Assembly: GCF_024637875.1 (NCBI RefSeq) | Contig: NZ_CP102451.1 | Span: 1,739,001-1,803,000 of the forward strand | Direction of reading: 5' to 3' | DNA from: Vagococcus luciliae | GTDB taxonomy: Bacteria; Bacillota; Bacilli; Lactobacillales; Vagococcaceae | Length of the DNA stretch: 64,000 nucleotides | Shown: piece after piece, positions 1-64,000 of the stretch | How the letters are laid out: the number at the start of each line of letters is the position of its first letter | How positions within the stretch are numbered: position 1 is the stretch's first letter | Program-made: the position numbers and the translations under genes | Notes under the pieces: model-generated | What the model was told of the DNA's origin: nothing | What the model saw: only the letters and a program-made list of their open reading frames with translations | Database searches by the model: none

Positions 1-876
1 TTCGGTAAAGAAAATCTTCTTCCCATTGTCGCTTTAAGTGTTGGATTTTTAATGTTTCCTAAAATTAATTTTGGTGTAAAAAATAACGTACTTACACTCA
101 CTAACTTATTACTCTTTCCTTTAGGTGGGATTGTATCCCAATTACCACACGATAGACCACTTGGTTTATTTTTTGTTTATGCTGGGTTTACTTTTCTGAT
201 TTTATTATTAACTGCTGAACCAATTGTTTTTCAGTATTCAATCCCTTATTTAATTAATTTTTTATTCTGTCAAGCAACACCTGTAGATTCATCAAATGCA
301 CTAAACCGAATCATTTGTTTATTTTTAGGAAGTATTGTACTAAGTGTATTAGCTGCTAAATCAACTAAAAAACAACCTTTAAGCAACTCACAACTCACAC
401 TAAAAGAACAAATAACTCGCTCGCTAACACACCCTTTTTATTTGTTCAAGATGACGTTAAGTGTCTCAATAGCGATGACAATTGCTATTTTACTCCATGC
501 ACCTAAGCCACTTTGGATTAGCATTGTGGCTATGTCACTGACTGAAATTCATTTTAGTGAAACTGTAAAAAAAACACGCGAACGCATTATTGGAACAACG
601 TTTGGCGTGATAGTATTTTATTTATTTTTAGTCAAATTAATTCCAACACCTTATGCCATTGTATTTATTTTAACAGTAGGATTCATCAGTTACTTTTTAG
701 TTGACTATCAACACAAAACGATTGTCAATTCGATTGCTGCCATGAATGCTGCACTCGTTATTTTCCCAAGTGGTATCTCGATCGCTAACCGATTTATCGG
801 ATTATTTATTGGGATCGTAATTGCTATGATAGTCGCGATGATAGGTTACATGCTTCAAAAACTAATCGTAAGATAG
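1..876 (+). CDS. FUSC-like membrane protein, 5' truncated by window
   Basis: The reading frame is open from base 1 through the first internal Met at 52, so this is the C-terminal part of a longer protein. The visible 291 residues are mostly hydrophobic with about eight membrane segments in two blocks. They are separated by a short basic, hydrophilic stretch near residues 120-145. The second block, followed by a charged KKTRERI segment and more helices, resembles the FUSC/aromatic-acid exporter family (fusaric acid resistance protein-like). Members of that family are thought to export small aromatic or lipophilic compounds. The substrate cannot be read here. A hairpin terminator follows directly. 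Confidence 0.7.
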   Translation, partial: FGKENLLPIVALSVGFLMFPKINFGVKNNVLTLTNLLLFPLGGIVSQLPHDRPLGLFFVYAGFTFLILLLTAEPIVFQYSIPYLINFLFCQATPVDSSNALNRIICLFLGSIVLSVLAAKSTKKQPLSNSQLTLKEQITRSLTHPFYLFKMTLSVSIAMTIAILLHAPKPLWISIVAMSLTEIHFSETVKKTRERIIGTTFGVIVFYLFLVKLIPTPYAIVFILTVGFISYFLVDYQHKTIVNSIAAMNAALVIFPSGISIANRFIGLFIGIVIAMIVAMIGYMLQKLIVR

Positions 877-880
877 AGAA

Positions 881-916
881 AAGCTACAGTCATTATCAAA
901 ATGGCGTAGCTTTTTT
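881..916 (+). terminator. Rho-independent terminator
   Basis: AAGCTAC at 881-887 pairs with GTAGCTT at 906-912 and a T run follows. It ends the FUSC-like gene and lies against the 3' end of the converging rlmN. Confidence 0.8.
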
Positions 917-919
917 AGT

Positions 920-1984
920 TTATTTACTCTTCTCTTTTCTCATTTGCTTACTTCTAAGTTGACCACATGCCGCATCAATATCAGAGCCAAACTCTTGTCT
1001 GACCACACAATTAATTCCATTTTTCTTTAAAATATCATAGAAAGCTAATGTATCTTTTTTCGTACTTCGTTGATATAAATCATGTTCTTCTACCGTATTA
1101 TATGGAATCAAATTCACATATGTTAGCTTTTTCTTGTCTTTTAACAAATCAGCCAGTTGTTGAGCATGCTCTGGTGTGTCATTAACCCCTTGAAGCATAA
1201 TGTATTCAAACGTGATACGGCGATTGGTTTCTTTTAAGTAATAATCTACTGCATCCATTAAACGCTCTAATGGATATGCTCGATTAATTCTCATAATAGA
1301 TGTACGTGTGTCATTATTTGGCGCATGAAGTGAGATAGCCAAATTAACTTGTAAACCATTTGTCGCAAACTCTTTGATTTTTGGTACAAGACCACTCGTT
1401 GAAACGGTCATATGTCTTGCTCCTATTTGTAACCCTTTTGGATCGTTCATAATATGCAAGAAATTCATGACATTGTTATAATTATCAAACGGCTCGCCAA
1501 TTCCCATCACCACAATATGACTCACTCTTTCGCCTTGTCCTTGTTTGTCTAGGTAATGCTGCACTTTCATAATTTGAGCGACAATTTCACCTGTTGTTAA
1601 GTTACGTTGTTTTTTTAGTAACCCACTCGCACAAAACGTACAACCGATGTTGCACCCAATTTGTGTTGTCACACAGACAGACAAACCATATGCTTGACGC
1701 ATTAACACTGTTTCAATCATATGATGGTCTGGTAACTCAAATAAATATTTTATCGTTCCATCTTGACCTTCTTGAACGACTACCTCTTTTAAAGGATCTA
1801 ATACAAAATGTTCTTTTAATAATTCAATTGTTTGTTTTGATAGATTACTCATCTCAGAAAAATCCGTCACTCGTTTTTCATATAACCATTGCCACACTTG
1901 GGCTGCTCTAAATTTCTTTTCACCATTTTTCACAAACCATTCAACAAGTTGAGGTTGTGTAAAATCATAGATTGATGGTTTCAT
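920..1984 (-). CDS. rlmN: 23S rRNA (adenine(2503)-C(2))-methyltransferase RlmN
   Basis: A radical-SAM enzyme that methylates A2503 of 23S rRNA (and A37 of some tRNAs) in the peptidyl-transferase centre. The protein is 354 residues, normal for the family. The CxxxCxxC cluster motif is at C111, C115 and C118. The conserved GIGEPFDN segment lies near residues 161-168. The methyl-carrying cysteine is probably C340 in the C-terminal DAACGQL segment. The start at 1984 has an AGAGGAAT ribosome site. It is a single gene between convergent neighbours, and its product is recognisable along its full length. Confidence 0.97.
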
Positions 1985-2080
1985 TATTTATTCCTCTTTT
2001 CTACTTTGTACACTTAATCACTATATAGGATTTAAGTCTAATTTGCAATGACAAACTCACTATCCATGCACAACAAAAAA

Positions 2081-2107
2081 AGCAAAAGAACGAGTTGTTC
2101 TCTTGCT
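2081..2107 (-). terminator. Rho-independent terminator
   Basis: A stem of 11 pairs with one mismatch (2081-2091 with 2097-2107) is followed on the minus strand by a T-rich tract. It ends the small gene at 2114-2434. Confidence 0.75.
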
Positions 2108-2113
2108 TTTACT

Positions 2114-2434
2114 TTATTGATTTATCGCATGTAATACTTGTTTACTTAATTGTTCTAATCTATCTGATAATTCTTGAGCCGTTTCTTGTGAATACACAAT
2201 CGTTTCAACTGGTGTTGACACAAAATCAAGTAATTTTACAGCTTGCCATGTATCTCCTTGCTTTTCAATCGTGATTTGTGGGTGCACACTGGTCGCCCCA
2301 CACGCATCCGCCACTAAAAAAGCAACCTCATAAGTAGTCTCATCTAATTTTCTTAAACGATAATACCCATCATGAATAAACTGTTTGTCTGCTGATAAAT
2401 GTTGTGTCAACAGATCCAATTCTTCTTGTGTCAT
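2114..2434 (-). CDS. Uncharacterised protein, 106 residues
   Basis: I do not recognise this family. The protein is acidic and soluble, with no signal peptide or membrane segment. An N-terminal helix is followed by beta-rich sequence and a C-terminal helix with heptad-like leucines. The ATG at 2434 (MTQEELD) is preferred. A GTG at 2440 two codons upstream is also possible, and the GGGG ribosome site fits either. The gene lies 20 bases downstream of the F420-ligase-like gene, so the two are probably co-transcribed, and it ends in a terminator. Confidence 0.7.
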   Translation of the reverse strand: MTQEELDLLTQHLSADKQFIHDGYYRLRKLDETTYEVAFLVADACGATSVHPQITIEKQGDTWQAVKLLDFVSTPVETIVYSQETAQELSDRLEQLSKQVLHAINQ

Positions 2435-2462
2435 ACTCACACGTCCCCTTTATTAGCCTTGA

Positions 2463-3653
2463 TTAATTAGTAAAGTTATCGAAATAGCCTTGAATAAAGA
2501 CAATCGGTGTTCCTTTGTCTCCACTACCTGACGTTAAATCTGATAATGAACCGATTAAGTCAGTTAATTTTCTAGGTGTTGTTCCTTGTGCTTCCATTAA
2601 TCCTGTTAAATCATCTGCTTTTGAATCAATGTGTTTTTTGATTGCTTCTTCAAGTTGAGCTCCACGTAAATCAGAGAAATTGTTATCAGCAAGATATTTT
2701 AACTTCACTTCATTTGGTGTGCCTTCTAAACCTGATGTGTATGCAGGAGATACAACTGGGTCAGCCAATTCCCAAATTTTTCCAACTGGATCTTTAAACG
2801 CGCCATCACCATAAACCATGACTTCCACTTGTTTACCAGTCAACTCTTTTAGTTTACGTTGGATATTATCCACTGTTTCTTGCGAGTTTCTTGGGAATAA
2901 TTTCACACCATCGTCTGTCGATTTGTTTGAACCAAGCAAACCGTATTGCTCGTTAAAGCCACTTCCGTCAACTGATTTAGATAAGACATCATCCAATGTG
3001 TACACTTTTTCCGCACCATTTTGTTCTAAGATGCGTTTTGTACGGTAACGTGTGTGAATATCACATGTTAAGATATTTTTTGTATAAGATAAAATCGTTT
3101 TAGGTTTTTGAGAGAAAATGACTTCACACTCAGCACCTTCTGCTGCGATTAATTCTTTATAGTATTCAATATAGTCAACACCTGTAAAGGTATGTTTTTG
3201 ATAACCAAATAGCTCTCTAAATTCTGTTTCAGTTAACGTATCTGTCCAAGGATTCACTCCTTTTTCATCTAATGCGTCAAGTGAAATCAAATGATTTCCC
3301 ACTTCATCTGATGGATAACTTAACATTAGGACAATTTTTTTGCTTCCTCTAGCAATACCACGTAAACAGTTTGAAAAACGATTACGGCTAAAGATTGGGA
3401 AGATAACCCCAACTGTCTCATCATTAAATTTTTGACGAATATCTTCTGCAATTTGATCAATCGATGCATAATTTCCTTGAGCTCTAGCAACAATCGATTC
3501 TGTTACAGCAACGATATCTTTGTCTTGAATTGAGAAGTTTCCTTCTTTAGATGCTTCAATGACACTGTCAATAACGATTGATTCTAAATCATCACCTTCA
3601 TTAATAATTGGACAACGTAATCCCCTTGATACAGTTCCAATGATTCTTGACAT
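2463..3653 (-). CDS. Coenzyme F420-0:L-glutamate ligase-fold protein
   Basis: A 396-residue protein resembling the CofE/F420:gamma-glutamyl ligase family, with the N-terminal basic-proline stretch and the DIVAVTESIVARAQG motif early in the fold. In F420 producers CofE adds glutamates to the cofactor. Lactic acid bacteria are not known to make F420, so the substrate here is probably different. The ATG at 3653 is chosen because GAGGGAGAG lies seven bases upstream; the Met at 3671 lies inside that ribosome site. It shares a transcript with the small gene downstream. Confidence 0.8.
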   Translation of the reverse strand: MSRIIGTVSRGLRCPIINEGDDLESIVIDSVIEASKEGNFSIQDKDIVAVTESIVARAQGNYASIDQIAEDIRQKFNDETVGVIFPIFSRNRFSNCLRGIARGSKKIVLMLSYPSDEVGNHLISLDALDEKGVNPWTDTLTETEFRELFGYQKHTFTGVDYIEYYKELIAAEGAECEVIFSQKPKTILSYTKNILTCDIHTRYRTKRILEQNGAEKVYTLDDVLSKSVDGSGFNEQYGLLGSNKSTDDGVKLFPRNSQETVDNIQRKLKELTGKQVEVMVYGDGAFKDPVGKIWELADPVVSPAYTSGLEGTPNEVKLKYLADNNFSDLRGAQLEEAIKKHIDSKADDLTGLMEAQGTTPRKLTDLIGSLSDLTSGSGDKGTPIVFIQGYFDNFTN

Positions 3654-3759
3654 AATTTTACTCTCCCTCATGAATACAACTCATTTTTAATTTAGTTCCA
3701 TAAGTACTATACAGTGTTTTAAGCGACAAGTAAAATCTAGACGCTAAAAATATTAAAAA

Positions 3760-3790
3760 AAGATGATTAAATATCGCATCTAATCATCTT
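3760..3790 (-). terminator. Rho-independent terminator
   Basis: A perfect 10-bp stem (AAGATGATTA at 3760-3769 with TAATCATCTT at 3781-3790) carries a U-rich tail on the minus strand. It follows the deacetylase region and separates it from the F420-ligase-like gene. Confidence 0.85.
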
Positions 3791-3796
3791 TTTGAT

Positions 3797-5119
3797 TTAA
3801 TTAATTAATTCATTTGCTAACACAAAGGTATAGCCTTGACTTTTCAAATACTTAATGACATTTTCCAAACTGTCCGCTGAATCTTGATGAATGTCATGCA
3901 TTAACACAATACTATGAGGTTGTAATTCTTTTTTAACTTCCCCTAGAATAGCTGTGGGATTATGTGTTTTCCAATCTAGTGTATCAATATTCCACAAAGC
4001 AATGGACATATTTGATTCAACTTTTGTCACACGATCATTATACGCCCCATATGGTGGACGAAGAAGCGTTGGTTTTTCACCTGTTAGTTTTTCTATTTTT
4101 TGGTTGGTTGAATCAATTTCTTGCTTGATACTTGCTTCATCTAATTTTGTTAAGTCTTTGTGGTCATAAGTATGATTTCCAATTTCATGACCAGCATCGT
4201 GAATTTTTTTCACCACATCAGGATAAGTATCAACCATTGAACCTAACATAAAGAAAGTAGCCTTAATATCGTATTTTTTTAACGTATCTAATATTTGCAA
4301 CGAACTGGTATTGTTTGGTCCATCATCAAACGTTAACGCCACTTTTTTATCATCATTTAAAAGAGTTGGATCATTTTTAATAACCTCTTGTTCTAGAAGA
4401 GACAACTGACTAGCATACGTTTTTTTGAGTTTATCATTTTTTAACTCGCTAACTGCTTTATCTAACTTTTTATATTCATCAGATGACGGAACAGTTTTAA
4501 TCTTATCTTTTTGAATATAAGTTGCCATTTCTTTATCAAGGGTTGCTAACGTTTGATTTTGAGTCGTCACTTCTTTCAGTCCTTCTTCAAGAGCTGACTT
4601 TTGCTCACCTTTTGGTAAAGCACTCACTTGTGATGTTAAATCATCCTGTAGAGTAGAAGAAACGCTTTTTGTAATGGCTAGATTTTTAACCAATGTATTT
4701 TTGCTAAAGGGCGTTGTACCAAAAATATCCCTCATCTCTTGAGAGACTTTTATTTTATTTTGAACCAATTGAATCACTTTTGAATCTTTTTGCAATTCAG
4801 TTAACAACTGACCTTTTTGATGCTTTACTTTTCCAGAGATATTAGAAATCTCATCCACTTTTTTGATACTTGTTTCAACCTGTTCTTGCGCTTTATTGGA
4901 TGTGGTTAATAAATCTTTGCTAGTAACATAGTTTTCTAACGTACTATGATTAAGTGAATTTAAGGACTCCTCAATCATATTTTTTTCACTTGTCACACTA
5001 GCCAATGTTTGTGATGCTTTTTTATCTAACGTCATACGTCGAACTAAAAAAACGACCTCTACAACCAAAATAAGTAATAAAAAAATTAATATAAATTGCT
5101 TTTTTCTCTTTTCAACCAA
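3797..5119 (-). CDS. Membrane-anchored polysaccharide deacetylase
   Basis: A NodB-type carbohydrate esterase family 4 protein. Residues 8-27 form an uncleaved signal-anchor. Residues about 40-250 are a lysine-rich, largely helical stalk likely to be coiled coil. The catalytic domain covers about 258-440. Visible motifs are TFDD (D265, D266), HxxxH (H316, H320), RPPYG (R354) and LMHD (H408), so the full metal-dependent active site is present. The likely substrate is peptidoglycan N-acetylglucosamine or a surface glycan. The only in-frame start near the 5' end is TTG at 5119, with AAAGGTG rather far upstream, so the start is uncertain. Confidence 0.88.
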   Translation of the reverse strand: MVEKRKKQFILIFLLLILVVEVVFLVRRMTLDKKASQTLASVTSEKNMIEESLNSLNHSTLENYVTSKDLLTTSNKAQEQVETSIKKVDEISNISGKVKHQKGQLLTELQKDSKVIQLVQNKIKVSQEMRDIFGTTPFSKNTLVKNLAITKSVSSTLQDDLTSQVSALPKGEQKSALEEGLKEVTTQNQTLATLDKEMATYIQKDKIKTVPSSDEYKKLDKAVSELKNDKLKKTYASQLSLLEQEVIKNDPTLLNDDKKVALTFDDGPNNTSSLQILDTLKKYDIKATFFMLGSMVDTYPDVVKKIHDAGHEIGNHTYDHKDLTKLDEASIKQEIDSTNQKIEKLTGEKPTLLRPPYGAYNDRVTKVESNMSIALWNIDTLDWKTHNPTAILGEVKKELQPHSIVLMHDIHQDSADSLENVIKYLKSQGYTFVLANELIN

Positions 5120-5452
5120 TTTTAAAATCTACACCTTTCTAAATATACAAGTTCTATTCTAACAGTAATTCTAAAAATTGTTTATTATTTTCCTGACTTT
5201 ATTACAACAAAATACGTGGGTTTACTTTATTTTATCAAAATTACATAACATTTTATTGTTTTTTGTTCATTTTTTTAAATACTACCACTTTTCATTTTTT
5301 AATATTAATGATCAATTAACCAATTAAACAGTTATGTTTCTGATTAACATAACATGAATCACCTAACTACAAATACAAATGAGAACACTTTTTTTAAAAT
5401 AACTATGATAGAATAATGAGGCATAAACTATCATTAGTAGGGGGAATTTATA
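5120..5452. other. Intergenic region, divergent
   Basis: About 330 bases of very AT-rich sequence between the deacetylase and the decarboxylase. It must hold both promoters. A -10-like TAGAAT is visible close to 5410 for the rightward gene, without a clear -35. I see no coding ORF, riboswitch or RNA gene in it. Confidence 0.5.
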
Positions 5453-6847
5453 ATGGACATTCAAGATTATATGAAAGGATTTATCGATACTTTTTATGAC
5501 AATATACATACCATCCAACAAGGAAAACCAATCGACATTATTCCAGAAAAAACAATCAAACAATTACAAACTTTAGACTTTACTGAAGAAGGACGAGACC
5601 TATCTAGTTTACTCACAACTTTAGAAGAAAGTATCTATCCTTTTAGAAATGTTAGTGAACATAAACGAAATTTTGCATTCATACCTGCTCCCGTTATGGA
5701 TATTTCCAAATTAGGGGATTTAATGGAATCATTTTATAATCCTAATGCGGCTGGTTTTTATTCTAGCTCTGGAACAGCTGTCATCGAAGAAGAAATGATG
5801 GCTTATTTATGTGAAAAAGCTGGATATGATCCAAAAAAAGCAAGTGGGACTTTCCTATCAGGTGGCTCAATGGCAAATTTAAATGCCACCATAGCTGCCA
5901 GAGACAAATATTTATCATTAGATGACATCACAAGAGGTGTGGTTTATATTTCTGATCAGGCACATCATAGTGTTCATAAAGCACTTCACGCGATTGGCAT
6001 TCCAGATGAAAGAATTCGCCGTGTAAAAACAGATGAGCAATTAAAAATTGACCCAACAGCACTACAAGAAACAATCAAAACGGATAAAAAGAATGCGTTA
6101 CGTCCTTTTATCGTGATTGCAACAGCCGGAACAACAAATGCAGGGGTGATTGATCCATTACCTGAATTGGCTAAAATTTGTAAAGAAGAAGATATATGGT
6201 TGCATGTGGACGGAGCGTTTGGCGCATCGGTGTTATTATCATCAAGCCACACTCACCTACTTAAAGGGATTGAACAGGCTGATAGTATCACGTGGGATGC
6301 ACATAAATGGCTCTTCCAAAGTTACTCTTGTGCGATGTTACTGGTAAAAGATAAAGCCGATTTATTGCGAAGTTTTAGTGAAACGCCTGAGTATTTAGAA
6401 GATGCTTCTGAAAACGAGCACATCAACACATGGGATTTAGGACTTGATTTGTCTCGTCCAGCTCGTGGCGTGAAGTTATGGTTATCCATACAAGCACTTG
6501 GAACGAAAAAATTAGGTGACACGATTGATTACGGAATCAAATTAGCTGAATACACTGAGTCCGTCGTGCGAAACACACCAAAATTAGAGATTATCACACC
6601 TGCTCAAACAGCGATTCTGAACTTTAGATATCAACGTGAAGGTTTAAGTGAAGAAGAATTAAATTCGTTCAATACAGCCCTCTCAAATATGATTTCTAAT
6701 CAAGGGTTTGCTCAAATTTTGACAACAAAACTTCAAGGGAAAACGGTATTACGTATGTGTACCATCTCGCCTGAAACGACACAAGAAGACATCGATAAAA
6801 CAATCGAACACATTTCTTCTTGTATAGAAAAATTAGAAACTAACTAA
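5453..6847 (+). CDS. Group II pyridoxal-5'-phosphate decarboxylase
   Basis: A 464-residue fold-type I PLP enzyme of the glutamate/aromatic-amino-acid decarboxylase group. The cofactor lysine is K285 in the WDAHKW motif. HVDGAFGA upstream supplies the aspartate that binds the pyridine nitrogen, and SGGSMANL near residue 140 binds phosphate. The family decarboxylates glutamate, aspartate, diaminobutyrate, tyrosine or other amino acids, and the substrate cannot be assigned from the sequence. It is shorter than enterococcal tyrosine decarboxylase (about 620 residues). The start has a strong GGGGGAA site. There is no adjacent antiporter, so it does not look like a classical acid-resistance cassette. 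Confidence 0.85.
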   Translation: MDIQDYMKGFIDTFYDNIHTIQQGKPIDIIPEKTIKQLQTLDFTEEGRDLSSLLTTLEESIYPFRNVSEHKRNFAFIPAPVMDISKLGDLMESFYNPNAAGFYSSSGTAVIEEEMMAYLCEKAGYDPKKASGTFLSGGSMANLNATIAARDKYLSLDDITRGVVYISDQAHHSVHKALHAIGIPDERIRRVKTDEQLKIDPTALQETIKTDKKNALRPFIVIATAGTTNAGVIDPLPELAKICKEEDIWLHVDGAFGASVLLSSSHTHLLKGIEQADSITWDAHKWLFQSYSCAMLLVKDKADLLRSFSETPEYLEDASENEHINTWDLGLDLSRPARGVKLWLSIQALGTKKLGDTIDYGIKLAEYTESVVRNTPKLEIITPAQTAILNFRYQREGLSEEELNSFNTALSNMISNQGFAQILTTKLQGKTVLRMCTISPETTQEDIDKTIEHISSCIEKLETN

Positions 6848-6852
6848 AAAAT

Positions 6853-6890
6853 AAGCCGAACACGAAAACTTAAATCGTCGTGTCCGGCTT
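6853..6890. terminator. Bidirectional Rho-independent terminator
   Basis: A 13-base stem (6853-6865 with 6878-6890) with a rich GC core and T runs on both sides serves the convergent decarboxylase and ACT-domain genes. Confidence 0.88.
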
Positions 6891-6893
6891 TTA

Positions 6894-7331
6894 TTATTCA
6901 ATTGATAAGAGTTGTAGATGATTGACCCCTGTTAATTTTTCCAATTCAACTAAGAGTTCATTCACTGACACTGATAGTTCTTTAATATCAATTCCCATCA
7001 CAACGGTTGCTGTATCTTGAATGGGAATATTTTGATTAATGGTTAACACATTTCCACCTAACTCTGACAAACGATTTAACACAGAAGACAACAAGCCTTT
7101 TTTATCTGTTAGATTAAATGAAATCAATGTTTTTCTAATTTGTGCTGTTTTATCAGCCACAAAGACATGGTCTTTATATTTATAAAAGGCACTCCTTGAA
7201 AGGCCTACTTCATTAACCACTTCACTAATATTTTTATAATCTCCTGAGTTAAGTAATTTTTTTGCCTCAATAACCTTTGAAAAAACTTCAGGTAAGACAG
7301 CTTGATTAACAATTAGATAGTTCTGTGACAT
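6894..7331 (-). CDS. ACT domain protein of the PheB/UPF0735 family
   Basis: A 145-residue protein. An N-terminal helix-turn-helix-like segment (GLSRSAFYKYKDHVF near residues 43-57) is followed by an ACT domain at about 70-140. Small proteins of this type usually bind amino acids and are thought to regulate amino-acid metabolism. The gene overlaps the 3' end of thrB by 19 bases, so translation is coupled and it belongs to the threonine operon. This context suggests an effector such as threonine or a relative, which is inference. The family's old link to chorismate mutase (pheB) is not supported by the context. Confidence 0.82.
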   Translation of the reverse strand: MSQNYLIVNQAVLPEVFSKVIEAKKLLNSGDYKNISEVVNEVGLSRSAFYKYKDHVFVADKTAQIRKTLISFNLTDKKGLLSSVLNRLSELGGNVLTINQNIPIQDTATVVMGIDIKELSVSVNELLVELEKLTGVNHLQLLSIE

Positions 7332-8197
7332 ACGTTTGCTCCTTTATAGTCCACTGATAAATCAAGAGCTCTCCAATGATGTTTCAGCGACTTCAAAGAA
7401 TCATTTAACGCCTCCATGTTGACTGACTGATTATAGACTCCCATCAGCGTTGACCCACTTCCTGAGATATAAAACCCTTTTGCTCCTGATTTTTTAGCGA
7501 TATTTTCTACTATATCATATTCGTCAATTAATTTTTTTCGATACGGCTGATGAATGCCATCATCTAAAAATTGATCTAAATTAGCCGCATCTCCTGTTTT
7601 TAATGCGTCTAATAAAAACAATAATTTTGCTTGATTGGCTATCACCGTTTTTAGCGGATAACTTTCAGGTAACACTCCACGTGCGACTGATGTTTCCAAC
7701 GTAAAATCGGGAACAAACGCCACAAATTGATATGACTCATCAACTGGATAATGTTGGAAAAAAATGTCGTCACCCATTTGATAAGAGGCACTTAATCCAC
7801 CTAGTAAAGCAGGCACGACATTATCAGGATGCCCTTCAATTTGAGTACAATACTGCACCAACTCATCTTGACTTAAATGAAGCTGATGCAACTCATTGGC
7901 TGCTAACACACCTGACACGATACATACTGCACTACTACCCAAACCACGTGCAAACGGAATATCACTATCAATCTGTAATTTAATTGGTGTCACAGCCCTT
8001 TTTAGATTATCTAGCACATATTTGTATGACTGATAAATTAAATTATCTTCTGTCTGAAACTCCACAGGACACCCTGTAATCTCCAACTTGTCTGATAATT
8101 CAACCTCACACTCACCATAAAACGTCACAGCTAAACCTAATGTGTCAAACCCAACACCGACATTGGCAGATGTTGCCGGAACTTTAATACACACCAT
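7313..8197 (-). CDS. thrB: Homoserine kinase
   Basis: A GHMP-family kinase of 294 residues that phosphorylates L-homoserine, the step before threonine synthase. The N-terminal KVPATSANVGVGFDTLG segment and the phosphate-binding PFARGLGSSA loop near residue 90 are intact. The C-terminal GxxxSGSGST motif is also present. It starts two bases after the thrC stop and runs into the ACT-domain gene, forming one operon with both. Confidence 0.96.
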   Translation of the reverse strand: MVCIKVPATSANVGVGFDTLGLAVTFYGECEVELSDKLEITGCPVEFQTEDNLIYQSYKYVLDNLKRAVTPIKLQIDSDIPFARGLGSSAVCIVSGVLAANELHQLHLSQDELVQYCTQIEGHPDNVVPALLGGLSASYQMGDDIFFQHYPVDESYQFVAFVPDFTLETSVARGVLPESYPLKTVIANQAKLLFLLDALKTGDAANLDQFLDDGIHQPYRKKLIDEYDIVENIAKKSGAKGFYISGSGSTLMGVYNQSVNMEALNDSLKSLKHHWRALDLSVDYKGANVCHRTI

Positions 8198-8199
8198 TA

Positions 8200-9687
8200 T
8201 TACTCACCTACCTGTTTAATAATAATATCTTTCATTTCATCAATATCAATCACTTGATTATGTAAAATTGGTGCATGTTTCAAGTCTTTCAACTGACTTG
8301 GTGCATAGACGTTTGTTTTTTCTTCTAACTCATCAATTAATTTAAACTCATCTTGCGCGCTATCAATCGCAAGGTCTGGAATATCTTTGCTCACTTCTTG
8401 GACAAATTTATATGGAGAAGCTGTTGATAAAATCACGGTTTTTTCTTTCTTTTCAGGGCTATTTTCTAATACGTAAGACGCCACCGCTGTATGCGGATCA
8501 AGTAAATAACCTTTTTCGTTATACACTTTGTCAATTTGCTCAGCCACTTGTTTATCCGTTGCATAGCCAGTACCGAATGTTTCTTGAATGGTTTTTAATA
8601 ATTCATCAGAAATCTTGAATTTTCCTGTTGTTTTTAATTGAGTCATCAAGTCAGCCACATAACCAGCATCTCCCCCACTTAAATGGAACAACATTCTTTC
8701 TAAGTTTGATGAAATTAAAATATCCATACTTGGTGAGCTCGTCTTTTTAAACTCACGATTGGTGTCATACTCCCCTGTTTTTAAGAAATCATATAATACG
8801 TTATTTTCGTTTGAGGCACAAATGAGTTTATTGATTGGTAGCCCCATTTGTTGTGCGTAATATCCGGCTAAAATATTACCAAAGTTTCCTGTTGGCACAA
8901 TGTAGTCGATCTTTTCACCAAGTTTTATCTCGTCCATATTAACAAGTTCTGCGTATGACGCAAAGTAGTAAACTACTTGCGGAATCAATCGTCCAATATT
9001 AACTGAGTTCGCACTTGAAAACTCAATGTGATGGTCTTTTAATAATGCCACTAATTCTTCATCATGGAATAAACGTTTCACATTACTCTGTGCATCATCA
9101 AAGTTTCCATTAATTGATACAACTGACACGTTTCCTCCGTCTTGTGTTTGCATTTGTTTTTCTTGAATGGTTGATACCCCATTATTTGGATAATACACAA
9201 TCATATCAACTAATGGGTCATTTTTAAATCCTTCTAAAGCCGCTTTACCAGTGTCACCACTTGTGGCTGTTAAAATTAATCGTTTGTTCGTATTATGTTG
9301 TGTTTTTGCGGATAAGTTTACTAGTTTTGGTAGCAGTGATAAGGCAACATCCTTAAATGAACACGTTGACCCGTGGAATAATTCTAAAACATAATCATCG
9401 CCTACTTTTTTTAGTGGCGTGATTTTTTCATCACTAAATGTGTTTGTATAAGCCTCTTTCACACATTTTTTGATGTCATTTTCTGAAAACTCATTGAAAA
9501 ACTGATTGATAACCAGTGAGGCAATCTCTTGGTAGTCCTTATCTAAAACAGTCGATACATCTAAATTCACATCATCTAAGTTAGGCAAGACAAACAATCC
9601 TCCATCAGGACTTAACCCTGATAAAATCGCTTGACTAGCAGAAAATTGAATCGTTTTATTTCTTGTACTTTGATATTTTTTTTCCAT
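8200..9687 (-). CDS. thrC: Threonine synthase
   Basis: A PLP enzyme converting O-phosphohomoserine to threonine; 495 residues, the long form of the family. The cofactor lysine is in GSTCSFKD (K112). The glycine-rich SGDTGKAA phosphate loop is near residue 144. Two ATG codons lie in tandem. The second, at 9687, is seven bases from AAGGAG and is preferred over 9690. It is the first gene of the leftward threonine operon. Confidence 0.96.
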   Translation of the reverse strand: MEKKYQSTRNKTIQFSASQAILSGLSPDGGLFVLPNLDDVNLDVSTVLDKDYQEIASLVINQFFNEFSENDIKKCVKEAYTNTFSDEKITPLKKVGDDYVLELFHGSTCSFKDVALSLLPKLVNLSAKTQHNTNKRLILTATSGDTGKAALEGFKNDPLVDMIVYYPNNGVSTIQEKQMQTQDGGNVSVVSINGNFDDAQSNVKRLFHDEELVALLKDHHIEFSSANSVNIGRLIPQVVYYFASYAELVNMDEIKLGEKIDYIVPTGNFGNILAGYYAQQMGLPINKLICASNENNVLYDFLKTGEYDTNREFKKTSSPSMDILISSNLERMLFHLSGGDAGYVADLMTQLKTTGKFKISDELLKTIQETFGTGYATDKQVAEQIDKVYNEKGYLLDPHTAVASYVLENSPEKKEKTVILSTASPYKFVQEVSKDIPDLAIDSAQDEFKLIDELEEKTNVYAPSQLKDLKHAPILHNQVIDIDEMKDIIIKQVGE

Positions 9688-9698
9688 CATAACACTCC

Positions 9699-9727
9699 TT
9701 GTCTTTCATTTTAGTCTATGATACAAT
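9699..9727 (+). promoter_or_regulatory. Promoter of hom-aspartokinase-asd operon
   Basis: TTGTCT at 9699-9704, a 17-base spacer and TACAAT at 9722-9727, with a good ribosome site and ATG about 45 bases further on. Confidence 0.75.
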
Positions 9728-9746
9728 GTTCACCATATAAAAACAA
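9718..9746 (-). promoter_or_regulatory. Promoter of thrC-thrB operon
   Basis: On the minus strand TTGTTT (9741-9746), a 17-base spacer and TATCAT (9718-9723). Its -10 box shares bases with the -10 of the divergent promoter. Confidence 0.7.
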
Positions 9747-9770
9747 GTGTATTTTATAGGAGGACTTATT

Positions 9771-10910
9771 ATGAAAATCGCCATACTTGGTTATGGGACT
9801 GTTGGTTCAGGTGTGTATGAAATTTTACAGAAAAAAAATTTAGCAAAAGCAATTAGTGTAAAAAAGATATGGTCACGACCCAAAAAAAACATCGATATTC
9901 CTAATTTTTGTCCAGATATCGATGACATTATAAACGATAAAGAAATCGAATTAGTCGTTGAAGTCTTAGGTGGTATTGATGTCCCCTTTGATTTAATTTC
10001 CCGTATGTTAAAGAGTAAAAAACATGTCGTTACTGCAAATAAAGCAGTCATTGCTAGACATTATGATGAACTAACTAATTTAGCAAAAGAAAATGGTGTG
10101 TCCTTAAACTTTGAAGCAAGTGTTGGTGGTGGGATTCCATGGATCAAAAACGTGGAGTTAGCTTCAAGAATTGATGCTATTTCAAAATGTTATGGTATTT
10201 TAAATGGTACATCAAACTTTATCTTAGATACCATGTTAAAAGAAAATGAAGATTTTGGAGATGTGTTAAAAGAAGCCCAAGATTTAGGTTACGCAGAAGC
10301 TGACCCAAGTGCGGATATTGATGGCTTTGATGTCTTAAATAAATTAATTATTTCTGCTAGAAAAGCATTCAATAAAAAGCTCGATCCAGATGATTTCTTT
10401 GTTCACTCAATGAAACACATCACAAAAGACGATATTCATTACTTCAAACAAAAAGGCCATATTGTAAAATACATTGGTGAAATTACGCATGACGAGGGGA
10501 TTATTTCGTTACATGCTGTTCCGGAAACATTTGTCGAAGCAACGATTCCAAGTAACAATAATATCGCTAGTCTTGAAGGCCAAACAATTGGAACACTAAA
10601 ATTCTACGGACAAGGCGCTGGAAAATTACCAACAGCTAACGCAGTAATCCAAGATATATTAGATATCTCAAAAAATATGTCGTATCTAGATACTGATAAT
10701 GACGAAAATAGTGTTATAATTGATACCAAACAAAACCACTATACGTTCATTATCCGAACAAATGAATCAGTTGATGCTAATTTAATTAAAGAAACAGATG
10801 GCGACTACCTTATCACTCATCCAATCACTTTATCTGACATCAAAAAGCAAACACAATTAAAAGACGCTCTTATTGTGAGAGTGATTACTCAGGAGGATTG
10901 GCATGATTAA
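9771..10910 (+). CDS. hom: Homoserine dehydrogenase
   Basis: Reduces aspartate semialdehyde to homoserine with NAD(P)H. The protein is 379 residues from the ATG at 9771, which follows a TAGGAGGA site; an upstream Met at 9747 is not used. The Rossmann motif GYGTVGSG starts the protein. The catalytic region GILNGTSNFIL and the EADPSADIDG motif are intact. A short C-terminal extension of about 60 residues may be an ACT-like regulatory tail. The 3' end overlaps the aspartokinase gene by eight bases. Confidence 0.95.
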   Translation: MKIAILGYGTVGSGVYEILQKKNLAKAISVKKIWSRPKKNIDIPNFCPDIDDIINDKEIELVVEVLGGIDVPFDLISRMLKSKKHVVTANKAVIARHYDELTNLAKENGVSLNFEASVGGGIPWIKNVELASRIDAISKCYGILNGTSNFILDTMLKENEDFGDVLKEAQDLGYAEADPSADIDGFDVLNKLIISARKAFNKKLDPDDFFVHSMKHITKDDIHYFKQKGHIVKYIGEITHDEGIISLHAVPETFVEATIPSNNNIASLEGQTIGTLKFYGQGAGKLPTANAVIQDILDISKNMSYLDTDNDENSVIIDTKQNHYTFIIRTNESVDANLIKETDGDYLITHPITLSDIKKQTQLKDALIVRVITQEDWHD

Positions 10911-12225
10911 AGTAACAAAATTTGGTGGAAGCAGTGTAGCAAACGCGACACAATTTAGAAAAGTTAAGCATATCATTGATAGTGACCCAACAAGAACAGT
11001 TGTGGTCACAAGCGCTAGTGGAAAAGAACAATCAGATGATCATAAAATGACTGACTTATTATACTTATGCTATGAACATAAACGATATGGGATGCCTTTT
11101 GATGGCTTATTTCAAATGATTCGTGATAAATTAACTAAAATTGAGAGCGAACTTGATTTAACCTCTAATATCTCTGAAGATTTAGACTTTTTATATGCTA
11201 AAATGCAAGATTCTATTGATATAGACTATTTAGTCAGTCGTGGTGAATTTTTAACTGCTAAACTCTTAAGTAACTACTTGGGATTTCACTTTATCGATGC
11301 TAAAGATATTATTATCTTTAAACCAAATGGGCAAATAGACGAAGAGCGTTCCTGTCAAGCCATCCAACATCATATTAAACGATCAGAAAAAATTGTAGTA
11401 CCTGGTTTTTATGGGGCTTATCCTGATAAGTCCATTCACTTAATGTCGCGTGGTGGCAGTGATATTACGGGAAGCTTTTTAGCTAGCGCAATGGATGCTG
11501 TCTGTTATGAAAACTGGACAGATGTATCTGGTATTCTAAAAGCTGACCCACGTATTGTCAGAGACCCAAAACAAATTGAAACCATTACCTATGAAGAATT
11601 ACGTGAATTAGCTTATATGGGAGCAAATGTTATCCATGAAGAAGCGGTTAATCCTGTTAGAGAAAAAGGAATTCCTATTCATATTTTAAATACCAATGAT
11701 CCTGATAATCATGGGACAGTCATTACAGCTAAAGACGAACAAGAAAAGCGTCAAGCAATCACTGGTATTACAGGTAAAAAGGATTTTTCCATTATCACAG
11801 TAGTGAAATCCCATATGTCCAATGACTTTGGTACCATCAGAAAAGCATTAGAATGCATGGAAAAATACCGTATCATTGTTGAACATATTCCAACTGGCGT
11901 AGACTCTTTCTCACTAGTTGTTGATTCTGAGCAATTAAAACCTTTTTATTATGAAGTCATCTCTGATTTAAAAGCCATCACACAAGCAGATAAAGTAACC
12001 GTGATTCATGATATTGCCTTAATCGCCATTATCTCTCGTTTTATGAAAAATAAAACAGGTATGAGTGGTCGCTTGTTTAGTGCACTTGGAAAACAACACA
12101 TTAATATCTCACTCATCTCACAAACAAGTGATGAGTTGACCATTATTATTGGGGTTAAAAATGAAGATTACAATACAACCATTCAAACAATTTACTACGA
12201 ATTCGAAGGAGACGATAGTTTATGA
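10903..12225 (+). CDS. Aspartate kinase
   Basis: First enzyme of the aspartate family, phosphorylating L-aspartate; 440 residues. The KFGGSSVAN nucleotide-binding start and the SRGGSDITG motif are present. Two C-terminal ACT domains (about 300-370 and 375-440) imply feedback control by an end product. The position between hom and asd suggests threonine, with or without lysine, as effector, which is inference. The ribosome site CAGGAGGA lies inside hom, and the stop overlaps the asd start as ATGA. Confidence 0.94.
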   Translation: MIKVTKFGGSSVANATQFRKVKHIIDSDPTRTVVVTSASGKEQSDDHKMTDLLYLCYEHKRYGMPFDGLFQMIRDKLTKIESELDLTSNISEDLDFLYAKMQDSIDIDYLVSRGEFLTAKLLSNYLGFHFIDAKDIIIFKPNGQIDEERSCQAIQHHIKRSEKIVVPGFYGAYPDKSIHLMSRGGSDITGSFLASAMDAVCYENWTDVSGILKADPRIVRDPKQIETITYEELRELAYMGANVIHEEAVNPVREKGIPIHILNTNDPDNHGTVITAKDEQEKRQAITGITGKKDFSIITVVKSHMSNDFGTIRKALECMEKYRIIVEHIPTGVDSFSLVVDSEQLKPFYYEVISDLKAITQADKVTVIHDIALIAIISRFMKNKTGMSGRLFSALGKQHINISLISQTSDELTIIIGVKNEDYNTTIQTIYYEFEGDDSL

Positions 12226-13232
12226 GTCAATTAACAGTCGCTATTTTAGGCGCTACAGGTGAAGTTGGAAAAGAGATGTTAAATTCTTTATTAGAACGCA
12301 ACATCCCGATTAAAGAATTGAAATTATTTGCTTCTAAAAGAAGTGCTGGTCAAACCAAGATGTTTGGTGACAAGGAATTAGCCATTGAAACCCTTACAAC
12401 AGATTGTTTTGAAGGCATTGATGTGGTGCTATGTGCCTTAGATGATGACATTGCACGCATTTATTTACCAGAAGCTAAAAAACAAGGCTGTTTAATTATT
12501 GATAATTCAAGTATTTATCGACTAGATGAAAATGTCCCATTAGTTGTACCAGAAGTGAATCCTGATGATATTTTTAATCATCAAGGAATTATCGCCAACC
12601 CTAACTGTTCAACCATTATCGCACTTGTCGCGATTGCACAATTGCATAAAAAAGCAACCATCAACTCAATGATTGTCTCAACTTATCAAGCTGTGTCTGG
12701 TGCAGGTAAGCAAGGAATCGAAGAATTAGAAACTCAAGTAGCTGACTTAGCAGAGGGAAAAGACGTTACACCTCATGTTTTTCCTTACCAAATTGCCTAT
12801 AATGTGATTCCTCAAATTGGTGGTTTTAATGACGAAGGGCACTCAAGTGAAGAAATGAAATTACAAAATGAAGGACGTAAAATTTTGCATCATCCTGACC
12901 TTGATGTAACGTGTACCTGTGTTCGTGTGCCTGTTATTCGCTCTCACTCTGAAGCCATTACTCTCTTTTTAGATAAAGACTTATCTGTTGAAGAAGCACG
13001 ACAAATTGTGAGTGAAACAGACGGTGTTAAATTAGTCGATGATTTAGACAATCAAGGATACCCAATGCCGTTAGATACATCGAATCAAGATTTAGTCTAC
13101 GTTGGACGAATTCGTAAAAATAAAATAGGAAACCAATCTGTTTTAACATTATGGTGTTGTGGTGACCAAGTAAGAAAAGGAGCAGCAACCAATGCTGTTC
13201 AAATTTTAGAGTATTATATTAAAAATAAATAG
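12222..13232 (+). CDS. asd: Aspartate-semialdehyde dehydrogenase
   Basis: Converts beta-aspartyl phosphate to aspartate semialdehyde using NADPH; 336 residues. The GATGEVG nucleotide loop is at residues 10-16. The nucleophilic cysteine is C129 in NPNCST, and RVPVIRSHSEA carries the catalytic histidine. It overlaps aspartokinase by four bases and completes a three-gene operon from aspartate to homoserine. Because asd also feeds lysine and diaminopimelate synthesis, the operon serves cell-wall synthesis too. Confidence 0.96.
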   Translation: MSQLTVAILGATGEVGKEMLNSLLERNIPIKELKLFASKRSAGQTKMFGDKELAIETLTTDCFEGIDVVLCALDDDIARIYLPEAKKQGCLIIDNSSIYRLDENVPLVVPEVNPDDIFNHQGIIANPNCSTIIALVAIAQLHKKATINSMIVSTYQAVSGAGKQGIEELETQVADLAEGKDVTPHVFPYQIAYNVIPQIGGFNDEGHSSEEMKLQNEGRKILHHPDLDVTCTCVRVPVIRSHSEAITLFLDKDLSVEEARQIVSETDGVKLVDDLDNQGYPMPLDTSNQDLVYVGRIRKNKIGNQSVLTLWCCGDQVRKGAATNAVQILEYYIKNK

Positions 13233-13237
13233 CAAAA

Positions 13238-13271
13238 AAGCTTAGAAACCAATCAGTTGATTTCTAAGCTT
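13238..13271. terminator. Bidirectional Rho-independent terminator
   Basis: A perfect 11-bp stem (13238-13248 with 13261-13271) with A/T runs on each side separates the convergent asd and alaS genes. Confidence 0.88.
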
Positions 13272-13279
13272 TTTCTTTT

Positions 13280-15925
13280 TTATTTATGTTCACTTATCCA
13301 AGGTGCGACTGCATCAAGCGCTGATTGTAACCCTTCTGGATTTTTACCACCAGCTTGAGCCATGTCAGGGCGACCACCACCGCCACCACCAACAAGTGGC
13401 GCGATTGCTTTGATTAAATCACCTGATTTCAATCCTTGCTCATTCATCTCTTTTGTCATACTTACCAGTAAGTTAACTTTCTCACCTTGAACTAACCCTA
13501 AAACTAAAATATCAGATAGTGATTTTTGTTTCCATTGGTCAGCTAATTGACGTAATTGATTCATGTCTTTAACCGCTACTTTAGATGCAATATAAGTCAC
13601 GCCATCCACTTCTTTGATGTCTTTAAACACATCTTCTGCTTCAGCGTTAGCTAATTTTGCACTTAATTGTTCTACTTCTTTTTGTGCTTGTTTTAATTGT
13701 TCTTGTAATTGTTCCACACGTTGAACAGTATCTTTTAGTTGAGGTGCTTTAACAAATTTAGATACTTGACGGAGTAATCCTTCTTCTTCTCTAAAGGCCT
13801 CATACGCTTCTTTACTTGTCACAGCTTCGATACGTCGAACACCTGCTCCAATTCCTGATTCAGAAACAATTTTGAAAACCCCAATATCAGAAGTGTTGCT
13901 TACATGTACCCCACCACATAATTCAATAGAGTAACCATCAACATTTACCACACGAACATTTTTACCATATTTTTCACCAAACAGTGCCATTGCACCCATT
14001 TCTTTTGCTGAATCAATGTCTGTTTCAACTGTGACAACTGGTAAGTGAGCCCAAATTTTTTCATTTACGATTTCTTCCATTTGTTTTAACTCTTCAGGTG
14101 TCACTTGTTCAAAATGAGTAAAGTCAAAACGTAAATAACCTGGTGCTACAAGTGACCCTGCTTGATTAGCATGCTCTCCTAATACATCTTTTAACGCACG
14201 ATGTAATAAGTGAGTGGCTGTATGATTTTTTGTGATGCGTTGACGTAACTCTTTATCAATGACTAATTGATAAAGAGCATCTGTTTTTAATTCACCAAAC
14301 ACTTCTACTTGGTGTAGTGATTGACCATTTGGTGCTTTTTTAACGTTCACCACATTGGCAACTAAATCACCTGATGCATTGTAAATTGAACCCTTATCAG
14401 CCACTTGCCCACCCATTTCTGCATAGAAAGGTGTTTGACCAAAAATTAATTGTGCATTGCCTTTAGTTGTCGCATCTTTAATTTCATCATCTTGAATAAT
14501 TACCATTAATTTAGCATCTACAGTGTCTTCTGTGTATCCCACAAATTCACTAACGACTTTGATGTCAGTTAATAGAGAAGATTGAACAGACATTGACTCT
14601 TCTTTCGAACGAGCTGCACGAGCACGATCTCTTTGAGCCGTCATTTCTATTTCAAAACCTTCGTGATCCACACTTAACCCTTCATCTTGAGCCATCTCTT
14701 CGGTCAACTCAACGGGGAATCCATACGTATCATATAATTTAAAGATATCTTTACCAGATAAGACTGTTTGGTTAGATGCTTTCAGATCTTTAATTAACTC
14801 ACTAATAATTGATAGACCATCATTAATTGTCTCGTGGAATCTTTCTTCCTCAGTTTTAATCACTTTTTGGATAAAGTCTTGTTTTTCAACAATTTCTGGG
14901 TAATAGCTCTCCATAATTTGTCCAACGACAGGCACTAAATCCACTAAGAAGGCTTTATCAATTCCTAATTTTTTACCATGCATCACCGCACGACGAATTA
15001 AACGACGTAACACATAGCCACGCCCTTCATTTGATGGCAAAGCCCCATCGCCAATTGCAAATGATACCGCACGAATATGGTCAGCAATGACTTTGAAAGA
15101 CGTATCTGTTGCACTATCTTTACCATATTCTTTGCCATCAGACATTTTTTGAGTTGCTTCAATGATTGGAATAAATAAATCTGTTTCAAAGTTTGTTTTA
15201 GCATCTTGGAAAATAGATACCATACGTTCTAATCCCATACCCGTATCAATGTTTTTATGTGGCAATGGTAAATACTCATTGTTTTCAGTATGATTAAATT
15301 CTGAGAATACTAAGTTCCAAATTTCTAAATAGCGTTCATTTTCGCCACCTGGGTAATTTTCTGGGTCATCTTCTGCCACATCATTGTATTTTTGTCCTCT
15401 ATCAAAAAATATTTCAGAGTTTGGACCACATGGACCAGCTCCAATATCCCAGAAGTTTTCTTCTAATTTAACAATAGACTCTTTTGGTAAGCCAACTTCT
15501 TCATGCCAAATACGAAATGCTTCTTCATCATCAGGATGAACCGTCACATATAATTTATCTTTATCCAAACCAAACCATTTTTCACCTGTTAATAATTCCC
15601 AAGCCCAATGGATCGCTTCGTTTTTAAAGTAGTCTCCTACTGAGAAGTTTCCTAACATCTCAAACATCGTATGATGACGCGCTGTTTTCCCAACGTTTTC
15701 AATATCATTAGTACGAATACTTTTTTGAGCATTAGTAATTCTTGGATTTTCAGGTACAACAGACCCATCAAAATATTTTTTTAATGTCGCCACACCAGAG
15801 TTAATCCATAATAATGTTGGATCATCAATTGGGACAAGAGAGGCACTTGGTTCAATTTTATGCCCTTTTGTTTCAAAAAAATCTAAAAATAATTGTCTAA
15901 CCTGACTACTTGATAATTGTTTCAT
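13280..15925 (-). CDS. alaS: Alanyl-tRNA synthetase
   Basis: Class II synthetase charging tRNA-Ala; 881 residues, full length. The aminoacylation domain starts with the [13 protein letters not shown] region and contains the class [15 protein letters not shown] motif. The editing domain has HTATHLLH and the zinc-type CGGVH. The glycine-rich segment [15 protein letters not shown] is in the C-Ala domain. The start has AGGAGGAA seven bases upstream. Expression is under a T-box leader. Confidence 0.98.
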
Positions 15926-15946
15926 TCATATTCCTCCTAAAAATAA

Positions 15947-16163
15947 TAAAAAAGCACCCCTGCAGTCAAGGACGTTTACCGCGGTACCACCTTGATTGCA
16001 ATGATGCTTTGACAGTCATTACCTCTTTTACTTTCTTAACGCGAAAACACGTGATAGGTTACTATCAAAGTCATAAGGGAGCATTTTTAAATTAGTTGCA
16101 CTCTTTCACCAAATAAGCACTCTCTGATTCATTTAATCATTTAAAAATATATCCTTAAGTTGC
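15947..16163 (-). ncRNA. T-box riboswitch leader of alaS
   Basis: The minus strand carries the T-box core GGTGGTACCGCGG at 15979-15991, which pairs with uncharged tRNA acceptor ends. A long intrinsic terminator (arms 15951-15958 and 16003-16010 outside an inner stem) overlaps it, so the antiterminator and terminator compete. The upstream part is a stem I region. A GCU triplet at 16080-16082 is the likeliest alanine specifier, but the fold was not computed. Uncharged tRNA-Ala should therefore switch alaS on by preventing termination. Confidence 0.93.
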
Positions 16164-16169
16164 ATATAA

Positions 16170-16198
16170 ATTATAATGAAAAAACCTCTACCTGTCAA
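16170..16198 (-). promoter_or_regulatory. Consensus promoter of the alaS leader
   Basis: TTGACA (16193-16198), exactly 17 bases, then TATAAT (16170-16175) on the minus strand: a perfect match to the vegetative sigma consensus, as expected when control is exerted by the downstream T-box. Confidence 0.9.
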
Positions 16199-16208
16199 TG
16201 CGTCTTAA

Positions 16209-17129
16209 CTATTTTGGAAGATACTTCACCAAAAAGTTTTCGATTGTTTTTTTGTATTCTTCAGGGTGTTTTTTTAACGAATCTGCATGTTTTGCTCCTT
16301 CGAAAATAACTAATTCTTTCGGTCCTTTTGTAGCATGATACACTTCATAAACCATTTCTTTAGGAACAAAATCATCTTGATCTCCATGGATAAATAACAT
16401 TGGTAATCTATTTTTTTCTAATTGTTTGACAGCACTTGCTTCACTAAATGAATACCCAGCACGAAGTTTCGTGTAACCAGAAGCTAGTGGAATCATTGGA
16501 AAAGCTGGCAGATGAAACATATCGTTTAACTGAAAAGCCAATTCATTGTCTACTGAATCATACCCACAATCTTCAATGATAACCTTCACTTGCTCTGGTA
16601 ACTCCTCACCACTTGTCATCATGACAGTTGCTGCCCCCATGCTTAAACCATACAGAACAATGTCAACCTGTTCACCATATTCTTTTATCACTGTGTTAAT
16701 CCACTTCACATAATCGTTTCGATCTAACCAGCCAAATCCCACATATTTTCCTTCGCTATTCCCGTGGGCACGATTATCTGGCACCAATACATCAAAACCA
16801 GCATCATAAAAAAGTTGAGCATATTGTCCCATAAAATCACTTTTCCCCATATAGCCATGAGCTACAATCGCAACTTTTTTACTTGGTGTATCATGTGTGA
16901 CTTTTTTAGCGACTAACTTTAATCCATCATCACTGTTTATTGTCCATCCACTTAAATGATTCGCTGAAAACTGCCAATCTTTGTCAATTTTTTCTTGTTT
17001 TACATCATTAATAAAATCTTTTTTTCCTGCTACAACTGCATAGTTAAATAAATAATTAACTCCTGCACCTAACCCTATGATAATGAAAATAATTAGAATC
17101 ACTAATCCATAAATTAATACCTTTTTCAT
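16209..17129 (-). CDS. Membrane-anchored alpha/beta hydrolase
   Basis: A 306-residue serine hydrolase fold. Residues about 5-30 are a single N-terminal membrane segment, so the catalytic domain faces outward. The nucleophile elbow is GLSMG, the acid is probably in HGDQDDFVP and the histidine in GAKHADS near the C terminus. These are typical of cell-surface hydrolases of lactic acid bacteria, and the substrate is unknown. The ATG at 17129 follows GGAGG by five bases and is preferred over an upstream Met at 17144. Confidence 0.85.
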   Translation of the reverse strand: MKKVLIYGLVILIIFIIIGLGAGVNYLFNYAVVAGKKDFINDVKQEKIDKDWQFSANHLSGWTINSDDGLKLVAKKVTHDTPSKKVAIVAHGYMGKSDFMGQYAQLFYDAGFDVLVPDNRAHGNSEGKYVGFGWLDRNDYVKWINTVIKEYGEQVDIVLYGLSMGAATVMMTSGEELPEQVKVIIEDCGYDSVDNELAFQLNDMFHLPAFPMIPLASGYTKLRAGYSFSEASAVKQLEKNRLPMLFIHGDQDDFVPKEMVYEVYHATKGPKELVIFEGAKHADSLKKHPEEYKKTIENFLVKYLPK

Positions 17130-17197
17130 ACTTACCTCCAACATTCAGATAGTAGTATGATACACTGAAACTATCTATTTGAAAAGGAGAGAATCAT

Positions 17198-17632
17198 ATG
17201 ATTCAAATTGTCTTTAATAACGCCCCTTGGAACAAAGCTGCTGCATTTTATCTAAGAACACTTGTCTTCGTCCAGGAACAAGGCATATCCTTAAAATCTG
17301 AGTTTGATGAACTCGATATCGATAGCACCTTTTATCTAGTCATCTATCATGATAAAAGTCCTGTTGGAACGATTAGATACCAACAAGATGACGAGACTAC
17401 TTTACGTCCAGACAGGTTATGTGTCCACAAAATGATGCGTAAACAAGGACTAGGTAGGCGACTCATTTTAGAACTAGAACAAATTGGTAAAAAACAACAC
17501 TGTACGCTTTCTAGGGTCCATGGTGAAAAACAAGCCATTGGTTTTTACCAAAAATTAGGTTATAAAGTTGTTTCTGATGAATTCATTGAAGATGGTATTA
17601 TTTGTGTGTTACTAGAAAAAGAACTCAAATAA
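17198..17632 (+). CDS. GNAT family N-acetyltransferase
   Basis: A 144-residue acyltransferase of the ElaA/YjcF-like GNAT type. The acetyl-CoA-binding loop is the V.K..R.QGLGRRL segment near residues 77-90. The C-terminal GFYQKLGYKV motif is also present. The acceptor is unknown. It has a strong AAAGGAGA ribosome site and stands alone, divergent from the hydrolase. Confidence 0.85.
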   Translation: MIQIVFNNAPWNKAAAFYLRTLVFVQEQGISLKSEFDELDIDSTFYLVIYHDKSPVGTIRYQQDDETTLRPDRLCVHKMMRKQGLGRRLILELEQIGKKQHCTLSRVHGEKQAIGFYQKLGYKVVSDEFIEDGIICVLLEKELK

Positions 17633-17633
17633 A

Positions 17634-17667
17634 AACCCCCTCAGATACTAAATATCTGAGAGGGGTT
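17634..17667 (-). terminator. Rho-independent terminator, possibly bidirectional
   Basis: A 14-base GC-rich stem (17634-17647 with 17653-17667, one bulge) gives a T5 tail on the minus strand. It ends the large adhesin and probably also stops the converging GNAT transcript. Confidence 0.85.
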
Positions 17668-17671
17668 CGTA

Positions 17672-20600
17672 TTATTCTTTTACTCTATGTTGCTTCACAT
17701 ACCAGATAACTATCGCACTAATCATAAGAATAACTAATCCACTTATAAATAGTAGAGTATCATTCTTTTCACCAGTACTTGGTAATTTATTTTGTGAGTT
17801 TGAGCTGTTACTTGATTGTCCATTGCTACTGTTATTATTTCCACCTGTGTTTGGTAGTTTATCATGTGATTCATTATTTAAAGTATTGGTAATAATGATG
17901 TTACCAATATTCGTGTCATTCACACTTGTTGTGTAACCTGGTACTTTAGTTATTTCTTTCACTGTATAATCAATTGGTTTTCCATTTTCTTTTTCGGCTA
18001 ATTTGTCCCATGTATATGTCCAATGATTGTCCTCATTCAATTCAACAGCTTTACCACTTTTCTTACCATCTGCATAGAGTTGAACTTTAATGCTCGTTGG
18101 ACGTGTATTATTTTTATCTTGATTATCTTCCCAACGTTTTGTCACGGTTACACTTGTTTTTCCTGGTGTATAGTGATTTGTGATATCTGTGCCATCAATA
18201 CTAGTTGAGTAACCTGAGACAGTGTCTTCTGTCACGGTATAATTTATTTCTTTACCTGACTCATATTTGGGTAGATTAGTAAAATCATATTTCCAGTTAT
18301 CTTTTTCAGTCACTGTTTTAGTCTCAATAACTTTACCATTAGCTAGTAAATTCACTTCAATTGAGGTTGGGCGCTTACCATCTTGATTGTTCGCATCATC
18401 CCAATGTTTTTCACCTTTTACTTGAGTCATTTCAGGCGTGTGAGTATTCGTAATAATAATATTCCCCTTATTATTATCTGACACACTCATTGAATAATCA
18501 GGTACCGTTTCAATCTCTTTTACTGCGTAATGAATTGTTTTTCCATTGGCTTTTTCATCTAACTCTTGCCAAGTGTACTGCCACTTATTACTTTCATTTA
18601 ATTCAACGGGTTTACCACTTTCCTTGCCATCTGCGTAAAGCTGAACTTGAATGGACTCTGGTCGTAATCCGTCTTGATTTTGATTATCATCCCAACGTTT
18701 CGTCACAGTCACACTTGTTTTTCCTGGTGTGTAGTGATTGGTCAAATCAGCACCACTCACCATTGTTGAATAATCTTCCACTGCATTTTCAGTCACAGTA
18801 TATTTAATCAATTGACCTTGATGATATTTGGGTAGGTTAGTAAAGTCGTATTTCCAATTATCTTTTTCTGTCACCGTTTTAGTCTCAATGACTTTCCCAT
18901 CAGCTAGTAAATTTACTTCAATTGATGCCGGACGTTTACCATCTTGATTGTTCGCATCATCCCAGTGTTTTTCACCTTTAATTTCAGTTGTTTCAGGATC
19001 ATGAGTATTTGTGATAATGATGTTTCCAATATTATCATCTAACACATTTGTTGCGTAACCTGATACCTCATTTATTTCTTTAACAGTGTATTTAATTGTG
19101 GTTCCATTTGCCTTTTCAGCTAAATCTTGCCAAGTATATGTCCATTCATTCCCATCATTTAATTCAACAGGTTCACCACTTTCTTTGCCATCTGCATAAA
19201 GTTGAACGCTAATAGCATTCGGACGTAATCCATCTTGGTTTTGATTATCTTCCCAGCGTTTTGTGACTGTCACACTTGTTTTACCTGGTGTATAGTGATT
19301 GGTTAAGTCGGTACCATTCACTGTTGTTGAATAGCCGTCCACTGTGTTTTCAGTCACTGTGTAATGAATTAACTCACCTTGATGATATTTTGGTAGGTTA
19401 GTAAAGTCATATTTCCAATTATCTTTTTCTGTCACTGTTTTAGTCTCAATAACTTTACCATTAGCTAGTAAATTCACTTCAATTGATGCCGGACGTTTAC
19501 CATCTTGATTGTTCGCATCATCCCAATGTTTTTCACCTTTAATTTCAGTTGTTTCTGGATCATGGGTATTTGTAATAATGATGTTTCCTTGATTACTATC
19601 TGTTGTAGTAGCTGTATATCCTGGCACATCACTAACTTCTTTGACCGTATATTGAATCGTTTGACCATTTGCCTTTTCAGCTAAATCTTGCCAAGTATAT
19701 GCCCACGCATTACCCTCATTTAATTCAACTGGTTTGCCACTTTCTTTATCATCTGCATAAAGTTGAACTTGAATGGTATTAGGACGTTTGCCATCTTGAT
19801 TATTAGCATCTTCCCAACGTTTTGTGACTGTCACACTTGTTTTACCTGGTGTATAGTGATTGGTTAAGTCTGTACCATTCATTGTTGTTGAATAGCCGTC
19901 CACTGCATTTTCAGTCACTGTGTAATGAATTAACTCACCTTGATGATATTTTGGTAGGTTAGTAAAGTTATATTTCCAATTATCTTTTTCTGTTACTGTT
20001 TTAGTTTTGAAAACTTTCCCATCAGCTAATAAATTCACTTCAATTGAAGTTGGACGCTTACCATCTTGATTATTCGCATCATCCCAATGTTTTTCGCCCT
20101 TAATTTCAGTTGTTTCAGGATCATGGGTATTTGTAATAATCACATCTGATGCATTAGAATCATCGATACTTGATGTATAGCCTGGTATATCACTGACCTC
20201 TTTTACTGTATAGTTTATTGTCTGACTATTTGAACTTTCTGATAAGTTTTTCCAAGTATGTTTCCACTCATTACCTTCATTTAATTCAACTGGTTTACCG
20301 CTTTTCTTGCCATCTGCATAAAGTTGGACTTGAATTGACTTTGGTCGTATACCATCTTGATTGTTCGCATCTTCCCAACGTTTTGTCACACTTATATCAA
20401 TTTCTTTGTCGTTATTTTTATGATTTTTAAATTGACCAATATCTTTTATTTTAATCGTTTGATTGTCTGATGACATATCTTGTCTAGTCAATGTAAACTC
20501 TAATTTTTCATTTGATAGTTCATATCCTTCAGGTGCTTTAGTTTCGATAAAATAGTAACTTCCCACTGTTAAATTATCTATTGCTACTTTCCCATTGACA

Positions 20601-21880
20601 TCTGTTTTAATACCTGATTGAATTTTTTTATCATCTTTTCCACTTACTTTTTGATACAAATCAAATTCCGCACCAGTTAATGGCTTATTATTATCGGCAT
20701 CAATCTTCTCAAATGACACACCACCTGTTTGACCTGTGATACTACCTTCTGCAACATTATACATAATAGAGTGTGACAAGTCCCAAGAATCTTTCTCTCC
20801 GTTCTCGTATTCTATAGTAACAGTGGCATCATTATAAAATTCTGTATCTTCCGTTAAATCATATAGTGGTTCTGTATAATACTCTAGTTTATACTGCTTA
20901 AAGTCCACCTTATCACTGCCATCTTTTGGGACGGCTTTTTTAATAAAGTCATTAATTCTTGGTAAAATATCCACTTTAAAGGATTCATAGTAATCTCCTT
21001 GATTACTTTTTTTAAGGTCTACTTTATCCATTGGCAATCCATCATATACCCATTCCGCATTTTTAAAGAAAGCAGCATCAAATGCAAACGAATTTCTCCA
21101 ATAATCATCTAATTTAAAGAATGGAATTAATTTTTGTTCTTTGGGTGTGTCTTCTATATAAATGTGTTTAATTTCATCAAAAGAATTGGCTTTACCCAAT
21201 AGCTTATTTTTTCCAAGATCGATTTGCCATTTAAAAACAATTGGATGTTCAGAAGTTGTTATATCTGGCTCTTGTCCCATTTTTTTATTGGCATTCGTAT
21301 CACCAGCGTCAACTCCATCTCCTCCTCCACCAGAAGGATCTTCAATTTCTGGTACATGAACCGTTATTTCTTCATCTGGTAATATAATAGTATTATCTGA
21401 TCCTTGTTTAATATAACGTTCATTTAAAATGTAGTTAAAATTAAACTTACCAGATACTAAAGAATGTGTTTCCACATAATCTGTTGTAAAGGTCATATGT
21501 ATATAATAGCCATCTGTTTCATTCCCTTCAACGTCTGCTCTAGCTACTTCTTGCGTCCCATCTTTAAGGATAATATTCATTCGATCAACAATTTTAAATT
21601 CTTTTGGAATCGAAAAATCGAGTGTGTCTCCTTTCTTAAACGTATTATCAGGTATTTCCCAATCATACTCCAGACTATATTTTTCATTAATGTACATCGT
21701 ATCGCCATCAACGATTGGCTTTCCATCTCCATGATTTAACTGAATATTAGTAACATACTGATCTCCATTATTTGTCTGTTTTGTCTTAGCAAACGTTAAC
21801 ACACTACTAACTAACATCGCCATAAGCAACAGCGAAAAGATTAAAATCGACTGTAATCTTAAAGTTTTTCTGTTTTTCAC
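17672..21880 (-). CDS. LPXTG-anchored Cna-B repeat adhesin
   Basis: A cell-wall-anchored surface protein of 1402 residues. The GTG at 21880 is chosen because AAGGAG lies seven bases upstream and a signal peptide (KNRKTLRLQ plus hydrophobic core) follows. Residues about 30-390 resemble the fibrinogen/collagen-binding SGS-type N-region. About 390-490 is a SpaA-like domain (FEKIDADN...TGAEFDLY). About 495-1330 holds nine Cna-B domains in two alternating types. The C terminus has KLPNTG, a serine/asparagine linker and LPSTG, then a membrane helix and basic tail for sortase. Conserved Lys, Glu and Asn positions suggest self-forming isopeptide bonds. Ligand unknown. Confidence 0.93.
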   Translation of the reverse strand: MKNRKTLRLQSILIFSLLLMAMLVSSVLTFAKTKQTNNGDQYVTNIQLNHGDGKPIVDGDTMYINEKYSLEYDWEIPDNTFKKGDTLDFSIPKEFKIVDRMNIILKDGTQEVARADVEGNETDGYYIHMTFTTDYVETHSLVSGKFNFNYILNERYIKQGSDNTIILPDEEITVHVPEIEDPSGGGGDGVDAGDTNANKKMGQEPDITTSEHPIVFKWQIDLGKNKLLGKANSFDEIKHIYIEDTPKEQKLIPFFKLDDYWRNSFAFDAAFFKNAEWVYDGLPMDKVDLKKSNQGDYYESFKVDILPRINDFIKKAVPKDGSDKVDFKQYKLEYYTEPLYDLTEDTEFYNDATVTIEYENGEKDSWDLSHSIMYNVAEGSITGQTGGVSFEKIDADNNKPLTGAEFDLYQKVSGKDDKKIQSGIKTDVNGKVAIDNLTVGSYYFIETKAPEGYELSNEKLEFTLTRQDMSSDNQTIKIKDIGQFKNHKNNDKEIDISVTKRWEDANNQDGIRPKSIQVQLYADGKKSGKPVELNEGNEWKHTWKNLSESSNSQTINYTVKEVSDIPGYTSSIDDSNASDVIITNTHDPETTEIKGEKHWDDANNQDGKRPTSIEVNLLADGKVFKTKTVTEKDNWKYNFTNLPKYHQGELIHYTVTENAVDGYSTTMNGTDLTNHYTPGKTSVTVTKRWEDANNQDGKRPNTIQVQLYADDKESGKPVELNEGNAWAYTWQDLAEKANGQTIQYTVKEVSDVPGYTATTTDSNQGNIIITNTHDPETTEIKGEKHWDDANNQDGKRPASIEVNLLANGKVIETKTVTEKDNWKYDFTNLPKYHQGELIHYTVTENTVDGYSTTVNGTDLTNHYTPGKTSVTVTKRWEDNQNQDGLRPNAISVQLYADGKESGEPVELNDGNEWTYTWQDLAEKANGTTIKYTVKEINEVSGYATNVLDDNIGNIIITNTHDPETTEIKGEKHWDDANNQDGKRPASIEVNLLADGKVIETKTVTEKDNWKYDFTNLPKYHQGQLIKYTVTENAVEDYSTMVSGADLTNHYTPGKTSVTVTKRWDDNQNQDGLRPESIQVQLYADGKESGKPVELNESNKWQYTWQELDEKANGKTIHYAVKEIETVPDYSMSVSDNNKGNIIITNTHTPEMTQVKGEKHWDDANNQDGKRPTSIEVNLLANGKVIETKTVTEKDNWKYDFTNLPKYESGKEINYTVTEDTVSGYSTSIDGTDITNHYTPGKTSVTVTKRWEDNQDKNNTRPTSIKVQLYADGKKSGKAVELNEDNHWTYTWDKLAEKENGKPIDYTVKEITKVPGYTTSVNDTNIGNIIITNTLNNESHDKLPNTGGNNNSSNGQSSNSSNSQNKLPSTGEKNDTLLFISGLVILMISAIVIWYVKQHRVKE
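17880..20400 (-). repeat. Tandem 561-bp repeats coding Cna-B domain pairs
   Basis: The unit is 187 codons (561 bp) and comprises one type A domain (TKRWED...ITNTH) and one type B domain (GEKHWDD...LTNHYTPG). The order is A-B-A-B-A-B-A-B-A, that is four full units plus a final A. Long near-identical DNA stretches between units make copy-number change by recombination likely. Confidence 0.9.
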
Positions 21881-22001
21881 TTTTATTCTCCTTAGCCTCT
21901 TTATTTGAACACACATAATATACTAAGGGTTATTTGTGTGTTTTTTAATTATTTTTTTGTTGTTTTTTTTAGAACTTTTTGTGAATTTTTAAACATAAAA
22001 A

Positions 22002-22030
22002 AAGAGTTATGTTAAAGTGGCATAACTCTT
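22002..22030 (-). terminator. Rho-independent terminator
   Basis: A perfect 10-bp stem (22002-22011 with 22021-22030) and a T7 tail on the minus strand end the gene at 22052-22510. Confidence 0.85.
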
Positions 22031-22051
22031 CAAACAAATATTATTTAATTT

Positions 22052-22510
22052 TTATAAAAATTCTCCATAAACATCATCAACTGATTTTGTTTCATCAATA
22101 ACAATGTACAAATGACCATTTTTAGATATTTTTGTTGTTTGATGAACATTATCTAATCCTTCTTGACCAGGTGTCTCTTTGTCTTTATATGGGAAGTAAA
22201 TTAAATCACTTGTTTCATCATCAAATATGATATCCATTTTTTCAATGTCTTGATATTTTGTTGCACGTTCAAACATACCTGATTCTAGTCCACCTAAGTT
22301 GATATCATCTGTTTGCACATGATCTGCTTCACTTAAGATTTCTATTTTGAATCCTTCACATGGTCTAATTTTTTGAAAATCACTTCCATTGATACGTCCA
22401 TAACTTGTTGATACTTTACTAATCCATAAATCGCCAATGCATTCACGGTCTATTGTCCATGTTTCACCATTTCTGAAATAAAATTTAAAACCTGTCATTG
22501 TTTTTGCCAT
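22052..22510 (-). CDS. Uncharacterised protein, 152 residues
   Basis: I do not recognise the family. The protein is soluble and acidic, and starts with MAKTMTGFKFYFRNGETW followed by alternating beta-like segments. The ATG at 22510 has AGAGGAG seven bases upstream, and the Met 48 bases further upstream has no such site. It is a single-gene unit between the adhesin promoter and the thioesterase, ending in its own terminator. Nothing in its neighbours explains its role. Confidence 0.7.
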   Translation of the reverse strand: MAKTMTGFKFYFRNGETWTIDRECIGDLWISKVSTSYGRINGSDFQKIRPCEGFKIEILSEADHVQTDDINLGGLESGMFERATKYQDIEKMDIIFDDETSDLIYFPYKDKETPGQEGLDNVHQTTKISKNGHLYIVIDETKSVDDVYGEFL

Positions 22511-22625
22511 AAATGATCTCCTCTTTCCAATTAGAAACTTATCATCTTTCTTACACATTTATTGTAACATGGTTAATAAAAAAAATAAACAACTTTATTA
22601 ATCTTTTCACAAATTATATCTATTA

Positions 22626-22985
22626 TTATTTAATACGTTCCATAAATGTCATGGTATTCACTTTAACACGAGTATGTTTTCCTGTAGCTATCAATGCATC
22701 TTGGTCATATGCTTTATAAGTAAAATGAAAAGATTTTTCATCAGATTCTTTCAATGTCGCAATAATTTTAATTAATGCACCTGTTATTGAAGGTCGCATG
22801 TGATTAATGTCTATTGAAGAGCCTACAGAGGTATATCCTATTTCTAAATCTTTTTCAATAGCATTCATGCAAACATTCTCAACCATTGCAATAAGACCAG
22901 GTGTTCCTAACACATTCAGTGTTCCTGAACCTAATTCTTTTGCTGTGTATCGTTTTGTGACTTCAAATGTCATTTCATAATCCAT
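22626..22985 (-). CDS. Hotdog-fold thioesterase family protein
   Basis: A 119-residue single hotdog domain similar to the FlK-type acyl-CoA thioesterases, with the GTPGLIAMVEN helix and the GYTSVGSSIDINHMRPSI strand typical of the group. The real acyl substrate is unknown; fluoroacetyl-CoA, the FlK substrate, is unlikely here. It begins one base after the cca stop codon, so translation is probably coupled, and it shares the mazG-cca transcript. Confidence 0.8.
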   Translation of the reverse strand: MDYEMTFEVTKRYTAKELGSGTLNVLGTPGLIAMVENVCMNAIEKDLEIGYTSVGSSIDINHMRPSITGALIKIIATLKESDEKSFHFTYKAYDQDALIATGKHTRVKVNTMTFMERIK

Positions 22986-24191
22986 CTAATCCACCACCAT
23001 TTCTTTGATATTTTTTAATAACGTGTCTTTATCATTTTTCCAATGACCATTCAATACTTTTTTTTCACTAAATGATAAAATATTTCCTAACCAAGGTCCT
23101 GGCTTTTTATTAGTAAATGATAAAATATCACGACCTGAAATACTCAAATCAGCAATTGATTTAATAGGTAATTGATCGTATTTTTCTAAATACAAAGTTT
23201 CATCATTTGGCAAGCTAAAAAAGGCTCTTGCTTGTTCAACTAAAGAAATGACTTCTACCCCTGCATCATATAAAGATTGGGCATCCCAGTCGTTTTCCAG
23301 ACGATGATTGTAGTACATGACTACTTGACTAACCACGTTAGATAAGTGTTTTGATGCTTTCCATTTTGTGAAAAATGATTTGATCTTTGTCTCTTTTAAT
23401 GTAATTAATAAGCAACTCCAAGCTAATTCTTCACTTGTTAACAACATCGTAGGATTAACATCTGAAAAACTCATCAACTCATCTTTTTTACTCGATAATT
23501 CTGGGCAACACTTATAACAATTTGTTTCAATAAAAGGGTGTAATCCTTTTTTTCGATGGGACCCCATTAACAATTTAACCCACTCGATATAAATGCGTTC
23601 AATGGCAATTTTTTCGAGTAATAAATGATTTTTAGCTATTGCCTCTTCCGTTTTTACTTCAATATTAAAATCTAATTGACTAGCAAATCTCAAGGCGCGC
23701 ATCATTCTAAGAGCATCTTCACTAAACCGTTCATCAGGATTCCCGACTGCTTTAATCTCTTTTTCATGAATGGATTCGATGCCTTCAAATAAATCAACAA
23801 TCTCTCCATCAAGTGTCATAGCTAAGGCATTCATGGTAAAATCACGTCGTTTTAAATCTTCTTCCAGTGTTCTAACAAACGTCACCTTATCTGGTCGTCG
23901 ATAATCTTGATAAGTTGACTCCGTACGAAATGTGGTAATTTCATATTGATCTTGATTATATAAAACAAGGACTGTGCCATGTTCGATCCCAACATCAATT
24001 GTCCGTGGAAATATCTCTTTAATTTCTTCTGGAAACGCACTTGTTGCAATATCAACATCATGAATTGTCTGATGTAGAATAACATCTCTAACACTTCCAC
24101 CAACAAAATAAGCTTCATAACCATGGCGATTGATTTCTTTTATGACTGGTAACGCTTGTTTAAATTCGATTGGTAACTCATTTATTTTCAT
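22986..24191 (-). CDS. cca: CCA-adding tRNA nucleotidyltransferase
   Basis: Adds or repairs the 3' CCA of tRNAs without a nucleic-acid template. The protein is about 401 residues. The class II head domain has GGSVRD and the catalytic DVDIAT pair. RRDFTMNAL and the DxxR-type EDALRMMRALRF segment follow. The ATG at 24191 is preferred. A TTG at 24200 would add three residues, and neither has a strong ribosome site. It lies between the MazG-type gene and the thioesterase in a tight operon. Confidence 0.95.
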   Translation of the reverse strand: MKINELPIEFKQALPVIKEINRHGYEAYFVGGSVRDVILHQTIHDVDIATSAFPEEIKEIFPRTIDVGIEHGTVLVLYNQDQYEITTFRTESTYQDYRRPDKVTFVRTLEEDLKRRDFTMNALAMTLDGEIVDLFEGIESIHEKEIKAVGNPDERFSEDALRMMRALRFASQLDFNIEVKTEEAIAKNHLLLEKIAIERIYIEWVKLLMGSHRKKGLHPFIETNCYKCCPELSSKKDELMSFSDVNPTMLLTSEELAWSCLLITLKETKIKSFFTKWKASKHLSNVVSQVVMYYNHRLENDWDAQSLYDAGVEVISLVEQARAFFSLPNDETLYLEKYDQLPIKSIADLSISGRDILSFTNKKPGPWLGNILSFSEKKVLNGHWKNDKDTLLKNIKEMVVD

Positions 24192-24204
24192 TTTTATCAA
24201 CTTT

Positions 24205-24552
24205 CTACTTTATACTTTTTCCCTCATCCACTCGTTCAAAGCGATGACTATCTCTAGCATAAAACTTTTTCATATTATCTTCAAATACTTTTGCTAAATC
24301 AATATCTAAAGAATTCGCCATAATTAATAACACAACGAAAACATCCCCTAATTCTTCTTCTACTGTTTTTGGCTTTTCAGTTAATTTTTTAGGTTTTTCC
24401 CCGTAGTAATGATTAATTTCTCTAGCTAATTCTCCCATTTCTTCGGTTAATCTTGCCATTTGAGCAAGAGGAGAAAAATAGCCTGCTTTAAATTGTTGAA
24501 TGTAATCGTCCACTTCTTTTTGCATTTGAGTTAATTTCTCTATTTTTTCCAT
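24205..24552 (-). CDS. MazG-type nucleotide pyrophosphohydrolase
   Basis: A 115-residue all-alpha NTP-PPase of the YpjD type, which hydrolyses non-canonical or excess (d)NTPs. The metal-binding EExGE motif is EEMGELAREI near residues 37-46, followed by EEELGDVFVVLL, the second acidic helix. In Bacillus and relatives this gene also lies just before cca-region genes. It is the first gene of the leftward operon, with an AAGGAG-like site before the ATG. Confidence 0.87.
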   Translation of the reverse strand: MEKIEKLTQMQKEVDDYIQQFKAGYFSPLAQMARLTEEMGELAREINHYYGEKPKKLTEKPKTVEEELGDVFVVLLIMANSLDIDLAKVFEDNMKKFYARDSHRFERVDEGKSIK

Positions 24553-24609
24553 GATAAACTCCTTTTAAAAATATTCTAAAATACACCTAGTTTTTAGTAT
24601 CTGTTGCCC

Positions 24610-24638
24610 TTGTTGCACCCCTTAGACAGTGATAAGAT
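24610..24638 (+). promoter_or_regulatory. Promoter of the YitT-family gene
   Basis: TTGTTG (24610-24615), a 17-base spacer and TAAGAT (24633-24638), about 40 bases before the chosen ATG. Confidence 0.55.
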
Positions 24639-24678
24639 GAAACTAAATGGTGTAAATATGGTTTTTTGGGGGCAAACT

Positions 24679-25566
24679 ATGCGTATAAACAGGCAATTTT
24701 TTATTAATTGTATCATGATTTTTATTGGAGCGAGTATTTTTAGCTTTGGTTTGGTTAATTTTAATATGGCAAACAAGTTAGCTGAAGGCGGGATGACGGG
24801 AATTGCATTAATTGTCTATAATCTTCTTCATGTTGACCCTGCACTGACCACACTTATTTTAAATATTCCACTTATTTTAGTTGGACTAAAGTTACTCGGA
24901 TTAGAACCACTTATTTTAACATTAGTCGGTTCCTTATCCTTGTCATTAAACTTGTGGGTTTGGCAAAAAATACCTTTAAACATTTCTGTTGATAACGATA
25001 TTTTAATTGCCGCACTTCTTGCAGGGATTTGCGGTGGAATTGGTAGTGGAATCGTGTATAAGTATGGTGGGACGACTGGTGGAACAGACATTATTGCTCG
25101 TATCATCGAGAGACGTTTAGGTATGACAATTGGACGATCGCTGTTTACATTAGATATATGTGTCTTACTGTTGTCTCTAAGCTATTTATCACTTAAAGAA
25201 ATGATGTACACGCTTATTGCTGTCTTTGTATTCAGCCGAGTGGTAGATTTCGTACAAGATGCGTCCTATGGTGCTAAGGCCGTTTTTATTGTCTCAGACC
25301 ATGATAGGCAAATTGGCGATACCATTATGAAAGAGTTAGATCGCGGTGTAACGTATATTAATAGCGAAGGTGGCTTTTCAAAAGAAAGTAGACAAATGGT
25401 TTACTGTGTTGCAAGCATTAGTGAGATGAGTCGTATCAAAGAAATTTGTTATGAGATTGATCCACGCGCCTTTATGACTTTTTTCAACATCAATGAAGTC
25501 TCAGGAGAAGGCTTTACTTATAAAGAGTTACAAGAACTACATGAACAAGCAAAAAAACAAAAGTGA
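24679..25566 (+). CDS. YitT family membrane protein
   Basis: A 295-residue protein with five or six membrane helices in the first 200 residues and a soluble C-terminal DUF2179 domain (about 215-285, with the RGVTYINSEGGFSKESRQMVYCV motif). The family is common in Firmicutes and of unknown function, possibly a transporter. The ATG at 24679 follows GGGGGC. Upstream in-frame starts at 24604 and 24658 are less well placed, the first lying before the promoter. Confidence 0.85.
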   Translation: MRINRQFFINCIMIFIGASIFSFGLVNFNMANKLAEGGMTGIALIVYNLLHVDPALTTLILNIPLILVGLKLLGLEPLILTLVGSLSLSLNLWVWQKIPLNISVDNDILIAALLAGICGGIGSGIVYKYGGTTGGTDIIARIIERRLGMTIGRSLFTLDICVLLLSLSYLSLKEMMYTLIAVFVFSRVVDFVQDASYGAKAVFIVSDHDRQIGDTIMKELDRGVTYINSEGGFSKESRQMVYCVASISEMSRIKEICYEIDPRAFMTFFNINEVSGEGFTYKELQELHEQAKKQK

Positions 25567-25587
25567 GAGAGATTATCCACCACTTTT
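25559..25587 (+). terminator. Rho-independent terminator
   Basis: AAAAGTG (25559-25565) pairs with CACTTTT (25581-25587), followed by a T-rich run. It lies between the convergent YitT and YpiB-like genes. Confidence 0.7.
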
Positions 25588-26127
25588 GTTTTTTCTTTTT
25601 TGGTATTCATCTGACCAATAAATAAACTCTTGTTGATTGTTTGAATCAATCGCATCATTTATTTTGGTTAATAAATATTCCACTTCTTTTTCGGATTGTT
25701 TTTGTTTAAAATCTTCTTCTATACGATGAAACATCTCTGTTGAAATCAAATCAAATGCACTAAGAAACGGATTATCTTCTATGACTGTTTGATACAATTG
25801 ATTGAATTCACGATTTTTAAAACAAATTTCAATGTATAAAGGATCTTTATAATTCATTCTAATCTCATGAAATATTTGTTGGGCATCAGTAAAAGACTGG
25901 GTTTCTTTAAATAAAACGAGTCCATCCTGATTTTCCCTTGTATCGGCTATCACAAGACCCCTAGGCGTTTTATCTGCTTGTTCAACAAACACGACGCGAT
26001 TGAGTATGGCATCATGATTAAGTAAATAATTTAAAATCCAATAAGCTTCTTTTTCTTTTAGCGTAATAGTTTCCACTAGCCAGGTGATAAAGGCTCGTTT
26101 GTCCTCTAAATTAATCATATTCTTCAC
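25573..26127 (-). CDS. UPF0302/YpiB-ReoY family protein
   Basis: A 184-residue protein with the UPF0302 domain and a C-terminal segment resembling the IDEAL motif (INDAIDSNNQQEFIYWSDEY). The Listeria homologue ReoY is known to promote ClpCP degradation of MurA and so tune peptidoglycan synthesis. The same role here is inference. The GTG at 26127 overlaps the last base of the upstream TPR stop codon (TAGTG). An ATG three codons later (26118) is the alternative start. Confidence 0.85.
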   Translation of the reverse strand: MKNMINLEDKRAFITWLVETITLKEKEAYWILNYLLNHDAILNRVVFVEQADKTPRGLVIADTRENQDGLVLFKETQSFTDAQQIFHEIRMNYKDPLYIEICFKNREFNQLYQTVIEDNPFLSAFDLISTEMFHRIEEDFKQKQSEKEVEYLLTKINDAIDSNNQQEFIYWSDEYQKRKNKSGG

Positions 26128-27371
26128 TACTCTTCCAACATTGTAACAATCATCAAATCATCTGGAACCATTGTCAAATAGGCTTGTAATACCTCTTTTG
26201 ATTTGTCTAATTGTCCTTCTTCTCGTAGAAAAATACCATAATCTTTTAAGAAATCAGCATCAATATCCATATATGGATGAGCTAACTCATAATATTTTTT
26301 CGCATCTGCATACTCTTCTAAACCATTATAAGCTTGTGCTAAGTACCAATAGGCTTCACCTTGATCTAAAATATCTAATGTCGAAACTAAATGGATGGCT
26401 TCTTCATATTCTTCTTCTTTTAATAACAGTTCAGCTAGTTTTAGTTTTGAAATATCACTATCTAATTCCAATGAGATAACTTCTTCTAAATACATTTTTG
26501 CCTGGTCTTTTTGATTTAGTTGATAAGATGCTTCTGACGCTAAATGATAGACAGACACATCATAAGGATTAACATGAATTCCTTTTTCAGCTACTTCTAA
26601 TGCATCATCATATCGTCCTTCATCAAATAGGATTTGTGCCAATGGATAATAAACTTGATTAAATTCAGGATTCATCTCGCTAACTTTTGTTAAAAGTTGA
26701 ATACTGCGTTCATTTTCTCTAATTTGATAGTAACAAAGAGCCAACTGAAACAATCGCTCCACTGTTTCAGATTGTTTGATAGCAGATTCTAAAAAGGTCA
26801 CTGCTTCTTCATATTCACCAATTCTTGACAAAGATACCCCTATACGCTCATCTAAATCAATTGGCGACTCAAAGGTTGGGTACGTTTCTTTTATCATCTC
26901 ATACGTTGTAATGGCATTTTGATAGCTTTCAGTTGAGAAGTATAATTCTCCTAGTGCTAAATCAATCAATGGCTCATTTGGCAGTATCTTTTTAGCTTCT
27001 TTTAATTTTTGTTCGCTCACTTCAGGAATTTCCATCAATTGATAAATATCCGCTAACGTCAATAAGCTTTGTGCGTATAATTCACTGCTTGGCTTAATTT
27101 GTTCTAACCATTCAAACGCTTCTTCTAGCTTATCTTCTTCAATGGCAATTTCTCCTAAAGATATTTTCAAACTATCCTCATCAGGATAAAGACTCAACAA
27201 ATCTTTAAACAACGTGCTCGCTTCTTCAAGAAAGCCTAGTTGATATAAATTATCCGCTAATTGTAATTTTTCTTCTGGTAAATCTTGTGACAAAGCTTCA
27301 TTAAAATAAACCGTCGCTTGAGCTAAGTCTCCAGATGATAATGCTTCTAACATTTGTTTACTATATGACAT
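26127..27371 (-). CDS. Tetratricopeptide repeat protein (YpiA-like)
   Basis: A 414-residue soluble protein made almost entirely of TPR helical pairs, about ten or eleven units, with the recurrent pattern A..Y...G....A. It lacks a signal peptide and presumably acts as a cytoplasmic protein-interaction scaffold. It is coupled by a one-base overlap to the YpiB/ReoY-like gene, the same arrangement as ypiA-ypiB in Bacillus. A shared role in regulated proteolysis is therefore plausible but not shown. The start has an AAGGAG site. Confidence 0.85.
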   Translation of the reverse strand: MSYSKQMLEALSSGDLAQATVYFNEALSQDLPEEKLQLADNLYQLGFLEEASTLFKDLLSLYPDEDSLKISLGEIAIEEDKLEEAFEWLEQIKPSSELYAQSLLTLADIYQLMEIPEVSEQKLKEAKKILPNEPLIDLALGELYFSTESYQNAITTYEMIKETYPTFESPIDLDERIGVSLSRIGEYEEAVTFLESAIKQSETVERLFQLALCYYQIRENERSIQLLTKVSEMNPEFNQVYYPLAQILFDEGRYDDALEVAEKGIHVNPYDVSVYHLASEASYQLNQKDQAKMYLEEVISLELDSDISKLKLAELLLKEEEYEEAIHLVSTLDILDQGEAYWYLAQAYNGLEEYADAKKYYELAHPYMDIDADFLKDYGIFLREEGQLDKSKEVLQAYLTMVPDDLMIVTMLEE

Positions 27372-27397
27372 ATTTTTTCTCCTTCATCTGTGATGTG

Positions 27398-27643
27398 CTA
27401 TTTTTTTTGGAAAATAGAAGCAATTGCAACAATAATAATGGCTCCTAAAATAGAAGGAACTAATGCCATACCAGCCAGTTGTCCTCCCCAATCATCACCA
27501 AACATTTTTTGTCCGATTGCAGAACCTAATAACCCTGCCACAAGGTTAAATAAGCAACCTTGTGAGTCTTTTTTTCCTGTTATTAATGTTGCAACTGCAC
27601 CAATAATACTTCCTACGATTAATACTGAAATCCAATGCATCAT
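27398..27643 (-). CDS. GlsB/YeaQ/YmgE family stress-response membrane protein
   Basis: A small integral membrane protein of about 81 residues with three hydrophobic helices and a glycine-rich pattern (GSIIGAVATLITGKKD, LLGSAIGQKMFGDDWGG). The family is associated with general stress in enterococci and lactobacilli. Two tandem ATGs lie at 27643 and 27640 after a GAGGGTG site; the reading frame extends ten codons further upstream but those starts lack a ribosome site. Confidence 0.87.
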   Translation of the reverse strand: MMHWISVLIVGSIIGAVATLITGKKDSQGCLFNLVAGLLGSAIGQKMFGDDWGGQLAGMALVPSILGAIIIVAIASIFQKK

Positions 27644-27725
27644 AATCACCCTCATTTTATTCGTCTTATTCATTCTATCTGATTTCTATGTTTTTTCCTA
27701 GAAATTCGTTTAACTTTATAAAAAA

Positions 27726-27757
27726 AAAGCAAGTATCAAAAATTCGATACTTGCTTT
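27726..27757 (-). terminator. Rho-independent terminator of hup
   Basis: A perfect 12-bp stem (27726-27737 with 27746-27757) with a T-rich minus-strand tail directly after the HU gene. Confidence 0.9.
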
Positions 27758-27764
27758 AACAGTT

Positions 27765-28040
27765 TTATTTAACTGCATCTTTTAACGCTTTACCTGGTTT
27801 AAATGCAGGTACTTTACTTGCAGCGATTTGAATTTCTTCACCTGTTTGTGGGTTACGTCCTTTACGGGCAGCTCTTTCACGTACTTCGAAGTTTCCGAAT
27901 CCGATTAATTGAACTTTTTCACCTTCAGATAAAAATTCTTGAATTGAAGTAAATACAGCGTCTACTGATGCTGTCGCATCTTTTTTAGTTAATCCAGTTG
28001 CTTCTGCAACTTTTTCGATTAATTCTGCTTTATTTGCCAT
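27765..28040 (-). CDS. hup: DNA-binding protein HU
   Basis: A 91-residue nucleoid protein with the complete HU pattern: N-terminal [11 protein letters not shown] helix, [23 protein letters not shown] arm and C-terminal [11 protein letters not shown]. It bends DNA non-specifically as a dimer. The ATG at 28040 follows a very strong AGGAGGTGA; an upstream GTG lies within that site and is not used. It is a single-gene unit with a long AT-rich leader. A possible promoter is TTGCTA-17-TATCTT about 110-130 bases upstream. Confidence 0.96.
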
Positions 28041-28270
28041 TATTAATTTCACCTCCTCGAAAAAGATTCGATGTTTTATGTGACATCATGTTTTCTAAAT
28101 CATGCATTTTGAATCATTCAATATGCATGAGTAGAAATATTCGTTTACAATATTTCTTAAACAAAGATACCATAAGAACATTGATTTAGCAAGGTTAATC
28201 AAAGAAATGATTGATATTTTAGCTTTTTTAATCTTTTTTTGCAAAAATAAAAATAGTATGTTAAAATAAC

Positions 28271-29581
28271 CTATTTTCTTCGTCTTGTAAGGATTCGAAT
28301 AGGCGTTCCTTCAAACTCGAAAGCACGTCTTATTTGATTTTCTAAGAATCTTGAGTAAGAGAAATGCATTAATTCTTCTTCATTAACAAATACAACAAAG
28401 GTTGGTGGTTTAATCGCTACTTGAGTGGCATAAAATATCTTCAAACGTTTCCCTTTGTCAGTCGGTGTTGGGTTGATTGCCACTGCATCCATGATGACAT
28501 CATTTAAAATAGATGATGGAATACGTAATGTTTGATTCTGACTAACGGTCTCGATGATTTCAGGTAATTGATGCAAACGTTGTTTTGTCTTAGCTGATAC
28601 ATATACTATTGGGGCATAATCAAGGTATCTGAATTCAGAGCGAATGTCTTCTTCAAATTCTTTCATCGTATGATTGTCTTTATCTAATGTATCCCATTTA
28701 TTTACGACAATCACAATACCTTTTCCTGCATCATGAGCAAATCCAGCAATCCGTTTATCGTACTCACGGATTCCTTCTTCTGCGTTCAATACAACTAATA
28801 CCACATCAGAGCGGTCAATCGCACGCATTGCACGCATCGCACTATATTTTTCCGTGTTTTCATAGACTTTACCTTTTTTTCTCATACCAGCCGTATCAAT
28901 CATGATAAACTCTTGGCCTGTATTTGATACAAAAGACGTATCAATCGCATCACGTGTCGTTCCAGCAACGTTAGAAACGATGACTCTATCTTCACCTAGC
29001 ATGGCATTAATAAGAGATGATTTCCCAACATTTGGTCGACCAATCAAACTAAAACGAATAATATCGTCTTCTTCCTCAGCTTCAACTGGTTTAAAATGTT
29101 TGATGGCTTCATCTAACACATCCCCTAAACCAATGCCGTGACTTCCTGAAACAGGGATTGGTTCACCTAACCCAAGTGAATAGAATTCATAAACATCACT
29201 ACGCATTTCAGGATTATCTACTTTATTTACTGCTAAAATGACTGGTTTATCACTTTTATATAATATTTTAGCCACATATTCGTCCGCATCGGTGACCCCT
29301 TCACGACCACTTGTCACTAAAATAATCACATCTGCTTCTTCAATAGCTATTTGAGCTTGGTGTTTAATTTGATCCATAAAAGGCTCATCACTCATCTCGA
29401 TTCCACCAGTATCAATAATGCTAAATTCACGTCCCAACCATTCAGAATGGGCATAAATTCTATCACGAGTGACACCAGGAACATCTTCCACGATAGAAAT
29501 TCTCTCTCCAGCCATACGATTGAACAGGGTTGATTTTCCAACGTTTGGACGTCCAACAATCGCTAGTGTAGGGATTGACAT
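28271..29581 (-). CDS. der: Ribosome-assembly GTPase Der (EngA)
   Basis: A 436-residue protein with two tandem G domains, each with a GRPNVGKS P-loop (residues about 8-15 and 182-189), DTGG/DTAG and NKVD/NKWD motifs. A C-terminal KH-like domain follows. It is needed for 50S subunit maturation. The ATG at 29581 is seven bases from GGAGG. The Met two codons upstream is too close to that site. Confidence 0.97.
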
Positions 29582-29679
29582 AGTCATTCCTCCTTTATCC
29601 TTTTACTTTTTTATCCTTATGTAGTTTAACCCGAAGCCACGGTTGGTGCAAGGTAAATGTCAAATAATTCATAAAAAAA

Positions 29680-29697
29680 GTCAGCTCGTAAGCTGAC
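29680..29697 (-). terminator. Rho-independent terminator after rpsA
   Basis: GTCAGCT-CGTA-AGCTGAC at 29680-29697 with a T7 run on the minus strand. Confidence 0.88.
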
Positions 29698-29703
29698 GTT
29701 TTT

Positions 29704-30873
29704 TTATTTACCTGTTAAATCTTCACCTAACACATCACCTAATGTAAAGCCTGTTGACTCTTCTGGCATAACATAATCGTCTTCTTCTACGACTACTTCG
29801 TCTTCTTTTTCTTGTAGGGCTTTAATGCTTAGTCCAATACGTCTATTCTCTTCAGACACATCAAGTACTTTCACTTGGACTACATCACCTTCATTTAATT
29901 CTTCATGAGGTGTTGCAATATGTTTATGTGAAATTTGAGAAATATGAACCAATCCTTCAACGCCTGGTAATACCTCAACGAATGCCCCAAACGTTGTCAA
30001 TCGTTTCACTGTTCCTTCCAAGACTGAACCAACACTTGCTTTTGATTCAATATCATCCCATGGTCCAGGCAATGTTTCTTTAATTGACAATGACACACGT
30101 TCTTTTTCTGGATCAATGCTTAATACTTTTACGGTCACTTCTTCACCAGAAGTTAAAACATCTGATGGTTTTGACACATGAGCATGTGAAATTTCAGACA
30201 CATGAACTAATCCATCCACTCCACCTAAATCAACAAAAGCTCCAAAGTCTGTTAAACGAGCCACTTTACCAGTCACCACGTCACCGGCAACTAATTTACC
30301 AAAAACTTCTTCTTTTGCTTTTGCTTTTTCTGCTTCTAATACGGCTCTATGAGAAAGGATTAGACGGTTTTCTGATGGTTCAATTTCAACAATTTTAAAC
30401 GTTAAGGTTTGACCTTTGTATTCAGAAAAATCTGATACAAAGTGATCTGATACCATTGAAGCTGGAACAAACCCTCTCACTCCAACATCTACCACTAATC
30501 CACCTTTAACAACATCTGTTACAGGCCCTTCGATTAGCTCACCATCTTTAAATTTATCTTCAATTTCTTGCCATACTTTACGTGCATCTAAGCGACGTTT
30601 AGACAATAGATAGCTACCATTTTCTTTATCTTTTCCGATTTCAGAAATAACAACCAAATCCATAATATCACCAATTGAGACAACGTCTGTTACGTTTTCT
30701 ACTGGAATAGTTGATAATTCTTTTAAAGGAATAACACCTTCAACTCCAGCACCGATAATGCCAACAACAGCTTGTTTATTATCATCAACGGCTAAAATTT
30801 CGCCTTGTACTAAATCACCTACTCTTACATCTTGAACACTTTCAATTGCATCTAACATTGTTTCATCTGCCAT
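29704..30873 (-). CDS. rpsA: 30S ribosomal protein S1 homologue
   Basis: A 389-residue protein with four S1 RNA-binding domains at about 17-90, 105-175, 190-265 and 275-350, then an acidic tail. The last two carry the classic TDFGAFVDLGGVDGLVH and TTFGAFVEVLPGVEGLVH motifs. It is shorter than the six-domain proteobacterial S1, as usual in Firmicutes (YpfD-like), where its need for translation is debated. It lies between cmk and der in the conserved order. Confidence 0.94.
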   Translation of the reverse strand: MADETMLDAIESVQDVRVGDLVQGEILAVDDNKQAVVGIIGAGVEGVIPLKELSTIPVENVTDVVSIGDIMDLVVISEIGKDKENGSYLLSKRRLDARKVWQEIEDKFKDGELIEGPVTDVVKGGLVVDVGVRGFVPASMVSDHFVSDFSEYKGQTLTFKIVEIEPSENRLILSHRAVLEAEKAKAKEEVFGKLVAGDVVTGKVARLTDFGAFVDLGGVDGLVHVSEISHAHVSKPSDVLTSGEEVTVKVLSIDPEKERVSLSIKETLPGPWDDIESKASVGSVLEGTVKRLTTFGAFVEVLPGVEGLVHISQISHKHIATPHEELNEGDVVQVKVLDVSEENRRIGLSIKALQEKEDEVVVEEDDYVMPEESTGFTLGDVLGEDLTGK

Positions 30874-30957
30874 AATATCCTTATCCTCCTAAGCAACACT
30901 TACTTGATTTTTACTACTTACTTATATTCTACATAAAATAAAAAGACTTTACTAGTA

Positions 30958-31647
30958 TTATCTATTATTTTGAGATGAAATTACCTTTTTAAGTTCATTT
31001 TCTATAACTTTTACAACTTCTTCTATAGATAATCCTGTTGTATCCACTTTTATGGCATCATTTGCTTGAACTAAAGGAGACTCTTTCCGATGTGAGTCGT
31101 AATAATCCCTATCTTCTATTTCTTTTTGTAGTTCGTCTAAGCTTGTCATAATGCCTTTTGTTCTATTTTCTTTATAACGACGTTCCGCTCTTTCTTTAAC
31201 ACTTGCGACTAAAAATATTTTTAAATCCGCATCCGGTAAGACAACCGTTCCAATATCTCGACCATCCATCACAATATTTTGCGAAGCTGATATATTTTTT
31301 TGACGATTAACTAATTCGTGTCTAACTTCTTTAATAGCCGCCACTTCAGACACATGGTTTGTTACGTCTGGCATACGAATCGCATCTGTTACATCCACTC
31401 CATTAGCATAAACATGTTGAATGCCTTCAACATAATCAAAAGAAATCTTTAGATGAGATAAAGCATTCATTAATTCATCAGTGTTTTTTAAATTAATTTT
31501 ATGTTCTAAAGCATGATACGTCACAACGCGATACATTGCGCCTGTATCACAATAAATATATCCCATTTTTTTGGCTAAAATTTTTGCTACCGTACTTTTT
31601 CCAGCAGATGCTGGTCCATCAATTGCCACTTGAATCTGTTTACTCAT
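30958..31647 (-). CDS. cmk: Cytidylate kinase
   Basis: Phosphorylates CMP and dCMP; 229 residues. The P-loop is GPASAGKST at the N terminus. The CDTGAMYR motif near residue 36 and the DGRDIGTVV segment that contacts the nucleotide are intact. The (d)CMP lid motif [10 protein letters not shown] is also present. It sits upstream of rpsA in the conserved cmk-rpsA-der block. Confidence 0.96.
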
Positions 31648-31683
31648 CGACGTCTTTCCTCTTCCTTTTTACACTAATCAAAA

Positions 31684-31699
31684 AGCCGCCCTAAGACGA
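31684..31699 (-). terminator. Probable Rho-independent terminator
   Basis: On the minus strand GTCGTC-TTAG-GGCGGC (with two G.U pairs) followed by TTTTT, just after the LysM gene. Confidence 0.65.
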
Positions 31700-31711
31700 C
31701 TCAAATGATTG

Positions 31712-32362
31712 TTATTTCACTCTAATTGCTTGCCCCGGTTGAACATTTTCAGCTGTCACACCTGGATTTAATTGATAAAGTTGGTCTAAAGAAATACCAG
31801 CTTCTTGAGAAATTTTCCATAATGATCTTGTGCTATCTCCTTGACCATATGACACAGTTCCACCACCAGGGGTTTGAGATGCTGTTTGACCTTGATTTTG
31901 TTGTGTTGTATTATTTTGCTCTGTTTCAGTTTGAGCTTCTTGACCTCTTGTTGATGGGTCATTTTTAGGTACTTCCACGTCACTAAAAGATTCAGAAGTG
32001 CTTTCTACAGTAGTAGATGAAGATTCTGTCATTTCAGTACTAGATTTTGCTGACTCTGTTGATTTTGTTTCAGATTCTTTTGTAGTGCTACTACTAACAA
32101 CACTCGTTGAACTAGTTGGTGATGCCGTTTTCCCACTATTTAAATTTCCACTCATTTGAGAATAAATAATGGCACCAGTAGGAATTAAGACAATCAAAAA
32201 TAATATCACAATAATACTGACTACAAACCAAGTTCTTTTTTCAGATTTAGAACGTCTATTAGTTCTTGAACCATCATCTTCATATATTTCTTGATCCCAA
32301 GATTCTTGCTCGTTTAATTCTTCTTTTTTATCTTCTGTTAAATTATTCTTATCCTTACTCAA
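31712..32362 (-). CDS. LysM-domain surface protein, SAG1386/EF1546 type
   Basis: A 216-residue single-pass protein. Residues 1-42 are a highly charged cytoplasmic part, about 43-66 a membrane helix, about 70-160 a Ser/Thr-rich extracellular linker, and about 165-214 a LysM domain (TRSLWKISQEAGISLDQLYQLNPG). It should bind peptidoglycan. The start is TTG at 32362 with GAGGAGGT eight bases upstream. The low-complexity linker is a wall-spanning feature. It lies in the conserved recQ-LysM-cmk order. Confidence 0.88.
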   Translation of the reverse strand: MSKDKNNLTEDKKEELNEQESWDQEIYEDDGSRTNRRSKSEKRTWFVVSIIVILFLIVLIPTGAIIYSQMSGNLNSGKTASPTSSTSVVSSSTTKESETKSTESAKSSTEMTESSSTTVESTSESFSDVEVPKNDPSTRGQEAQTETEQNNTTQQNQGQTASQTPGGGTVSYGQGDSTRSLWKISQEAGISLDQLYQLNPGVTAENVQPGQAIRVK

Positions 32363-32431
32363 AAATACTACCTCCTCAAAATATCTGAAACCATTTTATC
32401 ATAATTAGCACAATATGTCGCTCTAAAACCT

Positions 32432-33859
32432 TTAAAAAAACATTTTTTCTAATTTATCTTGTGAATTTATGAATGTTACTTCTTTTTTTTCTTCTGTTCT
32501 AAACACATTGATATCAGGTTGGTCATGTTGGCAATTATCACAACAACTCTGCTGTCCATTATCTTGGTGTTCACCAAAATAATGTTGTATTAACTCACGC
32601 CTACAATTGCTACTCTGACAATATTCTATCATGTTATAAAGGTTTAATTCATGTTGTCTCTTCTTTCTCATTAAGTTTTCTTTATAAAAAAGCCACCCTT
32701 GATGGGTCATGTCAATTTGATTCAACCATTTTTTTTGTCCTTCAGTCATAGCTAACTCAAATATTTTTCGTTCTTCAACAGATTTATTTTCTAAAAATAA
32801 TAAATCCTCTTTTTCTTGATATGTTTGCTCCTGCAAGAAAAAATGAATCTGTTCATCACCAGGTTGGTATAAAATTAAAGATAAACTTTGGTGACCATCT
32901 CGACCCGCACGACCTGATTCCTGAACAAAATTTTCTAAGCTATTTGGCAAATGATAATGAATCACAAATCGAATATTCACCTTATTAATTCCCATGCCAA
33001 ATGCACTCGTTGCACACAATACACGTACCTCGTCATAAATAAATTGCTCCTGAATTCGAATACGATCATCATTAGACAAATCAGCATGATAGCTTTGTAC
33101 GGTATAGGGAAGCCTTTGATTGAGCCATTCAGCCACTCTATCTGCTTCTTTTTTACTAGAAAAATAAATGATTCCCGGTACTTGTTTATCTGTCAAAAAA
33201 GACTCTAAGTAAAGGAGTTTATCATCTGTTTCAACTACTTTGTAATAAATATTTTCACGATTCACCGACTCACAAATCTCTACATACTGATTTTCTTCAA
33301 ATAATTGCTCACAAATATCTTTCTTCACTTCATCAGTCGCTGTAGCAGTCAATGCTAAAATCAAAGGATTTCCTAATTGATTTTTAATCGTTTTTAACGC
33401 CAAATAACTTGGTCTAAAATCATGACCCCATTGGGAAATGCAATGTGCTTCATCAACAACAAGTAAGCTGATATGTAATAATTTAAAACAAGCTAGTATA
33501 TCAGGTTGGCTTAAGGATTCTGGACTGATAAAAATAAAACGATATTGATTTAGATGACTTAACACATATTTTTTTGACCGTTTTTCTAATAAACTATTTA
33601 TTGCTATGACTGATTTTTCACCTTGTTTTCTTAAAAGAGATACCTGATCTTCCATTAAAGAAATTAGAGGAGACACAACAATCGTTTGTCCATTATTTTG
33701 ATAGTAACTTGGAAATTGATAACACAAAGATTTTCCAGCCCCTGTTGGCAAAATAGATAGAGTTGATTGTCCATTTAAGATAGACTCAATAGTTTCTTTT
33801 TGCCCCTTATGAAACATGTCAAACCCAAATCTTTGTTTTAAAAATCTATCTAATTCCAC
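32432..33859 (-). CDS. recQ: RecQ-family ATP-dependent DNA helicase
   Basis: A 475-residue short RecQ (RecS-like). Walker A is TGAGKS near residue 40 and the DEAH box lies near residue 136. SAT-type motif TATAT and motif [11 protein letters not shown] are present. A cysteine cluster (NCRREL ... CCDNC) gives the RecQ zinc-binding module, and an HRDC domain is lacking. The GTG start overlaps the upstream ypbB stop by one base (TAGTG), so the two are translationally coupled. Confidence 0.94.
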
Positions 33860-34905
33860 TACTTATCCCCCTTTTTTCCCAACAAATAAAATTGATAAAA
33901 CTTAAACTCATAAAATTTTAAGGTCGGTATCTTTGAGACGACTTGTGAATACTTCCAACTCTTATAATTTGGGTATTCTTTAAGATAATCTTCTAAATGT
34001 TGATACACTTCTTTTGGTATATAAGACATGTATTCATCAGACGGCTTACTCATACTTATTTCAATAAAATGATCCATAATAGTACTTTCCTTCAGACGTC
34101 TCATATGTGCCACTTGTTTAATAGTATGCCCTTTTGATAGTAAATAATCAGTTAAATCAACTGTATCTTGCTCTCTTTCTTTTTCTACCATATCAACTAG
34201 CGAGTTCATCAATATATAATGATCACAAGATTCATTTATCTGTATCAACATTTTATGAAGTGCACTTTTATAAAGTAGATACGCATATACTTTATCATAA
34301 TTTTTTTGTAAAGCTAACTGGGACAAGGTATAACCAACCACCTCATGACCAACTAATTGTCCTACCAAAATATCTTGCTCATCTTCAGTTAAACACTTGA
34401 TCAATTGCTTCCATTCGCTAAAAAATTCTTTTACTAACTGATCACTATTATGTTGAAATAACCATTGTTTGACTTTTAACTGGTGTATAGGATCATTATC
34501 AATTGGTAAATAATTTGCGTTCTGATAACTTTTATAAGAAATAACCTGTGACACGAACAATAAACGTTGCCAAAATACGTCATCATATTTATAAAAATGA
34601 AATTCTTTGATAGAAAGTTGAGATAATACGTTATATTTTAATATGTCTTTACCCTGATTCGTTATCTTAACCAATTGACTATCCATTTGCTGTAGATGAC
34701 CCATTTGAATCAGCGAATGAATACTTGAATTAAATTGCGACTTAGATAATTTAGGAAACAAACAAAAATAATCTAGTAGAGTGTATAATTTTCCGTAACT
34801 CAAAACAGAGGTTGTTTTCTTACCTTTTAAAAGATGGTACAATGTAGAGTAGCGCATCACCTCACCTGATTTAAAACAATATAATATCACATCTTCTATG
34901 AACAA
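33859..34905 (-). CDS. YpbB-like helix-turn-helix protein
   Basis: A 348-residue protein with an HTH-like C-terminal segment ([25 protein letters not shown] near residues 254-278), as in the YpbB family and the C-terminal domain of some RecQ proteins. The remainder is helical and rich in Tyr/Lys. The start is probably TTG at 34905 after GAGGTGA. The fixed pairing with recQ in Firmicutes suggests a partner in helicase function. This is inference. Confidence 0.85.
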
Positions 34906-34932
34906 AAACTATCACCTCAAAGGAGTTTTTTT

Positions 34933-35139
34933 ATGTTATGTAAAATTATACCAGAAAAATGCATTGCTTGTGGCTTGTGTCAATTAAAAGCACCAGATGT
35001 TTTTGATTACTATGACAATGGCATCGTACGATTCAAAGACAGCGATCAATTAGAAATTAATTTTAAAGAACCATTACCTGAAGAAATATTATCTGCTTAT
35101 CAAAAGTGCCCTACTCGTGCTATTGAATTAAAAAAATAA
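34933..35139 (+). CDS. fer: Ferredoxin, single [4Fe-4S] cluster
   Basis: A 68-residue electron carrier. CIACGLC gives three cluster cysteines near the N terminus and the fourth is in CPTRAI near residue 58. This is the one-cluster Bacillus type, not the two-cluster clostridial type. The start follows AAAGGAG by seven bases. It is divergent from ypbB-recQ, the same neighbourhood as fer in Bacillus. Confidence 0.93.
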   Translation: MLCKIIPEKCIACGLCQLKAPDVFDYYDNGIVRFKDSDQLEINFKEPLPEEILSAYQKCPTRAIELKK

Positions 35140-35173
35140 ACCTACCAGCTTTCTGAAATGAAAGCTGTAGGTT
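35140..35173. terminator. Bidirectional Rho-independent terminator
   Basis: A stem of 12-14 pairs with one mismatch around TGAAAT; T7 follows on the plus strand and the minus strand also has a T-rich tail. Confidence 0.87.
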
Positions 35174-35176
35174 TTT

Positions 35177-37039
35177 TTAATTCGGTAATACTTTTAATAC
35201 TTCTGTTGCTACTAGTTCACTAAAATATTCCCCACCATTTGGAACCAAATGAATACCATCTTCATCAAACCATTCTCTATGACCTTCTGCATAAGATTTC
35301 CAATCAATCAAATGGGCATTATTATATTTAGCAGCAGCCTTAGCTAACGTATCATTTACAGATGCTTGCCAGGGTCTATCAACTAAAGTATTGACAAAAA
35401 AGACTGACCTATTACCAAGTTGCTGCATCATTTTATCAATATCACTTTCTTTAAAACTTCCATTTGTACCTAAAACGACTAATACCACGTCACCAAGCTG
35501 TTTATTTTTATTTAACTTTTCAAAAATCTCTTGACTATCAACTAATTGACGACCAACTTCTGCGTCAATATGACTCTTTGGAAAATAAGTTTGTAATTCT
35601 GGTGCAGCACTCAGTAACACAGAATCTCCTACAGCCCCCAGAGAAACTTTAGCAATTTTCTCTTTTTGAACGGAACTAAGACCTGCAGGTGAGTCTGTTT
35701 CTGAGCTATCAGACGTTTCTGTCGTACTTTTTTGTTCGCTACTAGATGTATTAGTCGTTGACGTGGCTTTTTTCTCACTCGATTGAGATAACTCTTTGTT
35801 ATGCTGTTCAACAGCCTGTTTATTTTGCTCTAATTTCTTTTGAAGTGCAACAGCAGAATCCATTTTACCTGATGGCGAAACAGCGACACCATATACAAAG
35901 GTTCCTAAAAATAATACTAGTACCACTAAAACGGGAATATTTTTTTTGAAAAGTGATTCAATTAACCCAATCAACTCTTTCATAGTACCAACTCGTCTTA
36001 AACGACTGACTAAACGATACGTTAACTCAGATAAGATACCAATGATCACTAACTGAATCACGCCATGCATGAGAGCGTTCGTTCCATCCCATTTTAATTG
36101 ATCTGTATACACAACCATAACAGGTAATTGCCATAAATAAATTTCATAACTTCTAGAGCCTATCCAACGAATGATTGGATTAGTTAACGCGTTACTAAAT
36201 CCTTCTATTTCGACAATTAATCCTAAAACAATCATTGCAATCACACTGAATAACAACATACCACCACGATAAACAAAAGCATTATTATCAGAAAAAAGAA
36301 CAAACGACCCTATTATTAAAATAAGTCCAGTGATAAAAACTAATAGTTTTTTTCCAAAATGAATTGATGTTATTCTTTCTTCTTGCGTTCTTAATAAAAA
36401 AGCTAAGGATGACCCTAACATGACCGAAAAAAGTCGTGTATCTGTTCCATAATAAATGCGATTAATGGATTCTGGTGTATAAAATGCCATCATCAACACA
36501 GCCGATAATCCAGTGATAAATAAAATAAATTGATTTATTTTTTTATAATCTTTTACTTTATACAATAAAATCGCTAAAATAATTGGCCAAAATAGATAAA
36601 ACTGCCCCTCAATCGATAGAGACCACAAATGTGTAAAAGGTGACTCATTCGAAAAACGATCGAAATAAGAAAAACCATTCGCTATCTGCCAAAAATTATT
36701 AACATTAAATAAACTCGAGGCAATAATTGCTTTAAAATTTAATAAGTATTTGCGAGAAATAAATGCAAACACGCTTCCTGTTACAATAAAGAGAACAATT
36801 AAGGAAGGATAAATTCGCTTGACTCGTCTAAAATAAAAATCGCGAATTTTAATTTTTTGTCTACTTTCCCACTCAAATAGGAGTATGTCTGTCATTAAAT
36901 AGCCTGAAATGACAAAAAATAAAGGAACTCCTAAAAAACCTCCTGATACCGATTGGGGCATCAAATGGTATAGGATGACCCCGATGACTGCGATTGCCCT
37001 TAAGCCATCAATCCCTTTGATATATTTTCTTTTGCGCAT
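35177..37039 (-). CDS. Acyltransferase-3/SGNH membrane protein, OatA-like
   Basis: A 620-residue protein. An N-terminal acyltransferase-3 domain of ten or more helices (about 1-370) has IDGLRAIAVIGVILYH at its start, with the catalytic histidine. A further helix and Ser/Thr/Lys-rich linker follow. The C-terminal extracellular SGNH domain (about 455-620) has the GDS serine and the DGIHLVPNG Asp-His pair. This is the arrangement of peptidoglycan O-acetyltransferase OatA, which protects against lysozyme. Related proteins acylate other glycans, so OatA is a good guess only. The ATG at 37039 has GGAG seven bases upstream. Confidence 0.88.
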   Translation of the reverse strand: MRKRKYIKGIDGLRAIAVIGVILYHLMPQSVSGGFLGVPLFFVISGYLMTDILLFEWESRQKIKIRDFYFRRVKRIYPSLIVLFIVTGSVFAFISRKYLLNFKAIIASSLFNVNNFWQIANGFSYFDRFSNESPFTHLWSLSIEGQFYLFWPIILAILLYKVKDYKKINQFILFITGLSAVLMMAFYTPESINRIYYGTDTRLFSVMLGSSLAFLLRTQEERITSIHFGKKLLVFITGLILIIGSFVLFSDNNAFVYRGGMLLFSVIAMIVLGLIVEIEGFSNALTNPIIRWIGSRSYEIYLWQLPVMVVYTDQLKWDGTNALMHGVIQLVIIGILSELTYRLVSRLRRVGTMKELIGLIESLFKKNIPVLVVLVLFLGTFVYGVAVSPSGKMDSAVALQKKLEQNKQAVEQHNKELSQSSEKKATSTTNTSSSEQKSTTETSDSSETDSPAGLSSVQKEKIAKVSLGAVGDSVLLSAAPELQTYFPKSHIDAEVGRQLVDSQEIFEKLNKNKQLGDVVLVVLGTNGSFKESDIDKMMQQLGNRSVFFVNTLVDRPWQASVNDTLAKAAAKYNNAHLIDWKSYAEGHREWFDEDGIHLVPNGGEYFSELVATEVLKVLPN

Positions 37040-37159
37040 GTTCATACTCCTCTATAAAAAAACGATATATAACATATATTAAATTAAGTTTACAAATATT
37101 TCAAACATATTTGTCTAATTTTTATATTTTCTTATAAACTATTTTAACGATAACAAAAA

Positions 37160-37180
37160 AACAACCATCATCTGGCTGTT
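37160..37180 (-). terminator. Rho-independent terminator after ribU
   Basis: AACAGCC pairs with GGTTGTT on the minus strand, followed by a T7 run (plus-strand A run 37154-37160). Confidence 0.82.
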
Positions 37181-37187
37181 TAATAAC

Positions 37188-37766
37188 TTAATTTCTAACT
37201 TTTTTTGCGAGTCTTTTTTCAAGTACTGGTATGACTTTTTTGTAAACAACAAAGAATGCCACCCCAACTGCTGTTCCTTTAATTAGGTTAAATGGTATAA
37301 TTCCGTAAAGAATCATGGTTGCAATAGACATACCAAAATCCATTCCCAGTACATTTAAATAAAATGGTGTAATAACAAAATAATTTGCTACACTCATGAA
37401 AATTGTCATTGAAACTGTGGCATAAATAATGCCTTTAACTAAATTTTTATTTGTATGTTGTTTTTTCATTAAACTATAAATTGGTAACAAATAACATACT
37501 GTTGCTAAGAATCCTGCACCATTTCCGATTAACGCACCAAGATTCCCACCGCTTGTCACAAAATTTAATGTCGAACGAATAAATGCAACCAAAATACCAC
37601 TAATTGGGCCATATAAAAAAGTGCCAATTAAAATAGGTATATCGCTAAAATCTAATTTTAACCAACCAAATACTGGTAAAATTGGTATCTCAAGAAACAT
37701 TAAAAGATACGCAATCCCTGCTAATAGTGATAATGTCACCATTTTTTCTGTCTTACCTGTGTTCAT
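37188..37766 (-). CDS. ribU: Riboflavin ECF transporter substrate-binding subunit RibU
   Basis: A 192-residue S component of an energy-coupling-factor transporter with six membrane helices. The riboflavin-type features are GWLKLDFSDIPILIG and the FVTSGG segment. It needs the shared EcfA/A'/T module, which is not in this window. The FMN riboswitch in its leader supports riboflavin or FMN specificity. The ribosome site is GGGGGA, nine bases before the ATG. Confidence 0.95.
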   Translation of the reverse strand: MNTGKTEKMVTLSLLAGIAYLLMFLEIPILPVFGWLKLDFSDIPILIGTFLYGPISGILVAFIRSTLNFVTSGGNLGALIGNGAGFLATVCYLLPIYSLMKKQHTNKNLVKGIIYATVSMTIFMSVANYFVITPFYLNVLGMDFGMSIATMILYGIIPFNLIKGTAVGVAFFVVYKKVIPVLEKRLAKKVRN

Positions 37767-37827
37767 AAGAAAATCCCCCTATTCAGGACCATCCCCGGAA
37801 AAGACTTGGATCAAGTACACAAAAAAA

Positions 37828-37862
37828 CTGCTTTCTTGCCGTTTACGCGCGCAAAAAAACAG
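37828..37862 (-). terminator. Riboswitch-controlled terminator before ribU
   Basis: A 12-pair stem (37828-37839 with 37851-37862, two G.U pairs) followed on the minus strand by T7, between the FMN aptamer and the ribU start: the expression platform. Confidence 0.85.
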
Positions 37863-37890
37863 TGGTTTACTTGATTGTATACTCAAATAA

Positions 37891-38022
37891 GCCCTATCTT
37901 CTTTACTCCAGACTCTAACTGTCGGTATTGGAATTTCACCAAATCGGCCATTCATCATAAGATAAATGGTTCGTGGACTTTAACCACCGGTCGGGAATTA
38001 CACCCTGCCCGTGAAGACGACC
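37891..38022 (-). ncRNA. FMN riboswitch (RFN element)
   Basis: On the minus strand the aptamer runs from the GGTCGTC...GGGCAGGGTG segment at 38022 to AAGATAGGGC at 37891. The internal CCCGACCGG, the GATTTGGTGAAATTCC arm and the AGTCTGG...GAAGATA closing strand match the RFN consensus. FMN binding should favour the terminator at 37828-37862 and shut off ribU. Confidence 0.95.
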
Positions 38023-38042
38023 TTTAATATTTTTATAATTTT

Positions 38043-38070
38043 ATTATATCCTATTTATTTAAAAAATCAA
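38043..38070 (-). promoter_or_regulatory. Promoter of the ribU leader
   Basis: TTGATT (38065-38070), 16 bases, TATAAT (38043-38048) on the minus strand, about 20 bases before the aptamer. Confidence 0.75.
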
Positions 38071-38077
38071 TAAAAAC

Positions 38078-38800
38078 TTACTCTTTATTAGCTAAAACAT
38101 ATAACTGACTCACTTCTTTTTTAGTTAATTCTCTGTAATCGCCAGGATTTAACCCAATTAAATCAAGAGTTCCAACTTTTTCACGTTTCAATTTCATTAC
38201 TGGAAATCCAACAACAGACAACATATTCTTCACTTGATGATTACGGCCTTCATGAATAATCAATTCCACGACTGACGTTCCTTTTCTATGATCAGTTGAT
38301 AGCACTTTAAATCTAGCTGGTGCCGTTTTTCGCCCTTCAATACGAATACCATTACGTAATGGTTTTAACGCCTCTTTTGTTGCAATACCTTTTACTTTTG
38401 CTACGTAAACTTTATCAATCTCATGTTTTGGATGAGTCAATAAATTGGCAAACTCGCCATCATTAGTCATTAATAATAAACCAGATGTATCATAATCTAG
38501 ACGTCCCACTGGGAAAATACGTTCAGGTACTCTGGTAAAGTAGTCATTAACGACTGGACGATCTTTATCATCTGAAACAGCTGAAATGACATTTTTTGGT
38601 TTGTAAAATAAATAATAAACTGGCTGTTCTTGATAAATTGGAACTCCATCAACTTCAATTTTATCAGATGGGTTCACTTTAACACCTAATTCTGTTACTT
38701 TCTTTCCATTAACTGTCACACGCCCTGCTTGGATTAATTCTTCTGATTTCCTTCTTGAAGCCACACCACAATGTGCCATCACTTTTTGTAATCGTTCCAT
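38078..38800 (-). CDS. rluB: 23S rRNA pseudouridine synthase RluB
   Basis: A 240-residue RsuA/RluB-type enzyme. The N-terminal S4 domain starts MERLQKVMAHCGVASRRKSE. The catalytic aspartate is in GRLDYDTSGLLL. GRNHQVKNML lies in the C-terminal part. The ATG at 38800 gives the usual family start. A GTG at 38809 overlapping the scpB stop (GTGA) is an alternative. It follows scpA-scpB, the standard Firmicute order. Confidence 0.93.
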   Translation of the reverse strand: MERLQKVMAHCGVASRRKSEELIQAGRVTVNGKKVTELGVKVNPSDKIEVDGVPIYQEQPVYYLFYKPKNVISAVSDDKDRPVVNDYFTRVPERIFPVGRLDYDTSGLLLMTNDGEFANLLTHPKHEIDKVYVAKVKGIATKEALKPLRNGIRIEGRKTAPARFKVLSTDHRKGTSVVELIIHEGRNHQVKNMLSVVGFPVMKLKREKVGTLDLIGLNPGDYRELTKKEVSQLYVLANKE

Positions 38801-38805
38801 TCTTT

Positions 38806-39396
38806 TCACTCTTCTTTCTTCTCATCAAATTGCTCTTTAAATCGGTCAAAAAATAAATTGGTTGACTCATTATCTTCATCTAATTCTCCATCCAACTCAT
38901 GAATATCTGGTAAATCATCCATACTTTTTAATCCAAAATAATCAAAAAAGTAAGCCGTTGTTCCGTATAAAATTGCTCGTCCAGGACCTTCTACTCGTCC
39001 CTTTTCTTCAATCAACTGTTTATGTACTAATCGTTGGATTGAACCAGAACTTTGAACCCCTCTAATCTGTTCAATTTCTGAACGAGTAATGGGTTGCTTA
39101 TAAGCAATAATAGCTAACGTTTCTAAAGCTATTTTTGATAATTTTTGATTAACAGATGACTGTGCGTAATGTTTTAATAATTCTGCCATTTTCTTTTTAG
39201 TTGTCATCATAAATCGGTCGCCAATTTCTAAAATAGTCAAGGCACTACTAGTATCTATATCATATTTTTCTTTTAATTTTTCTACAGCTTGATAAACGTC
39301 TGCTGTTGTTTCTTGTGTTATATGGCTTAATTCACTAATACGAATGCCTTCTTCACCTGAAACAAATAATAATGCTTCAATTTTCTGAACTAACAT
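38806..39396 (-). CDS. scpB: Segregation and condensation protein B
   Basis: A 196-residue winged-helix protein of the SMC-ScpA-ScpB condensin, with the characteristic ALETLAIIAYKQPITRSEIEQIRGV motif in the centre. The C terminus is acidic and variable. It overlaps scpA by 20 bases, implying coupled translation of the two kleisin-complex partners. Confidence 0.96.
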   Translation of the reverse strand: MLVQKIEALLFVSGEEGIRISELSHITQETTADVYQAVEKLKEKYDIDTSSALTILEIGDRFMMTTKKKMAELLKHYAQSSVNQKLSKIALETLAIIAYKQPITRSEIEQIRGVQSSGSIQRLVHKQLIEEKGRVEGPGRAILYGTTAYFFDYFGLKSMDDLPDIHELDGELDEDNESTNLFFDRFKEQFDEKKEE

Positions 39397-40147
39397 CTGT
39401 TGTACCTTCTTTTTTATAAATCTTAATCATATCATCGCTACTTGATTGTTTCACAACCAACTCTCTATTTTTTATTAACTCTAATATAGCTAAAAACGTC
39501 ATGACAATTTCTGAGCGTATATAATGAGTAAATAAATCTGTAAATAACACAGACTCTCCACTAGATAACTTCTCTACCTTAGACATCACAAAACCAATTC
39601 GATCATCAATTGTATAATCTTCCATGACTATATTTGTCTCAAGTGGTTCCATCTCTTTAGCTCGCATCATCACATCATGTATCGCTAAAAATAAATCAAT
39701 GGTTGTTATTTCATTTGGTTCAAGTGGCACTGCTTCTTTTTGATACATGGATAAATCAGTGGCTTCTTTCGTAAAATAATCACCACGTTCTGTTTCCATT
39801 TCTTTAAGCACAGTGGCAACATACTTAAATTTCTTATAATCAAGTAATTGCTGAACCAATGCCTCTCTTGGATCAACTGCTTCGAATTCATTATCTTCAG
39901 CTAGCTCTATGACTTCTTGCGGTAATAACATCTTACTTTTTATCGACATCAAAGTAGCTGCCATTACTAAAAATTCCCCTGCAATCTCCAAATCAAGCGT
40001 ACGCATCGTTTGAATGTATGTCATATATTGCTCTGTAATCTCAGCAATTGGAATATCATAAATATCTATTTCCAAAGTTTTAATCAAATGAAGCAGCAAA
40101 TCAAGTGGCCCTTCAAAAATATCCAATTTTACCTGTAATTCTTCCAT
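39377..40147 (-). CDS. scpA: Segregation and condensation protein A (kleisin)
   Basis: A 256-residue kleisin. The N-terminal LDIFEGPLDLLLHLIKTLEIDIYDIPIAEITEQY segment binds the SMC neck, and the C-terminal winged helix binds the SMC head. The middle part is acidic and variable. It is the first gene of scpA-scpB-rluB and begins nine bases after the xerD stop, so it may be read from the xerD promoter. Confidence 0.96.
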   Translation of the reverse strand: MEELQVKLDIFEGPLDLLLHLIKTLEIDIYDIPIAEITEQYMTYIQTMRTLDLEIAGEFLVMAATLMSIKSKMLLPQEVIELAEDNEFEAVDPREALVQQLLDYKKFKYVATVLKEMETERGDYFTKEATDLSMYQKEAVPLEPNEITTIDLFLAIHDVMMRAKEMEPLETNIVMEDYTIDDRIGFVMSKVEKLSSGESVLFTDLFTHYIRSEIVMTFLAILELIKNRELVVKQSSSDDMIKIYKKEGTTDVSSEN

Positions 40148-40156
40148 TTTGTCCCC

Positions 40157-41056
40157 TCACGCTCTTGGAAAGTGCTCTTTATACACGTCTGCCAAACGTT
40201 GTTTACTAATATGTGTATAAATTTGTGTGGTTGAAATATCTGCATGTCCCAATAATTCCTGAACAATACGTAAATCAGCTCCATTTTCTAATAGATGAGT
40301 AGCAAAACTATGACGTAACGTGTGTGGTGTTACATCTTTAGTAATACCTGCCTGACTCACGTAGACTTTTAAATTTTTCCAAATACCTTGTCTTGAAAAA
40401 CCTTTCCCTTGATAATTTAAAAATAAAAAATCATTTGAAATATCTGTTTTATTTTTAATTGAAAGCTCAGGTCTAGATTCCTCTAAATACCTATTAATCC
40501 AATGAATTGCTTGATCCCCTAAAGGAACAATTCGCTCTTTATCCCCTTTTCCTAACGTTTTTAACAACCCGATAGATAAATGCAAATCACTCAATTTTAA
40601 TGTGATCAACTCGGTTACACGAAGACCAGTCGCATACATCACTTCCAAAATTGCTCTGTCTCTTATGCCTAATATCGTTGTCGTATCAGGAGATTCTATA
40701 ATTTTTTCGACTTCTTCTATGGATAATGTTTTAGGCAACGTTTGTCTTTTTTTCGGTGTATCAATATATTGCATAGGATCTGATTCAGTATAGCGTTCTT
40801 GACGAAGAAATTGATGAAATTTTCTCAAACTTGAAACCATGCGAATGATTGTCGTAGATGACTTTCCAGACTCTTTTAAATAAGTCAAAAAATCCATAAT
40901 CACAAACCGATCAACCTCATCTATTGAAGAAATATTTTTTTCAATTAAGTATGCTTGATACTGGTTTAAATCCCGTTGATAACTCACGATGGTATTTTGT
41001 GACAAGCCACGTTCAATTTTTAAAAAATGTAAATACTCTTCAATGTATGTTTTCAT
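40157..41056 (-). CDS. xerD: Tyrosine recombinase XerD
   Basis: A 299-residue site-specific recombinase that resolves chromosome dimers. The N-terminal SAM-like domain starts with YLHFLKIERGLSQNT. The catalytic residues are R in ATGLRVTEL, H and R in HTLRHSFATHLL, H in LLGHADISTT, and the nucleophile Y in QIYTHI. The ATG at 41056 has GGAGG six bases upstream; the frame is open 16 codons further without a site. Its place beside scpAB is typical of chromosomal XerD rather than a phage integrase. Confidence 0.94.
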   Translation of the reverse strand: MKTYIEEYLHFLKIERGLSQNTIVSYQRDLNQYQAYLIEKNISSIDEVDRFVIMDFLTYLKESGKSSTTIIRMVSSLRKFHQFLRQERYTESDPMQYIDTPKKRQTLPKTLSIEEVEKIIESPDTTTILGIRDRAILEVMYATGLRVTELITLKLSDLHLSIGLLKTLGKGDKERIVPLGDQAIHWINRYLEESRPELSIKNKTDISNDFLFLNYQGKGFSRQGIWKNLKVYVSQAGITKDVTPHTLRHSFATHLLENGADLRIVQELLGHADISTTQIYTHISKQRLADVYKEHFPRA

Positions 41057-41207
41057 AACAAGCCTCCAGTCAATAGTAATCATTTTAACAGTTTTTAATG
41101 GCAAATACTATCTTTAAAATATCATGCGAATTTTTTTATTTTACATAGACATTTCAATCGTTAAATTATACAATAAACATATTGGTCAAATGGAAGGAGG
41201 AACAGAT

Positions 41208-42005
41208 GTGTTTCCAAAGAAAGAAACATATAAAAACATTGAACTATTAGATTTTTTAAAAATAAATAGTCAAAATTATACAGATGAATTTGAACTTATT
41301 TATCAACATAAAAAAACATATTTTTATCTGTCATTAATTTTTTTCATACCTGTTTCTCTCATTCTCACAATGTTTGTTATGGTTGAATTTCCAGTTCCTT
41401 GGTGGTCTGCTCCGATATTCCTAATCTTTTTTTCTATTATGGGATTTTTCTTTATATCGATGCCTATCTACCAATCATTTATAAAAGAATGTCAAGAGGC
41501 AGAAAAATACGTTGGTCAAAGAATCGATGAACATTTATCTGAACTTGCTAAACAAGAGTTTTTCAGTAAAGATGCTAAGGTAAAACGTTTATTAAACCAA
41601 GAGTTTGAACTTATTGCGTTAACAAGTGCCACAAGAGACGATCTCAATATCATCTTAGAAAACCAATCACTTACTACAGCAACCTGCCCAATCATCAACA
41701 AAAACAATCCAGAATACAAACAATCTAAACGAATTTTCTATGAAAAGAGGCCATTAAATCCTGTTATTATGGTGAAACTTAATCTAATAAACAGAACAAC
41801 CAAAAAACTATCAAAACAAATTATTTTACCAATAGAGTTTGAGTTAGTCAGAGGACTGGTCAGTGAGCAAATTATTTTTTTTGAAAAAGAAAATTATTTA
41901 GTTAACCCATCGATTCATATTGATGCAGACAATTTTAAATTTCTCTATGTACCTAACAGAGAGGATTTTTTAAGAAGGGAACACCCACCACTTTATATAG
42001 AATAA
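41208..42005 (+). CDS. Uncharacterised two-helix membrane protein
   Basis: I do not recognise the family. From the GTG at 41208 (GGAGG seven bases upstream) it is 265 residues. Two adjacent membrane helices lie at about 37-59 and 64-86, each flanked by charged sequence. A cytoplasmic-type, lysine- and glutamate-rich C-terminal part of about 180 residues follows. The open frame reaches back to 41124, but those starts have no ribosome site. It stands alone between xerD and fur and ends at a bidirectional terminator. Confidence 0.7.
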   Translation: MFPKKETYKNIELLDFLKINSQNYTDEFELIYQHKKTYFYLSLIFFIPVSLILTMFVMVEFPVPWWSAPIFLIFFSIMGFFFISMPIYQSFIKECQEAEKYVGQRIDEHLSELAKQEFFSKDAKVKRLLNQEFELIALTSATRDDLNIILENQSLTTATCPIINKNNPEYKQSKRIFYEKRPLNPVIMVKLNLINRTTKKLSKQIILPIEFELVRGLVSEQIIFFEKENYLVNPSIHIDADNFKFLYVPNREDFLRREHPPLYIE

Positions 42006-42008
42006 AAA

Positions 42009-42040
42009 AACAAGTGATCTATTTATTAGAATCACTTGTT
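42009..42040. terminator. Bidirectional Rho-independent terminator
   Basis: AACAAGTGAT (42009-42018) pairs with ATCACTTGTT (42031-42040) with T runs on both strands. The fur stop codon lies inside the hairpin. Confidence 0.87.
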
Positions 42041-42487
42041 TTTTTCTTGGCAAGCCTGACAGATACCATGAAATGTTAGGCGATGATCTGTTACTTTAAA
42101 AAAGTAATGATTTTCGACTATCTTTTCAACCTCACCTAATAAGTCTTCTTCAATTTCATCGATATTTCCACATTCTAAACAAAGAAGATGATGATGAAAA
42201 TGTTTAGCACCTTCTTTTCGCATATCATACCTTGCTAGGCCATCATTAAAATTCACTTTATCTAAAATACTTAATTCTGTCAACATTTCAAGCGTACGGT
42301 AAACAGTCGCTAACCCAATATCTGGTGTTTTTAATTTCACGAGCATATAGATTTCTTCAGCCGATAAATGATCTTTCTCATTTTCTAACAACACTTGTAC
42401 TGTGGCCTCACGCTGTGGTGTTAGTTTATAGTTTGCTTCATGCAATTGATCTTTTATCCGTTGTAACGCAAGGCTTTGCTGTTCCAT
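42032..42487 (-). CDS. fur: Fur-family metalloregulator
   Basis: A 151-residue iron- or other metal-dependent repressor. The winged-helix part has LTPQREATVQVLLENE and the recognition helix PDIGLATVYRTLEML. The metal site includes HHHLLCLECG, and a second pair CQAC at the C terminus completes a structural zinc site. The ATG at 42487 is chosen because the upstream extension would translate through a Fur-type operator. Fur, Zur and PerR cannot be separated with certainty; PerR is less likely since no clear aspartate-rich oxidation site was seen. Confidence 0.85.
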   Translation of the reverse strand: MEQQSLALQRIKDQLHEANYKLTPQREATVQVLLENEKDHLSAEEIYMLVKLKTPDIGLATVYRTLEMLTELSILDKVNFNDGLARYDMRKEGAKHFHHHLLCLECGNIDEIEEDLLGEVEKIVENHYFFKVTDHRLTFHGICQACQEKNK

Positions 42488-42507
42488 AGTAGCTTGCACA
42501 TCCTTAT

Positions 42508-42522
42508 TTATAATTATTATCA
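42508..42522. promoter_or_regulatory. Fur-type operator in the fur leader
   Basis: On the minus strand TGATAATAATTATAA matches the 15-base 7-1-7 consensus TGATAATNATTATCA at all but two positions. It lies about 20-35 bases after the predicted transcript start and before the ATG, indicating autoregulation. Confidence 0.75.
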
Positions 42523-42548
42523 TTTAAAAACTCAATGACCTTATATAA

Positions 42549-42577
42549 ATTATAATTTATCTAATGTACAAAATCAA
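42549..42577 (-). promoter_or_regulatory. Promoter of fur
   Basis: TTGATT (42572-42577), 17 bases, TATAAT (42549-42554) on the minus strand. Confidence 0.75.
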
Positions 42578-42584
42578 CCTATTC

Positions 42585-43457
42585 TCAATTAGATGATTCA
42601 TCTTTTATTAGGTATGTCTTACCATCTTTTTGAGTAATTCTTTTTTCTTTCATCAATGAGCCTAACGCTCGCTTAAATTGACCTTTACTGATAGCAAAAG
42701 TTTGTTTGATTTCCTCTGGTGTTGATTTATCGCTAAACGGAATCATTCCATCTTTAGAACGTTCTAAAAACGTTAAAATCATTTGTGCATCATCAGAAAT
42801 AACTTCATACGCACGAGGTTTTAGTGACATGTTTAGCATACCATCTGGACGAACACCAATCACTCGGCCTTCAACAATTTGTCCAAGTCTAGGTTCTTCG
42901 TATCTCTCAGATGGATGGATAAAGGCCACATAATGTTCATCTGTAAAGACAAACGTTCCCACCATTTTTAAGCGATACACAACACCAGTAATATTTTTAT
43001 TTTTCATTGTTTCTTCGTCCGCTGCTTTTGACATAGCTAAAAATGTCATATCATCTGCTAAATTAGCCCAAAGTCTTGCTTTTTCATCAACTGATAATCT
43101 CACTAATAATTTATCGCCTTTTTTAGGCCATAATGGTTTCATCTCTGGTAATTCATCAAGCGACACCACGACTTCTTTATCTGGCAATCCAATATCAACA
43201 AACACGCCTAAGTCACGTCTTGAATCAACTACTTCAGCAAATCCAAATTTATGTTGTTGAATGTCTGGAATATTAGTCGTAAAAATTCGATCATGTTTTT
43301 GATTTTCATATCCAAACCCTTCTACTATGTCTCCTATTTTAAACTCGCCTTCAGATTTATTTAAATGAAATGTCACACCATTTTTTTGCACAAAAAACAA
43401 CTGATCGTTTTCATCAATAATTAATCCGCTCCACACACTACCTATTAATTCTTTCAT
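42585..43457 (-). CDS. cvfB: CvfB-type S1-like RNA-binding protein
   Basis: A 290-residue protein with three S1-like beta-barrels (about 5-60, 65-130 and 148-210; motif GVFVDIGLPDKEVVV in the second) and a C-terminal winged helix with ISKGQFKRALGSLMKEKRI. The Staphylococcus aureus homologue CvfB binds RNA and affects virulence gene expression. Here only RNA binding can be inferred. It is one gene upstream of fur but has its own start and no overlap. Confidence 0.87.
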   Translation of the reverse strand: MKELIGSVWSGLIIDENDQLFFVQKNGVTFHLNKSEGEFKIGDIVEGFGYENQKHDRIFTTNIPDIQQHKFGFAEVVDSRRDLGVFVDIGLPDKEVVVSLDELPEMKPLWPKKGDKLLVRLSVDEKARLWANLADDMTFLAMSKAADEETMKNKNITGVVYRLKMVGTFVFTDEHYVAFIHPSERYEEPRLGQIVEGRVIGVRPDGMLNMSLKPRAYEVISDDAQMILTFLERSKDGMIPFSDKSTPEEIKQTFAISKGQFKRALGSLMKEKRITQKDGKTYLIKDESSN

Positions 43458-43636
43458 GTATTCTGTTCATCCTTTCGTTGTTCTCACATTATATCATAAT
43501 TTATTCATTAGTTTATTAAAAATTCCAATCAAACTTTTTATCGAATCGATTTAATCTGTTTATTAATACTGTAATAGAGTAAATAACCCCTACCATGAAC
43601 TATTTGATTTCATCATATGCTATAACATACATAACA

Positions 43637-43672
43637 AAAGAGATAACTGAGTCAATACTCAATTATCCCTTT
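43637..43672 (-). terminator. Rho-independent terminator
   Basis: A 16-base stem with two mismatches (43637-43652 with 43657-43672) covers the stop of the MFS gene and has a T4 tail on the minus strand. Confidence 0.75.
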
Positions 43673-44831
43673 ATTTTTGTGGTAACTCTTTTTTCCACAT
43701 TAATGATAAAAAGCTAGTTATTAATAAAACAATAGCTGAAACATAATATGGATAAAAATGATTGATATCAAATAACATCCCTGAAGCCATTGGCCCTAAT
43801 ATATTTCCAAAACTTGTAAAGGTTGAATTTAATCCATTCACTGTCCCTTGTCTATCTCCTGCATGTTTAGATAGGTAGGTTGTAATACCTGGTCGCAATA
43901 AATCAAACGCTAAAAACACAACAAAAGTTGATAATACAACAACCCATTTACTATCGGTGAAAGCTATAACACCAACGAATATAGCGCTCGCAAAAAATGA
44001 CACTCGAATTAATCCGACCTCACCAATTTTCTTGATAATGCCATCAAAGAAAACGACCTGACAAATTAAGGCTAATACTCCACTAACTGTAATAATCGCA
44101 GCAATTTCTGATGTACTAAAATTAAAATTGATTGTTGCCATAATACTATAGATGGACTCAAATGATTGTAAACCAAATGATGAAATTAAAATCACGATAA
44201 ACGGAAATGTAAAAATGGGATCTTTTAAAATATCCATAACAGAACCTTTTTCTGCAACTTGACCATGCACTAATTGCTTCTCAGGCTCTTTTAAAATTAA
44301 CATTGTCATAATAAACCCGATAAAAGATAAGATAGCTGCCGCAAAAAAAGGCACTCGCATTCCAAAATGAGCTAGAAATCCACCAACTCCAGGACCAATA
44401 ATAAATCCACCACTAATGGCGGCAGATACTAACCCCATAGCTTTTGGACGTTCTTCAAATGTTGTGACGTCTGCTACATACGCGGTAACAGATGGCATGA
44501 TTAATGCCGCAGCAATCCCACCAAGTCCACGAGAGATGTACAACCAACTAACAACTTGACCTAAACCAAAAATTAATTCAGATACTGCAAAAATTAACAT
44601 GCCAGTTGCAATAATTAATTTTCGACCGACTTTATCTGATAAACTACCAGCAATAGGTGACACAATTAACTGTAAAACAGCAAAAACAGAAATCATCAAT
44701 CCCATTGTTGAGCCAGATAAATGCATATCTTCCTTTAACATTGGCATAACTGGAATAACTAAGCCAGCTCCTAAAAACACTAAAAATAGATTTGAAATGG
44801 CCAGATACATCATATTTTTTTTATTTGTCAT
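43671..44831 (-). CDS. MFS drug transporter, 12-helix type
   Basis: A 386-residue major facilitator with 12 predicted helices. The loop 2-3 motif GSLSDKVGRKLI is intact, and the antiporter motif C-like GPGVGGFLAHFG sits in helix 5. Both indicate a proton-coupled efflux pump of the NorA/Bmr group. Substrates cannot be read. The ribosome site is GAAGGGAG. It is a single gene between pyk and cvfB. Confidence 0.85.
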   Translation of the reverse strand: MTNKKNMMYLAISNLFLVFLGAGLVIPVMPMLKEDMHLSGSTMGLMISVFAVLQLIVSPIAGSLSDKVGRKLIIATGMLIFAVSELIFGLGQVVSWLYISRGLGGIAAALIMPSVTAYVADVTTFEERPKAMGLVSAAISGGFIIGPGVGGFLAHFGMRVPFFAAAILSFIGFIMTMLILKEPEKQLVHGQVAEKGSVMDILKDPIFTFPFIVILISSFGLQSFESIYSIMATINFNFSTSEIAAIITVSGVLALICQVVFFDGIIKKIGEVGLIRVSFFASAIFVGVIAFTDSKWVVVLSTFVVFLAFDLLRPGITTYLSKHAGDRQGTVNGLNSTFTSFGNILGPMASGMLFDINHFYPYYVSAIVLLITSFLSLMWKKELPQK

Positions 44832-44946
44832 ATGTTTTCTCCCTTCTAAAAGTCTAATCTAGACCATTCTACACACCACTTTAAAAAAAAGCCATAGTTA
44901 TTTAAAAATATTTTTTTAACCCGCTTTTTATACACATAGACAAATA

Positions 44947-44975
44947 AAGAGCAGGAGCTAACCACTCCCACCCTT
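44947..44975 (-). terminator. Probable terminator of pfkA-pyk
   Basis: An 11-pair stem with G.U pairs (44947-44957 with 44965-44975) follows the pyruvate kinase gene on the minus strand; its U tail (TATTTG) is weak. Confidence 0.6.
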
Positions 44976-45003
44976 ATTTTGTTAAACAATCATCATTTAC
45001 TCA

Positions 45004-46758
45004 TTAAATAGTTGTTTCGCCTTCATAGATAAATCCTTGGCGTGAATCAACTGTTAACACAGTACCGCTTGAGATAAGTGATGTTGCATTTTCAACTCCA
45101 ACAACAACTGGAATATTTTCCGCAATTGCCACAACTGCTGCATGGCTTGTTAATCCACCTTCTTCAACGATAAGAGCTGAAGCTTTTTTAATTGCTGGCA
45201 TATAATCTTTATCAGTTGTTTTTACAACTAAGATAGCATCTTCTTCCATAGAATCATTTGCTTCTTGAGCTGAAGTTGCTACAACTGCTTTAGCAGAAAC
45301 GGCTGTATCACCAATTCCTTGTCCATCACATAATTTAGAACCAATTAACTGAATTTTCATTAAGTTAGTTGTTCCTTTTTCACCAATAGGAGCACCAGCA
45401 GTAATGATAATCAAATCTCCTTCTTTAGAGAATCCAGTTTCTTTAGCAATTTTAGTTGCTAAACCAAACATATCATCAGTTGAATCTGGTTTAGTTGTAA
45501 CAGTTGGGAATACACCCCAGTTTAATGCTAAACTTCTAGCAACACGGTCAGTAAATGTTGCCGCTACAATATGAGCTTTTGGACGATATTTAGAGATCAT
45601 ACGTGCAGTATGTCCAGATTGAGTTGCCGCTACAATTGTTTGGATATCTAAGTTTTTCGCTGTATGTCCAACTGCTTGACCAATTGATTCAGTCATATCA
45701 GTTTTTCTATGTAATTTAAGAGCATAAGCATCACGATCTGTTAAATCAGCTTCTGTACGTACTGCAATATTTCTCATTGTTTTAACTGCTTCAATTGGGT
45801 ATTCTCCAGCAGCTGTTTCTCCAGATAACATAACAGCGTCAGTTCCATCATAAATTGCATTCGCCACGTCACTTGCTTCTGCACGTGTTGGACGAGGATT
45901 TTTTTGCATAGAGTCTAACATTTGTGTTGCTGTAACAACTGGTTTACCTAAAGCATTACATTTTCTAATCATTTCTTTTTGAACAACTGGTACATTTTCT
46001 GTTGGAATTTCAACACCCATGTCACCACGAGCAATCATCAATCCATTAGATACTTTTAAGATATCATCTAAGTTATCAATACCTTCTTGGTTTTCGATTT
46101 TAGAAATAATTTGAATATGAGTCGCATTTTCTTGTTCTAAAATTTTTGTGATTTCTAATACGTCACTTGGGCGACGAACGAAACTTGCTGCGATGAAGTC
46201 AACATCATTTTCAATACCAAAACGAATATCAGCCGCATCTTTTTCAGTGATACCAGGTAAGTTAATACTTACATTTGGTACGTTCACACCTTTTTTATTT
46301 TTCAATACACCTTCATTTAATACTTTTGTTACAATTTCTTTATTAACTGAGTCAATTTCAATAACTTCTAAGTCAATTAATCCATCATCTAAAAGGATGT
46401 GGCTTCCTACATGAACATCATCAATTAAACCTGGGTATGTAATTGAAAATTTTTCTTTTGTTCCTTCCACTTCGCTCATTGCAATGCGAACAATATCCCC
46501 AGTAGTTAATTCAACAATGCCATCTTTCATATTATGAGTACGAATTTCTGGACCTTTTGTATCTAGTAAAAGTGCAATTGTTTTACCAGTAATTTTTGCC
46601 GCTTCACGAATGTTTTTAATACGTGCTCCATGTTCTTCAAAGTCTCCATGTGAGAAATTTAAACGAGCAACATTCATCCCTGAGTTCATTAATTCAACTA
46701 ATGTGTCTACAGATTCACTTGCTGGACCGATTGTACAAACAATTTTTGTTTTTTTCAT
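45004..46758 (-). CDS. pyk: Pyruvate kinase
   Basis: Final enzyme of glycolysis, making pyruvate and ATP; 584 residues. The TIM barrel has the [11 protein letters not shown] start, the catalytic KIENQEG lysine and the IARGDMGVE motif. The protein carries the extra C-terminal PEP-utiliser-like domain with [11 protein letters not shown], as in Bacillus-type enzymes. It is 33 bases downstream of pfkA and surely in the same operon. Confidence 0.97.
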
Positions 46759-46791
46759 GTAAAAAACGCTCCTTAGTATTTTTTATTTATA

Positions 46792-47862
<1,071 letters not shown>

Positions 47863-47930
47863 CTATCCTATAAAAATTGAAAAAAAATTGAAAATACATT
47901 TTTTCTTCTAATGTTTTTTTAAGAAACAGG

Positions 47931-50900
47931 TTACTTAAATATGATCATTCCTTCACCTAATAAAGAATGGACTTCCTTTATTAAGCTTGGTGTATTATCT
48001 ACCCAATATGCTTGGTTTAGCAAGGTGTTTTGCCCTTTATGACGAAATACTAAAATAACAGGATTTTCACCATGATGTGATAATAACACACTTTGTAAAT
48101 CTGCTAACAATTGATTTTTGTCATTTTCAGGTGTTATATTTATGAAACATTTCATAACGCCTTCCATATCCTTAGCTAATTCAACTGTATTGGCTATAAT
48201 TTGCAATTCTTGATTGTACTTACTTTTTTCTACCTTACCACGAACAACATACACCTCATGTTCACTAAGGATAGATTGTACACTTCGATAAATAGTCGGA
48301 AACAATGTAACAGATAATTTTCCAGTTTGATCAGTTCCTTCTAAAAATGCCATGGATTCACCTTTTTTGGTACGTATCTTTTTAATATTAGATGAATAAA
48401 ATAATACTGTCACTTCTTGATTTGCCAACAAATCTTTAGCTTTCACTATAGGAAGATTAACTAATTTACTTGTATAAAAATCAACCGGATGAGCAGACAC
48501 ATAGGTTCCTAAATAGTCAACTTCTTGCTCTAATTTTTCTTCAATTGTAAAATCTTCACACGTTTCTTTCTTCAAGGTTAACATATCTAATAAATCTACG
48601 CTACCACCACTGTATTCAATATTTTGTATCATACTATCTAGGTCAATCATTAATTGTTTACGATTTTGATGCAATCTGTCAAATGCCCCAATATAGATTA
48701 ATGGTAAAATATTCGCTTTCTTTAACCATTTTCCACTTAAACGAATTAAAAAATTTTCTAATGATTTAAACGGGCCACCTTCTTTTCTTACTGTCAACAT
48801 GTGTTGAATGAAATCTTTACGAATTCCTTTAACTGAAGAAAAACCATAGATGATTGACCCTTTATAAAAGGTAAAACTGTATTCACTTTTATTAATATCT
48901 GGCGGAATAATGACTAAACCTGCCTCTTTTGCTTCTACGATGTATTCATTCATTTTTGCTGGATTATTTTTTACTGAATGCAAAATAGCTTGGAAAAATG
49001 CGGTTGGATAATGAACTTTTAAATAAGCCATCTGATAGGCAATAACTGAATAAACTACCGCATGAGACCGATTAAACCCATAATTAGCAAAACGTTCAAT
49101 GTAATCATAGACTTGCATCGCAACTTCTTTTGTATAGCCTTGGCCCAATGCCCCATTGATAAAATGCTCTCTCTCGGTATCAAGTACTTCTTTGCTCTTT
49201 TTACTAATCGCTCGACGTAGAATGTCTGCTTCTCCTAAACTAAATCCTGCCATCTTTGAAGCAACTTGCATAACCTGCTCTTGGTAAACAATCACACCAT
49301 ATGTATAGCCTAATATGTCTTTCAAGCTATCATGCGGGTAATGGATTGCTTCAATACCTTTTTTTCTCTTAACAAACGTATCAATGTTTTCCATTGGTCC
49401 AGGACGATAGAGGGCATTCACTGAAGCAATATCTTCAATAGATGTTGGTCCTAATTTACGCAGGACATTCTTAATTCCTTTTGATTCAAATTGAAACACG
49501 CCAACAGTATTTCCTTGTCTAAATAGTTCCAACGTTTTGTCATCATCTAAAGGAATATCTTCTAAAGAAAAGTGCTTGCCTGTCTGATATTCGATAGATG
49601 ACAAGGCATTTCCAATAATGGATAAATTTCTCAATCCTAGAAAATCCATTTTTAATAAACCAATTTCTTCTACTTCTCCCATAGCAAATTGCGTTAATGG
49701 AATACCATTGTTTCCTTCTTGCAATGGAATTAGATTTGTTAAATCTTGATCACTAATCACAACACCAGCAGCATGAGTTGATACATGTCTAGGTAATCCT
49801 TCAATCCGTTTTGCTGTATCAAAAAGTAATTTATTTTTGTAAGAATGACCTACTAATTCGCGTAATGTTTTCGATTTATCATACGCTTCACTTAATGTAA
49901 TCTTTAAATCTTTTGGAATGGCATTTGCCCATTTATTCGCTTCATTTTGTGACAAACCAAACACGCGACTAACATCTCTGACAGCCATTTTTGCTGCTAA
50001 GGTTCCAAACGTTGCAATTTGCGCGACACGATTTTCACCGTATTTATGGTTAACATATTGAAGTAATTCTTCCCGTCTGTTATCAGGTATGTCCATATCA
50101 ATGTCAGGCATGGTGTAACGTTCTTTGTTTAAAAATCGTTCAAATAATAACTGATACTGAATTGGATCAACATTTGTTATTTGTAATACATAAGACACAA
50201 GAGACCCTGCAGCTGATCCACGACAAGCAGTCACGATATGATGATCTCTAGCATATTTCATCACGTCCCACACGATTAAAAAATAATCATCGTATCCCAT
50301 CTCATGAATGACGTCTAACTCCATATTCAAACGTGCTTGATACGTTTCGTTCACTTGACCATTTAAGCGAAATGATAATCCCTCTTGACATAATCTATGC
50401 AAATAGGTATCAGCCTGTTCATTATTTGGAACTGGAAAGCTTGGCAATAATGTTTGTTGTAGTGGGATTTGTAAATCAATGGATGACACAATCTTTTCAA
50501 TATTTGACAAAGCTTCATCTAAATTTTTTTCATGATACCATTTAGTAAAATCTACTACTTGAGGTAAATAATAATCACCAGATAATTGTTCAAAATCAAG
50601 CGATATCAGCTCTCCGCTATCAATGTGTTCTAACACTGCGACAGAGAAATCATCACTAGGATTTAAATACCGAACATCTTGTAAAGCAACTGGCGGAAGG
50701 TTATATTTTTTATAATAATAACCCCAAAAATCTCGTTCTTCCTCTTTCGCTCGTGAAACATTTATACCACCATAAACATCACATTGCTTTAATATGTCTA
50801 GTAATTCTATGGTTCTTTTCTCCATTTGCTCACTGCTTGTCGCTCGTTGCAATTGGTATAACTCATTCTTTTGCCAAGGTAGGATAGCGATTAAGTCATT

Positions 50901-51251
50901 TAAATCATGAAATACATCCCCTAACGAAAAGGATTCTTGCCTTTCAGTCATCGACTTTTTTGTTGCAATTTTCATTAAATGATGATATCCAGACAGATTT
51001 TTAGCTAGAAGTATGATCTCTGCTTCCGTTTCTTCTGTTGTTCTATAGGTTAACGTCATTCCAATAATAGGTTTGATGTGTTGTTTTAAACATTCTTGAT
51101 AAAATATGACGACACCATGAAGGGTATCAATATCTGTTATCGCTAAACTTGTATAGCCACGATTTTTAGCTTCATACACGAGTTCTTCAATGCGATTGGT
51201 ACTAGATAATAATGAATACTCTGTTCTAACTTGTAACTGTCCCAAATTCAT
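47931..51251 (-). CDS. dnaE: DNA polymerase III alpha subunit, DnaE type
   Basis: A 1106-residue replicative polymerase of the DnaE3-like Firmicute group, distinct from PolC because it lacks a proofreading exonuclease insertion. The order is an N-terminal PHP domain (1-200), palm with ACRGSAAGSLVSY and the catalytic PDIDMDIPDNRR, fingers, tandem HhH and a C-terminal OB domain (about 960-1030). In low-GC Gram-positives it extends RNA primers before handing over to PolC. GGAGGGG precedes the ATG. It lies just upstream of pfkA. Confidence 0.96.
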   Translation of the reverse strand: MNLGQLQVRTEYSLLSSTNRIEELVYEAKNRGYTSLAITDIDTLHGVVIFYQECLKQHIKPIIGMTLTYRTTEETEAEIILLAKNLSGYHHLMKIATKKSMTERQESFSLGDVFHDLNDLIAILPWQKNELYQLQRATSSEQMEKRTIELLDILKQCDVYGGINVSRAKEEERDFWGYYYKKYNLPPVALQDVRYLNPSDDFSVAVLEHIDSGELISLDFEQLSGDYYLPQVVDFTKWYHEKNLDEALSNIEKIVSSIDLQIPLQQTLLPSFPVPNNEQADTYLHRLCQEGLSFRLNGQVNETYQARLNMELDVIHEMGYDDYFLIVWDVMKYARDHHIVTACRGSAAGSLVSYVLQITNVDPIQYQLLFERFLNKERYTMPDIDMDIPDNRREELLQYVNHKYGENRVAQIATFGTLAAKMAVRDVSRVFGLSQNEANKWANAIPKDLKITLSEAYDKSKTLRELVGHSYKNKLLFDTAKRIEGLPRHVSTHAAGVVISDQDLTNLIPLQEGNNGIPLTQFAMGEVEEIGLLKMDFLGLRNLSIIGNALSSIEYQTGKHFSLEDIPLDDDKTLELFRQGNTVGVFQFESKGIKNVLRKLGPTSIEDIASVNALYRPGPMENIDTFVKRKKGIEAIHYPHDSLKDILGYTYGVIVYQEQVMQVASKMAGFSLGEADILRRAISKKSKEVLDTEREHFINGALGQGYTKEVAMQVYDYIERFANYGFNRSHAVVYSVIAYQMAYLKVHYPTAFFQAILHSVKNNPAKMNEYIVEAKEAGLVIIPPDINKSEYSFTFYKGSIIYGFSSVKGIRKDFIQHMLTVRKEGGPFKSLENFLIRLSGKWLKKANILPLIYIGAFDRLHQNRKQLMIDLDSMIQNIEYSGGSVDLLDMLTLKKETCEDFTIEEKLEQEVDYLGTYVSAHPVDFYTSKLVNLPIVKAKDLLANQEVTVLFYSSNIKKIRTKKGESMAFLEGTDQTGKLSVTLFPTIYRSVQSILSEHEVYVVRGKVEKSKYNQELQIIANTVELAKDMEGVMKCFINITPENDKNQLLADLQSVLLSHHGENPVILVFRHKGQNTLLNQAYWVDNTPSLIKEVHSLLGEGMIIFK

Positions 51252-51383
51252 GAAACCCCTCCATTAATTTTCTTATTTTAGTATACCATAATAATCCAAT
51301 CTCTCTTCATAAACTACTCTAGGAATCCTTTACTTTTAAAGTAAAGATTGGTAAACTAATTCTTGAAAAGAGGTGCATTAAAC

Positions 51384-51575
51384 ATGGGAAGAATTGTTGT
51401 TTTTATCTGGGCAATTTTATTAGGACAAGTGGTTAGTTATATTGGTGGCGCACTTCATGGTGTGACTGATTATAACTTCACTGGAACTGTGATTGTATCT
51501 TTAATTGCTTGTGCCATTGTTATGCTTATTGGTGAAGCGGCAGCGCCAAGTAATACAAAAAAATCTAAAAAATAA
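51384..51575 (+). CDS. YjzD/DUF2929 small membrane protein
   Basis: A 63-residue protein with two hydrophobic helices (about 4-22 and 34-53) and a basic C-terminal tail. The family is found in Bacillaceae and Enterococcaceae with no known function. The ATG at 51384 has AGAGGTG upstream, and the TTG at 51363 does not. It is divergent from dnaE and ends at a bidirectional terminator. Confidence 0.8.
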   Translation: MGRIVVFIWAILLGQVVSYIGGALHGVTDYNFTGTVIVSLIACAIVMLIGEAAAPSNTKKSKK

Positions 51576-51610
51576 AAACATGTAGGAGAATTTTTCTCTT
51601 ACATGTTTTT
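51574..51610. terminator. Bidirectional Rho-independent terminator
   Basis: A long near-perfect stem (about 17 bases per arm, AAAAACATGTA...TACATGTTTTT) lies between the convergent small membrane protein and MFS genes. Confidence 0.87.
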
Positions 51611-51613
51611 TAT

Positions 51614-52831
51614 TTAACGCTTAAATTCATTAATCAACTCACGTATTGATAATTGATGCTTAAAATTAAAAAAACTAATCGTAATATTCATTAAAATCAA
51701 TAAACTTGTTGCAATAAAGACCGAACGATAACCAAATCCATTAGCAACAAAGGAACCAACCATTGGTCCTGCAACTTGTCCCATACTTGTAAACATTTGG
51801 TTAAAACTAAAGATACGCCCAACTCCATTCATTGGTGTAATCTTACTGATTAAGGTATTCACTGACGGCATCAATGCACCTGTTGAAAATCCTAACAGAA
51901 AACGACACACGCCTAACTGAAAGGGCGACTGAACAAGTGACATAGGAAAAATAAATAAAAATGATAAGATCAATCCACCTAACAACACATATTGACTCCC
52001 AATTCTATCTCCTAATTTCCCTAAAAATGGTGCCGAGAAAAATTCAGATACACCTGCTACAGATACAATTAAACCACTAACAAATAAAATATTATCCGTC
52101 TTTCCACCAAGTTCTCTGACATATAGTGTTAAAATAGGACTGATACTTGTCATCCCTATTTGAATAATAGCGGTTGTAATAAATAAACCAATTAATACTT
52201 TAGGGTGCTTAATACTTTTAAAAACTTCTTTGGTAGATACCATGTCTTTTTTTTCAACTGGCTCAAAGTCTTCATGAATAAAAAAGATGGTTAATAAAGT
52301 CGTAATAAATAAAATACTCCCTGTTACTAAGAAAACATTTTTTATCCCTACTGTTTGTGCTAATAACCCACCAAGTGATGGGCCAATCAAACTACCTGCT
52401 ACAGCACCAGTGGCAAGAGTTCCCAAAGCCATACCATTTTTGTCCTTTGGTGCTTGGGATGCAATCATTGCCGTAGCATTTGGAACATAACCAGATAATA
52501 AGCCATTACAAAACCTCATAAATAACAACCAAAAAACATTTGGAACAAACGCCAATGAGCCCATTGTAATGGTCATTCCTGCTGCAGCTCTTATCATCAT
52601 TAACTTACGCCCTTTTCTATCTGCTAGACTCCCCCACAATGGAGCAACCATTGCAGCCGATAACGCCGTTAAACTAATAGATAATCCTGCATAAAATTCC
52701 ACCTTATTACTAGGTGCACCTAATTGTTCAATGTATATTGAAATAAACGGCATCACTAAACTATAACTTGCGCCTGTAAAGAAACAACCAATCCATGCAA
52801 TATACATGTTTCGTTTCCAGTCAACCTTCAT
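51614..52831 (-). CDS. MFS drug transporter, MdtG/PmrA-like
   Basis: A 405-residue transporter with 12 predicted helices. The loop 2-3 motif GSLADRKGRKLM and helix 5 motif GPSLGGLLAQT are intact, indicating a drug:proton antiporter of the PmrA/MdtG group. The repeat GKLGDRIG occurs in the second half. The ATG at 52831 is used here. A GTG at 52846 is also possible but overlaps its AAAGG site. Substrate unknown. Confidence 0.84.
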   Translation of the reverse strand: MKVDWKRNMYIAWIGCFFTGASYSLVMPFISIYIEQLGAPSNKVEFYAGLSISLTALSAAMVAPLWGSLADRKGRKLMMIRAAAGMTITMGSLAFVPNVFWLLFMRFCNGLLSGYVPNATAMIASQAPKDKNGMALGTLATGAVAGSLIGPSLGGLLAQTVGIKNVFLVTGSILFITTLLTIFFIHEDFEPVEKKDMVSTKEVFKSIKHPKVLIGLFITTAIIQIGMTSISPILTLYVRELGGKTDNILFVSGLIVSVAGVSEFFSAPFLGKLGDRIGSQYVLLGGLILSFLFIFPMSLVQSPFQLGVCRFLLGFSTGALMPSVNTLISKITPMNGVGRIFSFNQMFTSMGQVAGPMVGSFVANGFGYRSVFIATSLLILMNITISFFNFKHQLSIRELINEFKR

Positions 52832-52971
52832 CGAAATTATATTCACCCTTTCATTTATGCATATACATTATACTCCAATGACCTCTAAATGAAAGCACAT
52901 CGTTCATTTATTATTTATTTTATCAAAAAATTTTACTCTTTAAACATAACTTAAATAATTACTAATTTATC

Positions 52972-53145
52972 CTATTTTTTATCTATCATATCAAGTTGAA
53001 TAGACTGTATTGATTTCTCAATTTCTTTTAATTCTTTTTTTATTTTTTTCAGGTGATCCATTTTCATTTGTTGTTTGTATTGTTCATACAATTTAGCTTC
53101 TGTTTTTGTCATGTCATCATAAAATTTTTTTCTTATTAAAGCCAT
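52972..53145 (-). CDS. Small charged coiled-coil protein, 57 residues
   Basis: Unrecognised. Almost the whole sequence is highly charged helix (Lys/Glu/Asp with regularly spaced Ile/Leu), so a coiled coil is likely. No membrane segment. The ATG at 53145 follows GAGGTGA. The short length and lack of a clear partner make the call moderate, but base composition and ribosome site suggest a real gene. Confidence 0.55.
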   Translation of the reverse strand: MALIRKKFYDDMTKTEAKLYEQYKQQMKMDHLKKIKKELKEIEKSIQSIQLDMIDKK

Positions 53146-53234
53146 TTTTCTAATCACCTCACCCATATCATACGATACTCGCTATAGTTAATCTATATAA
53201 TAAACTCACATTTTATATTAAATATCGGTTAAAA

Positions 53235-53262
53235 AAACCTCTAAAAATTATTAGAGGTTTTG
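53235..53262 (-). terminator. Rho-independent terminator
   Basis: AAAACCTCTAA (53235-53245) pairs with TTAGAGGTTTT (53252-53262), spanning the stop of the DHA2-type transporter. Confidence 0.8.
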
Positions 53263-54612
53263 TTTATCTTTAAATGTCTTAATAACAAAGAAACTACTGA
53301 TAAGTAACAAAACAAATAGAGAAATTAAGGCTACTTTCGATCCAGTACTTGTTCCTTGAATAAAATCGCTTTTCCCTGATTGGAATAACCCAACCACAAT
53401 GGCAACAAATGAGGTGGAAATAGCTCCCATAAATTGTTGTAATGTACTAAAAACAGCATTCCCATCATCTTGTAAGTTTTCTTTTATAGAAGATAATCCA
53501 ACTGTCATGACATTACTATAAGACAACCCAACACCAATCATAAAAGTGACATGAGATAAAATAATTAATGCAATGTTTCCCGTTTGAATGACCATAATTA
53601 ACATTAACCAACCTAAAATTGCAAATAAAATTCCCACACCTATTGGCTTTTTAAACCCTAATTTATCTAAAATTTTACCAGATACTGGAGCAAACAATGC
53701 CCCGACTAACGCTCCTGGAAACATCATCATCCCTGCATTAGAAGCTGGAACCCCTTGAACGATTTGAATAAAGTTTGGTAAAACAAACGATACACCGAGT
53801 AAAAGAATTTGATAAACCAAGAATGACATCAAGTAAATAGTAAACCATGCATTTTTAAAAACAACTAAATTAAGCAATGTTTTTTGTTTATTTGTTTTAT
53901 AAAATAACCATGCACTAATTAATCCAACTACTAATGCTACCCATCCTAATGGTTGTTCTAAATAACTAAAGAACATCAATAATCCAGTAAACATCACGGA
54001 TAAATAAAGAACGGCTTTAGCATTAATTGAATCACTCACTGATATTTCTTCTTCTGGAATAGCATATAACCCAACTAAAGTTGACACAATTAAAACAGGA
54101 ATTAATAATTTATAAATATAGGTCCAATCCAGTGTTGTTGTTAGGACTCCACCATATGTCGGTCCCATCGCTGGGGCAATTGATGTTGTTAAATTACCAA
54201 TTCCTATCATCATTCCTCTTTTTTCCATTGGAACCTTTGTTAAAATGATATTAAACATTAATGGCAATGCGATCCCTGTTGCAATCCCTTGAAGTACTCG
54301 CCCAACGAGCAACATGATAAATCCACCAGCAAAAGCATCAACCACAACACCAACTAAAAACAATAGACTTGAAACCGTAAACAACTTACGACGACTAATA
54401 TTTTTAATTAAATAAGATGATAGTGGTACAACAATTGAGATCATCAACAGATAAATGGTTGTCACCCATTGTACTTGTGATGTTGAAATATTAAAAGTCT
54501 CCATTAACGTTGGAAAGGTAACGTTCATTGCTGTTTCTATTAATACCCCCGAAAAAGCCATCATACCTGTCGCTAATACAGCTAAATTAACATGAAATTT
54601 TTTTTCTGACAT
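53251..54612 (-). CDS. MFS transporter, 14-helix DHA2 (EmrB/QacA-like)
   Basis: A 453-residue protein with about 14 predicted helices. The N-terminal QVQWVTTIYLLMISIVVPLSSYL and GRVLQGIATGIALPLMFNI motifs are typical of DHA2 exporters. It probably exports drugs or other amphipaths by proton antiport. The ribosome site GGAGGGAA precedes the ATG. Its mRNA leader contains a hairpin with a T tail, suggesting inducible attenuation rather than a local regulator gene. Confidence 0.87.
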   Translation of the reverse strand: MSEKKFHVNLAVLATGMMAFSGVLIETAMNVTFPTLMETFNISTSQVQWVTTIYLLMISIVVPLSSYLIKNISRRKLFTVSSLLFLVGVVVDAFAGGFIMLLVGRVLQGIATGIALPLMFNIILTKVPMEKRGMMIGIGNLTTSIAPAMGPTYGGVLTTTLDWTYIYKLLIPVLIVSTLVGLYAIPEEEISVSDSINAKAVLYLSVMFTGLLMFFSYLEQPLGWVALVVGLISAWLFYKTNKQKTLLNLVVFKNAWFTIYLMSFLVYQILLLGVSFVLPNFIQIVQGVPASNAGMMMFPGALVGALFAPVSGKILDKLGFKKPIGVGILFAILGWLMLIMVIQTGNIALIILSHVTFMIGVGLSYSNVMTVGLSSIKENLQDDGNAVFSTLQQFMGAISTSFVAIVVGLFQSGKSDFIQGTSTGSKVALISLFVLLLISSFFVIKTFKDKQNL

Positions 54613-54641
54613 AAGTTTCCCTCCATTTTTCCATAAAAAAA

Positions 54642-54719
54642 GCGAAACTTATCCTTAAAGATAAATTTCGCCTCTCTCTCGACACAAGTTAATCTTGTGT
54701 TATCTGTACGATTTATTCC
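54642..54719 (-). promoter_or_regulatory. Leader with terminator-like hairpin before the DHA2 pump
   Basis: On the minus strand the leader holds a 7-bp hairpin (54682-54700, ACACAAG/CTTGTGT), then a 12-base stem with one mismatch (54642-54671, GCGAAA..TTTCGC) followed by T7. AGATAA at 54700-54705 can pair with TTATCT at 54659-54664 inside the second stem, giving an alternative fold. No leader peptide with a ribosome site was found. Confidence 0.7.
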
Positions 54720-54725
54720 TTTATT

Positions 54726-54754
54726 AGTTTAAAAAAAAAAATGCTACTTGTCAA
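54726..54754 (-). promoter_or_regulatory. Promoter of the DHA2 transporter leader
   Basis: TTGACA (54749-54754), 17 bases mostly T, TAAACT (54726-54731) on the minus strand. The predicted start is near 54719, giving a leader of about 107 bases. Confidence 0.75.
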
Positions 54755-54774
54755 CCAATAAAAGTAAAATAAAC

Positions 54775-55491
54775 TTAAAATGAATTTACAATAAAATCAA
54801 ACACACCTTTTTCTTTATCATTTACATTATATGAAAAATCTGGATGCCATTGCACACCTAAGATACGATGTTTATCTGTTGAAGATTCAATGGATTCGAT
54901 AATATGATCATCACTTTTGGCTGTCACTTTTAAATCAGTACCCAATTGATCAACGCTTTGAAAATGAAAAGAATTAACCGTTGTTCTGCTTCCATAAATT
55001 TGTGTTAAAATACTATCCTTCTCAAAGAAGATATCATGCGTGGCAACCCATCGCTCAATAGGAGACTGCATGTGTTTTATACGTTCTGGTTGACGCAAAC
55101 TTAAATCTTGATGTAGGGTTCCTCCTAAGTAGACATTCAATAACTGCATGCCACGGCACACACCAAAAATAGGTTTTTTCTGCTTAATGGCTTCTTCAAT
55201 AAGAGCTATTTCAAATAAATCTCTTTCTAATAAGGAAAGTGCCTCGCTCGATTGATTAGAGGAATAAAGCGATGGCGATACATTTTGTCCTCCAGTCAAA
55301 ATTAATTTATCAACCAAATCAATATAGGTTTTAGCTTCTTTAGGTTGACTGATTGGTAAAACAAGGGGGGTTCCTCCGACTTCTTGAACTGCACGAACAT
55401 AGCCCGCCGGTAAATATGAAATTGGTAAATGATGCAATACTTCTCCTGCATCAACCACTTCATTAGCTGAAATCCCTATAATTTTTTTCAT
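54775..55491 (-). CDS. Class I glutamine amidotransferase, peptidase C26 family
   Basis: A 238-residue hydrolase of the gamma-glutamyl-GABA/PuuD type. The nucleophile cysteine is in FGVCRGMQLLNV (near residue 117) and the His-Glu dyad region is QWHPDFS near the C terminus; the third residue lies beyond. The family cleaves gamma-glutamyl bonds. With no polyamine genes nearby, the physiological substrate is unknown. The GGGGGAA site precedes the ATG. Confidence 0.87.
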   Translation of the reverse strand: MKKIIGISANEVVDAGEVLHHLPISYLPAGYVRAVQEVGGTPLVLPISQPKEAKTYIDLVDKLILTGGQNVSPSLYSSNQSSEALSLLERDLFEIALIEEAIKQKKPIFGVCRGMQLLNVYLGGTLHQDLSLRQPERIKHMQSPIERWVATHDIFFEKDSILTQIYGSRTTVNSFHFQSVDQLGTDLKVTAKSDDHIIESIESSTDKHRILGVQWHPDFSYNVNDKEKGVFDFIVNSF

Positions 55492-55546
55492 AAAATTCCC
55501 CCATTTATGTGTATTTCCATTATTTTAGGGAATTTAACGGACATTG

Positions 55547-55924
55547 TCAATTAAAATTATTTTGGCTATAGATTGGTGTGAAAGATTTCAAGTCTTTTGG
55601 CAAAATAGTTTCATCAATTTTTGTCACAATTTTTTTCTTTTTAACACTATAGTAAAAGTACTCATCATTAGAATCTAACTTAATTACTCCAACATAACGA
55701 CCTTTTATATTATAAATAGCCAAAGGTAATTCATCGAGTGATTTTTTATCTAAACCATAGTCCTCTTTCACTTCTTTTTTCTTCTCATTATCATATGAAT
55801 CTATTTTACTAGTTAAGGCACTTTTAACTTCACCATATAATGCTTTATCTCCTATTGCTTTATTACCACATCCTGCTAAAAGAAATAACCCAAATAACAC
55901 AATCATTAAATAATATTTTTTCAT
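55547..55924 (-). CDS. Uncharacterised lipoprotein
   Basis: A 125-residue secreted lipoprotein. The signal peptide MKKYYLMIVLFGLFLLAGC ends in an LAGC lipobox. The mature part is lysine-rich with no recognisable domain, and ends in beta-like segments (YVGVIKLDSNDEYFYYSVKKKKIV). The ATG at 55924 has GGAGG four bases upstream; the longer frame to 55966 has no site. It is the last ordinary gene before the decayed region. Confidence 0.8.
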   Translation of the reverse strand: MKKYYLMIVLFGLFLLAGCGNKAIGDKALYGEVKSALTSKIDSYDNEKKKEVKEDYGLDKKSLDELPLAIYNIKGRYVGVIKLDSNDEYFYYSVKKKKIVTKIDETILPKDLKSFTPIYSQNNFN

Positions 55925-56040
55925 GATTACCTCCAATAATGAACATTTTACTAAATCATAACACAAAATCGATTAACCAAAAAGATATCTTTTTATTTTA
56001 TTAAAATAACAACTAAAGTTTAGTGTATTGGAGGCCGAAA

Positions 56041-56482
56041 ATGTCAAATTCAAAAATGAAAAAGAATATAAAGAAACCAAAGAACAAATTATCAAAAAAA
56101 TGAGCTAAATTTAATTTTGAAAAAGATTGGAGGCCGAAAATTTTTGTATGTGTCATATTGCCCCCTCTTATCATTTCTTTAGTCTGAATACCTATTGCAA
56201 TGTATTTTATTTTAAAAAATTATGTCACAAGTTATGAAATTAATAAGCTTATGTTAACACACAACTCTGGTATCATCTTTAAAAAAAATGATACCTATGA
56301 TCTTTATCAAATAAAAAAATGATTTATTTAGAGGTGGGTACTTAATTTTAACGATGCAAGATGGAAAAGTGAATAAATTACCCTACATTAAAAACAGCTC
56401 AACATTACTACCTTTATTAAGAGAGGTATCCCATTTTGCTAGAAGTGAACAACATGTTCACTCACATGAAATCATGTACTAA
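56041..56482 (+). pseudogene. Broken membrane protein gene, two TGA stops and one frameshift
   Basis: From the ATG at 56041 (TTGGAGG site) one frame encodes a lysine-rich start, TGA at 56101, KFNFEKDWRPKIFVCVIL, TGA at 56185, then IPIAMYFILKNYVTSYEINK to a stop at 56320. A +1 frame opens there and continues KNDLFRGGYLILTMQDGKV to TAA at 56480. Removing one A from the A7 run at 56313-56319 joins the two frames. The restored protein would be about 146 residues with a hydrophobic hairpin and a C-terminal beta-rich part faintly like a bacterial PH domain. A terminator follows. Confidence 0.7.
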
Positions 56483-56488
56483 CCAAAG

Positions 56489-56529
56489 AAAGTAGGAAAG
56501 TAGATCATAAAAGACTGCTTTTCTACTTT
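56489..56529 (+). terminator. Rho-independent terminator
   Basis: A 15-base stem with two mismatches (56489-56503 with 56515-56529) and a T-rich tail directly after the broken gene: evidence that a rightward gene once ended here. Confidence 0.75.
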
Positions 56530-56604
56530 TTATTTTAGTTAATTTTAAGATAAGTATCCTATTATATCTTTAAGTTAAGCAAATATTGAAAGGAGTAGCT
56601 ACTT

Positions 56605-56664
56605 ATGAAAGAATTACTTTTTCTACCATTACTAAAAATAAAACTATTTTTCTTTTTAACATAA
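56605..56664 (+). CDS. Candidate 19-residue hydrophobic peptide
   Basis: ATG at 56605 with GAAAGGAG nine bases upstream encodes MKELLFLPLLKIKLFFFLT and a TAA stop. The strong ribosome site in otherwise non-coding DNA is the only evidence. It is shorter than Fst-type toxins (about 30 residues) and lacks their C-terminal charged tail. It could equally be a gene remnant. Confidence 0.35.
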   Translation: MKELLFLPLLKIKLFFFLT

Positions 56665-57020
56665 ATTAATTAGTCATCTAACTATTCTATTTCTTTCTTC
56701 AAATCATATAAAGTTTTTAACAAGTAACTATTACTTATTATAACAACAGTGCCAATTAGATAATGACTTTTTAACAAAGCCATCTACCCTAAAATCAAAA
56801 AAATTAGGCTTATAATCCACATAAAAATCATATATTTTTTAGTGTTATTTCAATCTCTTCTATGGTTATTCTAACATTCAACCTTACCTTATTGGGTAAA
56901 TTACATACCCATTTCAGTTTAACATACATTTTTCAAATAAATAATATTATCATTTTATAGATTTTAATATTATTTAAAAAACTTTAACAAACCAGATTCA
57001 CTCGATAAAATTAAGCATAA
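56665..57020. other. AT-rich intergenic stretch
   Basis: No convincing ORF, RNA gene or repeat seen. The sequence has many stops in all frames and looks like decayed DNA between the chromosomal flank and the integrated element. Confidence 0.5.
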
Positions 57021-57026
57021 AAAAAT

Positions 57027-57059
57027 AGCTAGAACCCTTACTACACAAGGTTTCTAGCT
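57027..57059 (-). terminator. Orphan terminator, probably of rpmG
   Basis: AGCTAGAACCC (57027-57037) pairs with GGTTTCTAGCT (57049-57059) with one mismatch and a T-rich tail on the minus strand. No intact leftward gene ends here, only the L33-like remnant at 57074. Confidence 0.85.
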
Positions 57060-57073
57060 TATCATTATTAAAA

Positions 57074-57094
57074 TTATTTTGTTTCACGGTGTCT
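57074..57094 (-). other. Candidate attachment site: 3' end of an L33 gene
   Basis: The minus strand reads CACCGTGAAACAAAATAA, encoding HRETK-stop, the C terminus of many ribosomal protein L33 (rpmG) genes, but the sequence upstream is not L33. Followed 15 bases later by a terminator with no other gene. The expected pattern when an element integrates at the 3' end of rpmG and duplicates the core. The intact gene should then lie beyond the right window edge. Confidence 0.6.
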
Positions 57095-57197
57095 TGCTTT
57101 TGAGAAATCACAAAAAATCATTGATAACTTCCTACTATTATATATAGAAAATATTACACATTTTAATATCATTATTAAACACTATACAAATACAAAC

Positions 57198-57218
57198 CGT
57201 ATTCAATTACGTATTCAA
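57198..57218 (-). repeat. Two tandem CGTATTCAA repeats, 12-bp period
   Basis: CGTATTCAA at 57198-57206 and again at 57210-57218. Their place about 120 bases inside the candidate attachment core, and their 12-bp spacing, are what arm-type integrase sites look like. Inference only. Confidence 0.45.
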
Positions 57219-57455
57219 AAAATCTTCATTACCACGGGCGAGTAATATTATACGCAAACACTTTTTTCACCTAAACTAACCACTCTATATAACACTTAAA
57301 GGATAGTAACATTATTTTCCACCTTTGACCTGGAGTGAGTACTAAGCACCTCAGCTTTTCGCTATCACTTTGAGTGATAACGACTGCACACAAGACGATT
57401 CTAAGGCATTTAAATTTAATTTCATGAGTGATTATACCTTGCCTAAACCTCACCA
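57219..57455. other. Non-coding end region of the element
   Basis: No supported gene. It contains one perfect inverted repeat, TATCACT-TTG-AGTGATA at 57363-57379, of operator or stem-loop type. Two short overlapping ORFs here have no ribosome site or recognisable product. Confidence 0.5.
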
Positions 57456-57464
57456 AAAAAATAA

Positions 57465-57482
57465 CCCACTAATTAAAGTGGG
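57465..57482 (-). terminator. Rho-independent terminator after the capsid gene
   Basis: CCCACT-AATTAA-AGTGGG with a T7 run on the minus strand, nine bases after the capsid stop: end of the late operon. Confidence 0.87.
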
Positions 57483-57491
57483 ATATCCTTA

Positions 57492-58343
57492 TTATGCACC
57501 TGTTATGGCTAATTTACCTTTGACAATGGCTTTACTATTATTATCTGGAACATAAGTACCATATTTAATAATTGACTGCATAGCCACCCCGAAAAATTCT
57601 AAATTATCGGTTAAAGCTCGATACTCATTAAAGCCTGCGAATGCTTTACCAATCTTATCTGCCACAAAATACGCATTCTCTCCTTTAGTAAAACGTGCGT
57701 CGGGTACTTCATGAAGTAAGAACCCTTTAAAGCTGTATAAAGTGTTTTGGTCAACGTTCACAGATGAATTTTTTGACGTTGTAGCTAATTTGCTATCAAT
57801 CAAGAAGTTATAAATATCAGACGTCACATAAGCACGTTTGACATGTGTCGCAATCACTTCATTCTGTGTAAACTCTTTAGACGCTTGATTAAACATCTTA
57901 GTCACACCATCTTCAGTGAGTTCGCCTGTTAATGTCTTGCTTGCTTTTTGTGATAACTGTTTTCCGCATGATTCATCAATTAATCTGGCAATCGCTCCTG
58001 CTTGTTTCTCCATGCGTTCGGCAGTAATCTGATCTATATCATCATTAACCGTTGCTATATCAACACCCTCATTGATTGATTTGACCGCCTCATAGTCTAC
58101 CTCTACATCAGTAGAAATAATTTCTTTCATTGCTCCTAATCGTCCAGCAGTGATATCTTTGCCCTTATCATAATCATTCACTTCTACGTCAATATCTGAT
58201 ACTTTCACCGTAAAAGCCTTATCGCTATTTCTTACACCGTCTAGGACATCTAACTCCCCAAACGAGTTAATAAAATGTGACTGTGACTTAAATAAGACGG
58301 GTAACATTTCTTTAAATTGTTTTGTATAAATTTTAACTGTCAT
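57492..58343 (-). CDS. Phage major capsid protein
   Basis: A 283-residue protein matching the phage capsid family found in Gram-positive phages and satellites (probably HK97-fold). Features are the N-terminal YTKQFKEMLPVLFKSQSHF, the central acidic and helical segment, and the conserved C-terminal part ARFTKGENAYFVADKIGKAFAGFNEYR. It is preceded by its scaffold and ends the late gene cluster. GGAGGAA precedes the ATG. It has no attached protease and no decoration protein follows. Confidence 0.85.
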   Translation of the reverse strand: MTVKIYTKQFKEMLPVLFKSQSHFINSFGELDVLDGVRNSDKAFTVKVSDIDVEVNDYDKGKDITAGRLGAMKEIISTDVEVDYEAVKSINEGVDIATVNDDIDQITAERMEKQAGAIARLIDESCGKQLSQKASKTLTGELTEDGVTKMFNQASKEFTQNEVIATHVKRAYVTSDIYNFLIDSKLATTSKNSSVNVDQNTLYSFKGFLLHEVPDARFTKGENAYFVADKIGKAFAGFNEYRALTDNLEFFGVAMQSIIKYGTYVPDNNSKAIVKGKLAITGA

Positions 58344-58358
58344 ATATTCGTTCCTCCA

Positions 58359-58946
58359 TCATTTCAAACCGTTAATAATCTTTTTAAACGGGTCCACTCC
58401 CTCATTAGACTGGACTTTTTTCGGCGTAATGCCTGTATTTCGTTCGGTTGCCCAAACTCTTTTTTGTTCTTCTAATAAATTAATCAATGTTTCTACTTTT
58501 TTATAGGTCACTTTTTCGTCTGTATCAACTACCAGGGAAAGTTGATCACGATTCAGTGCCAACCCAGAATCTTTTAATACTTCATCCGCTTGCTGTGTCA
58601 CTTCACTTAACTTAATTTTTTGTCTCAATGCTTCAATTTCTTTATCACGTTTTGTGAGTTCATCATCTTCGGATAGTTGAGGAGAATTCAATTTTGACTG
58701 GTTTTCCAGTTCTTCAATGCGTTTCAACGCTTCATCAAGTTGCTCTTTCGCTTCACGTTTTGCACCTTGTTCTTTGCCTAATCGTTTTTGAAGCTTTTGA
58801 ACAATTTCATCTGCTCGATTAGGTTGTTCTTGTGTCGTACCCTCTGCAGTTGATACGTCACTTACTTCTGTTACATCTTCAACTTCTTCGGCAAAGTGTT
58901 GTAAATTCATCACAATAGAATTATTTTTCACGGAATTATTTTTCAT
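58359..58946 (-). CDS. Phage scaffolding protein
   Basis: A 195-residue acidic, highly helical protein of the DUF4355 capsid-assembly type. MNLQHFAEE near the start is characteristic of Gram-positive phage scaffolds. The middle (about 45-115) is coiled coil, and the C-terminal DPFKKIINGLK is a basic capsid-binding tail. It lies immediately upstream of the capsid gene, 15 bases apart. Confidence 0.85.
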   Translation of the reverse strand: MKNNSVKNNSIVMNLQHFAEEVEDVTEVSDVSTAEGTTQEQPNRADEIVQKLQKRLGKEQGAKREAKEQLDEALKRIEELENQSKLNSPQLSEDDELTKRDKEIEALRQKIKLSEVTQQADEVLKDSGLALNRDQLSLVVDTDEKVTYKKVETLINLLEEQKRVWATERNTGITPKKVQSNEGVDPFKKIINGLK

Positions 58947-59040
58947 GGTATGCTTTCCTTTCTCTCATTTAACGTCACGGGCGACATACTCACGTTGTTC
59001 TTTAATGCCTACAATCATGGAAAAAGGCAATCTTTTTTTA

Positions 59041-59421
59041 CTAATCTGTATCAACGCCTACCGCTCTTTCAATCGCTTCTATACGTTCTTGCATATCATC
59101 CATCTCAATGGAACGAAAGGCGACATCTAAAATCGTTTTTGCCGACTGTACTCGTGCGCTAGATGTGGAGTTCTCTTTATCGTGCATAACGTCCTCTAAT
59201 ACCTTTACTGCGTCATTTGATACACGTTGTAAACGGCTTGTCACTTGTCGCATAGTTTCTTGTCTAATCGCTCGATATTCCTTTAAAAATATTTCGTCTT
59301 TTAAATACTTAAAACCAGTATTTTTATTAATTCCAGCGACTTCACACGCTTTTTCAACCGTATCTGTTTCAAGCAATGCTCTTAAAAACTTCTCTTGTCG
59401 TTGATTTAATATGTCTGCCAT
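59041..59421 (-). CDS. Terminase small subunit-like protein (TerS)
   Basis: A 126-residue protein with an N-terminal helix-turn-helix (LNQRQEKFLRALLETDTVEKACEVAGINKNTGFKYLKD, about 4-42), a central helical region and a C-terminal coiled coil (DDMQERIEAIERAV). This is the usual layout of small terminase subunits, which recognise pac or cos. The ATG at 59421 follows GGGGGTG. No large terminase gene is found here, so it would have to work with a helper phage TerL. Confidence 0.8.
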   Translation of the reverse strand: MADILNQRQEKFLRALLETDTVEKACEVAGINKNTGFKYLKDEIFLKEYRAIRQETMRQVTSRLQRVSNDAVKVLEDVMHDKENSTSSARVQSAKTILDVAFRSIEMDDMQERIEAIERAVGVDTD

Positions 59422-59471
59422 TGTTTCACCCCCATTTTTTTGATAAACGTACACAATTCGCCTATTTTCGA

Positions 59472-59672
59472 CTAATCAACAGTAGGTACATCATCAATAA
59501 AAACCACTTTATAATTGTTTTTCTCAATGTGTTGATCTAATTCTTTTTTAGTCCAATTGTTTTCGCCATATGTCCTATCTTCATTCAAATCAATAAATAA
59601 AAGAGGAGTACCTTGTTTATCATGTATTATTTTTTCTAAAGTTTTTAATCGTTGGCTTAATTGATAGTTCAT
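59472..59672 (-). CDS. Small element protein, paralogue 2
   Basis: 66 residues beginning MNYQLSQRLKTLEKI, a short coiled-coil helix, then a mixed alpha/beta part. It shares start and layout with the next gene upstream (59693-59890), so the two are tandem paralogues. The ATG at 59672 follows AAAGGTG. No function known; position just before terS suggests a role in packaging or capsid redirection, which is inference. Confidence 0.7.
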   Translation of the reverse strand: MNYQLSQRLKTLEKIIHDKQGTPLLFIDLNEDRTYGENNWTKKELDQHIEKNNYKVVFIDDVPTVD

Positions 59673-59692
59673 CGGCTTCACCTTTCTTCATA

Positions 59693-59890
59693 TCACCCAA
59701 TAGATACATTGACTTGTGTCGGGTTAAAATTAGGCTGTTCCGCTCTAAACTGTTCAATACTCATTTTATTGCCATTAGCGACTGCGTAAGACTTATCATC
59801 ACCTAAAATGACATAGGTCACTTCTTTAACATCGCTCACGCCTAATTTCTTTTCTAATAGGCTTAATCGTTTATCTAATTGATAGTTCAT
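59693..59890 (-). CDS. Small element protein, paralogue 1
   Basis: 65 residues beginning MNYQLDKRLSLLEKKLG, then a beta-alpha part with DDKSYAVANGNKMSIEQF. It resembles paralogue 2 in its N-terminal helix and in the acidic-Tyr-Asn centre. The ATG at 59890 has GAGGTGA upstream; the Met at 59923 lies in the preceding hairpin. First gene after the leader promoter of the terS-scaffold-capsid unit. Confidence 0.7.
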   Translation of the reverse strand: MNYQLDKRLSLLEKKLGVSDVKEVTYVILGDDKSYAVANGNKMSIEQFRAEQPNFNPTQVNVSIG

Positions 59891-59915
59891 TGAGTTCACC
59901 TCTTTAAAATAAAAA

Positions 59916-59958
59916 GAGGACAAATCAACAATTCAAAAAGAATCATCAATTTGCCCTC
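59916..59958 (-). terminator. Hairpin with U tail in leader of the terS unit
   Basis: GAGGGCAAAT pairs with ATTTGTCCTC (59949-59958 with 59916-59925, one G.U) and is followed by TTTTTATTTT on the minus strand. It lies after the promoter at 60000 and before the first gene, so it could end the tape measure transcript or act as an attenuator. Confidence 0.75.
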
Positions 59959-59994
59959 ACGTTTTCGTGTCAGACTTGATATATTTATATGCTT

Positions 59995-60000
59995 ATTATA
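59995..60000 (-). promoter_or_regulatory. Extended -10 promoter of the paralogue-terS-scaffold-capsid unit
   Basis: TGGTATAAT on the minus strand is a perfect -10 with the extended TG. There is no good -35. An inverted repeat AAGTAT-TGAAAAC-ATACTT lies about 30 bases upstream (about 60017-60036) and may be an operator. Confidence 0.6.
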
Positions 60001-60047
60001 CCACAAATATAGCGTTTTAAGTATGTTTTCAATACTTTTTCTACTCT

Positions 60048-62369
60048 TTATGTTTGTAGGTTTAAATCTGTTTCGGCTTGCATAACTGCCCCGATGTCTT
60101 CAACAAACGCACTAAATACACGGCCGCCCATGCTTAACTTAATTTCAGCCGGTTGAGCGTTATTTTTCAATGTCAATTCATTGTTAGAAGATAAGTTCAT
60201 ATCATTCATTGAATTAATTTTCTTATCTAAGTCACTAAAATTTGCACCAATTTCAAAATCTTGGCTAAATGCAGTGTTTGCGAAATACTTCGTCATATCA
60301 CCGATGTTATCTTGAACTTTTCCGAATCCTGTATTTAAACCAGCATTTAAACCGTCCATGATGGCTTTACCATTATCGATTAATAACTTGCGGTCGTATT
60401 GAATTGGCCCTTTATGTTCACGAATCCAATCAGCAATACCACCAACAAATTTTTTACCTGCTTCCCAAGTCTGTTTAAGCCCATCGATAAAGCTATCAAT
60501 AACTGCTTTACCTGCTGCAAATAAATCAACATCGCCGATTGCTTTAATAGCATTTTTTATGTTATTAAAGATATCTTTCGTCCACTGTAAACCTTTATTC
60601 CATGCGTTTTTAAGACCATTTACTGCTTTATCAGCTAAATCAGATACAGTGTTTTTTATGTTATTCCACACATCACTAGCTAACTCTTTAATGTAATTCC
60701 ATACATTAGAAATAATTTCTTTTTGCCATTCGAACGAGAATTTAACATATTCTACAATTGCTTTAACAAGCCCTGTAACGATGTCTTTAATACCGTTCCA
60801 AATATCACTAGCACCTTGTTTAATGCTATTCCAAATCATTTTTAAGTCGCTGCCTAAATTAGTAAAATCACCAGTAATTAAATCAATGGCAATTAAAACT
60901 GGACCCATGATAACCGCTTTAATCAGTTCCCACGCACCGCTTGCAAGAGATTTAATACCGTCCCAAACTTGCGCTAAAGAACTAGATAAGCCGTTCCATA
61001 AATTCATAAATATTTCTATGAACGGATTTAAAATCCCCATAATAACTGTTGTAACTGAATCCCAAACTTCACTAGCTTTCTCCACAACGCCATTCCAAAG
61101 ATTACTTAACGTTTCTTTCATCTTGTCCCAAACATTAACAATTACATCTACTGCGACAGATATAGTGCTTTTTATACTTTCCCATACTTTTTGAGCGATT
61201 TTTTGGATTGTTTCCCAATTTTTATAAAGCAATACACCAGCAACTACTACTGCTCCTATAGCTAAACCAATTAGTCCAATAGGGCTTGTTAATAATGAAA
61301 AAACTGTTGTTAATCCACTTATCGCTGATTTGAAGTTATTTATGATTGAAATAGTTTTGTTAATAGCATTCATTGCTAAAAACGAACTAACTAAACCTGC
61401 AATAATTGGCATGAGCCAATTTGCGTTATCGCCAACAAATTTAAACATATTACCTACTAACTGTATTATTGGAGGAATATATGTCGATATTCTTTTTAAT
61501 ACATTTTCAAACGTTGCTCCAAATTGAGAAATGATATTTCCTATACTTTTGAAGTCTGTATTTTTTAATCCTTCGTTAATATTTGTTATCATGTCAGCTA
61601 CACCACGAACAACAGCGGTTTTAGCGTTCGCTATACCAGTTTTAATACCTGATGTTGAGTCACCAGCAATCTGTTCTAACGATTTAAGACCTCCGCCACC
61701 ATTTTTGTTCAAATCAATTAAAGCATCTTGAAATTCAGAAACTGAAATCTTTCCACTTGATAAGCCTTCTTTTAATTCGCCTGTTGTAACTCCCATTTGT
61801 TTAGCTAAAGTATTTAACGCAGGGCCTAAACCACTATTAATCATTGAATTCCATGTTTGAGCATCAACTTTCCCATTCGAAAATGACTGCGATAATTGCA
61901 TAACTGCATTATCAACCATTGTAGCGCTACCGCCAAAACCAAGGATTCCGTTGTTTAAAGCTGAAAATATCTCTTCTGATTTACTCAAATCGTTTGTTGA
62001 TGATGCTATTAATTGAACACCTTTAATAGCGGAATCTAATGGTGTTGGCAATCCATCTATACTTGCTTTTAACGCATCCATAGTGTTAGATGTTTCTTTA
62101 GCACTAAAACCCATGTTTTCAAATACCCTTTGAGAGTTATTCAGAGTATCTACGCGATCTATCGCACTACCCAATGAACTAGTAACCATATTTACTGCTC
62201 CGTCAACTAACTTGAATACACCGACACCTTTCATAATATCGCCAATTGATACACTCGCTTTTTTAGAGTTATCGTCCAGTCCACCAAGAGAATTATTAGC
62301 GTCTTTCATTGCTTTGGTAAAACCTTTATCCGTTGCGGATAGTATGGCTTCTACCGTATATGACTCCAT
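60048..62369 (-). CDS. Phage tail tape measure protein
   Basis: A 773-residue protein. The N-terminal part (about 1-270) matches the tape-measure N-terminal domain (AMKDANNSLGGL, VDTLNNSQRVFENMGFS, QLSQSFSNGKVDAQTWNSMI). Two hydrophobic membrane-type segments follow at about 320-390. A long helical part with Trp at roughly regular spacing (VWDKM, LWNGV, VWDSV, LWNGL) covers 390-640. The C terminus is WIREHKGP-like. By the usual scale of about 0.15 nm per residue this would set a tail near 115 nm. The ATG at 62369 has GGAG seven bases upstream. It is isolated from other tail genes and bounded by hairpins. Confidence 0.9.
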   Translation of the reverse strand: MESYTVEAILSATDKGFTKAMKDANNSLGGLDDNSKKASVSIGDIMKGVGVFKLVDGAVNMVTSSLGSAIDRVDTLNNSQRVFENMGFSAKETSNTMDALKASIDGLPTPLDSAIKGVQLIASSTNDLSKSEEIFSALNNGILGFGGSATMVDNAVMQLSQSFSNGKVDAQTWNSMINSGLGPALNTLAKQMGVTTGELKEGLSSGKISVSEFQDALIDLNKNGGGGLKSLEQIAGDSTSGIKTGIANAKTAVVRGVADMITNINEGLKNTDFKSIGNIISQFGATFENVLKRISTYIPPIIQLVGNMFKFVGDNANWLMPIIAGLVSSFLAMNAINKTISIINNFKSAISGLTTVFSLLTSPIGLIGLAIGAVVVAGVLLYKNWETIQKIAQKVWESIKSTISVAVDVIVNVWDKMKETLSNLWNGVVEKASEVWDSVTTVIMGILNPFIEIFMNLWNGLSSSLAQVWDGIKSLASGAWELIKAVIMGPVLIAIDLITGDFTNLGSDLKMIWNSIKQGASDIWNGIKDIVTGLVKAIVEYVKFSFEWQKEIISNVWNYIKELASDVWNNIKNTVSDLADKAVNGLKNAWNKGLQWTKDIFNNIKNAIKAIGDVDLFAAGKAVIDSFIDGLKQTWEAGKKFVGGIADWIREHKGPIQYDRKLLIDNGKAIMDGLNAGLNTGFGKVQDNIGDMTKYFANTAFSQDFEIGANFSDLDKKINSMNDMNLSSNNELTLKNNAQPAEIKLSMGGRVFSAFVEDIGAVMQAETDLNLQT

Positions 62370-62408
62370 CTTCTCACTCCTTTTTCTATAATTTTTTGAA
62401 AATAAAAA

Positions 62409-62446
62409 GAGAGCAATACCAATCAATTAAGATTGATACTGCTCTC
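62409..62446 (-). terminator. Terminator upstream of the tape measure gene
   Basis: A 16-base stem (62409-62424 with 62431-62446, one or two wobble positions) followed by TTTTTATTTTC on the minus strand. It ends the transcript of the small upstream genes 40 bases before the tape measure ATG. Confidence 0.82.
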
Positions 62447-62466
62447 AGATTTTTTCTGCCAAGCTA

Positions 62467-62601
62467 TTATGCTATTTCTAAAATTACAGTCAGTGTAAAT
62501 AATGCAATTGCTAACCAACTATAAACCTTTTCACCCTCTTTAGTGCTAAACGTTGCGAGATAAGCTATCATTGCCAGGACAAATAATATTGCCTTTATCA
62601 T
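62467..62601 (-). CDS. Small hydrophobic protein, 44 residues
   Basis: ATG at 62601 preceded by GGGGG at about nine bases; encodes MIKAILFVLAMIAYLATF, a short charged turn, then a second hydrophobic helix ending in EIA. Two membrane helices with a tight hairpin are holin-like, but no function is claimed. It overlaps the end of the upstream gene by 56 bases in another frame, so expression is less certain. Confidence 0.5.
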   Translation of the reverse strand: MIKAILFVLAMIAYLATFSTKEGEKVYSWLAIALFTLTVILEIA

Positions 62602-62893
62602 CAACTTGTACCCCCTCTATAATTATTTGACGATCAAAACGCTCTTTATAAATCAACGCTGCTAAACTCATATGATAAAAACTCAATTTTTCTTTTGTTC
62701 TAATCGTATCTTGTTCTAATTTTTTGACTTGTTGTTTTAAGTCTGTTTGAGGCATTTGATAATAGCCTTTAGTTAGTGCTTCCACTTGATTGCCAAACTC
62801 TCGTATCATTAATTCAATTGTTCCTGTAATGTCGTTACTTTTTCTTTTCTTTTTACCGACAACGTTGACACCTTTTTTCTTTTTCTTACTCAT
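62546..62893 (-). CDS. Uncharacterised element protein, 115 residues
   Basis: Starts with a strongly basic segment (MSKKKKKGVNVVGKKKRK) and continues as a helical domain with a long Gln/Lys-rich coiled coil at about 50-75. It may bind nucleic acid. I do not recognise it. It overlaps the upstream 50-residue gene by ATGA, showing coupled translation. Confidence 0.65.
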   Translation of the reverse strand: MSKKKKKGVNVVGKKKRKSNDITGTIELMIREFGNQVEALTKGYYQMPQTDLKQQVKKLEQDTIRTKEKLSFYHMSLAALIYKERFDRQIIIEGVQVDDKGNIICPGNDSLSRNV

Positions 62894-63042
62894 TTTTGAC
62901 TTCCTTTCGGCTTAATGTTTTCTAATCTCTTGACAAGGACCAATTCACCATTTTGAACTTTAAGAGATAACTCACAAAAATCATATACCTCAATCACTTG
63001 TTTTTGTCCTTTTGCATTTTCAAATGTTACTGTATTTTTCAT
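62890..63042 (-). CDS. Small element protein, 50 residues
   Basis: ATG at 63042 with AGGAG eight bases upstream encodes MKNTVTFENAKGQKQVIEVY and continues to a lysine-rich end. Beta-rich and soluble in character. The stop overlaps the next gene as ATGA. Too short for family assignment, but the ribosome site and coupling support it. Confidence 0.65.
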   Translation of the reverse strand: MKNTVTFENAKGQKQVIEVYDFCELSLKVQNGELVLVKRLENIKPKGSQK

Positions 63043-63065
63043 AATATCCGCTCCTATTCTTTTCT

Positions 63066-63665
63066 TTATAAATAATCTAACTCACTATCTACTGCTTCAC
63101 GTATAAAGCCATATCCCTCTAATCGCTCTACTCCTTTTTTTATGACCTCGTTCGTCATGTCAAACACTTGCTTATCGTCACACGCTACGCCATGCGTTAA
63201 TACAATATCGCTAACGGTGACATAATAATCTGAATAAGCAACTGCCTGTATATCAACAGACTTGATATATAGGAAATGGTTGATTTTTAAATAAATCTTT
63301 TCTTCACTTTTTATTATCAGCTTGCCGACTTCTAACATATGTTTTTCAAGTTCAAACTCTGCCATCTGCCGTTGTTTTCGATAATCAGATAATTCAAGAT
63401 TTAATTGATCTGCTCTCACTTGGTCATTAATTGGAATACGACTATTATATATTCCACGATTAGAATCATAACTACTGACATTCTCACTATCATAGTATTT
63501 TTCTTTCAGTATCTTCAATTCATCTTTTGATAACTTCGGTAAACTATTAAATAATAATTTACCCTGCTCAATTTCGTATGGGCGTAACTTATCCCGATTT
63601 TCTTCTAAACACCGCCAATGTCTCAAATAATACTGTACACGTATATCTCTGTAATCTCTGCCCAC
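63066..63665 (-). CDS. Uncharacterised element protein, 199 residues
   Basis: A soluble, charged, largely helical protein starting MGRDYRDIRVQYYLRHWRCLEENRDKL, followed by an LKILKEKYYDS segment. It loosely resembles small phage regulators that precede the terminase region (RinA/ArpU-like late activators), but I cannot confirm a DNA-binding motif. Located upstream of the late genes, so an activator role is possible. Confidence in the gene is good, in the role low. Confidence 0.65.
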   Translation of the reverse strand: MGRDYRDIRVQYYLRHWRCLEENRDKLRPYEIEQGKLLFNSLPKLSKDELKILKEKYYDSENVSSYDSNRGIYNSRIPINDQVRADQLNLELSDYRKQRQMAEFELEKHMLEVGKLIIKSEEKIYLKINHFLYIKSVDIQAVAYSDYYVTVSDIVLTHGVACDDKQVFDMTNEVIKKGVERLEGYGFIREAVDSELDYL

Positions 63666-63676
63666 TTTATACCCCC

Positions 63677-64000
63677 CTATATCGCAAATAGTTCGCTTAA
63701 AGTATCTAAGTTATCATCAAAGTCTTGCGTCAATTCCACTTGTGGTAATTTATCGGGTATCTCTATCCCTGCACGTAAACAAATCGCTCGTTCAATCTCG
63801 TCTATTTCATCCGTCAACTCATACTCTAGTTGTGGACTTAGTTCTACTGGCTTATTCTCAATAAACCTTTGATACAAGCTCTTATAATCTTCCTGGGATA
63901 AGTTGTTTAAGTATTGGATAAAATACCTCTGCCGTATCTCGTAACGCTTAATGCGTTCATCAATCAACTCTAACGCCTTGATGTGTTCTAAGACTTCTTT
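63677..64000 (-). CDS. Uncharacterised element protein, 5' end beyond window
   Basis: The frame is open to base 64000. A TTG at 63967 could be an internal start, but the upstream codons (KEVLEHIKALEL) look coding. The visible 107 residues are acidic and helical. The segment LNNLSQEDYKSLYQRF and a Glu/Asp-rich C-terminal end stand out. No family recognised. It ends 11 bases before the next gene, so the two are one transcript. Confidence 0.65.
   Translation of the reverse strand, partial: KEVLEHIKALELIDERIKRYEIRQRYFIQYLNNLSQEDYKSLYQRFIENKPVELSPQLEYELTDEIDEIERAICLRAGIEIPDKLPQVELTQDFDDNLDTLSELFAI

Follow-up and report, generated by a model that had tools for sequence, protein, structure and literature searches.

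Satellites with their own tape measure protein

Satellites were long thought to take over whole helper tails, and work from 2026 on the PLEs of Vibrio cholerae changed this for one family. According to that work, published in March 2026, these satellites code for their own tape measure protein (TMP) (PMC12987554). The PLE TMP is present in the PLE virions, where it replaces that of ICP1, and its deletion cuts transduction by 96-99.9% (PMC12987554). So far, satellite particles with a helper tail on the satellite's own ruler have been demonstrated only in a cholera satellite. In the same paper, the legend of Extended Data Fig. 10 also names PLE-like elements and cf-PICIs for which tmp genes are predicted (PMC12987554). 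An earlier note on the Vagococcus locus described here stated that no system of this kind was known, which is out of date since the TMPs of the PLEs were shown.

We analyzed a window of 64,000 nucleotides from Vagococcus luciliae (contig 1, positions 1739001-1803000 of a 2.15-Mb genome in two contigs) and read a further 20 kb past its end. The window contains a TMP gene within a satellite element. The PLEs resemble this satellite in having their own TMP and in receiving the tube and other tail parts from the helper, as the Vagococcus satellite presumably does. They differ, according to PMC12987554, in that they also code for a tail assembly chaperone (TAC) and a baseplate hub (BhuB), depend on a contractile-tailed phage and have no capsid gene of their own, whereas the Vagococcus satellite has a long TMP of the non-contractile type, no chaperone that was found and its own capsid and scaffold genes; the two were compared by description only. 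The cf-PICIs listed with a tmp gene in PMC12987554 are, like the Vagococcus element, chromosomal satellites with a predicted TMP. SaPIbov5 shares with the Vagococcus element a satellite homologue of a phage capsid protein, Ccm. The text on it that was considered mentions no TMP (PMC8569155), and the Vagococcus element adds a separate scaffold gene. EfCIV583 of Enterococcus faecalis (helper P1) is likewise a Gram-positive chromosomal island of similar size (12 kb) with an integrase and a replication gene, but it lacks a head/tail module and uses P1 structural proteins, and the tails of both particles measure ~165 nm (PMC3675006).

In the literature on TMPs in PICIs, covered mostly by titles and abstract openings and for a part of the journals, no case from a Gram-positive, non-capsid-forming PICI was found. 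While the satellite TMP itself is already known from PLEs, the mosaic TMP with kept ends and the recurrence of TMPs in ordinary Gram-positive satellites appear to be new. The locus in the window and four others suggest that tail tailoring also takes place in ordinary PICIs of Vagococcus, Enterococcus and relatives.

Organization of the satellite element

The element comprises 12,586 bp between perfect 97-bp direct repeats. The left attachment repeat is located at 56996..57092 of the window and its perfect copy at 1808582-1808678 of contig 1. Half of the element lies past the window end, where orf163 is followed by the helicase loader, the replisome organizer, small ORFs, the regulators, the repressor, the integrase and the right-hand repeat. 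In the order of the minus strand, two HTH proteins and small ORFs precede the replisome organizer (phrog_5968, 9e-46), the DnaC-like helicase loader (phrog_50, 1e-51), orf163 (63677..64000, running past the window end), orf199 (63066..63665) and orf50 (62890..63042), the last three of which are conserved in sister satellites. After orf50, the genes orf115, orf45, TMP, two small ORFs, terS, scaffold and capsid follow on the same strand. The repressor and the integrase have the opposite orientation to the rest of the element.

The PHROG comparison covered 21 predicted genes of the element, some of which lie past the window end, and nine of them were also compared with Pfam. Three features used to recognize PICIs were found: a tyrosine integrase (phrog_1, E=1.2e-73) together with flanking repeats, divergent regulators (HTH proteins on both strands) with a replication module, and an own terS without large terminase or portal. 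By its gene content, the element is a Gram-positive PICI-type satellite. A 99-aa HTH protein gave a weak match to a family labelled terminase small subunit (phrog_57, 2e-7), which is read as a shared HTH and not as a terS. In cf-PICIs the large terminase, portal and connector genes belong to the element. Among the 21 predicted genes none matched these, so that the Vagococcus element is not classified as a cf-PICI. The same comparison gave no PHROG match to a tail tube, chaperone or distal-tail gene, in agreement with the earlier note, which had seen none of these beside the TMP gene. It had also named two findings that would speak against a lone TMP, a full tail operon further to the right and a complete phage with this gene order; the former was not found among the genes of the element past the window, and the latter was not found either. 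The phage structural and packaging genes between the repeats are terS, scaffold, capsid and TMP only. A complete or defective prophage or a prophage remnant was rejected as the main reading in view of the 97-bp repeats and the lack of tail, portal and TerL genes.

The major capsid protein gene (57492..58343, minus strand) codes for 283 aa and matches phrog_840 (E=9.6e-93) and 135 phage records, the best with 47.7%. The scaffold gene (58359..58946, minus strand, 195 aa) matches phrog_2932 (E=3.8e-43) and PF14265 (E=6.6e-9). The terS gene is of the satellite type (59041..59421, minus strand, ATG at 59421) and weakly matches phrog_2538 (E=3.7e-6). Its protein matches 55 phage records at <=47% identity; all of the 30 matches listed carry the name of a Streptococcus satellite phage. 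On the minus strand between terS and the TMP gene, small ORF B (59472..59681, 69 aa) has a similar ORF before terS in the satellite loci L084 and L108, and small ORF A (59693..59893, 66 aa from its ATG) resembles ORF B at the DNA level. Both ORFs (59472-59893) have the same start, MNYQL..RL, and share 75% of 59 bases, which looks like a duplication.

The tape measure gene and its mosaic structure

The TMP gene (60048-62369, minus strand) of this PICI-type satellite is genuine and intact. It is an unbroken frame of 773 codons for a protein of 773 aa, with an AAAGGAG site before the ATG at 62369. The protein matches Pfam TMP_3 (E=1.2e-28, 100.6 bits, cut-off 41) and phrog_58, annotated as 'tail length tape measure protein' (E=2.5e-94), over residues 3-763 and hence most of its length. 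In the order of transcription it precedes terS, scaffold and the major head protein, so that the description as a lone TMP gene upstream of terS in a satellite was correct. No clear promoter could be shown for the gene. Directly before it lies a leader/terminator consisting of a 4-bp stem with an A-rich loop, a 16-pair hairpin and a T run (62409..62458, minus strand), preceded on the same strand by the predicted ORF orf45 (62467..62604) and by orf115 (62546..62893). In satellite L089, the ORF immediately preceding the TMP shows weak similarity to orf115 (22.9% over 61 aa, E=3e-6). As a tail chaperone orf115 was rejected, because Pfam and PHROG searches gave no profile support.

A match to the TMP was found in 4 of the 14 genomes of the genus, the best one outside the window (63% identity) on contig 2 of genome G011, which we read as a phage-plasmid from its gene content. 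Along the protein, identity to this phage copy is 82% in residues 1-50, 56% in residues 51-100, 42-22% in residues 101-400 and 78-100% in residues 401-773 (86.6% overall in this last part). The DNA of the two genes is alignable only at the two ends, with 80% and 83%. Residues 96-360 of the satellite TMP share 63% identity with Enterococcus phage VEsP-1. For residues 101-250, identity to Brochothrix phage NF5 is 62-68%, compared to 24-46% between the G011 copy and NF5. Since the ends match the Vagococcus phage-plasmid and residues 101-250 match Brochothrix and Enterococcus phages, the gene is, by these alignments, a mosaic. The ends are constrained, with dN 0.080, dS 0.97 and dN/dS 0.08 for residues 401-773 and dN 0.10 and dS 0.83 for residues 1-75; these low ratios were measured against the phage copy and may predate the uptake of the gene by the satellite, having arisen in phages.

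In phage 80alpha, the TMP binds the tail completion protein with its N-terminus, at the neck, and Tal with its C-terminus (PMC11661146). Helper parts would therefore bind at the conserved ends of the satellite TMP. The match at the C-terminal end covers half of the protein, which is more than a binding tail. By analogy with the PLEs, we consider it probable that the satellite TMP gives the satellite particles a chimeric tail, in which helper tail parts are assembled on the satellite's ruler. Use for the satellite's own particle, one of the options proposed in the earlier note, thus is the most likely role. During growth of a helper siphophage, the satellite would produce a TMP of its own in addition to its capsid, scaffold and small terminase. 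The tail parts of the helper (tube, chaperone, distal-tail, tip and neck proteins) would assemble around the satellite TMP instead of the helper TMP. The satellite TMP keeps the ends that would contact helper parts, the N-terminus at the neck and the C-terminus at the tip. With a different middle at almost equal length, the ruler would be distinct in identity. Expression, incorporation and benefit of the TMP, like the identity of the helper, are what we infer for this model; the gain could be a ruler which escapes defences, or the satellite's own block, that hit the helper TMP, or one which injects better. As the ends fit the phage-plasmid and the middle comes from elsewhere, it becomes testable which part serves assembly, length, the choice between satellite and helper, or DNA injection.

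The close match of both ends to a phage TMP, with a differing middle, would also suit an interference factor that binds chaperone, tip or neck proteins of the helper and jams its tail assembly without being built in. Tail assembly is a known target of satellite and prophage defences, as described for Tai (PMC11364771) and Rta (PMC12987554). However, jammed tail assembly would also hurt the satellite, which depends on a tail, unless it had another ruler. Moreover, known inhibitors are small, e.g., Rta with 80 aa, whereas the satellite TMP is of full length with constrained ends, and the PLE TMPs are incorporated (PMC12987554). We therefore regard interference as unlikely.

Another explanation, which we hold to be quite unlikely, is that the satellite TMP sets a different tail length for the satellite or helper particles. 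TMP length generally sets tail length; the TMP of PLE11 is 95 aa shorter than that of ICP1 and the tails are 10 nm shorter (PMC12987554). In phages whose scaffold, capsid, neck and tail genes are similar, the TMP measures 674 aa (NF5), 1132 aa or 1163 aa. The nearest TMP found, that of G011, has however 767 aa compared to 773 aa in the satellite. The TMPs of the satellites are between 582 and 1644 aa long; the longest, in L084, is close in length to that of its phage relative (1593 aa), and there is no common shortening. The suggestion of the earlier note that the gene changes tail length is not supported so far. Because the lengths barely differ, a chimeric tail with a swapped ruler identity appears more likely than one of altered length.

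Sister satellites and recurrence of tape measure genes

A terS search in 395 genomes of the order gave a match in 24, the window's own genome included. A scan with a terS alignment in a collection of 84,980 species gave 15 loci, 8 of which had already been found and 7 of which were new, resulting in 31 loci in total. The sister satellite L082 (genome G001) has the same gene order, is bounded by 54-bp repeats and has no TMP. Identities are 96% for the DnaC-like protein, 93% for orf163, 89% for orf199, 84% for orf50, 82% for the replisome organizer and 73% for terS. In L082, orf50 is followed immediately by the terS leader and terS, and nothing matches orf115, the TMP or the two small ORFs. The stretch orf115-orf45-TMP is thus extra compared to L082, inserted between orf50 and the terS leader. 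This agrees with the idea of an independent cassette in part, as of the two proposed flanking hairpins only that at 62409-62446 lies on the TMP side. The right repeat of L082 (13048-13101) adjoins a tmRNA gene (13128-13494), and integration at the tmRNA gene seems likely.

The absence of a TMP from this close sister would fit a functionless passenger or a remnant of recombination with a prophage. In addition, this TMP is known from one satellite, so that the constraint on it comes from phage comparison and not from within satellites. Nevertheless, we consider a passenger very unlikely, given the intact 773-codon frame, the repeats on both sides, the absence of other tail genes brought along and the TMPs in four further satellites.

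Surveying satellites for a TMP near terS, as had been proposed, gave a TMP in 5 of the 31 loci with this terS type, namely the window, L084, L088, L089 and L116. This is a lower bound, since detection relied on blastp to known TMPs and on PHROG comparison of selected large ORFs rather than of every ORF, and a 771-aa frame of L086 with masked bases was left out. The TMP was undetected in 26 of the 31 loci and is therefore optional. The TMP of L084 (Vagococcus sp. DIV0080) has 1644 aa (phrog_1535, 4e-230), that of L088 769 aa (phrog_58, 2e-97) and that of L089 (Enterococcus sulfureus) 962 aa (phrog_1686, 7e-118). The 582-aa protein of L116 (uncultured Erysipelotrichaceae) matches best the unnamed family phrog_17020 (5e-35) and next the TMP family phrog_991 (3e-31). 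The best PHROGs of the five are hence four different ones, phrog_58 being shared by the window and L088, and we infer that TMPs were taken up repeatedly from different phages. In three of the five loci (window, L088, L089) the TMP lies between repeats; L116 was outside the repeat search, and in L084 an attachment repeat was sought and not found. In two of the five, another gene of the tail or neck region adjoins the TMP. In L084 this is DUF6711, which directly follows the TMP and is 66% identical to the ORF in the corresponding position of phage PLgT-1; in L116 a tail-completion/Neck1 gene follows (phrog_5, E=6.7e-21). With a terS of only 38.5% identity and a serine recombinase as integrase, L116 is the weakest case.

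Several other large frames were rejected as TMPs. A 1236-aa ORF of L114 is a helicase, a 946-aa frame of L085 is by eye a host regulator, and ten further large ORFs had no TMP match. In the full gene tables of the Streptococcus satellites Javan740, 293 and 89, none of the three has a tape-measure annotation or a CDS above ~1.6 kb. Viral contigs scanned with TMP, capsid, terS and the terS alignment gave no relatives. In L088 (11118-12018), two consecutive proteins end in nearly one motif (DFAKSNRLIGGK and DFARSNRIVKD).

It is conceivable, though doubtful, that ordinary Gram-positive PICIs took TMPs repeatedly and independently from helper tails that are unrelated to one another, swapped the middle while retaining the ends that bind the helper, and so obtained a ruler of the same length that is immunologically different. 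This would allow assembly and injection where the helper TMP is blocked, by TMP-directed assembly inhibitors or by superinfection-exclusion lipoproteins of the Ltp type. Ltp of phage TP-J34 excludes superinfecting phages via their TMP, in P008 via a positively charged C-terminal region (PMC3952083). Since the TMPs of satellite and phage-plasmid have the C-terminus in common and diverge in the middle, an Ltp-type escape becomes less likely, provided that the C-terminal end is the target here too.

Phage-plasmid and candidate helper phages

Contig 2 of G011 (78,932 bp; L013, L120, L121, L014 and L122) reads as one 39.5-kb unit present twice, with broken frames in the second copy. The phage-plasmid, of about 39.5 kb, seems to have been assembled twice. 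PHROGs were found for TerL, portal, major head and major tail protein, two chaperones, TMP, Dit, a Tal-like protein and ParA. Its TMP gene is part of a full virion operon, with two tail chaperones on one side and Dit on the other, whereas the satellite TMP stands alone. Apart from TMP and scaffold, contig 2 gave no match to satellite proteins. As the capsids belong to different families, phrog_840 in the satellite and phrog_544 in the phage-plasmid, a single helper supplying both modules is hypothetical.

The capsid search matched 18 of the 395 genomes, the own one included; 17 loci were fetched and the gene maps of 6 viewed. L040, L041 and L042 were rejected as sister satellites since they carry TerL and portal and are phages. 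In the phages L042 and L043, capsid (~50%) and scaffold (~44%) resemble those of the satellite, while the neck, tube and chaperone genes resemble their counterparts in the phage-plasmid (23-51%); their TMPs are those of 1132 and 1163 aa given above. Because they join satellite-like capsid and scaffold genes with phage-plasmid-like tail genes, a helper of this kind is conceivable. With three markers (TMP_3, SPP1-type portal and phrog_2), no resident helper prophage was found in the genome: TMP_3 occurs only in the satellite, the SPP1-type portal is absent and phrog_2 has one weak match (E=3.2e-5, 73 profile positions). Contig 2 of the window's genome (L016; 11,099 bp) is plasmid-like, and its ParA-like protein is 51% identical to that of the G011 phage-plasmid. 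By eye, it also carries a putative amidase gene and a putative recombinase gene.

Hairpins and leaders

Two hairpins on the minus strand flank the TMP gene, 62446-62409 (16 pairs) and 59958-59916 (19 pairs), each followed by TTTTTATTTT. The earlier note had described both with their same ending, and this part was confirmed. Terminator-like sites number 9 in the scan compared to 5.0 (sd 2.6) in shuffles, a count that alone is not striking; the two flanking hairpins have by far the longest stems, the other sites having 5-7 pairs. The hairpin at 59916-59958 is part of a unit before the terS operon (59911..60003, minus strand), composed of a promoter-like TGGTATAAT (59995-60003), a leader with a small stem and the terminator hairpin. 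This unit of promoter and hairpin is 90.5% identical over 116 nt to that before terS of L082. As L082 has no TMP, the hairpin belongs to the terS leader and, contrary to the suggestion in the earlier note, does not mark the edge of a TMP cassette.

Related leaders, with TCTGAC, a small stem with an A-rich loop and a terminator stem of other sequence, were found in L083, L084, L086, L087/L111, L089, L092, L101, L107 and L108, and some of them precede orf163 instead of terS. Rfam contained no family that matched these leaders at the gathering score, and a weak microRNA match (E=0.013, 23.6 bits vs 76) was taken as chance. A 20-base leader pattern gave no relatives among viral contigs. The TMP hairpin and the hairpin directly before the TMP of L088 have the same layout, a small stem and then a terminator, without the TCTGAC sequence. 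In a scan of 34 loci the layout was found at 13 places, 4 of these elsewhere, and at none in 33 mononucleotide-shuffled 20-kb strands, so that the copies at TMP genes are only suggestive. The layout shared by the satellites consists of a promoter-like TGGTATAATA, ~30 nt, TCTGAC, the small stem with A-rich loop and the terminator stem, which varies in sequence while its pairing is kept. It is located at 59911-60003 in the window, 6372-6485 in L082, 8117-8184 in L083, 10322-10386 in L084, 8582-8653 in L108 and in others. From this arrangement, the shared leader looks like an attenuator of the satellites' late genes.
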